From positions 1 through 39,617 of the IMG/VR virus record IMGVR_UViG_3300033143_001167: a DNA stretch of 39,617 bases; one strand, written 5' to 3'. This stretch comes from a virus. The position numbers and the translations under genes were made by a program. A model generated the notes under the pieces. The model worked only from the letters and a program-made list of their open reading frames with translations, searched no databases and was not told where the DNA came from. Below are positions 1-39,617 of this stretch, piece by piece; the first letter of the stretch is position 1; the number at the start of each line of letters is the position of its first letter.

Positions 1-34
1 CTTCCGATATGGTTAGGCTATTACTACCCCAACT

Positions 35-1519
35 TCAATCAGCTCCACCAACCGTAGACATGATAAACGTGCCTTCAGGTATTTGCGCCCACGTACCAGG
101 AATAGCACCTGTTGGATCTGACCCGAAGCGTATGCTGCCTATAGGGAACATCAGTTCAAGAAGAGCTGCATTATCCGCAGGAGTTCCGGGTTCACCTTGT
201 GGGCCTTCAGGACCGGGGACTGTTGAATCCGCACCATCTAATCCAGGAGTTCCTTGTATGCCATCTTCCCCTTGGATACCTTGGTCACCTTTTGGTCCTT
301 GGATGTTTCCGACATTAACCCAAGTAGACGGAGTCAATATATCTATAGCACGCAACACGTCATTGGGCACTGTAGGCGTACCTTCAGAATCTACTCCACT
401 ATCGGTTGAAGTATACGCATCTCCGATAACCAGAGCATTCTTTAGTATGATGTTAGCAGACGTATCAGTACCAAGTAGATTAGTACCTGGTCCAGCTTCA
501 CCTTGAGGACCTGTTAATCCAGTATCACCTTTGGCACCATCATTCCCATCAACCCCTGGAATACCTTGTGGGCCATCTTCTCCTTGAATACCTTGTGGGC
601 CATCCGGTCCGGGAACAACACTATCTGCTCCGTCGTTACCAGGTACGCCTTGAGGACCATCTGGCCCTGGGACTGTTGAATCCGCACCGTCGTTACCTGC
701 TGGCCCAGGCACTGTTGAATCTGCGCCCGTTGGTCCAATCTCACCTTGAGGTCCAGGAACAGTAGAGTCAGCACCTGTTAAACCTATTGGTCCAATCTCA
801 CCTTGTATACCTTGTTCGCCTTGGATACCTGGGTCACCTTGTTCTCCTTGGATTCCCTGTGGACCTTGAAGTGGACCGATGGTAACCCACGTAGAAGGCA
901 CCAATATATCGAGCGCTCTCATGACATCATCTATTGCTACAGGAGAACCCTGTGAGTCTAAGCCAACATCATTAGATACATATGAATCACCTATCGCCAA
1001 AGCCGTAAGCGTGATAACAACGGCAGAAGATTCTATGCCAAGTACGTTAATACCTGTACCAGCTGGGCCTTGGTCACCTTGGTCACCTTGGTCACCTTGC
1101 TCACCCTGAGGTCCAGGCACTACAGAATCAGCACCATCGTTTCCAGGAATACCTTGGTCTCCTGGATCGCCCTGAGGTCCAGTATCACCAGCAGGCCCAG
1201 GCACCACAGAATCCGCACCATCAACTCCTGGAATACCTTGCTCACCTGTATCACCTTTCTCACCTTGTGGACCAGCAAGAAGATTAGTCCACGTTCTAAC
1301 ACCGAGTATCGTAGATGATAAGACTTGACCGTCTATAGTAGGGTTACCTAGCGCGGCCTCTTTTGCATCTACGTCAGACCGTAGACCTGCCAACAGATCA
1401 TCTTTAGTGTGTAAGTCATCGGTTACAATGACAAAGCTGTTTCTAGTATCAGCTACGGATACTTCACCATTAACATTGTCTGGCAATAGTACGTCTATCT
1501 GATCTTGCAAGTGTGACAT
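35..1519 (-). CDS. Collagen-like tail fibre, main part (gene crosses the window ends)
   Basis: Most of the receptor-binding or side fibre of the virion. After a non-repetitive head of about 80 residues come long Gly-X-Y (collagen-like) stretches. These are interrupted by two related modules of about 60 residues, each containing IGD(A/S)Y and ending in PSTWV. Collagen repeats trimerise into rods in phage fibres. The start has a good ribosome site (TAGGAG) seven bases upstream. The apparent stop at 35-37 (TGA) is probably an error: in the matching copy at the window end the same codon reads GGA and the frame stays open. The complete gene is therefore 1519 down to 66, then 39617 down to 39128, giving 647 residues. 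It follows the small tail gene at 1529-2116 in the same late operon. Confidence 0.85.
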   Translation of the reverse strand: MSHLQDQIDVLLPDNVNGEVSVADTRNSFVIVTDDLHTKDDLLAGLRSDVDAKEAALGNPTIDGQVLSSTILGVRTWTNLLAGPQGEKGDTGEQGIPGVDGADSVVPGPAGDTGPQGDPGDQGIPGNDGADSVVPGPQGEQGDQGDQGDQGPAGTGINVLGIESSAVVITLTALAIGDSYVSNDVGLDSQGSPVAIDDVMRALDILVPSTWVTIGPLQGPQGIQGEQGDPGIQGEQGIQGEIGPIGLTGADSTVPGPQGEIGPTGADSTVPGPAGNDGADSTVPGPDGPQGVPGNDGADSVVPGPDGPQGIQGEDGPQGIPGVDGNDGAKGDTGLTGPQGEAGPGTNLLGTDTSANIILKNALVIGDAYTSTDSGVDSEGTPTVPNDVLRAIDILTPSTWVNVGNIQGPKGDQGIQGEDGIQGTPGLDGADSTVPGPEGPQGEPGTPADNAALLELMFPIGSIRFGSDPTGAIPGTWAQIPEGTFIMSTVGGAD

Positions 1520-1528
1520 TATATTCTC

Positions 1529-2116
1529 CTAGTCGTATCCAGGTCCAAAACCAGGTCCAAAACCTGATATGGCCGGTAGTGATGTGCCTTGATCTTCATT
1601 ACTATCCACAGATCCCTGTGAGTTAACAGCCTTAACATGTAATAACGCTGTACCCTCTCCGACAACATGTACGTATGGAGACGTTATGTTTTCGATTATA
1701 GGATTGACCCCACTGAATAAGTTATGTTGAGGAACAGGATTACCGGTAGCGTGCGTCCAGGTCATAGTTATCTGACCATGCTGGTCGTCACTAGCTACGA
1801 AGTCAATGATAGCACTAGGCAACGCGGGGGGTGGTGGTGTGCCGCTCCCACATAGCTCGTGCCAAAGCTCGTGCCACAGACCATCAAGTGTGCCAGCTGT
1901 AAGCCCTAGCGATACCATCCAGATAGCGTATCGATCACTTAACGCACCAGGCGGTACGCCATTAAGGTCTAGATACAACTCCCATAGATCAGCGTTAGAG
2001 CCCTCAACTCCTACTTCCGATGCTAACCATCGGTTTTCTAAACCATCTATGGCCCCAGTTGTTTCACCTGTTAACTGTAATAGAGCGCATAGTTTGTCGT
2101 CGTTTACATGTGGCAT
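1529..2116 (-). CDS. Small tail-associated protein with FN3-like region
   Basis: 195 residues, function unrecognised. The first 90 residues are compact and rich in Leu and Trp (LWELYLDLNGVPPGA, LWHELWHEL). A proline linker (TPPPPALP) follows. Next is a beta-rich segment of about 75 residues with the look of a fibronectin type III or Ig fold (ITMTWTHATGNPVPQH, then HVVGEGTALLHVKAVNSQGSV). The C-terminus is Gly/Phe/Pro-rich (FGPGFGPGYD). It lies between the two fibre genes, shares the TAATG stop-start overlap with the upstream fibre, and has a GAGGA ribosome site. Position suggests a fibre adaptor or decoration protein; this is inference. Confidence 0.75.
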   Translation of the reverse strand: MPHVNDDKLCALLQLTGETTGAIDGLENRWLASEVGVEGSNADLWELYLDLNGVPPGALSDRYAIWMVSLGLTAGTLDGLWHELWHELCGSGTPPPPALPSAIIDFVASDDQHGQITMTWTHATGNPVPQHNLFSGVNPIIENITSPYVHVVGEGTALLHVKAVNSQGSVDSNEDQGTSLPAISGFGPGFGPGYD

Positions 2117-4230
2117 TATACTGTCCTCGTCCAGATTTCTACGCCTACAAAAGTAGGTCTATTTTCTATCGAATTGCCATCTCCTTTCGCAGCGGTAACT
2201 ACAGCAAACGATCCCACAGATATAGCATGCGTATGATCTGCACTACCAACACCTGTGTTACCTGTTATGTCTCCACTAGGAGCACCTGCTGAAACCAAAC
2301 TGGTTTTAGGCATTGTAATAGGAGTCGAAGCATTATTACCTGATAAAGCATGTGTGCCGCCTGTGCTCAGAATGCCACTAGCTATCCAAGGAAGAACTAC
2401 TGCATCGTGGTCATGCGCTGGTAAGTCGTTACCATCAAAGTTTAAAGCACTACCGTCATGAACGTGATTAGCACTTTGCAGTCCCGAGTCAGTTGAAGGA
2501 TGGCCGTGATCCATAGTATGCGTATGTGATGGCAACTGTGCTTCTGATATAGTAACAGCATTCGAGCCACCACTAGGTTCAGCACCGCTTATGGTAGACA
2601 TCAGGAATGTTCCCTCAGGTACTTGTTCCCAAGTTCCTGGTAGAGAGCTATTCGGATTCGGGCCAATGCGATAAGAACCTACTGGGAATATATTACCCAT
2701 CATAGCATCCATCGCAGTTTTCACAGCCGTATCTAAATCCGTGATAGCATCCTCAACGTTATCAGTAGCAGGCCCTATGTAATTGTAGGCACTAACTGGG
2801 AAGGAAACAAACGCTGCACTGAAGTCCTTCAGATAGTTGTTCAGCCATTCCCATGCAGCTTGAAGATTAGACGCAGCTAGTGGCGGTAATGGAGCCTCAC
2901 CTATATAGTCAAGTGGGCCTTCGTCCAGTGAAGTAAGTACGGCAGTAGACATATCAAAGCGGTCAGGCATGTGATACCAGCCAACCGGTATAGTGGGTAT
3001 GGTAGCGATGACATCTATATACTGTATGCCATCATTAGAGCTTACTGCTACATCAGATAGCGTTATGACTCCTGGAGCAGTCTCGCTATACAAGCTGATA
3101 CGATTATCAGAAAGCTCTTCACCAGATGTTATAGTTACTGCGAAGAAGTCACCTGTCTCGAATACAGTACCTGGCAGTACGTCACTTGGATTGCGATAAT
3201 CTGGTGGTGCACATGGATCACCGCCTGGATCTAAGCCATCAAAGAACTTAGGACATAGGTTATCACCGCGCCAGCTACCTAGATTACGTAGGCCCTGGAA
3301 TGAAAGTAACTCAGCAGGTATCTGCCCATTGGCATCGGTAGCAACCAGTCGCTTGATGCCGTTGATGTTCTGTACTTGCATGACTTCAGCAAACGGAACA
3401 TCTACACCAGCTTGACGAGTGAACTTAATCAGATCATCAGTTATGTAGTCTGGATCGTATGGCAAGCCAAACGTACCGTCGTCAGACAGAACAGCAAATA
3501 GCAATGCTGGAGTATTCTCCAGTATGCTAAGAGGTATACCTCCAGGGAATTCAGGAGACACTACACCAGCCGGGTTAAGTTGCATGAGGCGACCAGGCGC
3601 GTTGATTCCAGGAATACCTATCAAAGGTAGACGTGCACCAAATGTGGCGTTGTCAACTAAGAGCAACTCTCTGGCATCTAGGAAACCGTTTACACCAGGT
3701 TGTACGTCTACGACTGTACCTGATACACCGCCTGGACCAGCAACCACCGTCACATTACCGAATACGTCGAAGGCCAGTACTTGCTCCTTACGAAAAGCTA
3801 TAGGAGGCACTTCTAGATTAAGCCCTAAAGGTATTTCGTTAGCGGGTATGTGTATGGTACCTTCGCCCGCTAGCGAGATTGCTTGCTGAACAAGCATGGT
3901 TAACTTGTCCAGCCCACGCTCGTGTGTGTCTGCAGGGAAGTCATCATATGGCGTATAATCGATTTCCTGAGTTGCAGGTACGTTACGACTAAGCGTGAGG
4001 TTAGCAACACCTGTCGGAGGTGGGTTAAGAGTGAAAGTTACGACACCACCATCTGGGTCGTCTACTCCACTGATCGTATATGGAAACGTAACATCATCTG
4101 GTGCGATAGGTATTAGGCTAATAAACACACCTAGATGAAGAGCATCTAGAATGCGGAATGGGTACGGGAATACTAGTGTGGCATCATCACCACTATAGAC
4201 TACCGTGTTGGTTTCAGTTGTTACAGTCAT
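2116..4230 (-). CDS. Tail fibre with T7-type N-terminal attachment domain
   Basis: 704 residues. The first 130 residues resemble the phage T7 tail-fibre N-terminal domain that attaches fibres to the tail: YSGDDATLVFPYPFRI, then a beta-rich stretch, then TLSRNVPATQEIDYTPYD and a helix (ERGLDKLTMLVQQ). The middle is a long beta-rich shaft. The last 180 residues form a histidine-rich tip (PGTWEQVPEGTFLMS, LPSHTHTMDHGH, ENRPTFVGVEIW) homologous to the tip of the collagen-like fibre. Start is ATG with GAGG seven bases upstream. It overlaps the internal-core gene stop (TAATG), as several late genes here do. Likely the main host-recognition fibre. Confidence 0.85.
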   Translation of the reverse strand: MTVTTETNTVVYSGDDATLVFPYPFRILDALHLGVFISLIPIAPDDVTFPYTISGVDDPDGGVVTFTLNPPPTGVANLTLSRNVPATQEIDYTPYDDFPADTHERGLDKLTMLVQQAISLAGEGTIHIPANEIPLGLNLEVPPIAFRKEQVLAFDVFGNVTVVAGPGGVSGTVVDVQPGVNGFLDARELLLVDNATFGARLPLIGIPGINAPGRLMQLNPAGVVSPEFPGGIPLSILENTPALLFAVLSDDGTFGLPYDPDYITDDLIKFTRQAGVDVPFAEVMQVQNINGIKRLVATDANGQIPAELLSFQGLRNLGSWRGDNLCPKFFDGLDPGGDPCAPPDYRNPSDVLPGTVFETGDFFAVTITSGEELSDNRISLYSETAPGVITLSDVAVSSNDGIQYIDVIATIPTIPVGWYHMPDRFDMSTAVLTSLDEGPLDYIGEAPLPPLAASNLQAAWEWLNNYLKDFSAAFVSFPVSAYNYIGPATDNVEDAITDLDTAVKTAMDAMMGNIFPVGSYRIGPNPNSSLPGTWEQVPEGTFLMSTISGAEPSGGSNAVTISEAQLPSHTHTMDHGHPSTDSGLQSANHVHDGSALNFDGNDLPAHDHDAVVLPWIASGILSTGGTHALSGNNASTPITMPKTSLVSAGAPSGDITGNTGVGSADHTHAISVGSFAVVTAAKGDGNSIENRPTFVGVEIWTRTV

Positions 4231-7200
4231 TATAATTCCTCGTTAATTGCATCTTGTGCGGTGTCAAATAGGGACCGTCTAAGTATGAAATGGTTTTGAT
4301 AAGGCGTCAGCCTTCTCGTAGCCTTCACTGTTGACGGACTTAGTTCTCCTGTTGATATAGCGTCCACTATCCCCGCTATCGATTGTCTAGCATCGTTTGC
4401 TGTTCCCCATGATGGTCCCATCAGGTCACCAAGCACACTACGTGATTGGTACTGTGTAATCGGCGGGCCTTCAGGCAACGGTAGCAAACTTACTTGTCCC
4501 TGAGTTAACTTCTCTGTGATGTTGTTAGCATACATAGGTAAAGCAAACACGCCTGACTTGTCTACACCTTCTCGAACCAGAGTTTCCCAGTCGTCTGATA
4601 TTTCACGACCAGCAGCTAACTCCTTAAGAGTGTATGACAGCACGCCGAGGCCAACCATCATGGTAGCTCCGAATGCCACATTGGGGTCATAACCAGCTTT
4701 CTGTATACCTGGTAAAAACAACTTGTTATGTGCTGTCATCATAAACGTCTTGAACTGGAATATCAATTTACCAGGACCTGTGCGAGCAAACAATGGGATG
4801 TCACCCACGCCAGGAGTTACGATCGCTGAGTCAGCTTCCTTAAGTACAGCTGCTGACAGTAGTCTCTCACTGCGTACGTCCCATGCAGATGTACCAAACT
4901 CATCGTGCATATTCGGAGAATGTAAACCTTGCTCGTCAGAACCTGTTCGCTTCCAGTTAGCTACGATCTTAGTCCAGTCATCTTCTGGTATACGTAATGA
5001 AGCGATGTACTGCTTGTCACGCATTGACAAATTCTGTTTATGTACCAGCTTACCAATACGGTGCATCACGCCAGTACCAGCCCAGGACTTAAGGAAACTG
5101 TTCCAGTATGGCATACCAGTAGCCTTAGTAAAGTTAACCTGGCCAGATTTCATTAGCTTATCAACTTTGCCTTGACCTGAATATGACTCGTTCAACATAC
5201 CAAGGGCGTTCTGGCGTGTGTGCAATGTCGCATCAAGTGCAACGCCAGCTGCGTTCAAATCAGATTTGCTCATCGCTCGGATTTCAGGAGATTGAGCCAA
5301 CTTCCTAGTTGCTGCAGCCATGTTACCTAGGCCAACACGAACGATCGCACTTCCTATATCTGGTATTGATGCAAGCATCATCGCACCAAGTGATGTCATG
5401 TAGTTAAGCTCACGTGCGCGTTTACCAGCTCTGTGCCACATCGACGCAGGATCCGTTGGCTCGGCGTACTTGTGAAGCATCATATCCCGCATAGCTTCCA
5501 AGTCCAGACGCACTCGAGTATTCTCATCATTGAGTTCTTTAGTAAACTTTTTAATAGCCTTTTGATCTTTAGGAGAATAGTCTTTCATCTCAACTTCAAC
5601 ACCATACGCATCTACATATGGTTTCATCTTGGCTTCGAGCATAGCGCCGTACTCTCTATCAATCTCAGTAAGAGCGTCTGTCATATGTATATCACCATCA
5701 AACTTTCGAGCGATCTCTAACTGAGGTACTTTAGCTTTCAAGTATGCACCTAGTGAAGCTGTTGGATCTTTGATAAGCCAGTCACGTATCACTGCAGAAG
5801 GTATATCAACATTATACTTTTGACCTTCTACTCTGAGCGTTACACCATGTCTAGCGTGATAACCAGTAGGTGACGCTTGCACTGACTTGATGTACCTGTG
5901 CACTGCATCGTATATGGTGTCATCGAAGTCGCCTACATCCAAACCCCTGACGAAGTCTTTTAGTTCATTCGGTATATTGTTTCTGATGTGCTCTACCATC
6001 TCCATAGTCATGCGGCGACTATCGTGCATGATCTTATCGAGGTCATATACTCGATGCACTGATTTCTTATCACCATGTGCGACAGTGATATTGCCTTCTT
6101 TATCAACGTTGATCAGTTTACCACTCTTATCAGAACCAGCAGCTTGGACGTCTGCGAGCTCCTTTTCAAGAGGTGATATAACTTTACTGCGTACTGTGAC
6201 TGCGGCCTGTGCAACTTCAGGTACCTTATGAACATCACCATCAATGATTGCATCGCCGATAGCATCCAGGAATTCCTGCTCCTTCATAGTACCACCATTC
6301 TTACGATATGCCGCAAAAGCTTGTTTAGTAATATCGATCACTTCGTATGTGCCAGACATCTCACGAGCTTTGGCAAGTGTCTCAGCTGATGCTTCTGAAG
6401 TAAGTCCATACTCGTTCTTCTGGCGTATCAAACTATCTTCAACCAGGTTTTCAACAGCGTCTCTCGCTTTCACACTACTGGATGTAGCTACTCGAATTTG
6501 TGGTGAAGCATGTCCGAAGATAGACATGATAGATCGCCCTCCTAATATTTTAAGAGGTTTGCCGTACTTCAATGACGTATTCTTTAACTCTTCATCACGT
6601 ACCAGCTTAGCAGCTTGGTGTTGTGTGAGTTCGCCCTTAGCTACTTTAATGCCAAGTTCGTTCATGAACTCTTCAGTCACGTTATGATTTATGTTAGAAG
6701 CTGATGAACCCGCTGCCATGTGATAATCACCAGCCATCCAGCCTTCACCCTTGACATCTACATCGAGGTCTTCTGCTAATTTAACCCGCTCAGTATTACC
6801 AAGCTTGAATGTCGCCGCGCCAAGTAAGCCTGCTAGGAATGCTGTACCACCTATGTTAAACAATGACTCGTTCAGCGTACGCTTAGGTTGCTGTTCGTGT
6901 AAGATCAATTCAGATCCTGTGACAAGACCAGCTTCGACACCTGCTGTCAGTCCAGCTTTGGCCAGGATAGATCCGTTCACTACTGGTACTGCAAATGCTG
7001 GTGCGTACATGGGTTCTAGTAAGCCACCGATCATACTCGCCCCGATCAACGTAGGGGTTGAAGCGTTAGACAATATCTCTTCTTCCCGTAACTGACGAGA
7101 GAAGATACCAGTCATCCAGTCAACTTCACGTTGTGACTTGGCTTCAGCAATCTTTTCAAGATAAACTGGGTGATCCCATTCAGTATCTTTTAGAGCCTCA

Positions 7201-7421
7201 ACAGGATTAAACTCGCCTGCAGAATATGCCCGGTCTTCTTCGTCCGTAAGACCACCAGGATATGACTGGCTGTTCATGATGAAGCCAGTCGTAGGATTCT
7301 CCATAGCCATAGACGTAGCTACAGCTGTGCCGAACCCTGTTTGATCTGGAGTGGATTCTTCTATCCGCATTGTCTTAGAGCCCATCTCAGTAGCTGGGTC
7401 TCTCTCTTCCCACATGCTCAT
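4230..7421 (-). CDS. Large internal virion (DNA ejection) protein, gp16-like
   Basis: 1063 residues, the largest protein in the genome, placed where T7-like phages encode the internal core protein that is ejected to build the trans-envelope channel. Helical, with several hydrophobic or glycine-rich stretches that could insert into membranes: around residues 130-155 (LIGASMIGGLLEP), 190-205, 670-700 (LGAMMLASIPDIGSAIVRVG) and 920-945 (ATMMVGLGVLSYTLKEL). I see no N-terminal lytic transglycosylase signature like that of T7 gp16. The gene starts at an ATG sharing one base with the stop of the previous core protein. Assignment rests on size, order and hydrophobic pattern. Confidence 0.75.
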   Translation of the reverse strand: MSMWEERDPATEMGSKTMRIEESTPDQTGFGTAVATSMAMENPTTGFIMNSQSYPGGLTDEEDRAYSAGEFNPVEALKDTEWDHPVYLEKIAEAKSQREVDWMTGIFSRQLREEEILSNASTPTLIGASMIGGLLEPMYAPAFAVPVVNGSILAKAGLTAGVEAGLVTGSELILHEQQPKRTLNESLFNIGGTAFLAGLLGAATFKLGNTERVKLAEDLDVDVKGEGWMAGDYHMAAGSSASNINHNVTEEFMNELGIKVAKGELTQHQAAKLVRDEELKNTSLKYGKPLKILGGRSIMSIFGHASPQIRVATSSSVKARDAVENLVEDSLIRQKNEYGLTSEASAETLAKAREMSGTYEVIDITKQAFAAYRKNGGTMKEQEFLDAIGDAIIDGDVHKVPEVAQAAVTVRSKVISPLEKELADVQAAGSDKSGKLINVDKEGNITVAHGDKKSVHRVYDLDKIMHDSRRMTMEMVEHIRNNIPNELKDFVRGLDVGDFDDTIYDAVHRYIKSVQASPTGYHARHGVTLRVEGQKYNVDIPSAVIRDWLIKDPTASLGAYLKAKVPQLEIARKFDGDIHMTDALTEIDREYGAMLEAKMKPYVDAYGVEVEMKDYSPKDQKAIKKFTKELNDENTRVRLDLEAMRDMMLHKYAEPTDPASMWHRAGKRARELNYMTSLGAMMLASIPDIGSAIVRVGLGNMAAATRKLAQSPEIRAMSKSDLNAAGVALDATLHTRQNALGMLNESYSGQGKVDKLMKSGQVNFTKATGMPYWNSFLKSWAGTGVMHRIGKLVHKQNLSMRDKQYIASLRIPEDDWTKIVANWKRTGSDEQGLHSPNMHDEFGTSAWDVRSERLLSAAVLKEADSAIVTPGVGDIPLFARTGPGKLIFQFKTFMMTAHNKLFLPGIQKAGYDPNVAFGATMMVGLGVLSYTLKELAAGREISDDWETLVREGVDKSGVFALPMYANNITEKLTQGQVSLLPLPEGPPITQYQSRSVLGDLMGPSWGTANDARQSIAGIVDAISTGELSPSTVKATRRLTPYQNHFILRRSLFDTAQDAINEEL

Positions 7422-9721
7422 TACTGTAAGTCCTCTAACTGTTGTTGTATGTCCATACGACGTTTGACCATTGCTTTGGTCTTAGGTCCTGCGCCCTTCG
7501 GAAGCAGCTTACTAGCCTCGTACTTACGTATACGTTCTTTACGTGCTTTGTTCGGCGCTTGTGATAATTCTTGAGCAGCTTTCTGCCGTTCAGCCAATGT
7601 GCTAGGATCACCAAGTACTGCTTCGAAGAAATCAACACCCCAGCTAACTGCTTGCTGAGCAGACGTCCGTAGATCTTCTTCCATCGCATCTCCAAGAGAT
7701 TTACCAGTACCTGACTCAGCGTAGCGTGCGGCGTGTGCTTGTTGCTCACGTTCCACATCTAACTTAGCTTCGATCTCTGTCATCTCAGATTGTAAGTCCG
7801 TACGGGCTTTGACCTTACTCTTTTTATATGACGGTTTAAAGTATGCTGGAAATCCATTCGGTCCATTAAGGATGAGGCCGTCTTCATCTATCATCAACCA
7901 TTCATGTTCTGCTGAGTCACTTAGTTTATAGAGTAACTTATAATCGTCAGGATCCACACCAAGCTCTTCAGCCATTATATGATATTCTTCAGTCATGTAC
8001 TCACTGGTTATTTCAGGAGTTGGACCATCATTCACTACACTCTCAGGCTGCATGTACTCAAGTGAGCGGCCAGCACCCCGATCTGTTATGGTGTACTTCC
8101 GTTTAAAGTCCTGGTAAGCGAGCGAGTCCGCCGCAGCAATATTACCTGTGCGACGATAAGCAGACTTACGTAACTGGTTATAACTCTCAACCTGTTGTGA
8201 TGTAAAATCAGGTGTTCCGAACTGTGTCCAGGTCAAATCATCTTTAACGAAACCCTTAAGAGCGTCACTGCTACCTTTGTCATACTCACCAGCAAATACA
8301 GAATCGCGCTGGTTACGCACCGTAATAGGTACAGCTTCTTCTCCCTCACGTAAGTTCTTAAAGCCTTCAATTGCCCCGCCGCCAGTTTCATTAATAACAT
8401 AAGCCTTGTCAATCATAGCCTGGTCAAACTTATCTTTAGTACGACCGATATGACGATCAAGGTATACCATCATCTTAGCTGCATTAAGTACACTACCGTC
8501 GTCAGAATCTGCTGATATGAAATCTAGGTTACCACGTATCCAGCTTTCTGTAGATGGAGGTACCCAACCGATCTGACGAGCTAGTTTGCCATTCTCACGA
8601 ATCCATTCATTAGACCCTTCTTTCATACCCTCAGGGTTGGCTTCAGTAGGTCCTGTGCGTTCGGCAATGATTCGATCAGCAGCTTTCTTGTGGCATGTGT
8701 TCTTGTGATCGCCCCAGCCACCACCATTGATTTGGGCATAGCAATTTTCAGCTGCTATCTCACCGGTTGTAGCTTTATCTTTTTCCTTACGTTGATTGAA
8801 TACAGTTATAGCATGTGCTATCGCTGACGTGTAATTGTCTTCGGAGCTAAAGCCACTATCAATCCATGGACGAGCTGCATATGCTTGTATTAAGTCCCAC
8901 GCCTCTTCGTCAGTGTCATAGATCATTTTATACTGAATCGTCTCAGCGATAGCGCCTTGAATCTTTTCATCAAGCTGGTTATGCAACGCTGTACGTTGTG
9001 CAGGTTCCAGTCTTAGGTATTGTTTATCTTTGTCAAACTTCGTGTGCAGGTCTGAGACATCTTGCAGTGTCTTAGGAGGCGCCATGTTAACAATGGTGCT
9101 TTTACCAACAGTAAACTGCTTGTGCGCAACAACAGTAGCCTTACGCTTGGCGATCTCTGTACCGTTCCATGCTTTGGTCTGTGCACCCTTATTGATGTCC
9201 ATCTCAGCCAGGTCAAATCGACCACTAGCAATGTTAACTCTGAATGATTCATCAAGATTGCGTTGAGCATTCAATGCAGCCCACTTACCAACTGTACCGC
9301 GCATGGCTTCGTTGTACATGACCTCAGCACCTGTGATGTCCTTTTCAAGTTGACGATATGCAAGATTGTTTTCAGTGCGTGTTAATATATCACTACGAGT
9401 CACTGACTGTACGTTCTTGAGCTCTTCCTGTATCTCAGTATGTCGTGATACCAGGTTACCGTTGTCGTCCATGCGATACGGTTCCTTCTCGATCTCATCG
9501 CGTGCTGCGTTCATGCGGTCAGTATACTCAGCAGCCATCTTGCTGTGCTCGGCAGCGCCATCTTGTTTATAGATGGTCATACCTATCTCGCCAGCTTTGC
9601 CAAGTGATTCTTGTAAGCCAGCCATACGAACTTGCTTCGATTGTAATACTGATGCAGGCGCAGATAAACTCAGCATCGCGGTGCTTTGCACCGGCTGGTC
9701 ATTCATTGGTGGTAATTTCAT
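7421..9721 (-). CDS. Internal virion protein, gp15-like
   Basis: 766 residues, mostly helical and charged, with no membrane segments. It sits between a gp14-like and a gp16-like gene, the position of the T7 gp15 core protein that forms part of the DNA ejection tube in the periplasm. The N-terminal 100 residues contain the heptad-like helix EYTDRMNAARDEIEKEPYRM, and the last 100 residues are Lys/Gln-rich. I chose the ATG at 9721 rather than the upstream TTG at 9733: GGAG lies correctly before it and it forms an ATGA overlap with the preceding stop. Function is inferred from order and composition. Confidence 0.75.
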   Translation of the reverse strand: MKLPPMNDQPVQSTAMLSLSAPASVLQSKQVRMAGLQESLGKAGEIGMTIYKQDGAAEHSKMAAEYTDRMNAARDEIEKEPYRMDDNGNLVSRHTEIQEELKNVQSVTRSDILTRTENNLAYRQLEKDITGAEVMYNEAMRGTVGKWAALNAQRNLDESFRVNIASGRFDLAEMDINKGAQTKAWNGTEIAKRKATVVAHKQFTVGKSTIVNMAPPKTLQDVSDLHTKFDKDKQYLRLEPAQRTALHNQLDEKIQGAIAETIQYKMIYDTDEEAWDLIQAYAARPWIDSGFSSEDNYTSAIAHAITVFNQRKEKDKATTGEIAAENCYAQINGGGWGDHKNTCHKKAADRIIAERTGPTEANPEGMKEGSNEWIRENGKLARQIGWVPPSTESWIRGNLDFISADSDDGSVLNAAKMMVYLDRHIGRTKDKFDQAMIDKAYVINETGGGAIEGFKNLREGEEAVPITVRNQRDSVFAGEYDKGSSDALKGFVKDDLTWTQFGTPDFTSQQVESYNQLRKSAYRRTGNIAAADSLAYQDFKRKYTITDRGAGRSLEYMQPESVVNDGPTPEITSEYMTEEYHIMAEELGVDPDDYKLLYKLSDSAEHEWLMIDEDGLILNGPNGFPAYFKPSYKKSKVKARTDLQSEMTEIEAKLDVEREQQAHAARYAESGTGKSLGDAMEEDLRTSAQQAVSWGVDFFEAVLGDPSTLAERQKAAQELSQAPNKARKERIRKYEASKLLPKGAGPKTKAMVKRRMDIQQQLEDLQ

Positions 9722-10278
9722 CCTATGCTCCAAGAGTCGTGTGTTGAGCCCGCAGGCACTGTGAGTCGTTTGTTACCAGTACCATACGACGGATTAGTTA
9801 CATTAGGTGCTGGAGTATCGCCTCTGAACATGCCGCCTTCACTTGCATAAAATCCGGCTTGTGCAAAACTTCCAAATGCAGAAAATAACTGGCCTTGTCC
9901 TTCACGGCGTATATTACCCGCTTGAATCTGGCCTTGCTCTTCGATCAGCTTAGCCTTGGACTCGCCAGACTCCTTAAGCCATTCCATCTGTGCAGCTTGC
10001 TCGACGTCGACAGCTGCCAGGTATGTATCACCAGATCCACCAACGTTAGTACTGCTGTACCCGCTAGCGTACCTACGAGCAGTGGCTTCACCTTTATACT
10101 GTTTATCAGAGCGACCTTGCCTACGCTCTATCTCAGCATTCTCCGCTCGTTGTAACTGTGCATTCTTCTTTGCAAGAGCGGCAGTCTCTGCCGCGGCGCC
10201 TTTGCTGTCACGCCAGTTCTTTAAACTACCTAAGCCTTTTAGACCTGCGGTAATTGCACCGAATATAGCCATGCTCAT
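9718..10278 (-). CDS. Small internal virion protein, gp14-like
   Basis: 186 residues. The N-terminus (MSMAIFGAITAGLKGLGSLKNW) is glycine-rich and weakly hydrophobic. It is followed by a long helix rich in Ala, Glu, Gln and Arg (AETAALAKKNAQLQRAENAE) and a Gly/Ser-rich end. Such an N-terminal hydrophobic patch plus coiled helix is typical of podovirus gp14-type ejection proteins that insert into the outer membrane. It overlaps both neighbours by four bases (ATGA), so the three core genes are translationally coupled. The gp14 role is inferred from these features and gene order. Confidence 0.7.
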   Translation of the reverse strand: MSMAIFGAITAGLKGLGSLKNWRDSKGAAAETAALAKKNAQLQRAENAEIERRQGRSDKQYKGEATARRYASGYSSTNVGGSGDTYLAAVDVEQAAQMEWLKESGESKAKLIEEQGQIQAGNIRREGQGQLFSAFGSFAQAGFYASEGGMFRGDTPAPNVTNPSYGTGNKRLTVPAGSTHDSWSIG

Positions 10279-10787
10279 TTTGTAGTCCTCGTTTCATTTT
10301 GTCTGCGCATAGACATAGTTTTCTTGACAGACGCTTGTTGTTGTTCGTCACCAAACTGAGAGTCTACATACTCATCAAACGTTGGCGTTAAGGCAGAGCC
10401 TTGCATTTCCATCTGTACTAAGTTCTGGTTGTATGATCTAGCTTTGTCCAAGTCGGTACCTATCTTGCTTTCGTAGTCATCAAGAAGTGCTCGATATTCT
10501 GAGCCTCCTTTATACTTCTCGAAGTCATCATCAATAGCCTTCATATCTGTATCGCGTTTTGCCTGTACTGCAGCTAGCGTATTATTCCAGTCGTTTCCAC
10601 CAGACTTAATCCCCTTAGATGTCATAGTAGCTTTGCTAGCTGTTATACGACTCTCAAACTCATTAGTAGCTGCCTGGCGTGATTGTTCCATATCACCTCG
10701 GTAGCCGTTATAACTTTGATATGACGAACGCAAGTTTGCTTTCTGTTCAATATCTGAAGCAGTGACCTGTGGTTTTAAAAGTGGCAT
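10275..10787 (-). CDS. Helical virion protein of unknown role
   Basis: 170 residues, hydrophilic and helical throughout, with no Cys and no membrane segment. Charged heptad-like stretches (SRQAATNEFESRITASKAT, AAVQAKRDTDMKAIDDDFEK) suggest a coiled coil. It lies between the tail tubular B-like gene and the internal core genes, overlapping both by a few bases. Phages of this type often carry a small gene here for a core or tail-assembly component, but I do not recognise the family. Confidence 0.7.
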   Translation of the reverse strand: MPLLKPQVTASDIEQKANLRSSYQSYNGYRGDMEQSRQAATNEFESRITASKATMTSKGIKSGGNDWNNTLAAVQAKRDTDMKAIDDDFEKYKGGSEYRALLDDYESKIGTDLDKARSYNQNLVQMEMQGSALTPTFDEYVDSQFGDEQQQASVKKTMSMRRQNETRTTK

Positions 10788-12901
10788 TATAAATCCTCTT
10801 GAGCTAATGAACCAAACATTGCTATAAGCGTTAATGTAAGTGGTAAGTCTTGTTCTATGGTTACGATAGCCGCTTCACTCCAACCCAGGTTACCCACATC
10901 TATATCTTCTGTACGAGGTAACTCAGGTGTATCCATCGGCGTTACTGGGTTCCTGGTTGGTGCTCTCTGTCCATTAATAAGAGGCTTAGCCGAATCAAGC
11001 ACCCGTACAAAAATACGATTCCATCGCTTCTTATGAGATGCTCCAGATCCAGTTCGTGAGCCTTGATCAATCGGTAATGTAATTGCTCGTGCCGTAAATC
11101 CTAAACCAACATACACATCCGTATACGGTTTGTTAAGTGTTACCTGGCCCCCAGTAACTACTAGGTCAGGGTGCATAGCATCATTAGCAATGACCTGGAC
11201 GGTCATGCCTTCAAGATGTTCTAAGCCCTCAACTACTGTAAATGGTATATCATCATTCTTACGTACAGACGCATCCAACGGTATACTCAAGTGTTTAGGT
11301 GGCATAAGTTCATATTCAAACGCACCAGGTACTCGCTGTGTTAAAACATTGACTGTTGACAGGCCTGCTATCTCGCCGATAGCCAAGTCAATAAATTTAC
11401 CTTGAGTAGTATGATGTGCCCAGCCAATGATCTCATTGTTACGTTCATATGTACAACTCAACATATTACCATTCGCTAACGTAGCCCACAGTAAGTTGTC
11501 TGGATTTTGTGCCCAACCAATATCAATAATGTTAGGCTCAGACAAGTGCTCAGATAAAAACAATAGATCATTCGAGATCCAGTTGTTAGCTGAGTCAGCA
11601 TAGTGCATCGCTCTGATCTTCCTGCGATCACCAGACACATACAAGATCTGATCGTTAACCTGACGCGGTTGTACATGTGCAGAACCATATGCAGACTGCC
11701 GCTGTATCTGCATATCAGTAGGGCGTATGAGGCCGTCTGAACCTGTGATAATGTACTCGCCGTTAATAGTACCTATAACCAAATTCTTAGTACCTATCGC
11801 CCATTGTATGATACCATAGTGCTCCATAGGAACCGCCATGATAGCATCATTGGCAACGATGTTATCTATATCGGTAACAAAGAACTGCTCATACTCACCA
11901 GAACGTGAGCCCCACATCCACTCATTCTCTTTAATAGTTGACATCAACCATAATCGACCCTGGAAGATAGCGCCAACGCCAGGCCAGTTGCCTGCGCCCC
12001 ACTCAGGTGGTGCAGTGTGTATTGGAGGTCCTACAGGATCCGCAAACGTAACGGGTATGATCTGAAAAGTATGGGTATCTATATCATACGTGATTTTCTG
12101 AGGTTGATACTCTCGATGTAGTGCATATATGGTATGTCCACCTGGAGCGTCTACAAAGTAGATGTCTCGTAAGGCATCACACGGCCAAGGGGTGGCAAAA
12201 CCTACTTCACCTTTAGTAGCATCGAATAAGTGTACTGCTGTACAAAACACTGTATTGCTTTGTTGGGCAGCTATCTCGATGAAGACTGGTATTGGACCTG
12301 CTACGCCTGGCGTGAAGACTGCTTCAAATCTACCTAACGATGACACATCAGAGAAGTAGTCATCAAGGCCAGCAGCACTGCCTATCTTAATAGTATACTC
12401 ATCAGTACCGAATGTTGTGACCACTACAGTATGCTCGATAGTACCTTCAGCAAGTGCTACCTCCTCACGGATACCTGCGAAGCTTCCACCTCCGTTACCA
12501 GCGATCATGGTAGCTAGGCCTGTTTCAAAAGCAACCGCTGAACCACCACCAACCTCTACTTGATCCCAGCCAAGACCGTTATTAGCGAAGAAAGGATTTA
12601 GGATCAAGTCCTCAGCTGGCACACCACCAGTCAATGATGTTATAGTGGCTTGGAAATCTGTGAAGACAATATTGAAGTAAACATTGGGATCAACCTGGAA
12701 TGTCTCGAGCCTGGCGCATTGTGCATCGAAGCTGTAACCATGACGTGTACCAGCCCTGGACTTAATTGGACCACGAGAGTCTACGAACATGTTCTCACAG
12801 TAAGCCAGCCCTTTTTGGTATGGACCAGTATCACTACGTCCCAACATAAGAGGAGATAGTTCGCCCAACTCAAAAGAATTCTGTATAAGATGTAGTTTCA
12901 T
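10787..12901 (-). CDS. Tail nozzle/tubular protein B-like structural protein
   Basis: 704 residues. The N-terminus (QNSFELGELSPLMLGRSDTG, then YCENMFVDSRGPIKSRAGTRH) is the hallmark of a widespread podovirus structural protein located after the tail tubular A gene, in the position of the T7 gp12 nozzle. The remainder is beta-rich, as expected for a propeller-type tail tip that receives the fibres. It includes WPGVGAIFQGRLWLMST and the segment FFVTDIDNIVANDAIMAVP. The ATG shares one base with the stop of the tubular A gene (TAATG). Family assignment is good; the precise nozzle role is inferred by order. Confidence 0.75.
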   Translation of the reverse strand: MKLHLIQNSFELGELSPLMLGRSDTGPYQKGLAYCENMFVDSRGPIKSRAGTRHGYSFDAQCARLETFQVDPNVYFNIVFTDFQATITSLTGGVPAEDLILNPFFANNGLGWDQVEVGGGSAVAFETGLATMIAGNGGGSFAGIREEVALAEGTIEHTVVVTTFGTDEYTIKIGSAAGLDDYFSDVSSLGRFEAVFTPGVAGPIPVFIEIAAQQSNTVFCTAVHLFDATKGEVGFATPWPCDALRDIYFVDAPGGHTIYALHREYQPQKITYDIDTHTFQIIPVTFADPVGPPIHTAPPEWGAGNWPGVGAIFQGRLWLMSTIKENEWMWGSRSGEYEQFFVTDIDNIVANDAIMAVPMEHYGIIQWAIGTKNLVIGTINGEYIITGSDGLIRPTDMQIQRQSAYGSAHVQPRQVNDQILYVSGDRRKIRAMHYADSANNWISNDLLFLSEHLSEPNIIDIGWAQNPDNLLWATLANGNMLSCTYERNNEIIGWAHHTTQGKFIDLAIGEIAGLSTVNVLTQRVPGAFEYELMPPKHLSIPLDASVRKNDDIPFTVVEGLEHLEGMTVQVIANDAMHPDLVVTGGQVTLNKPYTDVYVGLGFTARAITLPIDQGSRTGSGASHKKRWNRIFVRVLDSAKPLINGQRAPTRNPVTPMDTPELPRTEDIDVGNLGWSEAAIVTIEQDLPLTLTLIAMFGSLAQEDL

Positions 12902-13521
12902 TAGCGTACCCGTGTCAGTGCATCAGAACGAACCTTATTAGATCTGCCTTGAAGACCGTCAAAAGTACCAGCATCTGACAAGGAGTCATCATACTTAAGT
13001 ACCATCTTATCTTCAAGGGTTTTGGAATGTGTTAGTGGCAAACATATCTCACGTGCGATACGTGCTGCCAATGCCTGGACAAACCCAGGACTGAATTTAG
13101 AGGGATCCGTTATGCGTTGTATACACCGACCGTATATCTGTTCTTGGTCGCATGTGATAGTCTCGCCTTCACGTTGCCATATAATGCGCTGTTCTTCGCC
13201 GTTACCTAATGACTTGCGAGCTGGGCCAGGACCAGTGCCAGCCGCGTTGACGTTAGCTCCAGAAACCTGGAGCACAGTCAATATATCAGGAGGAATAGCG
13301 AAGGCAGCGACAAATCCATAAAGAGGATCTTCTGACAGTCTCGCAAACTTAATCCGCTTAACAGCGAATGTCCAGGCCTTAGCTTCCAGTACAACATCGC
13401 GTAAATGCGCATAGTTGTCTTTGCATAGGTTTGCTTCTACAGTACCATCATCAAGTGAGATGATGCGATTTCCACCAAGCCATGATATAGCCTGGTTGCA
13501 GATTGAGACTTCAGTAGTCAT
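12901..13521 (-). CDS. Tail tubular protein A (adaptor, gp11-like)
   Basis: 206 residues, close to the usual length of about 200 for this family. The N-terminus (TEVSICNQAISWLGGNRI, then ANLCKDNYAHLRDVVLEAKA and WTFAVKRIKFARL) is characteristic of the T7 gp11-type adaptor. That protein forms a dodecameric ring joining the portal to the tail nozzle. A late segment (FVQALAARIAREICLPLT) matches the conserved C-terminal helix. Start is ATG with GAGG nine bases upstream. It lies directly before the nozzle gene, as in other podoviruses. Confidence 0.85.
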   Translation of the reverse strand: MTTEVSICNQAISWLGGNRIISLDDGTVEANLCKDNYAHLRDVVLEAKAWTFAVKRIKFARLSEDPLYGFVAAFAIPPDILTVLQVSGANVNAAGTGPGPARKSLGNGEEQRIIWQREGETITCDQEQIYGRCIQRITDPSKFSPGFVQALAARIAREICLPLTHSKTLEDKMVLKYDDSLSDAGTFDGLQGRSNKVRSDALTRVR

Positions 13522-13532
13522 GTTGCTATCCT

Positions 13533-13778
13533 CTATTTAAAGTCATCAGCAGCGGAACTACCGCCACCATCGGTTGGTTCAGCTTTAGGCTTAACAGCTT
13601 TAGGCTTAACAGCTTTAGGCTTTTCAGCTTTAGGTTTTGCAACCTCAACTTCGATACCAGCTAGCCCGCAAACGCGTTCTACTGGTATACCATATTTAGC
13701 TGCTATTTCTTCTAGATCATCACCAGCTTTTACTCTAGTCACGATCTGGGTCATACGCGTACGTGTGATTTGTTTCAT
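13533..13778 (-). CDS. Small protein with LysM-like domain and KPKA repeats
   Basis: 81 residues. Residues 14-45 (VKAGDDLEEIAAKYGIPVER) have the pattern of a LysM carbohydrate-binding motif: GD, then a helix, then IP/V and a second helix. The second half is a run of KPKA/KPKAV repeats, encoded by tandem 15-base DNA repeats (GCTTTAGGCTTAACA on the plus strand), and ends in a flexible Gly/Ser tail. The ribosome site is AGGAC. It is placed between capsid-associated and tail-adaptor genes. A virion protein touching peptidoglycan is possible, but the basic repeats could instead bind DNA. The LysM resemblance is by eye only. Confidence 0.65.
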   Translation of the reverse strand: MKQITRTRMTQIVTRVKAGDDLEEIAAKYGIPVERVCGLAGIEVEVAKPKAEKPKAVKPKAVKPKAEPTDGGGSSAADDFK

Positions 13779-13792
13779 AGATAGTCCTGTAG

Positions 13793-14209
13793 TTAACCAA
13801 CACCGATATAGTGCCGGTAAGAGTTGAGCAGCTGTTCAAACGCTGCATTTAAAAGATGTGACTTAGAGCTCTCAAGCAATGTGCCTTCGAAGCCAACCCA
13901 CACGTGCGCTTCAGTTGCCACAGCTAAGAGCTGGCCAACCTGCTTGTACGGATCTATTGGGTCACGGATGTTGTAGCGATCTTCGATGGCTTGGCCGCCC
14001 TCGTTAGTCAACGCTTCCTTCATAGCAACCAAGGCTTGCTCGATAGCAACTGCTACTAGATGCGTACAAGTCGGGTCATTAACGATGTCGTCACCGATGA
14101 ACAGGCCATATGTGCCAGCAATGGTGGGATCTGTTGGTACGTGGGCCGGCAACCGTGCCACTCCACCTAAGTAAGACTCACCAACCTTTATTGAAAATAG
14201 AGTTCCCAT
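13793..14209 (-). CDS. Head-associated protein of unknown function
   Basis: About 138 residues, beginning MGTLFSIKVGESYLGGV. I prefer ATG 14209 to the upstream ATG 14233: GAGGAG lies eight bases before 14209, while 14233 falls inside an intergenic hairpin. The segment after residue 35 (FIGDDIVNDPTCTHLVAVAI, then LVAMKEALTNEGGQAIEDRY) is mixed alpha/beta. The gene follows the major capsid directly and precedes the tail adaptor. This suggests a decoration or head-completion protein, but no family is recognised. Confidence 0.7.
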   Translation of the reverse strand: MGTLFSIKVGESYLGGVARLPAHVPTDPTIAGTYGLFIGDDIVNDPTCTHLVAVAIEQALVAMKEALTNEGGQAIEDRYNIRDPIDPYKQVGQLLAVATEAHVWVGFEGTLLESSKSHLLNAAFEQLLNSYRHYIGVG

Positions 14210-14227
14210 AATAGGCTCCTCAATGAT

Positions 14228-14241
14228 GGCCATCCTTGGCC
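14228..14241 (-). promoter_or_regulatory. CsrA-type hairpin after the capsid gene
   Basis: Minus strand GGCCA-AGGA-TGGCC, seven bases after the capsid stop. Its stem differs from the early-region copies but the CA-AGGA-TG core is the same. No U-run follows. It overlaps a false ATG (14233) of the next gene. Confidence 0.6.
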
Positions 14242-14248
14242 GTGGTGA

Positions 14249-15115
14249 TTATACTACGTCTGCGAACTTGCAGTGCACCAGGTGCTCATCTTCCACACGG
14301 ACTGATCCGAAGGTTGACTCGACATAGATGCGCCATGCAAATGACACGCTTGGATCTTCAGCGATGCGGACTTTCATCTCGCGATTCATCTGGAAGCCCA
14401 TAGCACGTTTGGTCATCGCAAAGCAATCGATCTGATCTGCCAGTGGGATGTTCAAACGAGTTGAGTAGATCCAGGTGAAGCCCATCCAGTTAGGAACGAT
14501 GCCGTAACGCTGTAAAGCTTGCGCTTGTACATAGTCGGCTGAAGTGTTCTCAGTCAACTGCATTAACTTACGAACCTGTTTAGGACCGACGACGAAGACC
14601 TTAGGTACATCAGGGTCGATGTCGTTGTTCATGAAGATCTCTTGGACCTCAGTCACAGCATCGAATGTGATACCAGTAGTGTAGTCGCCTACGATTTGAG
14701 CCGCAGGTAATGGGACCAATGTAGAACCGTCACCATCAAGTGCGTCGCCAGTGGCAGCAGAGATGATCTCGTCATCCCAAGCACGCTTCATGGAGTAACC
14801 CAGAGATTGAGCCAGGTTGCTGTTAGGATCGATGAGCATTTTTACGATGTCTTCGTCTTCAGTACTATCAGCGTTGTGGTATGTCTTAGCGACAGACAAG
14901 CGGCGAGACCACTCGGTATCAGCTACTGGAGTTGGAACCAGACGGCCACCCTTAAGCGACGCATCAGTAGAACCTAAACGCTCCCACGCATGGTCCTTGG
15001 ATTGTACACCGCGTTCGATGACGTGTGCACGTAGTTTTGTTTCGGCTTGCTGTGCCAGATGGCGCAAGATGTTTTCGAAGGTGCTGATATAGACAGCATC
15101 AATTGTACTAGCCAT
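14249..15115 (-). CDS. Major capsid protein
   Basis: 288 residues, starting at the ATG at 15115 with AGGAG eight bases upstream; a longer TTG start at 15136 would overlap that ribosome site. The sequence belongs by eye to a common podovirus capsid family: FENILRHLAQQAETKLRAHV near the start, then SRRLSVAKTYHNADSTEDED, MKRAWDDEIISAATGDAL, FDAVTEVQEIFMNNDIDPD and VFVVGPKQVRKLM. The last part is the expected HK97-fold A-domain/P-domain end (AWRIYVESTFGSVRVEDEHLV). It follows the scaffold gene after a leader with its own promoter and hairpins, as expected for the most abundant protein. Confidence 0.88.
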   Translation of the reverse strand: MASTIDAVYISTFENILRHLAQQAETKLRAHVIERGVQSKDHAWERLGSTDASLKGGRLVPTPVADTEWSRRLSVAKTYHNADSTEDEDIVKMLIDPNSNLAQSLGYSMKRAWDDEIISAATGDALDGDGSTLVPLPAAQIVGDYTTGITFDAVTEVQEIFMNNDIDPDVPKVFVVGPKQVRKLMQLTENTSADYVQAQALQRYGIVPNWMGFTWIYSTRLNIPLADQIDCFAMTKRAMGFQMNREMKVRIAEDPSVSFAWRIYVESTFGSVRVEDEHLVHCKFADVV

Positions 15116-15187
15116 GAGAGAATCTCCTGTTGGCAAAAGTTAAAAGTAAGTTCTGCGTCTGGAGTAATCTCAACAGCTCAACTGTGA

Positions 15188-15239
15188 GGCCCTTTATTGA
15201 CTAGCCTAACGCGGCTAACGAGAACATCAGTACAGGGCC
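15188..15239 (-). promoter_or_regulatory. Hairpin in the capsid mRNA leader
   Basis: On the minus strand an outer stem GGCCCT/AGGGCC (15234-15239 with 15188-15193) encloses an inner stem TAGCC/GGCTA (15213-15217 with 15202-15206). It lies between the proposed capsid promoter and the capsid start codon. It could stabilise the capsid message or mark an RNA processing site. There is no U-run, so it is not a terminator. Confidence 0.5.
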
Positions 15240-15282
15240 ATATCGTAATACAGTAATCCCGCCATCCGTTCATTCAATACAT

Positions 15283-15311
15283 ATTATGCGCCTTCCGTGG
15301 CGCGATGTAAA
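15283..15311 (-). promoter_or_regulatory. Promoter for major capsid gene
   Basis: Minus strand: TTTACA (15311-15306), 17-base spacer, CATAAT (15288-15283). The -35 lies within TGTTTACAT, the same core as the early promoters at 20877, 26500 and 30850. It is located in the gap between scaffold and capsid. The spacer contains a GCGCC/GGCGC inverted repeat. Confidence 0.6.
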
Positions 15312-15329
15312 CAGCTGTTAAACTGTTGA

Positions 15330-16193
15330 TTATGCTGCGGTTGCCATCTTACCAAGCTCGACGACCTTTTCAACCAAACCTTTCTGTTGTGGTGATCCTG
15401 CATCCCAGTATTCCTTACGAGCCATGATCTCATCGATCTGCGCTTTAGCCTCTGCAGGCGTAACGCGACCATTCTCATGCTGACTACCCTGGAAGTTCAT
15501 CTGAGCACCATCACCTGACATAGCAGTCACGAGACCATCGAACCACTTCATAGAAGCCATGTCCATCTTATGGCCAGTGATCTTTTCGATCAAGCCTTCA
15601 GGTGCACCAGTCTGCTTCATGAGTTCTAGGATAGCGTGTGACTTGTTACCAAGTGCATCGCCCCAGTCAAGCTTAAGCTTATCCTGCTCGCCCTGGTTAC
15701 GTGTGATGTTTGCTGCATCAGAGTCTGAATTCTCTTTAACCAAGAATTGAGACAGTTCTTTAAACTGCGTCTTGGTCAAGTTACTTCCAAGTGCTGCTGC
15801 CTGGAATGCGGACATAGACTCCTTCAGAGTTTCTGGTATATCACCAGCCTCATAACCTGATGCTTCTTCAGGCATGCCAATACGTTTCATAAACGCTGTC
15901 ATGGATTCTGCATTGTCCATATCAGGCATCGCTGTTAAGCCAGGTACCTTCTCAGTCAGTGACAAGTTAAATGCTGTTATAGTGTCTGCATCAGCATCTG
16001 CGCCTGGTAAGCGTATTGATCTGCCAAGATCTGATTTAGTATCCAGGTATGCTTTCGCTAGACCGTTAAGGTCTTTAAAATCTGCCAAGCCTTTATCAGC
16101 TGACAGGGTTTCGTCTAGGCCTTCGCGCCAGACATCTTCATCGCCGTCTTTAGCAAATGTACCGTACTTAAGTCTTAGGTTGTATTTCTTCAT
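15330..16193 (-). CDS. Capsid scaffolding protein
   Basis: 287 residues, acidic, helical and Ala/Met/Lys-rich, lying between portal and capsid genes, the standard place for the podovirus scaffold (T7 gp9 position). It directs procapsid assembly and is then released. Recognisable family features include the early LADFKDLNGLAKAYLDTKSD and the segment SLTEKVPGLTAMPDMDN. The C-terminal helix-rich part (EAKAQIDEIMARKEYWD) probably binds the coat. I chose ATG 16193 because AGAGGACC lies just upstream; the in-frame ATG at 16211 is less well placed. It overlaps the small upstream gene by 26 bases. Confidence 0.82.
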   Translation of the reverse strand: MKKYNLRLKYGTFAKDGDEDVWREGLDETLSADKGLADFKDLNGLAKAYLDTKSDLGRSIRLPGADADADTITAFNLSLTEKVPGLTAMPDMDNAESMTAFMKRIGMPEEASGYEAGDIPETLKESMSAFQAAALGSNLTKTQFKELSQFLVKENSDSDAANITRNQGEQDKLKLDWGDALGNKSHAILELMKQTGAPEGLIEKITGHKMDMASMKWFDGLVTAMSGDGAQMNFQGSQHENGRVTPAEAKAQIDEIMARKEYWDAGSPQQKGLVEKVVELGKMATAA

Positions 16194-16416
16194 GTTGGTC
16201 CTCTCTCTCATTAATTCGTTGTAGTTGTATAGGTTCCCGGTTGCCCAGGTTCTTATAAGTAAGATGTGGATCTTTGCCGACTCCTCCTGGAAATTCTAAC
16301 TCCAATAGATGAATCACCTGTCGACCGATCGGTGAGTTCATAAATCGAGATACCTGCGCCGCCTTTGATTTAATGGCTTTGAGGGCAACCTCTTTGGTCC
16401 TGGGCTTTCTACTCAT
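16168..16416 (-). CDS. Small conserved protein between portal and scaffold
   Basis: 82 residues, basic in its first half (MSRKPRTKEVALKAIKSKA), then VSRFMNSPIGRQVIHLLELE, a pattern I associate with small podovirus proteins in this position. The C-terminal 20 residues are charged. The ribosome site AGGAG is correctly spaced before ATG 16416. Its 3' end overlaps the scaffold start in another frame. Function is unknown; location suggests a head-assembly accessory protein. Confidence 0.7.
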   Translation of the reverse strand: MSRKPRTKEVALKAIKSKAAQVSRFMNSPIGRQVIHLLELEFPGGVGKDPHLTYKNLGNREPIQLQRINEREDQHEEIQPKT

Positions 16417-16424
16417 GTTAACTC

Positions 16425-18086
16425 CTATTGCATTGCTGTTACATCGTCAGGTGATGCACCAGCACTTTCAACCGCTGATGCGCCTTCACCCAGTGCTTTC
16501 ATACCGTCACCAGTCGCCTGGTTCTGTGCCGCCTTAGCTGCGGCGGCTTGTGCTGCTTCGAGATCCTTTTCAGACTGCTCAAACTCGGCTTCATTCTTTA
16601 AGATGGCCACGGGCGCTCCACGTAAGCCAGCAAGAATACGGCCAGTCTTTTCTTCATCGACCAGTCGTTGCATCTTAGGAAACATCTCACCGAGTGCTGC
16701 TACACTGTTCAGGTATCCTTCGATAGCCATCACAGTGTCTGTACGTTGTGCACGTGCCATAGGGCCAGTGTACTCGACGTCGAACTCACTGTTACCCATC
16801 ACTTCAGGTGGTGATTCGATCACGCCGTTTCTCCACAGGATCCTGAACGTACGTTCAATCATAGGATCCAGGAAGTCAGAAGTTAGACGACCTAATACCG
16901 GGCCTAATAGTCGCTGCATGAGATCAACTCGTGCATTCACTTCCGTGGCAGACATGGCAGGTGATTCTTTCAACTCAAGTTGATCGACCAGGAATGTTTG
17001 ACGAATCCGATTTCTCAGATCTTCTACAAGGAGCGTCGATGCGTTAAAGTTGGCCTTAGACTCATAAGGTACTAGGTCGTCTATATTTCTTACTACGGTC
17101 AAGCCTGCTGCCCCCAGATCAAGGTCTGAGATCAGACCACGCTCTGTTGTCAGGTTTGCAGGGTCGACCACTTTTTCAAGTGCCTGTAGTATTAACTCTA
17201 CTAGAGCATTCAGTGTCATGACATCTGACAGAGCGATGGTGCTCGGGCTGAATCCCCATTGTGAACCAGAAGCTTTCTGCCAGCGTGGTACATATGCAGG
17301 CATCTCGTAGTAACCGCCTTCCTTGCCGATCATCTCACCGTCTTTACGCATGATGTATTTGTAACCATACTTGCGCTTCTTAGGAGCTAGCTTCTTAGAC
17401 CAGGTACTGTCTTTTACATTGTCGCGCGGATACACGCAGAAGATGATGTCAATCTTTTCATCTACAGCCTGTGCATTCTCTGCTTTCTGTTTGATGTCAT
17501 CAGGTACGTCCTTACCGAACTTACTCACTATCTGTACTGGTGTCCATTGCAGCAAGCGATAGAACCGTAGTACCTGTCGACGGTGATCCATCTCAAAGTA
17601 ACCTTCACGCACAGGGATCGCGCTGAAGTCCAGGCCTTCCCAGGTCGTGTCTGCAACAGGCTCTTCAAATATGATAGCAGTGCCAAAGCCCGCCAGGTCG
17701 AGATAGCCTTCATTTACTTCCAGGTTGAAGTTACTATCTTGTAGAGCATGGAAGATCGCATCAGCAGACCTCTCGAGCCACTGTACAACCTCAGTCTTTT
17801 CATTCAACTCTGTTGTACGCGCACGTAGACCAAACCACCGTACTGATGGTGATGTCAGTGCACCGTGCATACTTGATGCTAATGTATAGCAGGCGTTCTG
17901 TGCGGTACTGTCGAATACTTGCCGACCACGTCGCCAGTCGATCTCATGCTCACTCTGTTGATTCTCAAAGAACTTACCACCGCGTATCGGCATGATAAAC
18001 TGTTCGATGAGATCCCATGTTTGTTCGACTGTCTTACGTTGTGTCCACAGTGCTTCGAACCGCTTTTTAATATCTTCGCCTTTCAT
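16425..18086 (-). CDS. Portal (head-tail connector) protein
   Basis: 553 residues, in the usual size range for podovirus portals (T7 gp8 is 536). Family features: an N-terminal helix with RFEALWTQRKTVEQTWDLIE and FIMPIRGG, then RRGRQVFDSTAQNACYTLAS and LTSPSVRWFGLRAR. Further on come QWGFSPSTIALSDVMTLNAL and a DxxDL crown region. The C-terminus is an Ala/Gln-rich helix ending in a flexible tail. Twelve copies form the ring through which DNA is packaged and ejected. It overlaps the large terminase stop by four bases (ATGA). Confidence 0.9.
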   Translation of the reverse strand: MKGEDIKKRFEALWTQRKTVEQTWDLIEQFIMPIRGGKFFENQQSEHEIDWRRGRQVFDSTAQNACYTLASSMHGALTSPSVRWFGLRARTTELNEKTEVVQWLERSADAIFHALQDSNFNLEVNEGYLDLAGFGTAIIFEEPVADTTWEGLDFSAIPVREGYFEMDHRRQVLRFYRLLQWTPVQIVSKFGKDVPDDIKQKAENAQAVDEKIDIIFCVYPRDNVKDSTWSKKLAPKKRKYGYKYIMRKDGEMIGKEGGYYEMPAYVPRWQKASGSQWGFSPSTIALSDVMTLNALVELILQALEKVVDPANLTTERGLISDLDLGAAGLTVVRNIDDLVPYESKANFNASTLLVEDLRNRIRQTFLVDQLELKESPAMSATEVNARVDLMQRLLGPVLGRLTSDFLDPMIERTFRILWRNGVIESPPEVMGNSEFDVEYTGPMARAQRTDTVMAIEGYLNSVAALGEMFPKMQRLVDEEKTGRILAGLRGAPVAILKNEAEFEQSEKDLEAAQAAAAKAAQNQATGDGMKALGEGASAVESAGASPDDVTAMQ

Positions 18087-19519
18087 CTTCGTCTCCCGTG
18101 CGATCTAAGCACTTTAGGTTGTCTTCGTTTATGTCTTCCGCGGTCCTGTAATAATGTGTGGCCTTCACCAGCTCCCATGAGTCCATATTCACATGCTTCA
18201 CATACGTGGCTGTATTTGTTCTTATCAGGTTTATCTACGAACTTCTCACCGCCGCCAACGTTAACACGTCTGAATTTGAATCCACCAGCCAAGCCCTTGC
18301 GTAGCATGGTACACTTAGGCCCAACGATAAAAGCGGGTTCACCAGCCATCGTATATGTAATGAGGTTACTGACAACAGCGTTCCTTCTAATCTCTACGTC
18401 GTTAGATCGATCATCGACTGGCTGAGCGTCAATACCCATCGCCTGAAGTATATCGAATGGTGTACGCTTATCGGTCTGAGCACCTTCAGTCCCCGCCGGG
18501 TCACCCCAGATCTCAAAGGTACAACCCCGGTAGATGCCTGTATTTAGTATTCGTTGTAGCTCGGGTCCAAACTGTAGCGCCGCCATATCTTCCGTTACTA
18601 ACTCGTCGATTGCTTGCCACTGGCCAGACACAGTACGCTGGAGGATAACGGCTGCTGGAGTAAGCCCGAAGTCCAAGCCGACGTATAAAGTGTCGCTTAC
18701 GACCGGTAGCGGCTTTGTTGAGAAGTGTATGTCGTCGTGGTATTGTGGGTAAACTGGCTTGCCGTCTTGCACGAAACCGTATCTGCCGTGTACGTATACA
18801 TTTATCCATTCTTGGTCCTTACCTGGTTGCATGTTCTGGTAGTACCCTTCCGGGAGGTTTTCGACATTCTCTGCGTCCGCACTCTCGCCGCTAGGTTGGT
18901 GGAATACTTCCCACGTGTCGGGCTTCTGCTCTTCGAACATGTTGTAGATCCAATGGTCGACGTCTGGGGGATTAGTATCCATCCAGATTCCATACCACGA
19001 AGGTCCGCCTTCGCGCTTAGAAGGGTAACGACCAACACGACCCATGAGCATGTCAAAAATTGGACGAGGTATGTGTCTGCTCTCATTTATAAAGGCTCCT
19101 GTCAATTCTAACGATAATAGTTTCTTCACGTCGTCAGGCCTGTCCAGGGCACGGAACATGACCTCACAGTGCATGGTAGTACCGTCAGGGAGTTGCTTCT
19201 CTATGGTGTACAGCATGTCGGTGACACGGTATTCGCCCATGTCACGTGGGATCCAGTCGAAGAATGTTTGGATGGTGGTATCTTGTAATTCACGGTATGA
19301 GTTACGTATGATGGCAAAGCGTGTCTTGCGTACGCGTTCCAGGTTAGGTTCCTGGGCCTGGGCACGTGCTAGTATTTCCATCACGCAGGCTACTGACTTG
19401 CCGGATCCAATCGGCCCGATCAGGAGGCGTACGAAAGCATCGCTAGCGTGAAACTGTGTGGCAGTTTTCGTTGCTCTATATATTATGGCGTTGACCGCCT
19501 GGCGTGCTACATTGTTCAT
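18083..19519 (-). CDS. Terminase large subunit
   Basis: 478 residues: the packaging motor with an N-terminal ATPase and C-terminal nuclease. The Walker A motif is GPIGSGKS (residues 35-42). The Walker B region reads LTGAFINES, with Glu present but Asn where Asp is common, as occurs in this family. The nuclease domain shows LYVGLDFGLTP with its metal-binding Asp near residue 280, IWGDPAGTEG, and a late acidic site near HVCEACEYG. It starts with an ATGA overlap to the small subunit and ends with an ATGA overlap to the portal. Confidence 0.92.
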   Translation of the reverse strand: MNNVARQAVNAIIYRATKTATQFHASDAFVRLLIGPIGSGKSVACVMEILARAQAQEPNLERVRKTRFAIIRNSYRELQDTTIQTFFDWIPRDMGEYRVTDMLYTIEKQLPDGTTMHCEVMFRALDRPDDVKKLLSLELTGAFINESRHIPRPIFDMLMGRVGRYPSKREGGPSWYGIWMDTNPPDVDHWIYNMFEEQKPDTWEVFHQPSGESADAENVENLPEGYYQNMQPGKDQEWINVYVHGRYGFVQDGKPVYPQYHDDIHFSTKPLPVVSDTLYVGLDFGLTPAAVILQRTVSGQWQAIDELVTEDMAALQFGPELQRILNTGIYRGCTFEIWGDPAGTEGAQTDKRTPFDILQAMGIDAQPVDDRSNDVEIRRNAVVSNLITYTMAGEPAFIVGPKCTMLRKGLAGGFKFRRVNVGGGEKFVDKPDKNKYSHVCEACEYGLMGAGEGHTLLQDRGRHKRRQPKVLRSHGRRR

Positions 19520-19860
19520 GCGAATTCAACCTCCGCTGGTATGAAGTCTGTAACCAGGGGCTCTACTACATTCTCTATGAGGTTGGGTGGTTTAGCTTCT
19601 ATGGGGATAGCAGCGGATTCGTGTGCTATCATCTGGAACGAGAATGTGGCCTGTGCGTTGAGGGTTGCGTTGATGTCGATGGCCTTGGTCTTAGGGAAGC
19701 GGTATCCGATGAGATCAGCTGCTGCCGCGCGGCGTACGCCTGGCTCTACGACCTTTGCTGACATGATCTCGAACATCACTTTGATAGGATCTGCGTACAT
19801 TGCGCTATACTTATCGTATAGGTCAATATACTGCTCCCGATCTGCTTTGGTGCGTGACAT
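19516..19860 (-). CDS. Terminase small subunit
   Basis: 114 residues. The sequence after the start (SRTKADREQYIDLYDKY, then ADPIKVMFEIMSAKVVEPGV and RRAAAADLIGYRFPKTKAID) matches podovirus small terminases that recognise the packaging site. The C-terminal half is hydrophobic and probably oligomerises. I chose ATG 19860: AGGA precedes it at a proper distance, whereas the upstream ATG at 19920 would place its codons over the promoter at 19898-19927. The first gene of the leftward virion operon and directly upstream of the large subunit. Confidence 0.82.
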   Translation of the reverse strand: MSRTKADREQYIDLYDKYSAMYADPIKVMFEIMSAKVVEPGVRRAAAADLIGYRFPKTKAIDINATLNAQATFSFQMIAHESAAIPIEAKPPNLIENVVEPLVTDFIPAEVEFA

Positions 19861-19897
19861 ATGTGGTCCTGGTGGTTGTTTATACTGGTATTGGTCG

Positions 19898-19927
19898 ATT
19901 ATACGCCGATTTGGCAGCAAATGTACA
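19898..19927 (-). promoter_or_regulatory. Leftward promoter for the virion operon
   Basis: Minus strand: TGTACA (19927-19922), 18-base spacer, TATAAT (19903-19898), with ATG 19860 about 30 bases past the predicted start of transcription. The context TGTGTACATTTG resembles TGTTTACATTTG at the early promoters, suggesting a shared phage consensus. Confidence 0.6.
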
Positions 19928-20164
19928 CAGTGCGATACAGACGGCCTTATTGGAATGTAGCGATATACCTATATTCTGGTGTATCTACATATATATTATA
20001 TTATATGGAGGGTTTAGATTGTCCTTAACATGAGGACCCATGGAACTTTACAAAAACTGTGTGGGAAGGCCTATTCTGTAATCTGAAGAGGCTATAAGGA
20101 GGGCCCCGGGTGCCTAGTTATGTATTAAGGGTGGGTCGGGGTTTCCCTCCCTATGGTCCAAACA

Positions 20165-20262
20165 ACCACACCCACAAATGGATGCACACCATTAAAGATA
20201 CACCCACATGTGGGTATGATAATACACCCATTCTGTTTTAGTAATACTCCCACTTGTGGGTG
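20165..20262. repeat. Operator/iteron-like array of ACCCAC half-sites
   Basis: A perfect 14-base palindrome ACCCACATGTGGGT lies at 20202-20215 and a related inverted repeat CCCACTTGTGGG at 20249-20260. A partial site (ACCCACAAATGG) begins at 20170. The direct motif ATACACCCA occurs at 20198 and 20222, and ATACTCCCA at 20244, a spacing of 24 and 22 bases or about two helical turns. The last site overlaps a weak -35 element. This is the layout expected of a repressor or initiator binding array. Confidence 0.6.
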
Positions 20263-20280
20263 CTATCAATTCAATATAAT
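20254..20280 (+). promoter_or_regulatory. Candidate early promoter overlapping an operator
   Basis: TTGTGG (20254-20259), 15-base spacer, TATAAT (20275-20280). The spacer is short and the -35 is weak, but it overlaps the CCCACTTGTGGG inverted repeat. Further TATAAT-like boxes lie at 20286 and 20291, so the exact start is uncertain. It would drive the gene at 20358. Confidence 0.4.
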
Positions 20281-20357
20281 CATTATATAATATACTCATC
20301 AAATAAATAAATAAACATTTAAGTTTATTTTGATAGTTTGATTGAGAAGATAATATC

Positions 20358-20567
20358 ATGTCTAAATTGATTATTAAGAATGGTTCTAAACGAACTGGAG
20401 TTGGTGATTATATCAAAAAGAGAATAATGGAATGTTATGAAAATGAAGTTGAGATTGATATTGACCAACTTGCTAAAGAAGCAAATGAGAAACTTGGAAG
20501 TAAAACAAATGCCAAGTGTGTAAGTTGGTACATATCAGATATGAGAAAGAATGATATGTTCAAGTAG
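20358..20567 (+). CDS. Small DNA-binding-like protein, paralogue 1
   Basis: 69 residues, basic N-terminus (SKLIIKNGSKRTGVGDYIKK) and a C-terminal segment EKLGSKTNAKCVSWYISDMR. It is clearly paralogous to the protein at 20974-21219 and more distantly to the C-terminal half of that at 30937-31296. The pattern of two helices, a loop and a WY-containing helix ending in basic residues looks like a small winged-helix or helix-turn-helix domain. The function is not established. First rightward gene after the control region, so probably expressed early. An AGRE-rich site (AGAAG) serves as ribosome site. A CAAGGATG hairpin follows the stop. Confidence 0.75.
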   Translation: MSKLIIKNGSKRTGVGDYIKKRIMECYENEVEIDIDQLAKEANEKLGSKTNAKCVSWYISDMRKNDMFK

Positions 20568-20575
20568 AACTTGAA

Positions 20576-20591
20576 GAGACAAGGATGTCTC
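20576..20591 (+). promoter_or_regulatory. CsrA-type hairpin (perfect 6-bp stem, AGGA loop)
   Basis: GAGACA-AGGA-TGTCTC immediately after the stop at 20567. The core ACAAGGAUGU matches the published CsrA/RsmA SELEX consensus RUACARGGAUGU, with GGA exposed in a tetraloop. No U-run follows, so it is not a terminator. Confidence 0.65.
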
Positions 20592-20615
20592 ACTATTATT
20601 AACTTGGAGAACAAC

Positions 20616-20720
20616 ATGAAACTATTAGAAAATGTATACTTTTGGATTGTAACAACTGTGCTTGCTAGTATCCCAGCTGCACTGCTAGGTATCTGGATTG
20701 GTAAAGCGATAGACTTCTAG
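20616..20720 (+). CDS. 34-residue single-span membrane peptide
   Basis: ATG with TTGGAG ten bases upstream, reading MKLLENVYFWIVTTVLASIP and then a second hydrophobic run (AALLGIWIGKAIDF). It is essentially one transmembrane helix with a short charged start and end. It lies between two CsrA-type hairpins, the second being a terminator. A pinholin-like or host-interaction role is possible, but early-region location argues against simple lysis. The coding evidence is its ribosome site and composition; function is unknown. Confidence 0.6.
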   Translation: MKLLENVYFWIVTTVLASIPAALLGIWIGKAIDF

Positions 20721-20724
20721 CGTG

Positions 20725-20750
20725 AACGGACAAGGATGTCCGTTTTTTTT
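20725..20750 (+). terminator. Intrinsic terminator carrying a CsrA-type loop
   Basis: An 8-bp stem AACGGACA/TGTCCGTT around an AGGA loop (20725-20744), running directly into T residues up to 20750. It ends the transcript of the first two early genes. The stem-loop also fits the CsrA binding consensus, so the two functions may be combined. Confidence 0.85.
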
Positions 20751-20766
20751 ATGCCTGCTTGCTGGG

Positions 20767-20838
20767 TTGACGGGGGGTAAAAGAAAAGGGAGGGTCGGGG
20801 GTTGGTCCCACCCAGCCACCAAACCACTCCAAGCCAGC
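20767..20838. repeat. G-rich block and CCAAGCCAGC repeat, copy 1
   Basis: TTGACGGGGGG (20767-20777) and CCAAGCCAGC (20829-20838) in the gap after the first terminator. Both motifs recur after the second terminator (TTGACGGGGGT at 21335-21345, CCAAGCCAGC at 21289-21298). The segment also contains GGTTGG/CCAGCC, which can pair. Together with the paralogous genes this indicates an old duplication of gene, terminator and spacer. Confidence 0.5.
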
Positions 20839-20876
20839 AATCACGCACGACTGGAGAAATACTTGAAAGATATTTG

Positions 20877-20905
20877 TTTACATTTGACTCAATTGAGTGT
20901 ATAAT
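20877..20905 (+). promoter_or_regulatory. Strong sigma-70-like promoter with palindromic spacer
   Basis: TTTACA (20877-20882), 17-base spacer, TATAAT (20900-20905). The spacer contains the perfect 12-base palindrome ACTCAATTGAGT (20887-20898), a plausible repressor site. It drives the gene at 20974. Confidence 0.8.
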
Positions 20906-20973
20906 ATTTATATTGAGTGTGAGTATTATCAAGTTATCCAAATTTGAGCTTCACTTGATTATTGGAGAACAAT

Positions 20974-21219
20974 ATGAAGTTATTAGTAAAGAATGGTCGT
21001 AAAGGAACAGGGGTTGGAAGTTACTGCAAGAAAGCAATCATGAAAGCTTACGTTGAAGAGCAAGAGATTGATCTTGAAGTACTTGCTACTGAAGCAAACA
21101 AGAAGCTTGGTAGTAAGACTAATGCAAGATGCTTGCGTTGGTACATTAACGATCTTGAGAAAACAGGGAAGTTTGCTATGAAGAAAGAAGATATTAAGAA
21201 AGAGTTTGAAATAGCTTAG
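20974..21219 (+). CDS. Small DNA-binding-like protein, paralogue 2
   Basis: 81 residues (MKLLVKNGRKGTGVGSYCKK...). The segment KKLGSKTNARCLRWYINDLE aligns closely with paralogue 1 at 20358-20567, and the C-terminal 20 residues add a charged helix. ATG 20974 is preferred over a TTG at 20962, because the TTGGAG at that point is the ribosome site. It has its own strong promoter and terminator. The shared domain, basic character and position in the control region suggest a transcription or nucleoid regulator. This is inference. Confidence 0.75.
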   Translation: MKLLVKNGRKGTGVGSYCKKAIMKAYVEEQEIDLEVLATEANKKLGSKTNARCLRWYINDLEKTGKFAMKKEDIKKEFEIA

Positions 21220-21237
21220 TATCTTGCGTGTATAAGT

Positions 21238-21277
21238 AAGCTAGAGAGTCTGACATGAGCTCTCTAGCTTTCTTTTT
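21238..21277 (+). terminator. Intrinsic terminator after paralogue 2
   Basis: An 11-bp perfect stem AAGCTAGAGAG/CTCTCTAGCTT (21238-21248 with 21260-21270), 11-base loop, then a T-rich tail (TCTTTTT). It isolates the upstream gene from the long AT-rich gap. Confidence 0.88.
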
Positions 21278-21952
21278 GCCCAGTTTATCCAAGCCAGCCA
21301 CCAATCAAGCTAAATCGGATTGTCGAGAGGAGGATTGACGGGGGTCTAAGGCCTTGCATATATACGAGTATTAGGTAGAGGGTTCGGTGGCTCGCTCGGA
21401 TGGTGGCTGGGAAGGTCGACGTATTTGTGAAAGTGGTCGAATATCAACCAATCAGACCAGAGTAGTATCCAAAACGTTAGTTTTCAGTTTCATTTATATA
21501 TATATAAATCCCTCATATCCTCATATATCTATATCTATATTTATCAACTACATATAAATCAATACTATAATACTATTTCATCCTTATTTACGTTTAAAAT
21601 CAATCAGTTACGCATAGTGTTTTAGAACTTTCACCAAATACTATTAGTATCACGTTCAATACTTTATCCTCTAGCTACTCGCATCGACAATCAAATGTAT
21701 GTATCAATAGCGTAATATAGCATTGCCAGTTTCAGTCAAAGTAGTATCGGACCAACACTATTTAGTACTGCAAACACTGGTCAATAATCAACCAGAGGAT
21801 ACATCCAATCCGGACGTAGAATGCTAGAGAAATATGCTTAAAACTAGAGAGATATTTGTATCTACAGAAACTCGATGATGTTATAATATATTTAATGAAA
21901 GTACAGTTTATTCAGTACTTCCATTACCTTCAAACTATCAAGAGAGAACAAT
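21278..21952. other. Long AT-rich gap without a gene
   Basis: About 675 bases with no supported coding frame. The start holds copy 2 of the CCAAGCCAGC and TTGACGGGGG motifs. CCAGCCACC (21293-21301) can pair with GGTGGCTGG near 21403. After that, long A/T runs (TATATATATA near 21498) and repeated AGTAGTATC motifs (near 21465 and 21740) precede the promoter box at 21872. Base composition and repeats would suit a replication origin, but no initiator-type array is definite. Confidence 0.5.
21872..21887 (+). promoter_or_regulatory. Conserved -10 region upstream of the early operon
   Basis: TCGATGATGTTATAAT, identical in 15 of 16 positions to 36429-36444 before the nucleotide-metabolism operon. 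The -10 is TATAAT at 21882-21887. No good -35 lies at 17 bases, which suggests an extended -10 or an activator-dependent class. Confidence 0.55.
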
Positions 21953-22228
21953 ATGTCAGATAACACCCGTATGTCAAACGTAGTAAACATTCTCACAGAC
22001 AATACAAAACAACGTATCTCACGTGATCAAGTTGCTAAAGCTACCATCTTCCTAGATGATGCTGTTCAGTTTCATGCTGACCGTGAACGTCCACTTCACG
22101 AATCCTTCGTCATCAGTAGCTGTCACGAACACTTCAATCTAGACGAAACTACTTCTCTTGCATTACTATCAGACTCTGTCAATAAGTACTGTAAGACTCA
22201 TCCACTGACTTCAGTAGAATACATCTAA
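21953..22228 (+). CDS. Early protein, unknown
   Basis: 91 residues, unrecognised. Starts MSDNTRMSNVVNILTDNTK. A central part (DQVAKATIFLDDAVQFHADR) is helical and acidic, and the end (DETTSLALLSDSVNKYC) is also helical. Cys and His are few and there is no membrane span. It begins the main rightward operon with the leader CAAGAGAGAACAATATG, repeated before the next gene. Probably a small host-takeover protein by location only. Confidence 0.7.
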   Translation: MSDNTRMSNVVNILTDNTKQRISRDQVAKATIFLDDAVQFHADRERPLHESFVISSCHEHFNLDETTSLALLSDSVNKYCKTHPLTSVEYI

Positions 22229-22242
22229 ACAATAACACTAAC

Positions 22243-22256
22243 TGACAAGGATGTCA
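22243..22256 (+). promoter_or_regulatory. CsrA-type hairpin
   Basis: TGACA-AGGA-TGTCA, a 5-bp stem with the AGGA loop, between the stop at 22228 and the next ribosome site. The core ACAAGGAUGU fits the CsrA/RsmA consensus. Confidence 0.6.
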
Positions 22257-22276
22257 ATCACTCAAGAGAGAACAAT

Positions 22277-22477
22277 ATGAACAAGTTATCAACAACTGAA
22301 CAGAAACAAAGAAAGTATGAAAGATCACTAGCAAAGTCATTTGATGACTTCGGGGACAAATTGAAAGCTGGAAGAGGGTTCTGGAGGAACGGGGTGATAT
22401 GTAATGACCCGATAGAATGTTTAGCTAAGAGAACAGAATGTTATAATAAAGCAGCGATGTTAAGAAGAAACTACTAG
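22277..22477 (+). CDS. Early basic protein, unknown
   Basis: 66 residues, basic: MNKLSTTEQKQRKYERSLAK, then FDDFGDKLKAGRGFWRNGVI and a C-terminal helix (AKRTECYNKAAMLRRNY). A helical nucleic-acid- or protein-binding peptide is possible. It is preceded by the same CAAGAGAGAACAAT leader as the gene upstream and followed one base after its stop by the next ATG. No family recognised. Confidence 0.65.
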   Translation: MNKLSTTEQKQRKYERSLAKSFDDFGDKLKAGRGFWRNGVICNDPIECLAKRTECYNKAAMLRRNY

Positions 22478-22478
22478 A

Positions 22479-22757
22479 ATGTTTAACGAGTATGACAGTT
22501 GCGTGAATGACTACAAACATGACCACGAGGACAGATCAATGAGTAATATGATTACGCTGAACCCCGCATTTGGACGGGATTACTCGTCGAGTGAGTATGT
22601 ATACGCTGCATGGAAACACGGACAGCCATTTAGAGTCTATCAGAAAGATCATGAATGGAACGGACGGATGATCAGTATACGTGATATAACTGATGAGACT
22701 GTGCGTGTACGGTTTAATAAAGGTACAGAGATCACATTAATAGGAGCAAAAGAATGA
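22479..22757 (+). CDS. Early protein, unknown
   Basis: Up to 92 residues. The first ATG (22479) is weakly supported. ATG 22539 (MSNMITLNPAFGRD...) has GAGGA at proper distance and may be the true start, giving 72 residues. The body (EYVYAAWKHGQPFRVYQKD, then RDITDETVRVRFNKGTEITL) is beta-rich, like a small SH3-like or translation-barrel fold. Its end overlaps the next gene by four bases (ATGA). Function unknown. Confidence 0.65.
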   Translation: MFNEYDSCVNDYKHDHEDRSMSNMITLNPAFGRDYSSSEYVYAAWKHGQPFRVYQKDHEWNGRMISIRDITDETVRVRFNKGTEITLIGAKE

Positions 22758-22975
22758 AGTGGCTTATAATATTAATGACAATAAGTACAGATGTGATAGC
22801 TCGCGGGAATAGTTGCGATTCTAGTTTAGGATGTAATTCGTTTATATATTTGTTAAATGCAGGGGTTGCATTTGGACTTGTAATGTTATACGAAAAGCTA
22901 TTCGGTTGGGGCGTAGGCGCATGTTGGACTGCTGGTATATTTACAGTTATAATAATGAGTGCCTTGTTTAAATGA
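22754..22975 (+). CDS. Small membrane protein, holin-like candidate
   Basis: 73 residues. A hydrophobic N-terminus (MKWLIILMTISTDVIA) resembles a signal or anchor. After a Cys-containing loop (NSCDSSLGC) come two further spans (YLLNAGVAFGLVMLYEKLF and CWTAGIFTVIIMSALFK). The size and topology suit a class I/II holin, but it is in the early operon rather than with late genes, so an anti-host membrane role is equally likely. Translationally coupled to the gene before it. Confidence 0.6.
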   Translation: MKWLIILMTISTDVIARGNSCDSSLGCNSFIYLLNAGVAFGLVMLYEKLFGWGVGACWTAGIFTVIIMSALFK

Positions 22976-22982
22976 GAACATA

Positions 22983-22994
22983 GCCAAGGATGGC
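22983..22994 (+). promoter_or_regulatory. CsrA-type hairpin, short stem
   Basis: GCCA-AGGA-TGGC just after the stop at 22975. The stem bases differ from the other copies but still pair, while the CA-AGGA-TG core is kept, which points to selection on the structure. Confidence 0.5.
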
Positions 22995-23066
22995 GCTGTA
23001 TGGCAGTGTGTACTGTCACTGAGGATTGCTAAAGCATGAAACAGCTAATAATATTCGGAGATACAA

Positions 23067-23246
23067 ATGAAGAACATTGACATTAAAGTAACTGGTAAGA
23101 AAATGGTTATCACGATTGACATCACTAAAGAGTTTGGACTGTCTAAGTCTGAGAAGTCACGTGTGATTGCTACGTCTGGTGGTAACATATCAGTACCTGG
23201 TCATGAAGAAATCAAGCTTGGCTTGAACTGTTACACAGCTGCATGA
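23067..23246 (+). CDS. Early 59-residue protein, unknown
   Basis: Starts MKNIDIKVTGKKMVITIDIT and continues EFGLSKSEKSRVIATSGGNIS with a short tail ending TAA. GGAG lies eight bases before ATG. A beta-rich start followed by a helix with KSEKSR. Similar short proteins annotated only as hypothetical are common in phages. It overlaps the next start by four bases (ATGA). Confidence 0.7.
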   Translation: MKNIDIKVTGKKMVITIDITKEFGLSKSEKSRVIATSGGNISVPGHEEIKLGLNCYTAA

Positions 23247-23410
23247 TAAAAGAAGGTGACACAGTAATGTGTGACGGCCTGGAGGTATTTGTCGAAGAGA
23301 TTGATACCTCCAGGAATATTGCGTTTGTGTTTGATTACATAAACTATAATGGCGGCTGGATAAAGCTGTCGGAATTAGAGGAGAAGACGAATGAACAAAA
23401 CGTGCAGTGA
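23243..23410 (+). CDS. Early 55-residue protein, unknown
   Basis: Begins MIKEGDTVMCDGLEVFVEEI and ends with SELEEKTNEQNVQ. The pattern (GDTV, EVFVEEID, IAFVFDYINYNGGW) looks like a small beta-barrel or SH3-like fold. It is coupled by ATGA to the gene upstream and overlaps the zinc-ribbon gene downstream by 20 bases. Function unknown. Confidence 0.65.
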   Translation: MIKEGDTVMCDGLEVFVEEIDTSRNIAFVFDYINYNGGWIKLSELEEKTNEQNVQ

Positions 23411-23825
23411 ATGCCTGGTCAATAAAGACGTGGTACACTTCAATAAGAATGTAAATGCGATTGATGGCCTACAGAATGCCTGTCGTGAATGTGCTAACGC
23501 TAAGCGGCGAGTACCAAGAGATGGTATGTTAGGTGCACCTGTATATCATTACGTGTGTAGCTCGTATGAATATCCAACGGCTGATGAGGTCGATGAGGAT
23601 GCAATAACAATGCAGGTACATGCAGTATGCAACACATTGGATGCGTCGATTGAGTATATGTTTGAGCTTATACAATGTTTGAATGCCCCACATGATACAG
23701 ATCTGGAAGTACAGAGAGCTACAACAATGGTATGGGATCCGATAAATGATGTACTAAGACTGCGGTATAAGTGTTGTGGTACAGTATACATAGTAAGCAG
23801 AATAGAGGTATATAATGCAATATAA
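23391..23825 (+). CDS. Zinc-ribbon protein
   Basis: 144 residues. Two CxxC pairs at Cys5/Cys8 and Cys31/Cys34, separated by HFNKNVNAIDGLQNA, form the zinc ribbon often seen at the start of phage HNH nucleases and regulators. There is no HNH motif in the remaining part, which is an acidic helical and beta segment (ADEVDEDAITMQVHAV, later RLRYKCCGTVYIVS). GAGGAG gives a good ribosome site. Likely a nucleic-acid- or protein-binding regulator. Confidence 0.7.
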   Translation: MNKTCSECLVNKDVVHFNKNVNAIDGLQNACRECANAKRRVPRDGMLGAPVYHYVCSSYEYPTADEVDEDAITMQVHAVCNTLDASIEYMFELIQCLNAPHDTDLEVQRATTMVWDPINDVLRLRYKCCGTVYIVSRIEVYNAI

Positions 23826-24327
23826 ACTTGAGATACTACATATGCAAGGCGATGGATATGTGCATTTGGACAGTCCGATAGTAAATATACGTGACAGTTC
23901 AGCAGATGACTTTAAAAGAGGCATATTGAGTGTTGCCATTGATGTAATTGAAGAAGCAGAGATCGGGGATTATGAAAAACCTGATCTTAAGCGGATCACT
24001 AAGGAAGTGCTTCGATATTGGAATGACAATATTGATAATCATATGGATGAGTTAATGACATCAGCATTGCGTAGAGGTGATGCTAATGGATTGATAGATA
24101 CGAGTAGCATTGTATACGGTGACGTAGAAGCTGATCTACCAGAACTTGATGAAGGTGCACTTTATGATGTCCTGGATGAGAATGTTGAAGGTCCTGACTA
24201 CTATGCAGAGCTAAGAATGACAGCAGTGTTTGGCGTGAGTGTCATTGACATCCACGGTGATAATGATAAACCTGGTCACAATTCGTTTGTAAGAGTGATC
24301 GCAATTAAACTAGACGGAGAAAAGTAA
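23815..24327 (+). CDS. Acidic early protein, unknown
   Basis: 170 residues with strong negative charge (DLKRITKEVLRYWNDNIDN, then a long Asp/Glu-rich part around EADLPELDEGALYDVLDE). The last 35 residues are beta-like (FGVSVIDIHGDNDKP). Acidic early phage proteins sometimes act as DNA mimics against host nucleases; here that is only a possibility. It overlaps the upstream gene by 11 bases and touches the next at a shared stop-start. Confidence 0.65.
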   Translation: MQYKLEILHMQGDGYVHLDSPIVNIRDSSADDFKRGILSVAIDVIEEAEIGDYEKPDLKRITKEVLRYWNDNIDNHMDELMTSALRRGDANGLIDTSSIVYGDVEADLPELDEGALYDVLDENVEGPDYYAELRMTAVFGVSVIDIHGDNDKPGHNSFVRVIAIKLDGEK

Positions 24328-24815
24328 TGACTGTAACAATACAGAAATTTAGAGAGTCAAGACGGCGTGTGAATCATGGAACATGTCCACAGTTAGCTGA
24401 CTGGGATGTACAAAGTGAGGAAGCGTTCGTGTACGGTACACCTAGTAACTTCTGGGGATACATTGAGATTGTACCAGTATGGACGTGTCCGAAGGATGTA
24501 GACAAACCCAATGAGATTGAAATGTATCAGTTGACATTGGAAAACTTTGACTGGTTACGCGGTGACTATAACGATCTGGAAGTGAAGCTTTATGAATTCA
24601 TGAAGGACTGCGGTACATTTGAAACACCAGAAGAAGCGGCGTATGCAAGAGCTGAACGTATATGCGAAAAGGCAATGCAGGTATTCTGGTCAACAGTGGC
24701 AAGTAGCTACACAGAGATTGGATCAGGTGATCTGAGTCCTGAAGATACGATGCACTTTGAAAATGTATGTATGCACACTATAATGGCTTGGAGAGACGGC
24801 AATGACAACAGTTAG
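24327..24815 (+). CDS. Early protein, unknown
   Basis: 162 residues, acidic. Segments include SRRRVNHGTCPQLADWDVQ, then NEIEMYQLTLENFDWLRGDY and YARAERICEKAMQVFWST. Helical with several Trp. No motif is recognised. It is joined to neighbours by TAATG on one side and an overlap of 14 bases on the other, so it is part of the same polycistron. Confidence 0.65.
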   Translation: MTVTIQKFRESRRRVNHGTCPQLADWDVQSEEAFVYGTPSNFWGYIEIVPVWTCPKDVDKPNEIEMYQLTLENFDWLRGDYNDLEVKLYEFMKDCGTFETPEEAAYARAERICEKAMQVFWSTVASSYTEIGSGDLSPEDTMHFENVCMHTIMAWRDGNDNS

Positions 24816-25053
24816 CGTTAATGAAAAGAAGTGGACTGACAAGATCAGTAAAAACCTGGTCGGTAAGAAGATCGATGAAGTACGGTATCTGACCGCTAAA
24901 GAAACAAAAGCATCGGGGTGGAATAGCAGACCGATCATGATTGTATTAAGTGATGGTCAACAGTTAGTACCTATGTCTGATGATGAAGGTAACGATGGTG
25001 GTGCTATTGGAACATCACTGAAAGATATGCCAACGATACCAGTGATGCGATGA
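24802..25053 (+). CDS. Early protein, unknown
   Basis: 83 residues: TTVSVNEKKWTDKISKNLVG, then KKIDEVRYLTAKETKASGWN and IMIVLSDGQQLVPMSDDEGN. The second half resembles a small beta-sheet protein with a conserved-looking SDGQ turn. GGAGAG precedes the start. It overlaps the previous stop and the next start (ATGA). Family not recognised. Confidence 0.65.
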   Translation: MTTVSVNEKKWTDKISKNLVGKKIDEVRYLTAKETKASGWNSRPIMIVLSDGQQLVPMSDDEGNDGGAIGTSLKDMPTIPVMR

Positions 25054-25325
25054 ACTTTGGCGACAGTAAGGTTGTATTTATTGTAATGACATCTAGTCAA
25101 GATAGATATGCCGAGCTGTCGTGCATTGGGGCATTTAGTGGATTTAGTCCAGCCCTGGATTACGCACGTCAGCTGATGGCAGAGAACTGTGTTGATGAAG
25201 GTATCGGTTACGGTGAAGATGAAATAGAAGAAGATGAGGCTCAGTATGCGATGGTACTATCACATGAAGAGTCAGACTTTAAAGTAATAATAGACTATTG
25301 TGCAGACCGCACAGGAGAAAAGTAA
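25050..25325 (+). CDS. Early acidic protein, unknown
   Basis: 91 residues. A beta-like N-terminus (VVFIVMTSSQDRYAELSCIG) is followed by a helix (SPALDYARQLMAEN) and an acidic run (YGEDEIEEDEAQ). Such small acidic proteins in the early region may bind host enzymes, but nothing specific can be read. It ends in TAATG, sharing a base with the next start. Confidence 0.65.
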   Translation: MNFGDSKVVFIVMTSSQDRYAELSCIGAFSGFSPALDYARQLMAENCVDEGIGYGEDEIEEDEAQYAMVLSHEESDFKVIIDYCADRTGEK

Positions 25326-25753
25326 TGAATGTTGAACAGATAATCAGAGAAGAAAAACTTATCATGCTTGCAGCCACAGGCAAACATGAAGAAGTCATTG
25401 GGGTTCTAAAGAAATACCCAGAACAACGTGGTGAGATACTGGCTAAGATGTTAGTACAAGCTTTAACGATGACACCTGGGTCACAGTCTGAACTCAGTAA
25501 CGTACAGACAGCTCGGCAAGAGATGCTAATCAAAGTCAATGAGATCATAAGCGTGATCAGTGCGTTTAACGACGCATTTGAGGCGTTAGGTGTATCACCG
25601 ATGATAAATTACAAGCGTAGTTACAGTACAGTATCTGCTGATGTCAACGAGACTATGGTAGCTGAAGACATGAAAGCAGGTCTTGATCTGTATAACGCGT
25701 GTGCTAAGTACTGTGTGATATACAATGCAAACTCTGGAGACAGTGATGGTTAA
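25325..25753 (+). CDS. Early helical protein, unknown
   Basis: 142 residues from the ATG at 25325, chosen because GGAGAAAAG lies just upstream and because a longer frame start at 25298 would run through the previous gene. It is helical: NVEQIIREEKLIMLAATGKH, KKYPEQRGEILAKMLVQAL and EMLIKVNEIISVISAFNDA. Two late Cys (YNACAKYCVIY). No known family. It overlaps the next gene by eight bases. Confidence 0.65.
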   Translation: MNVEQIIREEKLIMLAATGKHEEVIGVLKKYPEQRGEILAKMLVQALTMTPGSQSELSNVQTARQEMLIKVNEIISVISAFNDAFEALGVSPMINYKRSYSTVSADVNETMVAEDMKAGLDLYNACAKYCVIYNANSGDSDG

Positions 25754-25961
25754 TCAAGAGAAGATCGATAAGCTACTGGGGTTGCAGCCGTCAGCGATGA
25801 TGGATCATGAGTTCATACTTGAAGTACAGATGGACAACGGTCGTATAGATCGGCAAGACGTATGTTACGATGAGATGCGTGACGCATTGATCATGTACGC
25901 GAAGCTGGCTAAGCCACCAATGGTACGTGTGTTTGATAAAACTGAAGGAGTTACGATATGA
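25746..25961 (+). CDS. Early protein, unknown
   Basis: 71 residues from ATG 25746 with GGAG eight bases upstream (a start at 25725 would lie inside the previous gene). Sequence MVNQEKIDKLLGLQPSAMMD, then FILEVQMDNGRIDRQDVCYD and a helix (MRDALIMYAKLAK). Mixed alpha/beta. Coupled by ATGA to the next gene. Unknown function. Confidence 0.6.
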   Translation: MVNQEKIDKLLGLQPSAMMDHEFILEVQMDNGRIDRQDVCYDEMRDALIMYAKLAKPPMVRVFDKTEGVTI

Positions 25962-26215
25962 AGATAAGTATGACATACCCTGAAGGAGCGATCAAGTTGT
26001 ATCACTTATATAAAGGTGGTAAACTGATTAAGCTATGCAACAATGATGGCACTTCAGATGACAACCTATATATTGTCGGTCGACGTGTGATGCATGATAA
26101 GTGCCAGGTGCTGGTAAACGTTGCTACTGGTGAGTTCAAGACGAAGTCGGTAAGTGCACGATGTCTAGTATTTGAAGAAGCAGTGATAGCCCCTTTCGGT
26201 TTTGGAGAAGAGTAA
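25958..26215 (+). CDS. Early protein, unknown
   Basis: 85 residues: MKISMTYPEGAIKLYHLYKG, then GGKLIKLCNNDGTSDDNLYI and VLVNVATGEFKTKSVSARCL. The alternating pattern is beta-rich. It overlaps neighbours by four bases and one base. Not recognised. Confidence 0.65.
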   Translation: MKISMTYPEGAIKLYHLYKGGKLIKLCNNDGTSDDNLYIVGRRVMHDKCQVLVNVATGEFKTKSVSARCLVFEEAVIAPFGFGEE

Positions 26216-26466
26216 TGAGTGCAGTAATAATACGTGTTGAATCACAAGACAGTAAGAAGGTCATGTACTGGTTCGATCCTGGCGATGATGAGAGATCGGC
26301 GTTTAAAGATATGTGTATACAGCTGGAAGTTACTGGATTCTTTTACGAACGGGACGATGGATTTGAGGCAACATTCAGGTATAATAAAGAGTCTTACAAG
26401 GCGGACTTCATGTACATGGATGAACCCGGGATAATTAGTCGTAACGGATTTGAAAGTTTTATGTAA
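26215..26466 (+). CDS. Early protein, unknown; last gene of the early block
   Basis: 83 residues, acidic: SAVIIRVESQDSKKVMYWFD, then CIQLEVTGFFYERDDGFEAT and RYNKESYKADFMYMDEPG. It looks like a small alpha/beta domain. Its stop is followed after about 35 bases by the promoter for the replication module. Confidence 0.65.
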   Translation: MSAVIIRVESQDSKKVMYWFDPGDDERSAFKDMCIQLEVTGFFYERDDGFEATFRYNKESYKADFMYMDEPGIISRNGFESFM

Positions 26467-26499
26467 CAGTTTCAGAATATTCGGATGTAGTTTACGGTG

Positions 26500-26528
26500 T
26501 TTACATTTGAAATTGAACAGTTTATAAT
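26500..26528 (+). promoter_or_regulatory. Promoter for the replication module
   Basis: TTTACA (26500-26505), 17-base spacer, TATAAT (26523-26528). The left flank TGTTTACATTTGA is shared with the 20877 promoter. Confidence 0.75.
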
Positions 26529-26561
26529 ATCTGAATCATTGCGACGGCGGTGATGTAATTA

Positions 26562-26616
26562 ACCTCCTAGTGTTTGGCCTGGGCTGCAAAGCCTGGGCTT
26601 CTTAGGCTCTAGAGGT
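26562..26616 (+). ncRNA. Structured RNA leader before the primase gene
   Basis: ACCTC(C)TAG (26562-26570) pairs with CTAGAGGT (26609-26616), eight pairs with one bulged C. Inside, GCCTGGGCT/AGCCTGGGC form a 9-bp helix with two wobbles and a GCAA tetraloop (26577-26598). It lies between the promoter and the ribosome site of the GTG start at 26639. The closing strand holds AGAGG, so it could tune translation of the primase. No known class is recognised. Confidence 0.5.
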
Positions 26617-26638
26617 ATAACATAGAGAGGATAATAGC

Positions 26639-26872
26639 GTGATTCCATGCAAAAGAAATGAATACCCAGAAGAACCACTGTTGTGTATACTCACGACAGA
26701 CAAAGCACGGCTCAATAAGTAATATATCATAAAGAGTGGTGTATGGAACAAAGACAAATCATATATTGGTAAGCACTACACTTACGAATTTTATCACATA
26801 CCAGATCTTGAAGCATACAGACAGCTCCTGGTATGGCTACAGAAGAAACCTCATAGTTGTATTATATTTGGA
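26639..26872 (+). pseudogene. 5' segment of the primase gene, with in-frame TAA
   Basis: A GTG at 26639 with AGAGAGG at correct distance opens a frame of 27 codons (start IPCKRNEYPEEPL, ending LTTDKARLNK), stopped by TAA at 26720-26722. The same frame then stays open for 50 codons up to ATG 26873. These codons read as protein (HIPDLEAYRQLLVWLQKKP, then CIIFG), similar to the N-terminus of phage primases. The stretch has no ATG, GTG or TTG, and ATG 26873 has no properly spaced ribosome site. So this is either a sequencing error, a real nonsense mutation, or read-through. Confidence 0.6.
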
Positions 26873-29203
26873 ATGCCTAAGAAGTCCTGGAAGCCAGGTA
26901 CTATCGGACAGCGTGACAAGCATCACATTGATGCGGCACATAATATAAGATTCCTCACACTGGATATTGACGGCCCTATCATAGCGGGCTGGGAACCAGG
27001 AATACCAGTAAAAGAAACCATACAGCAGACGTACGACATGCTGGCATCAGAGTTCACAGCTCTTGCAGATATAGAACTTGGTGCGTTAGTCCACTTGACA
27101 GCTGGCTACGGCAACCCAGAAGGCGTTGGTCCACGAATGCGACTATCGTTTGAATTGAAAGACCCAGTCCCCACTCGTGAGATTGGTTTATTCCTGAATG
27201 AACTTAAAAAGAGATACTCATACCTGATGGTAGATCCTGCATTGTATCGTGTAGGACAGATCGTATATACTGCGGATCCTGATTTTGTGCCACCTAAATT
27301 GGGGTACAAAGCAAAGCGTGTATTTATGAAGTCAGGTACTAAGCTTGACTGGCAAGAACTGATCTACGGGTTCGATGTACAGGATGAAGAGTATGCAAAG
27401 TTTTCGTATACAGAAGCATCAGACTTTCAGAAGAAGCTATTCATGACTGTAGAGAGTGCAGTTGAAGAAGCTGGCATGGTTCGTGAACGCACAGACCGCA
27501 TGATACACATTATATGTCCGTGGGAAGGTGAGCACTCATCACACAGTTGTGACAGCTCGACAAGTATCTTCCAGGCTGAGAATGGTATGCCTGCTTTTAA
27601 ATGTATGCACGCTTCGTGTGACCGACGACGATGGCGTGACTTCGTTGGTGAGTTACAAGTCCAGGAGATCCTGGATCCAGTAGCCTTACAGGAATGCCAG
27701 CATGATGATGCGGTATCGGATTTCAAAGACGAGGTAGTGCCGGGAAAGCTTGAAGTACTGGCGATGCCAGATCCCGTGCTTAAAAAGGGAAAGCAACTAT
27801 ACTCATTATTTGATCTGAAAGCTAACCTGGTGATGGTCGATTCAGTCAGTAAGATATATGATAGATCGTCTAAGCATTATTTGTCTAACGAGTATGTACG
27901 TATGCGATACACTGTGAAGAACCCACATGTGTCAGACAGACCAGGTATGTACAAAAAGCAAGACCTCACTGGTATCGAAGCCTGGCAGTATGCAATACCT
28001 GAAGAAGGTATCTGCGAAGGCATAGTTGTTAAGAAGATCGTATGGATGCCACGTGATGAGTTAGCAGGTAAACTTTATATAGAAGCAGGACATCAAGTAC
28101 TGAATAGCTTCGAAGGGTTTCCAGTGGTTAGCAATACTACTGAGAATGTAGATGAATTCCTTGGATTGGTACACAGACTATTCCCAGATGAATATGCCTA
28201 TAACTGGATGATGGACTGGCTAGCACACCTAGTGCAGAGACCATGGGAAAAGCCACCTACAGCACCTGTGCATATTTATCCTGTGCAGGGATCTGGGCGT
28301 GGTACGTTACACACGTTCATCAGTAACATGTTGAATGGCTGGCCTAACAAACAAAGCCTGGCGACAGTAGCAACACCCCTTGAACTGTTCGACGCAGGAT
28401 TCAATGAGCACTTCTACAGAAAGCTATACATTGGGGTTGAAGAAACTGAGAAGCCTAACAACCGTGTGAAGAACCAACTCAAAGATGCGTTGACATGTAC
28501 CACGAAGACGATCAACCAGAAAGGTATGCCTAAGCTGGAGAATGAACCCATGTACTTTAGGATGTTCTTCATGGCGAATGCGTTGGATGCGTTGCCGATA
28601 GATCCTACTGACAGACGATTCTTTGTATACATGCCGAAGCACATCGATATGAAAAACCAGGGTGCTTACTTTACGAAGTTGAATAAGCTAGCTCGTAACG
28701 AATCATATCTGGGCGGTATACGTGAAGTATTACTAAAGCGTGACATATCAAATGTGAATGTGTTCGCAGCACCACCGGAGTCGACAGCTAAAGAAATCAT
28801 GATGGAGACATCACGAAGCCTGGCTGCTAACTTATTGTATGCAATACCAGAATATAATGAAATACAACCGTTAGCGTATACAGAGAGTATGCTTATCGAA
28901 CTGGCCAAGCTTGCTGCATTAGAGAATGGCATGGATATGGTGGAAGTACACCGTGAGATACCTGGACTGATGCGTAATATAAGGAAGATGCCTAACTTTA
29001 TAAAAGCATATAACATGGTGATTAACGGGCGTAGTATTAAAAAGAAACTATACTTCTTTGATCCTGATGCACAGAAAGAATTTGAACATACGGCCTCACA
29101 GTTTAGAAAGGCTAGTATCATGCGAACATTTAACGGTATAAAGAAAGACTTAACTAAGTTAGGATTGATCAACGACGCACACGCTGACTTTCGTGACGAA
29201 TAA
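26873..29203 (+). CDS. Primase-helicase (AEP-type primase and SF3/D5-like helicase)
   Basis: 776 residues from ATG 26873; the true N-terminus probably lies about 78 codons upstream (see 26639-26872). Residues 25-150 carry AEP-type primase features: LTLDIDG with metal ligands Asp31 and Asp33, RMRLSFELKDPV, and VDPALYRVGQIVYTADP. Near residues 210-250 a Cys/His cluster (ICPWEGEHSSHSC, FKCMHASC) forms a zinc site. From about residue 420 on comes a D5/SF3-like helicase: the P-loop reads GSGRGT with Arg476 in the usual Lys position, then IGVEETEK (Walker B-like), a KG-containing loop and TDRRFFVYMP. It would prime and unwind phage DNA, working with the polymerase and ssDNA-binding protein downstream. 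Confidence 0.85.
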   Translation: MPKKSWKPGTIGQRDKHHIDAAHNIRFLTLDIDGPIIAGWEPGIPVKETIQQTYDMLASEFTALADIELGALVHLTAGYGNPEGVGPRMRLSFELKDPVPTREIGLFLNELKKRYSYLMVDPALYRVGQIVYTADPDFVPPKLGYKAKRVFMKSGTKLDWQELIYGFDVQDEEYAKFSYTEASDFQKKLFMTVESAVEEAGMVRERTDRMIHIICPWEGEHSSHSCDSSTSIFQAENGMPAFKCMHASCDRRRWRDFVGELQVQEILDPVALQECQHDDAVSDFKDEVVPGKLEVLAMPDPVLKKGKQLYSLFDLKANLVMVDSVSKIYDRSSKHYLSNEYVRMRYTVKNPHVSDRPGMYKKQDLTGIEAWQYAIPEEGICEGIVVKKIVWMPRDELAGKLYIEAGHQVLNSFEGFPVVSNTTENVDEFLGLVHRLFPDEYAYNWMMDWLAHLVQRPWEKPPTAPVHIYPVQGSGRGTLHTFISNMLNGWPNKQSLATVATPLELFDAGFNEHFYRKLYIGVEETEKPNNRVKNQLKDALTCTTKTINQKGMPKLENEPMYFRMFFMANALDALPIDPTDRRFFVYMPKHIDMKNQGAYFTKLNKLARNESYLGGIREVLLKRDISNVNVFAAPPESTAKEIMMETSRSLAANLLYAIPEYNEIQPLAYTESMLIELAKLAALENGMDMVEVHREIPGLMRNIRKMPNFIKAYNMVINGRSIKKKLYFFDPDAQKEFEHTASQFRKASIMRTFNGIKKDLTKLGLINDAHADFRDE

Positions 29204-29218
29204 TTAGGAGACAGGACC

Positions 29219-29599
29219 ATGTCAACTGAAGATAGGCTGGAAAGCCTGGAGCGCAGTATACTCTTGCTTAATGATTCAATGCAAGAGCTTATCAAACTGT
29301 ATATTGAAACACAGACTAACCCAATCCTGGGTGACTTACAAATACCTGAAGGCTTTGAACCGAAAATTGTTAAAGATCGGAACGCTAGAGCCCGCTTGTC
29401 AGGACAGCAGCACTGGTCACTTTACGAGCTCAGAGAATTAACTGAAGCGCTGATCGATACTAGAGGTAAACAGTTTACATCTAGGATACTCGGGCGTTAT
29501 AATAGTTGTACACTTGCGGAATTATCTGTAAGTGATTATCCTAGCTATGCTTCAGATGCACTCAAGCTTCTGAATCCTGGCGATCAAGCAATCCCTTAG
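29219..29599 (+). CDS. Small helical protein of the replication module
   Basis: 126 residues. An N-terminal coiled coil (LESLERSILLLNDSMQELIK) is followed by a proline-containing linker (DLQIPEGFEPKI) and a helical domain (HWSLYELRELTEALIDTRGK, then TLAELSVSDYPSYASDALKL). The start has AGGA spaced correctly. It is sandwiched between primase and Cas4-like nuclease and may be a replication accessory protein; family not recognised. A promoter-like sequence lies inside its 3' half. Confidence 0.7.
   Translation: MSTEDRLESLERSILLLNDSMQELIKLYIETQTNPILGDLQIPEGFEPKIVKDRNARARLSGQQHWSLYELRELTEALIDTRGKQFTSRILGRYNSCTLAELSVSDYPSYASDALKLLNPGDQAIP
29473..29502 (+). promoter_or_regulatory. Internal promoter upstream of the DUF2800 gene
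   Basis: TTTACA (29473-29478), 18-base spacer, TATAAT (29497-29502) within the preceding gene. TTTACATCT is shared with the 30850 promoter and GCGTTATAAT with other -10 regions. Confidence 0.5.
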
Positions 29600-29608
29600 G
29601 AGGACAAT

Positions 29609-30838
29609 ATGGGAGTTAAGAAAGTAAGCAGCAAGATAGCAACAAAGCCTGCTGTCAGAAAAGTAGAACGTATCGATGAATCGGGTGGCGTACATGCTAT
29701 GTGGTCACCGTCGTCTGCTAACCGATGGTTGAACTGTCCTGCATCAGTGATAGAGTCAGAGAACCTGCCACAAAGTAAGTCAAGCGGTGCAGCAATGGAA
29801 GGTACTAAAGCTCACTCATACGGTGAACAAGTACTACTCGGTAGCATCGAACTTGCTGACATACCTGACGATGAGATGCGTGCAGGTGTTGAGATATACA
29901 CAGAAGCAGTCGAAGCTATGTACGAAGAGTATGGTGATGATGTCGGGTTTGAAGTTGAAGGCAAGATCGATCTAAATCATCTTGTACCTGGAACAGTACC
30001 GCAGCACTGGTCTTGCTTCGGGTCATCAGACTTCATGTGCTTTCATACGGAAGACAAACAGATACCTACGGTCGTGGATTTCAAGTACGGTCGTAAGCTA
30101 GTCGAAGTAGTGAAGAACAAACAAATGCTTCTGTATGCGAAAGGTGTCATCGATGATCTTGGTATCAAATCTGATGTGCGTCTGGTTATCATACAGCCAA
30201 GAGCGGCACATAAAGACGGACCAATACGTGAATGGATTGCTCCAGCACGTGAGATTAATGAGATAGGCGTATCAGCAACGCATGTCATGTCTGAAGCCAA
30301 CAAGAAGATCATAAAGAAAGCCGGTGACTGGTGCACGTTCTGTCCACTGGCTTCTGGTTGTGATACCAAAGCAAAGCAGATACAGGAATTGGCTGGTGCA
30401 GAGTTTGCCGATGAAGAGTTCGCACCGATGGTACCATCAACGATGACTAACAAGCAGATAGCTTTGGTTATCGAACACGCTGACTCTATTCGGAACTGGC
30501 TCGGTGAGGTTGAAGCTGAAGCTAAATCTAAACTGAATAAAGGCAAGCCTATCAAAGGGCTGAAGCTTATTCAAACATCAGGACGACGAGCGTGGAAGGA
30601 TGACAAGTCATTCGCCAGGCTGGTTAAAGATCTGGATCTACCACATGATGAAGTATATACAGAGAAGCCATGTGGTATCGGTGACATGACCGCAGTTCTG
30701 AAAACATATTATGATGAAAAGCCAGCGGATCTTATAGCTGAGTACATCGTGAATAACCCTGGAGGAGTTAAAGTTGTATCAGAGGATGACGGTCGGATTG
30801 CATATAATCCTGCTAAATCTGAGTTTGCAGATAAATAG
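29609..30838 (+). CDS. Cas4-like DUF2800 PD-(D/E)XK nuclease
   Basis: 409 residues. Family features in order: MWSPSSANRWLNCPAS with Cys43; EGTKAHSYGE; GSSDFMCFH and VVDFKYGR (the catalytic D and D-x-K); NKQMLLYA (a Q-x3-Y motif); and CTFCPLASGC, which with Cys43 can bind an iron-sulphur cluster as in Cas4/AddB enzymes. DUF2800 is usually next to DUF2815 and a phage polymerase, as here. The expected role is DNA end-processing in recombination-dependent replication. A short basic N-terminal extension (KKVSSKIATKPAVRKV) is unusual. Ribosome site AGGAGG, seven bases from ATG. Confidence 0.88.
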   Translation: MGVKKVSSKIATKPAVRKVERIDESGGVHAMWSPSSANRWLNCPASVIESENLPQSKSSGAAMEGTKAHSYGEQVLLGSIELADIPDDEMRAGVEIYTEAVEAMYEEYGDDVGFEVEGKIDLNHLVPGTVPQHWSCFGSSDFMCFHTEDKQIPTVVDFKYGRKLVEVVKNKQMLLYAKGVIDDLGIKSDVRLVIIQPRAAHKDGPIREWIAPAREINEIGVSATHVMSEANKKIIKKAGDWCTFCPLASGCDTKAKQIQELAGAEFADEEFAPMVPSTMTNKQIALVIEHADSIRNWLGEVEAEAKSKLNKGKPIKGLKLIQTSGRRAWKDDKSFARLVKDLDLPHDEVYTEKPCGIGDMTAVLKTYYDEKPADLIAEYIVNNPGGVKVVSEDDGRIAYNPAKSEFADK

Positions 30839-30849
30839 CAAAATAACTG

Positions 30850-30878
30850 TTTACATCTGAGAACAAGGACGTTAATAT
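30850..30878 (+). promoter_or_regulatory. Promoter upstream of the histone-like gene
   Basis: TTTACA (30850-30855), 17-base spacer, TAATAT (30873-30878). The flank TGTTTACATCTGA matches the other promoters. A CAAGGACG hairpin variant lies within the spacer. Confidence 0.65.
30862..30873 (+). promoter_or_regulatory. CsrA-type hairpin variant
   Basis: AACA-AGGA-CGTT between the DUF2800 stop and the histone-like gene. It keeps CAAGGA but has C instead of T after the loop, so the stem is only three pairs. It would be present in read-through RNA from upstream. Confidence 0.35.
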
Positions 30879-30936
30879 ATATTTATGAATTCACGATAGA
30901 GTTCATATTTATTCATTCAATCAATAGGAGGCCATC

Positions 30937-31296
30937 ATGGCTTTAGCAAAGAAGAAGTTGGTAAAAAAGAAAGTTGTCAAGAAAAAGCTGGTAAAGAAAG
31001 CGCCAGTTAAGAAGCTGGTAAAGAAAGCGCCAGTTAAGAAGCTGGTGAAGAAGAAAGCACCAGTCAAGAAAAAACCAGTAAGTAAAGGCGGCAAGTATCT
31101 ATACGAACCGTACCGTGAGAAAAAGAACATCGGTAACTGTGCTAAGAACTGCATCATGCGTGGCATGAGTACTGACGACATCGTCGACGCGGTTCGTGTT
31201 GAGTATCCTGATAGCAATATCACGTACAAGTCAATTGGCTACTACCGCAATGTACTGCGTAAGGAAGGTTACGACGTTCCTGATCCACGCGGTTAA
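30937..31296 (+). CDS. Histone H1-like tail fused to the small paralogous domain (paralogue 3)
   Basis: 119 residues. Residues 4-50 are almost only Lys, Val, Ala and Pro in repeats (KKLVKK, KAPVKK), like bacterial and eukaryotic H1-type tails that bind DNA nonspecifically. The DNA has an exact 27-base tandem repeat encoding LVKKAPVKK. From residue 51 (GGKYLYEPYREKKNIGNCAK) onward, the sequence aligns with paralogues 1 and 2: KNCIMRGMSTDDIVDAV, then YKSIGYYRNVLRKEGYD. So a DNA-compacting tail has been added to the same small domain. Good ribosome site (AGGAGG). It sits between nuclease and ssDNA-binding genes. Confidence 0.8.
   Translation: MALAKKKLVKKKVVKKKLVKKAPVKKLVKKAPVKKLVKKKAPVKKKPVSKGGKYLYEPYREKKNIGNCAKNCIMRGMSTDDIVDAVRVEYPDSNITYKSIGYYRNVLRKEGYDVPDPRG
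30988..31041 (+). repeat. Tandem 27-base repeat encoding LVKKAPVKK
   Basis: Two exact adjacent copies, 30988-31014 and 31015-31041, in the histone-like gene. A third, diverged copy follows. The repeat could expand or contract by slippage and so change tail length. Confidence 0.8.
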
Positions 31297-31311
31297 TTGA
31301 AGGACACATCT

Positions 31312-31323
31312 AACAAGGACGTT
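31312..31323 (+). promoter_or_regulatory. CsrA-type hairpin variant
   Basis: AACA-AGGA-CGTT between the histone-like gene and the ssDNA-binding gene, the same variant as at 30862-30873. The preceding bases (ACATCT) are also shared. Confidence 0.35.
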
Positions 31324-31354
31324 TTAACTTAGTATATCGAGGAGATATATAAAC

Positions 31355-32200
31355 ATGGCTATTAAGAAAAAAGCAGTAAAGAAGAAAGTTGCACCTAAGA
31401 AGAAAGTTGCAGTGAAGAAGAAAGTTGCAGTGAAGAAAGCTCCTGCTAAGAAAGCTCCTGCTAAGAAAGCTGCCACCAAGAAGCATGTGGAAATGGAAAC
31501 ACGGATTATAACCCCGTCGTTTGTAATTGCATTCCCTAGCTTGTTTAAACCGAAGCAGAATGATCGCGGCGGTGATGAGTACAGTTGTACTATGTACTTT
31601 GACAAAGACAGCACTGACATGGAGCTTATCCAGGGTGCTATCGATCAGGTCGTACATGATGAGTACAAAGGTAAAGTGGCTGGCATTCGTATGCCTATCC
31701 GCGATGGTGATGATGTCACTGATAACTACCATGAGTACGAAGGTACTGCGAACTGTTTAGTTGTCCAGGCCAAGTCAGTGTTTAAACCTGGCGTAGTTGA
31801 TGCGTCGCTACAGGATGTGATCGATCCTAGTATGATCTATCCTGGTGCAGTATGTCGTGCATCTATCTCAGCATTTGCATATGACTTCAATGGTAACAAG
31901 GGCATAAGCTTCAGCTTGAACAATGTACAGTTCCTGACTGATGGCGAACCTCTGACTGGTGCAGGTCGTAAAGCGTCTGATGAGTTCGGTGATGCTGAAG
32001 AAGCTGAGTACGAAGAGTACGAAGGTGGTGAAGATGCTGACCCTGAAGCAGAAGAAGAAGTTGAAGAAGATGCTGACCCTGAAGCAGAAGAAGAAGAAGC
32101 AGATGAAGGTGTCGAAGTTTATGAAAACGAAGACGGCGTCATGTGTTATGTGGATGAAGAAGGTTATGAAGTCGAGTACAACGAAGAAGACTTCGAGTAA
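31355..32200 (+). CDS. DUF2815-type ssDNA-binding protein with basic and acidic tails
   Basis: 281 residues. The core, about residues 48-205, has the DUF2815 (Enc34-type SSB) pattern: TPSFVIAFPSLFKPKQNDRG, EYSCTMYFDKDSTDME, then IRDGD and CRASISAFAYDFNGNKGISF with LNNVQFLTDGEPLTGAGRKA. The first 45 residues are a Lys/Ala/Val tail (AVKKKVAPKKK, KKAPAKKAPAKKAATKK). The last 70 are very acidic, with a duplicated EDADPEAEEE. Acidic SSB tails recruit replication proteins; the extra basic tail is odd. It would coat ssDNA for the neighbouring polymerase, nuclease and helicase. GAGGAG ribosome site. Confidence 0.88.
   Translation: MAIKKKAVKKKVAPKKKVAVKKKVAVKKAPAKKAPAKKAATKKHVEMETRIITPSFVIAFPSLFKPKQNDRGGDEYSCTMYFDKDSTDMELIQGAIDQVVHDEYKGKVAGIRMPIRDGDDVTDNYHEYEGTANCLVVQAKSVFKPGVVDASLQDVIDPSMIYPGAVCRASISAFAYDFNGNKGISFSLNNVQFLTDGEPLTGAGRKASDEFGDAEEAEYEEYEGGEDADPEAEEEVEEDADPEAEEEEADEGVEVYENEDGVMCYVDEEGYEVEYNEEDFE
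32030..32095 (+). repeat. 36-base-period repeat encoding the acidic SSB tail
   Basis: A 30-base unit beginning GAAGATGCTGACCCTGAAGC occurs at 32030-32059 and 32066-32095. It encodes EDADPEAEEE twice. Confidence 0.8.
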
Positions 32201-32207
32201 GGAAACA

Positions 32208-32340
32208 TAGGCGAGAGTGTACTCATTTCCACTCTATCTCACGGGTTGGTCGCCGTCGTCGCATAGACCACCAGTTTTAGACAGATGGGTATTACCATTC
32301 CCAGTTCTCCTCAGGGCTCGCCCTCCTGACTGTCGCAATG
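32208..32340 (+). ncRNA. Multi-helix structured RNA between SSB and an 83-residue gene
   Basis: Helices readable by eye: AGAGTG/CACTCT (32214-32219 with 32230-32235); GGTtGGTC/GACCACC (32244-32251 with 32266-32272, one bulge); GACAG/CTGTC (32280-32284 with 32330-32334). The last encloses TGGG/CCCA (32286-32289 with 32300-32303) and TCAGG/CCTGA (32311-32315 with 32325-32329), giving a three-way junction. An alternative pairing of AGGGC (32313-32317) with GCCCT just before TTTTATTT looks terminator-like. Coding would be out of place here and no frame has a ribosome site. Class unknown. Confidence 0.5.
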
Positions 32341-32363
32341 GGCCCTTTTATTTGGAGAAGAAC

Positions 32364-32615
32364 ATGAAGAAAACGTCTAAAGGCGATGACCAAACATATT
32401 TGAACTTTACGTATAAAGGACAGCAGTATTATCTGTCTATAGTTGACACTGCACGGTTCTTTGATGTGAATTATGACATAGTACGTCATGCGATAGTGCG
32501 TGATAAGATGTCAGACCAAGCAGCCGCTGATAAAGCTGCTGAGAAGGGTAATCATTATCCTGTTAGAAAAAAGATCAGAAATAATATCTTATATAAGACA
32601 GGACTAAAAGCATGA
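32364..32615 (+). CDS. Small protein upstream of DNA polymerase
   Basis: 83 residues from ATG 32364 (TTGGAG ten bases upstream); a longer frame from 32217 would run through the structured RNA and is unlikely. Sequence MKKTSKGDDQTYLNFTYKGQ, then YLSIVDTARFFDVNYDIVRH and DKMSDQAAADKAAEKGNHYP. The middle looks like a helix-turn-helix (TARFFDVNYDIVRHAI), so it may bind DNA. It overlaps the polymerase start by four bases. Confidence 0.65.
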   Translation: MKKTSKGDDQTYLNFTYKGQQYYLSIVDTARFFDVNYDIVRHAIVRDKMSDQAAADKAAEKGNHYPVRKKIRNNILYKTGLKA

Positions 32616-34582
32616 ACAACAACCTTGACTTTGAAACCTTCAGTGTCATAGACATTAAGAAAGCTGGTGCTCACAGATACGCATCAGATCCTAGCACTGA
32701 AATATTGTGCTTCTACTATCAGACCACACTTATGAAGAAGCCTAAACGATGGCTGCCTGGTGATGCCATGCCTAAGTGCTTTGAACATCCTGAGCGATAC
32801 AAATGGAAAGCATTCAATGCTGAATTTGAGATGGTTGTCTGGTATCATGTACTTCACAAGAAGATGGGTTGGCCTGCGCCTCCTGACGAAACGTATTGGA
32901 GTGACACAGCAGCGGTAAGCAGATACTACGCATTACCTGGATCTCTTGACGGCTGTGCACAAGCATTAGAATCACCGTATCCAAAGGATGAACTAGGTCA
33001 CAGGATCATGCTGAAACTATCACGGCCTAGAAAGCCATCAGCTGCAAACCCTGACTTACGCTGGACACCTGAGACTAAACCCGAAGACTTTGCAAAGCTG
33101 TATGCGTACTGCTATCGTGACGTAGAAGCTGAGCGCTGGATCGGTGACCTACTTGGAGAGCTACCTCCTGAAGAGCAAGCTATTTGGGAAATGAACGTAC
33201 GCTTGAATCGGCGTGGTACGCCAGTCGACGTTGACATGGCGAAGACTATCATAAACATTAAAGACTTGCACCTGGAGGCATGTAATGAAAAAATCACAGA
33301 ATTATCTAATGGTGAAATCACAAAGACGACACAGACAGCGCGTATCAGTAACTTCATTGGCGTACCTAGCTTGGCACGCGACTACCTTGAGAGTGTACTC
33401 GATGAGTTTGATGATCCAGTGTGCAGGCAAATTGCTGAACTCAGATTGCAAGGTGCCCGCAGTTCTACGGCGAAGTTTGAAGCGATGCTACATGCAGCCA
33501 TGATAGATGATCGCATTCGTGGTATGTTCATGTATCACAGTGCGACTACTGGACGGTTTAGCGGATCCTTGGTACAGCCACATAACTTGCCAAGACCGAA
33601 GCTGAGCATGGATGAGATTGTAAAAGCGATCGCAATCTTGAAAGGCAAAGGCTCTCTGCGTGATAAGTATTTACGGTTAGCCAAGATAAGCGACATCATG
33701 ACGGTGTTCGCATCATTGATTAGATCAGGGTTACGTGCCAAGATAGGTTATGTATTCGCAGTGATGGACTTCAGTGGCATTGAAGCACGTGTACTGGCCT
33801 GGCTAGCAAATGAGTTAACAGCACTAAGTGCATTTAGAAAAGGAGAAGATCAATATGTATCGATGGCAGCATATGTGTACGCGATCCCTGCTAAGGACGT
33901 TACGAAAGATCAGCGGGCCCTTGGAAAGGCGATTATACTTGGAGCGGGATATTCGATGTCTGCAAATACGTTTAAGGCTACATGCGAAAGCTGGGGAATC
34001 GAAATCTCACAGGCTCTTGCAGAAAAAGCTATTAAGTCTTATAGAGAGAAGCACCCCAATATTAAGAGCTTCTGGTATGGACTCAACAACACCTGCATCA
34101 GAGCACTTAAAACAGGAAGGGAAGAGCATTGTGGTATGCTCTCTATTAGAACAGTTCAGACACCATTTAAAGCACTGAGAATCGAATTGCCGAATGGCAA
34201 GTACTTGTTCTATCCGTTTGCATACCTGAAAAGGATACCTGCACCTTGGGACAAGACAAAAGAAATTGAGTCCATCTTCTATAAGAGCATGAACGCTACG
34301 ACTTATAGATTTGAATGGACGTCCACATATGGTGGTAAGTTGGTGGAAAATGTCACACAGGCAACTGCGCGAGAGTTACTGTGTGAGAAGATGCTAACTG
34401 CGGAACGATCTGGCTTACCACTATTTATTCATGTGCATGATGAGACTGGGGCTGAAGTGAAAGCTTCATCTGGTAAGCGTGCATTAAAACTGTTACAGGC
34501 AATCATGTCTAAGGCTCCTAGCTGGTGTAAGACCCTGCCGCTAGATGCAGAAGGTTGGGTCGGGGATAGATATAGAAAATGA
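32612..34582 (+). CDS. DNA polymerase, family A (Pol I-like)
   Basis: 656 residues. The N-terminal 3'-5' exonuclease begins NLDFETFS with D-x-E metal ligands. The polymerase has motif A AVMDFSGIEARVL (Asp386), motif B QRALGKAIILGAGYS (Arg435, Lys439, Leu443, Tyr447) and motif C HVHDETG (Asp610). Leu443 corresponds to E. coli Pol I Phe762, the residue used to classify viral family A polymerases. No 5'-nuclease domain is present, as expected for phage enzymes. It replicates the phage genome with the primase-helicase and the DUF2815 SSB. ATGA overlap with the gene before. Confidence 0.92.
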   Translation: MNNNLDFETFSVIDIKKAGAHRYASDPSTEILCFYYQTTLMKKPKRWLPGDAMPKCFEHPERYKWKAFNAEFEMVVWYHVLHKKMGWPAPPDETYWSDTAAVSRYYALPGSLDGCAQALESPYPKDELGHRIMLKLSRPRKPSAANPDLRWTPETKPEDFAKLYAYCYRDVEAERWIGDLLGELPPEEQAIWEMNVRLNRRGTPVDVDMAKTIINIKDLHLEACNEKITELSNGEITKTTQTARISNFIGVPSLARDYLESVLDEFDDPVCRQIAELRLQGARSSTAKFEAMLHAAMIDDRIRGMFMYHSATTGRFSGSLVQPHNLPRPKLSMDEIVKAIAILKGKGSLRDKYLRLAKISDIMTVFASLIRSGLRAKIGYVFAVMDFSGIEARVLAWLANELTALSAFRKGEDQYVSMAAYVYAIPAKDVTKDQRALGKAIILGAGYSMSANTFKATCESWGIEISQALAEKAIKSYREKHPNIKSFWYGLNNTCIRALKTGREEHCGMLSIRTVQTPFKALRIELPNGKYLFYPFAYLKRIPAPWDKTKEIESIFYKSMNATTYRFEWTSTYGGKLVENVTQATARELLCEKMLTAERSGLPLFIHVHDETGAEVKASSGKRALKLLQAIMSKAPSWCKTLPLDAEGWVGDRYRK

Positions 34583-34767
34583 TAATAAAAATACTTGTTG
34601 AGTTAAACACGGGCAATACGTTTGATGACTCGTGTGGCATATGTCATATGATGGAACAGCGAGATGGAAAAAAACCAACATGTAAGCTGTTTAAATATGA
34701 ACTTGAAATATTAGACGATGAGCCTGTTCGTTGTTCTGCTTGCCTTAGAGCGGAGTATCCACTATGA
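34579..34767 (+). CDS. Small zinc-finger-like protein
   Basis: 62 residues with cysteines in pairs: CGIC (residues 19-22), a single Cys in KPTCKLF, and CSAC near residue 52. This suggests one zinc site. Start overlaps the polymerase stop (ATGA) and the end overlaps the VRR-NUC gene (ATGA). Probably a DNA- or protein-binding accessory of the replication module; family not recognised. Confidence 0.65.
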   Translation: MIIKILVELNTGNTFDDSCGICHMMEQRDGKKPTCKLFKYELEILDDEPVRCSACLRAEYPL

Positions 34768-35054
34768 GCAAACTCGAAGCAAAAGTTGAAGCAGCACTTG
34801 TTAAGCGTGCAAAGTCGCGTGGCTACATCTGTTATAAGCTGGATCAGATACCAGGACAGCGTAACAACCCAGACCAGTTGATAATCAATAGCAAGCGTGA
34901 GTGCATACACGTGGAAGTCAAACGTAAAGGTTTACCCGCTAGACCTGCACAGACTGCTCAGCACAACTACTTGTCAAACAAAGGGCAGTGGGTATCTATC
35001 CTGGATGATGAAGCTGAAATAGATGCTGTGCTTAGCTTACTTGAACCAGAATGA
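34764..35054 (+). CDS. VRR-NUC domain nuclease
   Basis: 96 residues, the usual size of stand-alone phage VRR-NUC proteins. PD-(D/E)XK motif: NNPDQLII (Asp37), then IHVEVKRKG (Glu51 and Lys53), followed by AQTAQHNYL. The fold cleaves branched DNA such as Holliday junctions in related enzymes. Genes for it lie next to an SF2 helicase in many phages, as here, suggesting the pair resolves or remodels recombination intermediates. ATGA overlaps on both sides. Confidence 0.88.
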   Translation: MSKLEAKVEAALVKRAKSRGYICYKLDQIPGQRNNPDQLIINSKRECIHVEVKRKGLPARPAQTAQHNYLSNKGQWVSILDDEAEIDAVLSLLEPE

Positions 35055-36412
35055 AACCTTATCGATGGCAGATCCGTGGCATAACTAAACTGCGGCAAGG
35101 TCATTCACTTATGCTGGCTTGTCGGCCAGGGGCAGGAAAAACTTATGCGATTGTACGTTGGCTGGAACTTACACCACGTAAAAAGGTTGCTGCGATCATT
35201 GTGGCGCCGTCACTGGTTATATACGATGCGTGGACTGATGAACTCGAACGTACCGGTGCTCTGGAGTACGGCCATGGTCATGGCACAACCTTCGAGGCCG
35301 CGTGCGAAGCTTTTGCAAATAGCGAACTGGATGTGTTGCTCACGACGCCTGAAATGCTCATTAAGATCGAAGATAATCAGAGAGGCGTCTTGCGTCGTGC
35401 GAGACAGATCGTTATCGACGAGTCAACGAAGTATAAGAGTGCGACCTCTTCTAGATTTAAGTCGATACGTAGAATCCTTAAGCGTTACTGGAAGCTCGAA
35501 CAAAAAGTCTGTATGACTGGTACGATCTTGCCTAAGCACTATCTACAGTTGTTCAGTCAGCTGTGGATCGTAGGTGGACATGACGTGTTCAATACAGACA
35601 GCTTCGCTACGTACAGAGATACGTACTTCTACACGAAGCCGTTCAAGAAGTTTGAGTACCTGGCTTTCCCAGGATTTGAAGCAAAGATAGAGCGTAAGAT
35701 AGCTCCCTATATATTACAACCCGCAACAGATGAGTATGCAGACATGCCACCACTTATAGAGGTACCACACTATGTTAATATTGGTAAGAAAGCTGAAGGG
35801 CTACACAAACAGATGGCGAAGGACCTTGTTATCACGCTTGGCGATGAAGATTTTATCGCGGCTAACTCTGGAGTGTCACTCTTTAAACAGTTGCAAATCT
35901 GCTCAGGTGGTATCTATAAGTATACAGACCCAGGTGATCCTTCGTCAGGACGGGAGTGGCACCCAATTCACAGCCATAAGCAGGCACAGCTGCAGTCCAT
36001 CATACAAGAAGCGGAAGCGAATGTACTGATCCTGTATTGTATACTACCATCACGTGATGTGATCAAGAAGCTATATCCAAAAGCTAAGGAGTTAAAGAGT
36101 GCGAAGAATATACGTGACTGGAAAGCTGGACTCATTGAGGTTGCTTACGGCCATCCTGCTAGCATGGGCCATGGTCTTAATCTTCAGTCTGGTGGTAACG
36201 TTATTATATGGTTTGACATTACTCCTGACGCGGAAATCTGGTGGCAAGCGATAAAGCGATTGCATCGTGGAGCTATTACGGAACCTGTATACGTGCACTA
36301 TCTACTGGCGGCATTCTCCGGGTCAAAGGATATGTACTGCTACGACATGCTGCATACGAAATTTGGAAGGCAAGAGGCGTTACTAGAGCGCTTGAAATTA
36401 CTAGAAACATAA
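35051..36412 (+). CDS. SF2 (SNF2/DEAD-like) helicase
   Basis: 453 residues. Motif I CRPGAGKT (residues 24-31), preceded by a Q-motif-like PYRWQIRGI. Motif II is IDEST near residue 123, in the place of DEAH. Motif III is MTGTILP with YLQLFSQLWIVGG. The C-terminal RecA-like domain has LNLQSGGNVIIWFD and motif VI KRLHRGA. These match phage SNF2-type helicases found beside VRR-NUC proteins. It likely translocates on branched DNA during replication restart. Its end is followed by the promoter of the nucleotide operon. Confidence 0.88.
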   Translation: MKPYRWQIRGITKLRQGHSLMLACRPGAGKTYAIVRWLELTPRKKVAAIIVAPSLVIYDAWTDELERTGALEYGHGHGTTFEAACEAFANSELDVLLTTPEMLIKIEDNQRGVLRRARQIVIDESTKYKSATSSRFKSIRRILKRYWKLEQKVCMTGTILPKHYLQLFSQLWIVGGHDVFNTDSFATYRDTYFYTKPFKKFEYLAFPGFEAKIERKIAPYILQPATDEYADMPPLIEVPHYVNIGKKAEGLHKQMAKDLVITLGDEDFIAANSGVSLFKQLQICSGGIYKYTDPGDPSSGREWHPIHSHKQAQLQSIIQEAEANVLILYCILPSRDVIKKLYPKAKELKSAKNIRDWKAGLIEVAYGHPASMGHGLNLQSGGNVIIWFDITPDAEIWWQAIKRLHRGAITEPVYVHYLLAAFSGSKDMYCYDMLHTKFGRQEALLERLKLLET

Positions 36413-36428
36413 TTGCATCTAATGAAGT

Positions 36429-36444
36429 TCGATGACGTTATAAT
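36429..36444 (+). promoter_or_regulatory. Conserved -10 region before the nucleotide operon
   Basis: TCGATGACGTTATAAT, nearly identical to 21872-21887, with TATAAT at 36439-36444. The nearest -35 (TTGCAT at 36413) is 20 bases away, too far for a normal sigma-70 promoter. Confidence 0.5.
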
Positions 36445-36473
36445 TATATATTAATCAACAGGAGATTTACACT

Positions 36474-36785
36474 ATGACAGACACACAAGACATCCTTGCG
36501 GAAGCTGCTGAGATCCTCAACGGCGACCGTCGTGAGGCCTACGGGGGCGTTAAACAATCGTTCTCAAACTTGTCCCGCATGTGGACTTTAATACTTGGTC
36601 ATGACGTCACACCATCGCAGGTGTGTTTATGTATGATAGGATTGAAGATCACACGTGAATTGAATTGTCACAAGCGTGACAACCTGGTCGACTTGGCAGG
36701 CTATTCCAAGTTACTATCTATGTTAGAAGGTGATGAAGAGATCCCGCATGTGGGTCCAGCTACAGCCTCTAGCAGAAATACATAG
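36474..36785 (+). CDS. DUF6378-like protein
   Basis: 103 residues. The pattern ILAEAAEILNGDRREAYGG, then FSNLSRMWTLILG and VCLCMIGLKITRELNCHKRD followed by DNLVDLAGYSKLL resembles a phage domain often found beside MazG-like and thymidylate synthase genes. The helical ND-NLVDLAGY part recalls all-alpha NTP pyrophosphatases, so a nucleotide-related role is plausible. GGAG precedes the ATG. First gene of the nucleotide module. Confidence 0.7.
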   Translation: MTDTQDILAEAAEILNGDRREAYGGVKQSFSNLSRMWTLILGHDVTPSQVCLCMIGLKITRELNCHKRDNLVDLAGYSKLLSMLEGDEEIPHVGPATASSRNT

Positions 36786-36794
36786 GAGATAGAG

Positions 36795-37631
36795 ATGAAG
36801 CAGTATCAAAACCTGCTCAAAGAAGTAATACAACACGGTGACGTTCGTATGGATCGCACTGGAGTTGGAACCAAAGCACTATTTGGTAAGCACCTACATT
36901 TTGATTTGAATACAGGCTTTCCTGCTGTGACAATCAAGAAGCTGGCGTTTAAGATGTGTATGAGCGAGCTATCATGGATGTTGAAAGGCATTCGTGATAT
37001 AGGTCCTATGCAAGCTGACGGGTGTCGTATTTGGGATGGCAATGTGGAAGCTGAGTATTGGCAAGACAATAAGGAATGCAGAGACGATCGAGATGCTGGT
37101 CGTATCTATGGTGTACAATGGCGTGACTGGCGTGCGGATCCTTCGAAGGATGCCATAAGTATTGACCAGTTACGTGATGTGGTTAACCGCATTAAGATGA
37201 ACCCAGCAGATCGACGGTTGGTAGTTACGGCCTGGAATCCTGGTGAGCTTGATGAAATGTGCTTGCCGCCTTGTCATATGTTCTATCAGTTCTTTGTAAG
37301 GAATGGTAAGTTCCTGGACTGTCAGGTATATATGCGATCAGTGGATCTTGTACTTGGCCTACCATTTGATATTGCATCATATGCGATGCTGACAACGATC
37401 GTGGCTAATGAGACTGGGTATCTACCTGGTCATTTGAATTGGGCACTAGGTGATACTCACATTTACTTGAACCATACTGACGCTGCAAAGGAGATGATAA
37501 ACAGATTGCCTTATCAAGCTCCACAGATCACGTATGACAGTGATATAAGTATCGACAACTTTGAACTGCACAACGTACGGCTTGATAATTACAAGCACCA
37601 CGATGCAGTTGATGCAAAACTAAACGTTTAA
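36795..37631 (+). CDS. Thymidylate synthase family; predicted dCMP methylase or hydroxymethylase
   Basis: 278 residues with all main thymidylate synthase features: phosphate-binding DRTGVGT with Arg21; SELSWMLKG; IWDGN; GRIYGVQWRDW; DRRLVVTAWNPGELDEM; LPPCH with catalytic Cys160; and YMRSVDLVLGLPF with Arg181 and Asp184. The residue equal to E. coli Asn177 is Asp192 (LGLPFDIASY; codon GAT at 37368-37370). In known enzymes Asn here binds uracil. Asp is found in T4 dCMP hydroxymethylase, and the Asn-to-Asp change in L. casei enzyme gives dCMP methylation. It therefore probably makes 5-methyl- or 5-hydroxymethyl-dCMP using methylene-tetrahydrofolate. A dUMP enzyme is less likely. Neighbours are MazG-like and dCMP deaminase genes. 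Confidence 0.82.
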   Translation: MKQYQNLLKEVIQHGDVRMDRTGVGTKALFGKHLHFDLNTGFPAVTIKKLAFKMCMSELSWMLKGIRDIGPMQADGCRIWDGNVEAEYWQDNKECRDDRDAGRIYGVQWRDWRADPSKDAISIDQLRDVVNRIKMNPADRRLVVTAWNPGELDEMCLPPCHMFYQFFVRNGKFLDCQVYMRSVDLVLGLPFDIASYAMLTTIVANETGYLPGHLNWALGDTHIYLNHTDAAKEMINRLPYQAPQITYDSDISIDNFELHNVRLDNYKHHDAVDAKLNV

Positions 37632-37638
37632 GGAGATA

Positions 37639-38103
37639 ATGATGGAAGATAATAGCAACGAAGCAATTCGTGACGGTGTGATGAAAGGCAAACTAGAGCA
37701 TATCGACATGCTCTTGGATATAGCAGCTTTTCATAGCAAGTTTGAAATACCTAGGCTGCCACAACCTGGCTTGCTGTCGGTGGAAGATATGGGATTTCGT
37801 ATCGGATTCTTATTCGAAGAGATGCAGGAGCTCGTTACAGCGTATGAAACCGATGATCTTGAAGAGCAGTTTGACGCTTTGATCGATCTAGTTTATGTCG
37901 CACTCGGTACAGCATGGATGATGGGCTTACCCTTCGGCGAAGGCTGGTCACGTGTACATCGTGCTAACATGAAGAAGGTGCGCTGTACTGACGAGTTTGA
38001 TGAGCGTTCTAAACGTATGCACAAACTTGATGTGGTTAAGCCCGAAGGCTGGGTAGCTCCTGACCTACGTGATCTGATCTCACCGATTGTGATAAAGAAA
38101 TGA
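37639..38103 (+). CDS. MazG-like nucleoside triphosphate pyrophosphohydrolase
   Basis: 154 residues. The all-alpha NTP pyrophosphatase signature is FLFEEMQELVTAYETDD, followed by EEQFDALIDLVYVALGTAW: an ExxE...ExxD metal site. The C-terminus adds GEGWSRVHRANMKKVR, typical of the phage MazG/dCTPase group. Such enzymes hydrolyse dNTPs to dNMPs; here dCTP would give dCMP, the substrate of both the upstream enzyme and the downstream deaminase, and would keep plain dCTP out of DNA. Substrate is inferred from context. AGGAG site; it overlaps the deaminase by four bases. Confidence 0.82.
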   Translation: MMEDNSNEAIRDGVMKGKLEHIDMLLDIAAFHSKFEIPRLPQPGLLSVEDMGFRIGFLFEEMQELVTAYETDDLEEQFDALIDLVYVALGTAWMMGLPFGEGWSRVHRANMKKVRCTDEFDERSKRMHKLDVVKPEGWVAPDLRDLISPIVIKK

Positions 38104-38537
38104 GTAGACCTACCATATCAAAGACGTTCATGGATATTGCACGCACTCTTGCGAAACGTGCGACTTGCGGTCGTCGCCAAGTAGGTTGTGTACTAGTCAA
38201 TGGTCGGAATCACATCATAGCGACAGGCTATAATGGCGTGGCTAAAGGACGAGACCACTGCATAGACACCCCTTGTGCTGGAGCGGATCTTCCGTCTGGT
38301 GTAGGTCATGATGTCTGTGAAGCGATCCACGCAGAACAGAATGCTTTGCTACAGTGTAGTGACGTATATCAGATTAGCGACTGCTATACGACTACTGCAC
38401 CATGTATGGCCTGTACCAAGCTGTTGTTGAATACGAGCTGTCAGCGTATCTTCTTTGCAGAAGGATATGACGTACATTGTGAAGCGCGTGAACTCTGGGA
38501 GAAAGCAGGACGCTCTTGGATTAAATTAACTAACTAA
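38100..38537 (+). CDS. dCMP deaminase
   Basis: 145 residues. The zinc deaminase motifs are HAEQNA (His77, catalytic Glu79) and PCMAC (Cys102, Cys105). Upstream, RRQVGCVLV and ATGYNGV are typical of the dCMP/ComE-type family. It converts dCMP to dUMP for dTMP synthesis by a thymidylate synthase. If the phage enzyme upstream uses dCMP instead, dUMP would go to the host enzyme, as T4 keeps both routes. Start ATG overlaps the MazG-like stop (ATGA). Its end is followed by a short membrane gene. Confidence 0.88.
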   Translation: MSRPTISKTFMDIARTLAKRATCGRRQVGCVLVNGRNHIIATGYNGVAKGRDHCIDTPCAGADLPSGVGHDVCEAIHAEQNALLQCSDVYQISDCYTTTAPCMACTKLLLNTSCQRIFFAEGYDVHCEARELWEKAGRSWIKLTN

Positions 38538-38549
38538 GGAATAATAATA

Positions 38550-38732
38550 ATGCAATTATGCTTTGGAACTTGGTCAATCGTGTACCTAATCCTAGGGTGC
38601 GTGTATGCTGGTGTTAAACTATGGGGCGGGTGGGATTACCATACTAGTCGTAGTTTGTACACTAGAGCGCATCACTCCTGGTTTGAGGTATGGTTCTGGC
38701 CGATAGATCTATGGAAGGTATTTGTCAAGTGA
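38550..38732 (+). CDS. Small membrane protein
   Basis: 60 residues, Trp-rich. MQLCFGTWSIVYLILGCVYA forms one membrane span; the rest (WDYHTSRSLYTRAHHSWFEV, then WFWPIDLWKVFVK) is amphipathic and aromatic. An AAGGA site precedes the start. It could take part in lysis or envelope change, but no family is recognised. The stop overlaps a GTG start of a further tiny membrane peptide (GTGA). Confidence 0.65.
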   Translation: MQLCFGTWSIVYLILGCVYAGVKLWGGWDYHTSRSLYTRAHHSWFEVWFWPIDLWKVFVK

Positions 38733-38803
38733 AGATCGTACTGATTAGTATAGGACTATTCCTAATTGGAACGCTCACGGCCTACATTCAAGTAGGTTTA
38801 TAA
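38729..38803 (+). CDS. 24-residue membrane peptide, GTG start
   Basis: MKIVLISIGLFLIGTLTAYI followed by QVGL, one hydrophobic helix with a lysine near the start. It starts at a GTG overlapping the previous stop (GTGA), with GGAAGG about ten bases upstream, and is immediately followed by the terminator. Being short, coding is uncertain. Confidence 0.45.
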   Translation: MKIVLISIGLFLIGTLTAYIQVGL

Positions 38804-38815
38804 TCTCTCTACCAC

Positions 38816-38849
38816 AAGGGTCTAGGCTTCGGCTTAGGCCCTTTTTTTT
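38816..38849 (+). terminator. Terminator of the rightward operons
   Basis: GGGTCTAGGC/GCTTAGGCCC (38818-38827 with 38832-38841), ten pairs with two G-U wobbles, a TTCG loop and eight T residues. It ends rightward transcription before the convergent virion operon. Confidence 0.9.
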
Positions 38850-38987
38850 GGCTAGTTTTTGACCAGTTTCATTCGAGATCGGTCGTCTGTGTGATCCGTC
38901 ACCGAATTTAAAATATAATCTGATAGTAGTAGCAGTCAAATCGATTTAAACACGGTGACGATCATTACAGACGATGTGGTGACGTTT
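38850..38987. other. Gap between convergent operons
   Basis: No gene seen. It lies downstream of both transcription units and contains a repeated GGTGACG (38954-38980). No clear minus-strand terminator was found here. Confidence 0.5.
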
Positions 38988-39131
38988 TTAGCTGTTATCG
39001 TCGTCGTCATCTGTGTCAACGATAATACCGTGATCCTTGTCGAGAAGTAGTCTGTTATTGTCCCCACCTTGCTCTATATACGTACAAGCAGCAATAGATA
39101 CCGCAACTAGGAGTATTGTGAACTTTATCAC
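38988..39131 (-). CDS. Short lipoprotein with acidic tail, GTG start
   Basis: A 47-residue reading frame. It begins at a GTG that overlaps the fibre stop codon (GTGA), so it is probably translated by coupling. The N-terminus has a lysine, a hydrophobic stretch and a lipobox (SIAAC), followed by about 30 polar residues ending in five consecutive aspartates. This is what a lipoprotein signal peptide looks like, and the mature peptide would be lipidated and membrane-anchored. Small phage lipoproteins are often outer-membrane spanins (Rz1-like), but this one is not proline-rich and no inner-membrane Rz partner is seen beside it. A superinfection-exclusion or envelope role is equally possible. The signal peptide is clear; the function is not known. 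Confidence 0.6.
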   Translation of the reverse strand: MIKFTILLVAVSIAACTYIEQGGDNNRLLLDKDHGIIVDTDDDDDNS

Positions 39132-39617
39132 GCTGTTCTCTCCCACATTTCACGACCTATGTACTTAGGTCTGTTCTCTGCTGGTGTACCACTTCCGGCT
39201 GAGCCTGAGGTACCTGTAAAGGCTGGGAGATCTACACCATGCGTATGTTGTACACTAGCATTTGCCGTATTACCGTTAATAGTACCGGCTGGTGTACCCG
39301 ATGAAACCGAACTGGTCTTAGGCATTGTAATAGGCGGAGCTGCGTTATTACCTGTTAAAGCCTGCGTACCACCTGTGCTCAGAATGCCACTGGCTATCCA
39401 AGGAGCTACTGCTGTGTCATGGTTATGGTTAGCTAAAGCATTACCTGCGAATACCAAGCCCCCTTTTGCATGAACGTGGTTCTGACTCTCTGCTGCTGAC
39501 GTAACATGCCCGTGGTCATGCGCTATGTCATGCGTATGAGCAGGTAATTGTCCTTCCGATATGGTTAGGCTATTACTACCCCCACTTCCATCAGCTCCAC
39601 CAACCGTAGACATGATA
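39128..39617 (-). CDS. C-terminal tip domain of the collagen-like tail fibre
   Basis: This is the 3' part of the fibre gene at 35-1519, separated from it only by where the circle was opened. The domain begins with PIGSI and PGTW signatures just before the junction. It continues with a histidine-rich segment (LPAHTH, HDHGH, HVH, HNHD) and ends with ENRP and a final WERTA. This arrangement resembles phage tail-collar or short-fibre tips, where histidines can bind metal and the tip contacts the receptor. About half of the residues match the C-terminus of the second fibre (2116-4230). The stop overlaps a downstream GTG start of a lipoprotein gene by four bases. Confidence 0.85.
   Translation of the reverse strand, partial: IMSTVGGADGSGGSNSLTISEGQLPAHTHDIAHDHGHVTSAAESQNHVHAKGGLVFAGNALANHNHDTAVAPWIASGILSTGGTQALTGNNAAPPITMPKTSSVSSGTPAGTINGNTANASVQHTHGVDLPAFTGTSGSAGSGTPAENRPKYIGREMWERTA

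Follow-up and report, generated by a model that had tools for sequence, protein, structure and literature searches.

The locus studied here raises the question of which pyrimidine nucleotide serves as substrate for a phage protein that belongs, by family, to the thymidylate synthases (TS), and of what its product does to the phage DNA. The window, by which we mean the whole stretch of DNA analysed, is an IMG/VR virus record of 39,617 bases. Its structural half runs leftward (terminase, podovirus-type portal, major head and tail genes) and its replication half rightward, with a primase-like protein, a DUF2800 nuclease, an Enc34-type single-stranded DNA-binding protein, a family A polymerase, an endonuclease and a SNF2-type helicase. 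Two adjacent early proteins at 30937-32200, one of them the single-stranded DNA-binding protein, start with tails rich in lysine and alanine, of the KKAPVKK type. After the replication genes comes a four-gene nucleotide module, entirely on the plus strand. It is led by a DUF6378 protein of 103 residues (36474-36785; PF19905, E 1e-23), possibly a small all-alpha MazG-like hydrolase, which the original prediction did not mention; PHROGs names its relatives (phrog_474, phrog_1167) 'phosphofructokinase', an apparent misannotation in view of the size of the protein. Next stand the TS-family gene, coding for a predicted dCMP methylase of 278 residues (36795-37631), a MazG-like nucleotide pyrophosphohydrolase of 154 residues akin to DR2231 (37639-38103; PF01503, E 2e-11; phrog_671; DR2231 structures), and a dCMP-deaminase family protein of 145 residues (38100-38537; PF00383, E 4e-20) that matches solved dCMP deaminases. 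The profile matches thus bear out the original prediction as to the last two neighbours. Family and PHROGs searches of the window found no glycosyl- or carbamoyltransferase or other tailoring enzyme; thymidylate kinase, dihydrofolate reductase (DHFR), ThyX and a second TS were likewise searched for in the window and not found. As the last two are missing from it, thymidylate would come either from the host or from a route combining methylase and deaminase.

The TS-family protein is covered over its whole length by PF00303 (E 4e-90) and also matches TIGR03284. Its AlphaFold2 model (pLDDT 84) has thymidylate synthases as its best solved folds, and the nearest of these include the N229D variant of the Lactobacillus casei enzyme with dCMP (1njc). 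In an alignment of 17 rows, Arg21, Glu58, Tyr105, Arg140, Arg141, Cys160, His161, Arg181, Ser182, Asp184, His222 and Tyr224 vary little or not at all, and all the residues that mark the family in Escherichia coli numbering (R21, E58, Y94, C146, R166, S167, D169, H207, Y209) are present together with the full-length domain. The catalytic cysteine, Cys160 (codon 37272-37274), corresponds to E. coli Cys146. The exception lies in the segment LGLPFDIASY, where Asp192 (codon GAT, 37368-37370) occupies the pyrimidine-specificity position, that of E. coli Asn177, and aligns with Asp179 of T4 dCMP hydroxymethylase. The switch at this site was the core of the original prediction, which also held that Arg21, Cys160, Arg181 and Asp184 are kept; both statements are confirmed by the alignment. 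Another deviation is Cys156 (37260-37262), at the position of E. coli Ala142, four residues before the catalytic cysteine, where most TS have alanine. It is found in 25 of 33 Asp-type rows against 1 of 176 Asn-type rows, and is, judging from these rows, probably a clade marker. The idea that Cys156 and Asp192 form a functional covarying pair was dropped, the independent-pairs test having had a mere two to three pairs and therefore no power.

What such an aspartate does has been learnt both from engineering and from metagenomes. TS mutants carrying the Asn177-to-Asp change turn to dCMP and yield 5-methyl-dCMP, according to work cited in PMC8670742. In the MetaGPA survey, no family was more strongly associated with cytosine-modified phage contigs than TS, and most of the modified contigs had Asp177; PF01503, PF00383 and PF14437 were among the co-occurring families, and position 147 was altered as well (PMC8670742). 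All three co-occurring families are matched in the window. At position 147 the window keeps a histidine, His161, unlike the change flagged by MetaGPA.

Several observations place the aspartate in an evolutionary context. A protein 77% identical to that of the window is encoded on contig QNDS01000221.1 (L194), which is 5.4 kb long and catalogued as part of a Candidatus Fermentibacteria MAG; its module (1983-4265) has the same gene order, including the position of the DUF6378 gene. That contig is probably a binned phage contig and a close relative of the window. Its protein has the aspartate too, which rules out a sequencing error and indicates that the change is old and has been kept. Cellular homologues of Asp type were also considered and rejected, the best bacterial matches (Nealsonbacteria and other CPR, 48-51% identity) being of Asn type. 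Among viruses, a first scan of 80 loci gave three further Asp-type proteins (L002, L016, L022), and a degenerate search with LG-x-P-F-D-[IV]-A retrieved 34 viral stretches with the aspartate. When a phage collection was searched with L002 as query, none of the Asp-type isolates among the matches listed was closer. In a tree of 118 rows, from which the Asp and Cys156 columns had been removed, 3 changes suffice to account for the Asp label, where shuffles take 27.7; for a more careful tree of 55 rows the figures are 4 and 17.8. Many Asp rows in these trees had been gathered through an Asp-bearing pattern. In the 55-row tree the window and its sister lie within an Asp-only group, from which the mostly-Asn rows separate at 91/94 support. 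Four Asp-types (L160, L166, L167 and VibSD25) fall among Asn-types, so that the aspartate was gained or lost more than once. Asp-type TS also occur in the isolated, cultivable phages VPMS1, RDJL3, VibSD25 and EcoBD211 (L266, L268, L271, L272), several being annotated as plain thymidylate synthase. One Asp-type record (L163) has two TS-family genes (G004:C1:18877-19692 and 22510-23019), the second weak and divergent.

The neighbourhood was approached from both sides. When TS was the starting point, 14 of 23 loci of Asp type had a dCMP deaminase nearby and none of 53 loci of Asn type did (Fisher 1e-9); for a pyrophosphohydrolase (searched with the DLP4 protein as seed) the figures are 12 of 23 against 1 of 53, and for DUF6378 7 of 23 against 1 of 53. 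These are undercounts, because several Asp loci are short, and the loci lack phylogenetic independence. When the deaminase was the sole starting point, with no selection on TS, 80 viral loci were found, many of them near-copies of one another. A TS-family gene is near 77 of these, within 100 bases in 70 cases, and every one of the 77 neighbours has Asp at the specificity position; the pyrophosphohydrolase is present at 68 of the loci. Two of the deaminase-linked Asp-type phages (L303, L337) have ThyX, a separate source of thymidylate. Taken with the tree, the MetaGPA results and the literature on phage XP-12, this enrichment and its reciprocal support what had been proposed from the bare locus, a dCMP substrate and cytosine modification; on these comparisons, dCMP as substrate of the window protein is well supported.

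Against this background, an ordinary dUMP-using thymidylate synthase that merely tolerates Asp appears highly improbable. Sequence and fold are indeed those of a TS overall, with the other catalytic residues all kept. A place inside a dUMP-specific Asn clade was nevertheless sought and not found, the window grouping with Asp-bearing phage proteins; the aspartate is conserved among its kin, the neighbouring genes are specific to Asp-types, and the published mutants with that single change prefer dCMP, as cited in PMC8670742. Less improbable, yet still unlikely, is a dCMP hydroxymethylase like T4 gp42, in which water would attack the methylene intermediate and the DNA would come to contain 5-hydroxymethylcytosine. 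Asp192 is the counterpart of T4 Asp179, and among the 77 TS-family proteins beside related deaminases, 73 do have the hydroxymethylase aspartate three residues before the catalytic cysteine. That signature consists of an Asp or Glu at this site, which activates water, and of a Ser or Thr two residues before the catalytic tyrosine; the T4 D145N variant gives no product (PMC6400193). The window protein differs from the 73 in having Leu157 (37263-37265) at the site, as in thymidylate synthases. Before Tyr105 it reads G-R-I-Y-G, with Arg103 two residues ahead and Ile104 next, where T4 has Ser94. Nor does it share the missing C-terminal tail of T4 gp42: from Tyr224 to the end, AKLNV, there are 55 residues, against 14 after the corresponding tyrosine in T4-type loci. 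The relatives of XP-12, near a phage known for 5-methylcytosine, also do without the aspartate, DLP4 and AXL1 having Asn there, as do RDJL3 and ewik_TL4, which agrees with methylation by XP-12. Given Leu157, the absence of Ser or Thr two before Tyr105 and the full-length tail, 5-methyl-dCMP is the better prediction for the product from the residues present. The original prediction had left 5-methyl- and 5-hydroxymethylcytosine side by side; its methyl half is favoured, while the hydroxymethylase signature is absent. Many phage TS-family proteins (L273-L352), encoded directly ahead of a dCMP deaminase, share the motif KD[IV]PCT, which puts Asp at -3 and Thr at 147, and have Asp at 177 as well; these are candidate hydroxymethylases that, unlike T4, keep a long C-terminal tail.

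The deaminase leads to a further alternative. It has the HxE and PCxxC motifs (HAE, PCMAC) and an aromatic residue, Trp133 (38496-38498), at the presumed methyl-contacting site, conserved in 79 of 80 relatives. Literature cited in PMC12088426 has dCMP deaminases accepting 5-methyl-dCMP, and an XP-12 deaminase, its Trp128 lying close to the methyl group, that specifically converts 5-methyl-dCTP into dTTP. A tryptophan of the same number is present in AXL1 and aligns with Trp133 of the window. By analogy with XP-12, the deaminase may act on the methylated nucleotide, besides dCMP, to give thymidine nucleotides. One might then suppose that methylase and deaminase mainly form a dUMP-independent thymidine route, from dCMP through 5-methyl-dCMP to dTMP or through the triphosphates, the phage DNA having little or no 5-methylcytosine. 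In addition to the reported activities and the aligned aromatic residue, the lack of ThyX or a second TS among the genes found in the window and the single TS of most Asp-type records speak for this. It is nonetheless a rather remote prospect, somewhat more so than hydroxymethylation: XP-12 combines its thymidine route with complete replacement of cytosine, a pyrophosphohydrolase suits the removal of dCTP, and MetaGPA ties Asp177 to modified DNA (PMC8670742). Members of this deaminase family, moreover, also stand beside hydroxymethylase-like enzymes, a pairing that would yield no thymidine; as Trp133 is present in those relatives too, it is not methyl-specific by itself.

XP-12 has been a precedent for cytosine-methylating chemistry for 40 years. 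The comparison was made through its kin DLP4 and AXL1 (Bradleyvirinae), the record of XP-12 itself being MT664984. Like the window protein, their TS have Asp at the Asn177 position and neither Asp nor Glu at -3, and like it they are clustered with a pyrophosphohydrolase and a deaminase, in the order pyrophosphohydrolase-TS-deaminase-DHFR, whereas the window is without DHFR. The TS are not orthologous: identity to the window protein is about 25%, they stand on a separate branch of the tree, and their residues at -3 and at the His147 position are Asn and Pro, against Leu and His in the window. AXL1 DNA resists enzymes having G or C in their sites. In the window, restriction palindromes of 6 bases are avoided and those of 4 bases are not. 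With T4 gp42 the window protein has in common the TS fold, the aspartate for cytosine and the catalytic cysteine; Asp145, Ser94, the missing tail and an identity of 18% set the T4 enzyme apart. The TS of the MetaGPA contigs (PF00303) have the same Asp177 and the same co-occurring families, and the window differs in being without a carbamoyltransferase and in its histidine at 147 (PMC8670742). L. casei N229D and E. coli N177D combine the same scaffold with the same substitution, engineered in their case, natural in the window.

The explanation that we consider best, with a probability of roughly 0.7, is that the gene codes for a dCMP methylase that provides for 5-methylcytosine and resembles the XP-12 system in function. 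The TS-fold enzyme would bind dCMP owing to Asp192, which stands in place of the dUMP-specifying asparagine; a one-carbon unit from methylene-tetrahydrofolate would be moved to C5 and reduced, giving 5-methyl-dCMP. The adjacent MazG-like pyrophosphohydrolase, a candidate dCTP/dUTP hydrolase, would probably deplete dCTP and at the same time supply dCMP. A host kinase, none having been found in the phage, would lift 5-methyl-dCMP to the triphosphate, which the phage polymerase would insert into the phage DNA, and the DNA would thereby be shielded from restriction. The deaminase would balance the pyrimidine pool by way of dCMP, of 5-methyl-dC nucleotides, or both; from the methylated nucleotides it would produce thymidine nucleotides with no need of dUMP. 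The sequence itself shows Asp192, the intact catalytic set, the place in the tree, the gene linkage and the lack of the hydroxymethylase signature, whereas we infer the dCMP substrate, the methyl product, dCTP hydrolysis, the part of the host kinase, 5-methylcytosine in the virion and protection from restriction.

That Asp177 goes with cytosine modification of phage DNA, and with these neighbouring genes, is already known (PMC8670742), as is the chemistry of XP-12. Two findings are added here: Asp-types divide by having Leu, Asn or Asp at -3, and the linkage holds from the side of the deaminase as well, in 77 of 77 cases. A bolder and quite tentative proposal is that these genes belong to a second natural lineage of dCMP methylases, derived from ordinary thymidylate synthase, apart from the XP-12 enzyme and widespread in uncultivated phages, which together with the deaminase would turn dCMP into 5-methyl-dCTP as well as dTTP without passing through dUMP. 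Should the methylase reading be true, the enzyme would be a natural counterpart to the engineered Asn-to-Asp mutants of TS, and the residue three positions before the catalytic cysteine would serve as an easy marker for telling a methyl from a hydroxymethyl product by sequence. Whole-genome 5-methylcytosine would then be a recurrent strategy of small tailed phages, beyond XP-12, making them resistant to many restriction enzymes while exposing them to those that depend on 5-methylcytosine.
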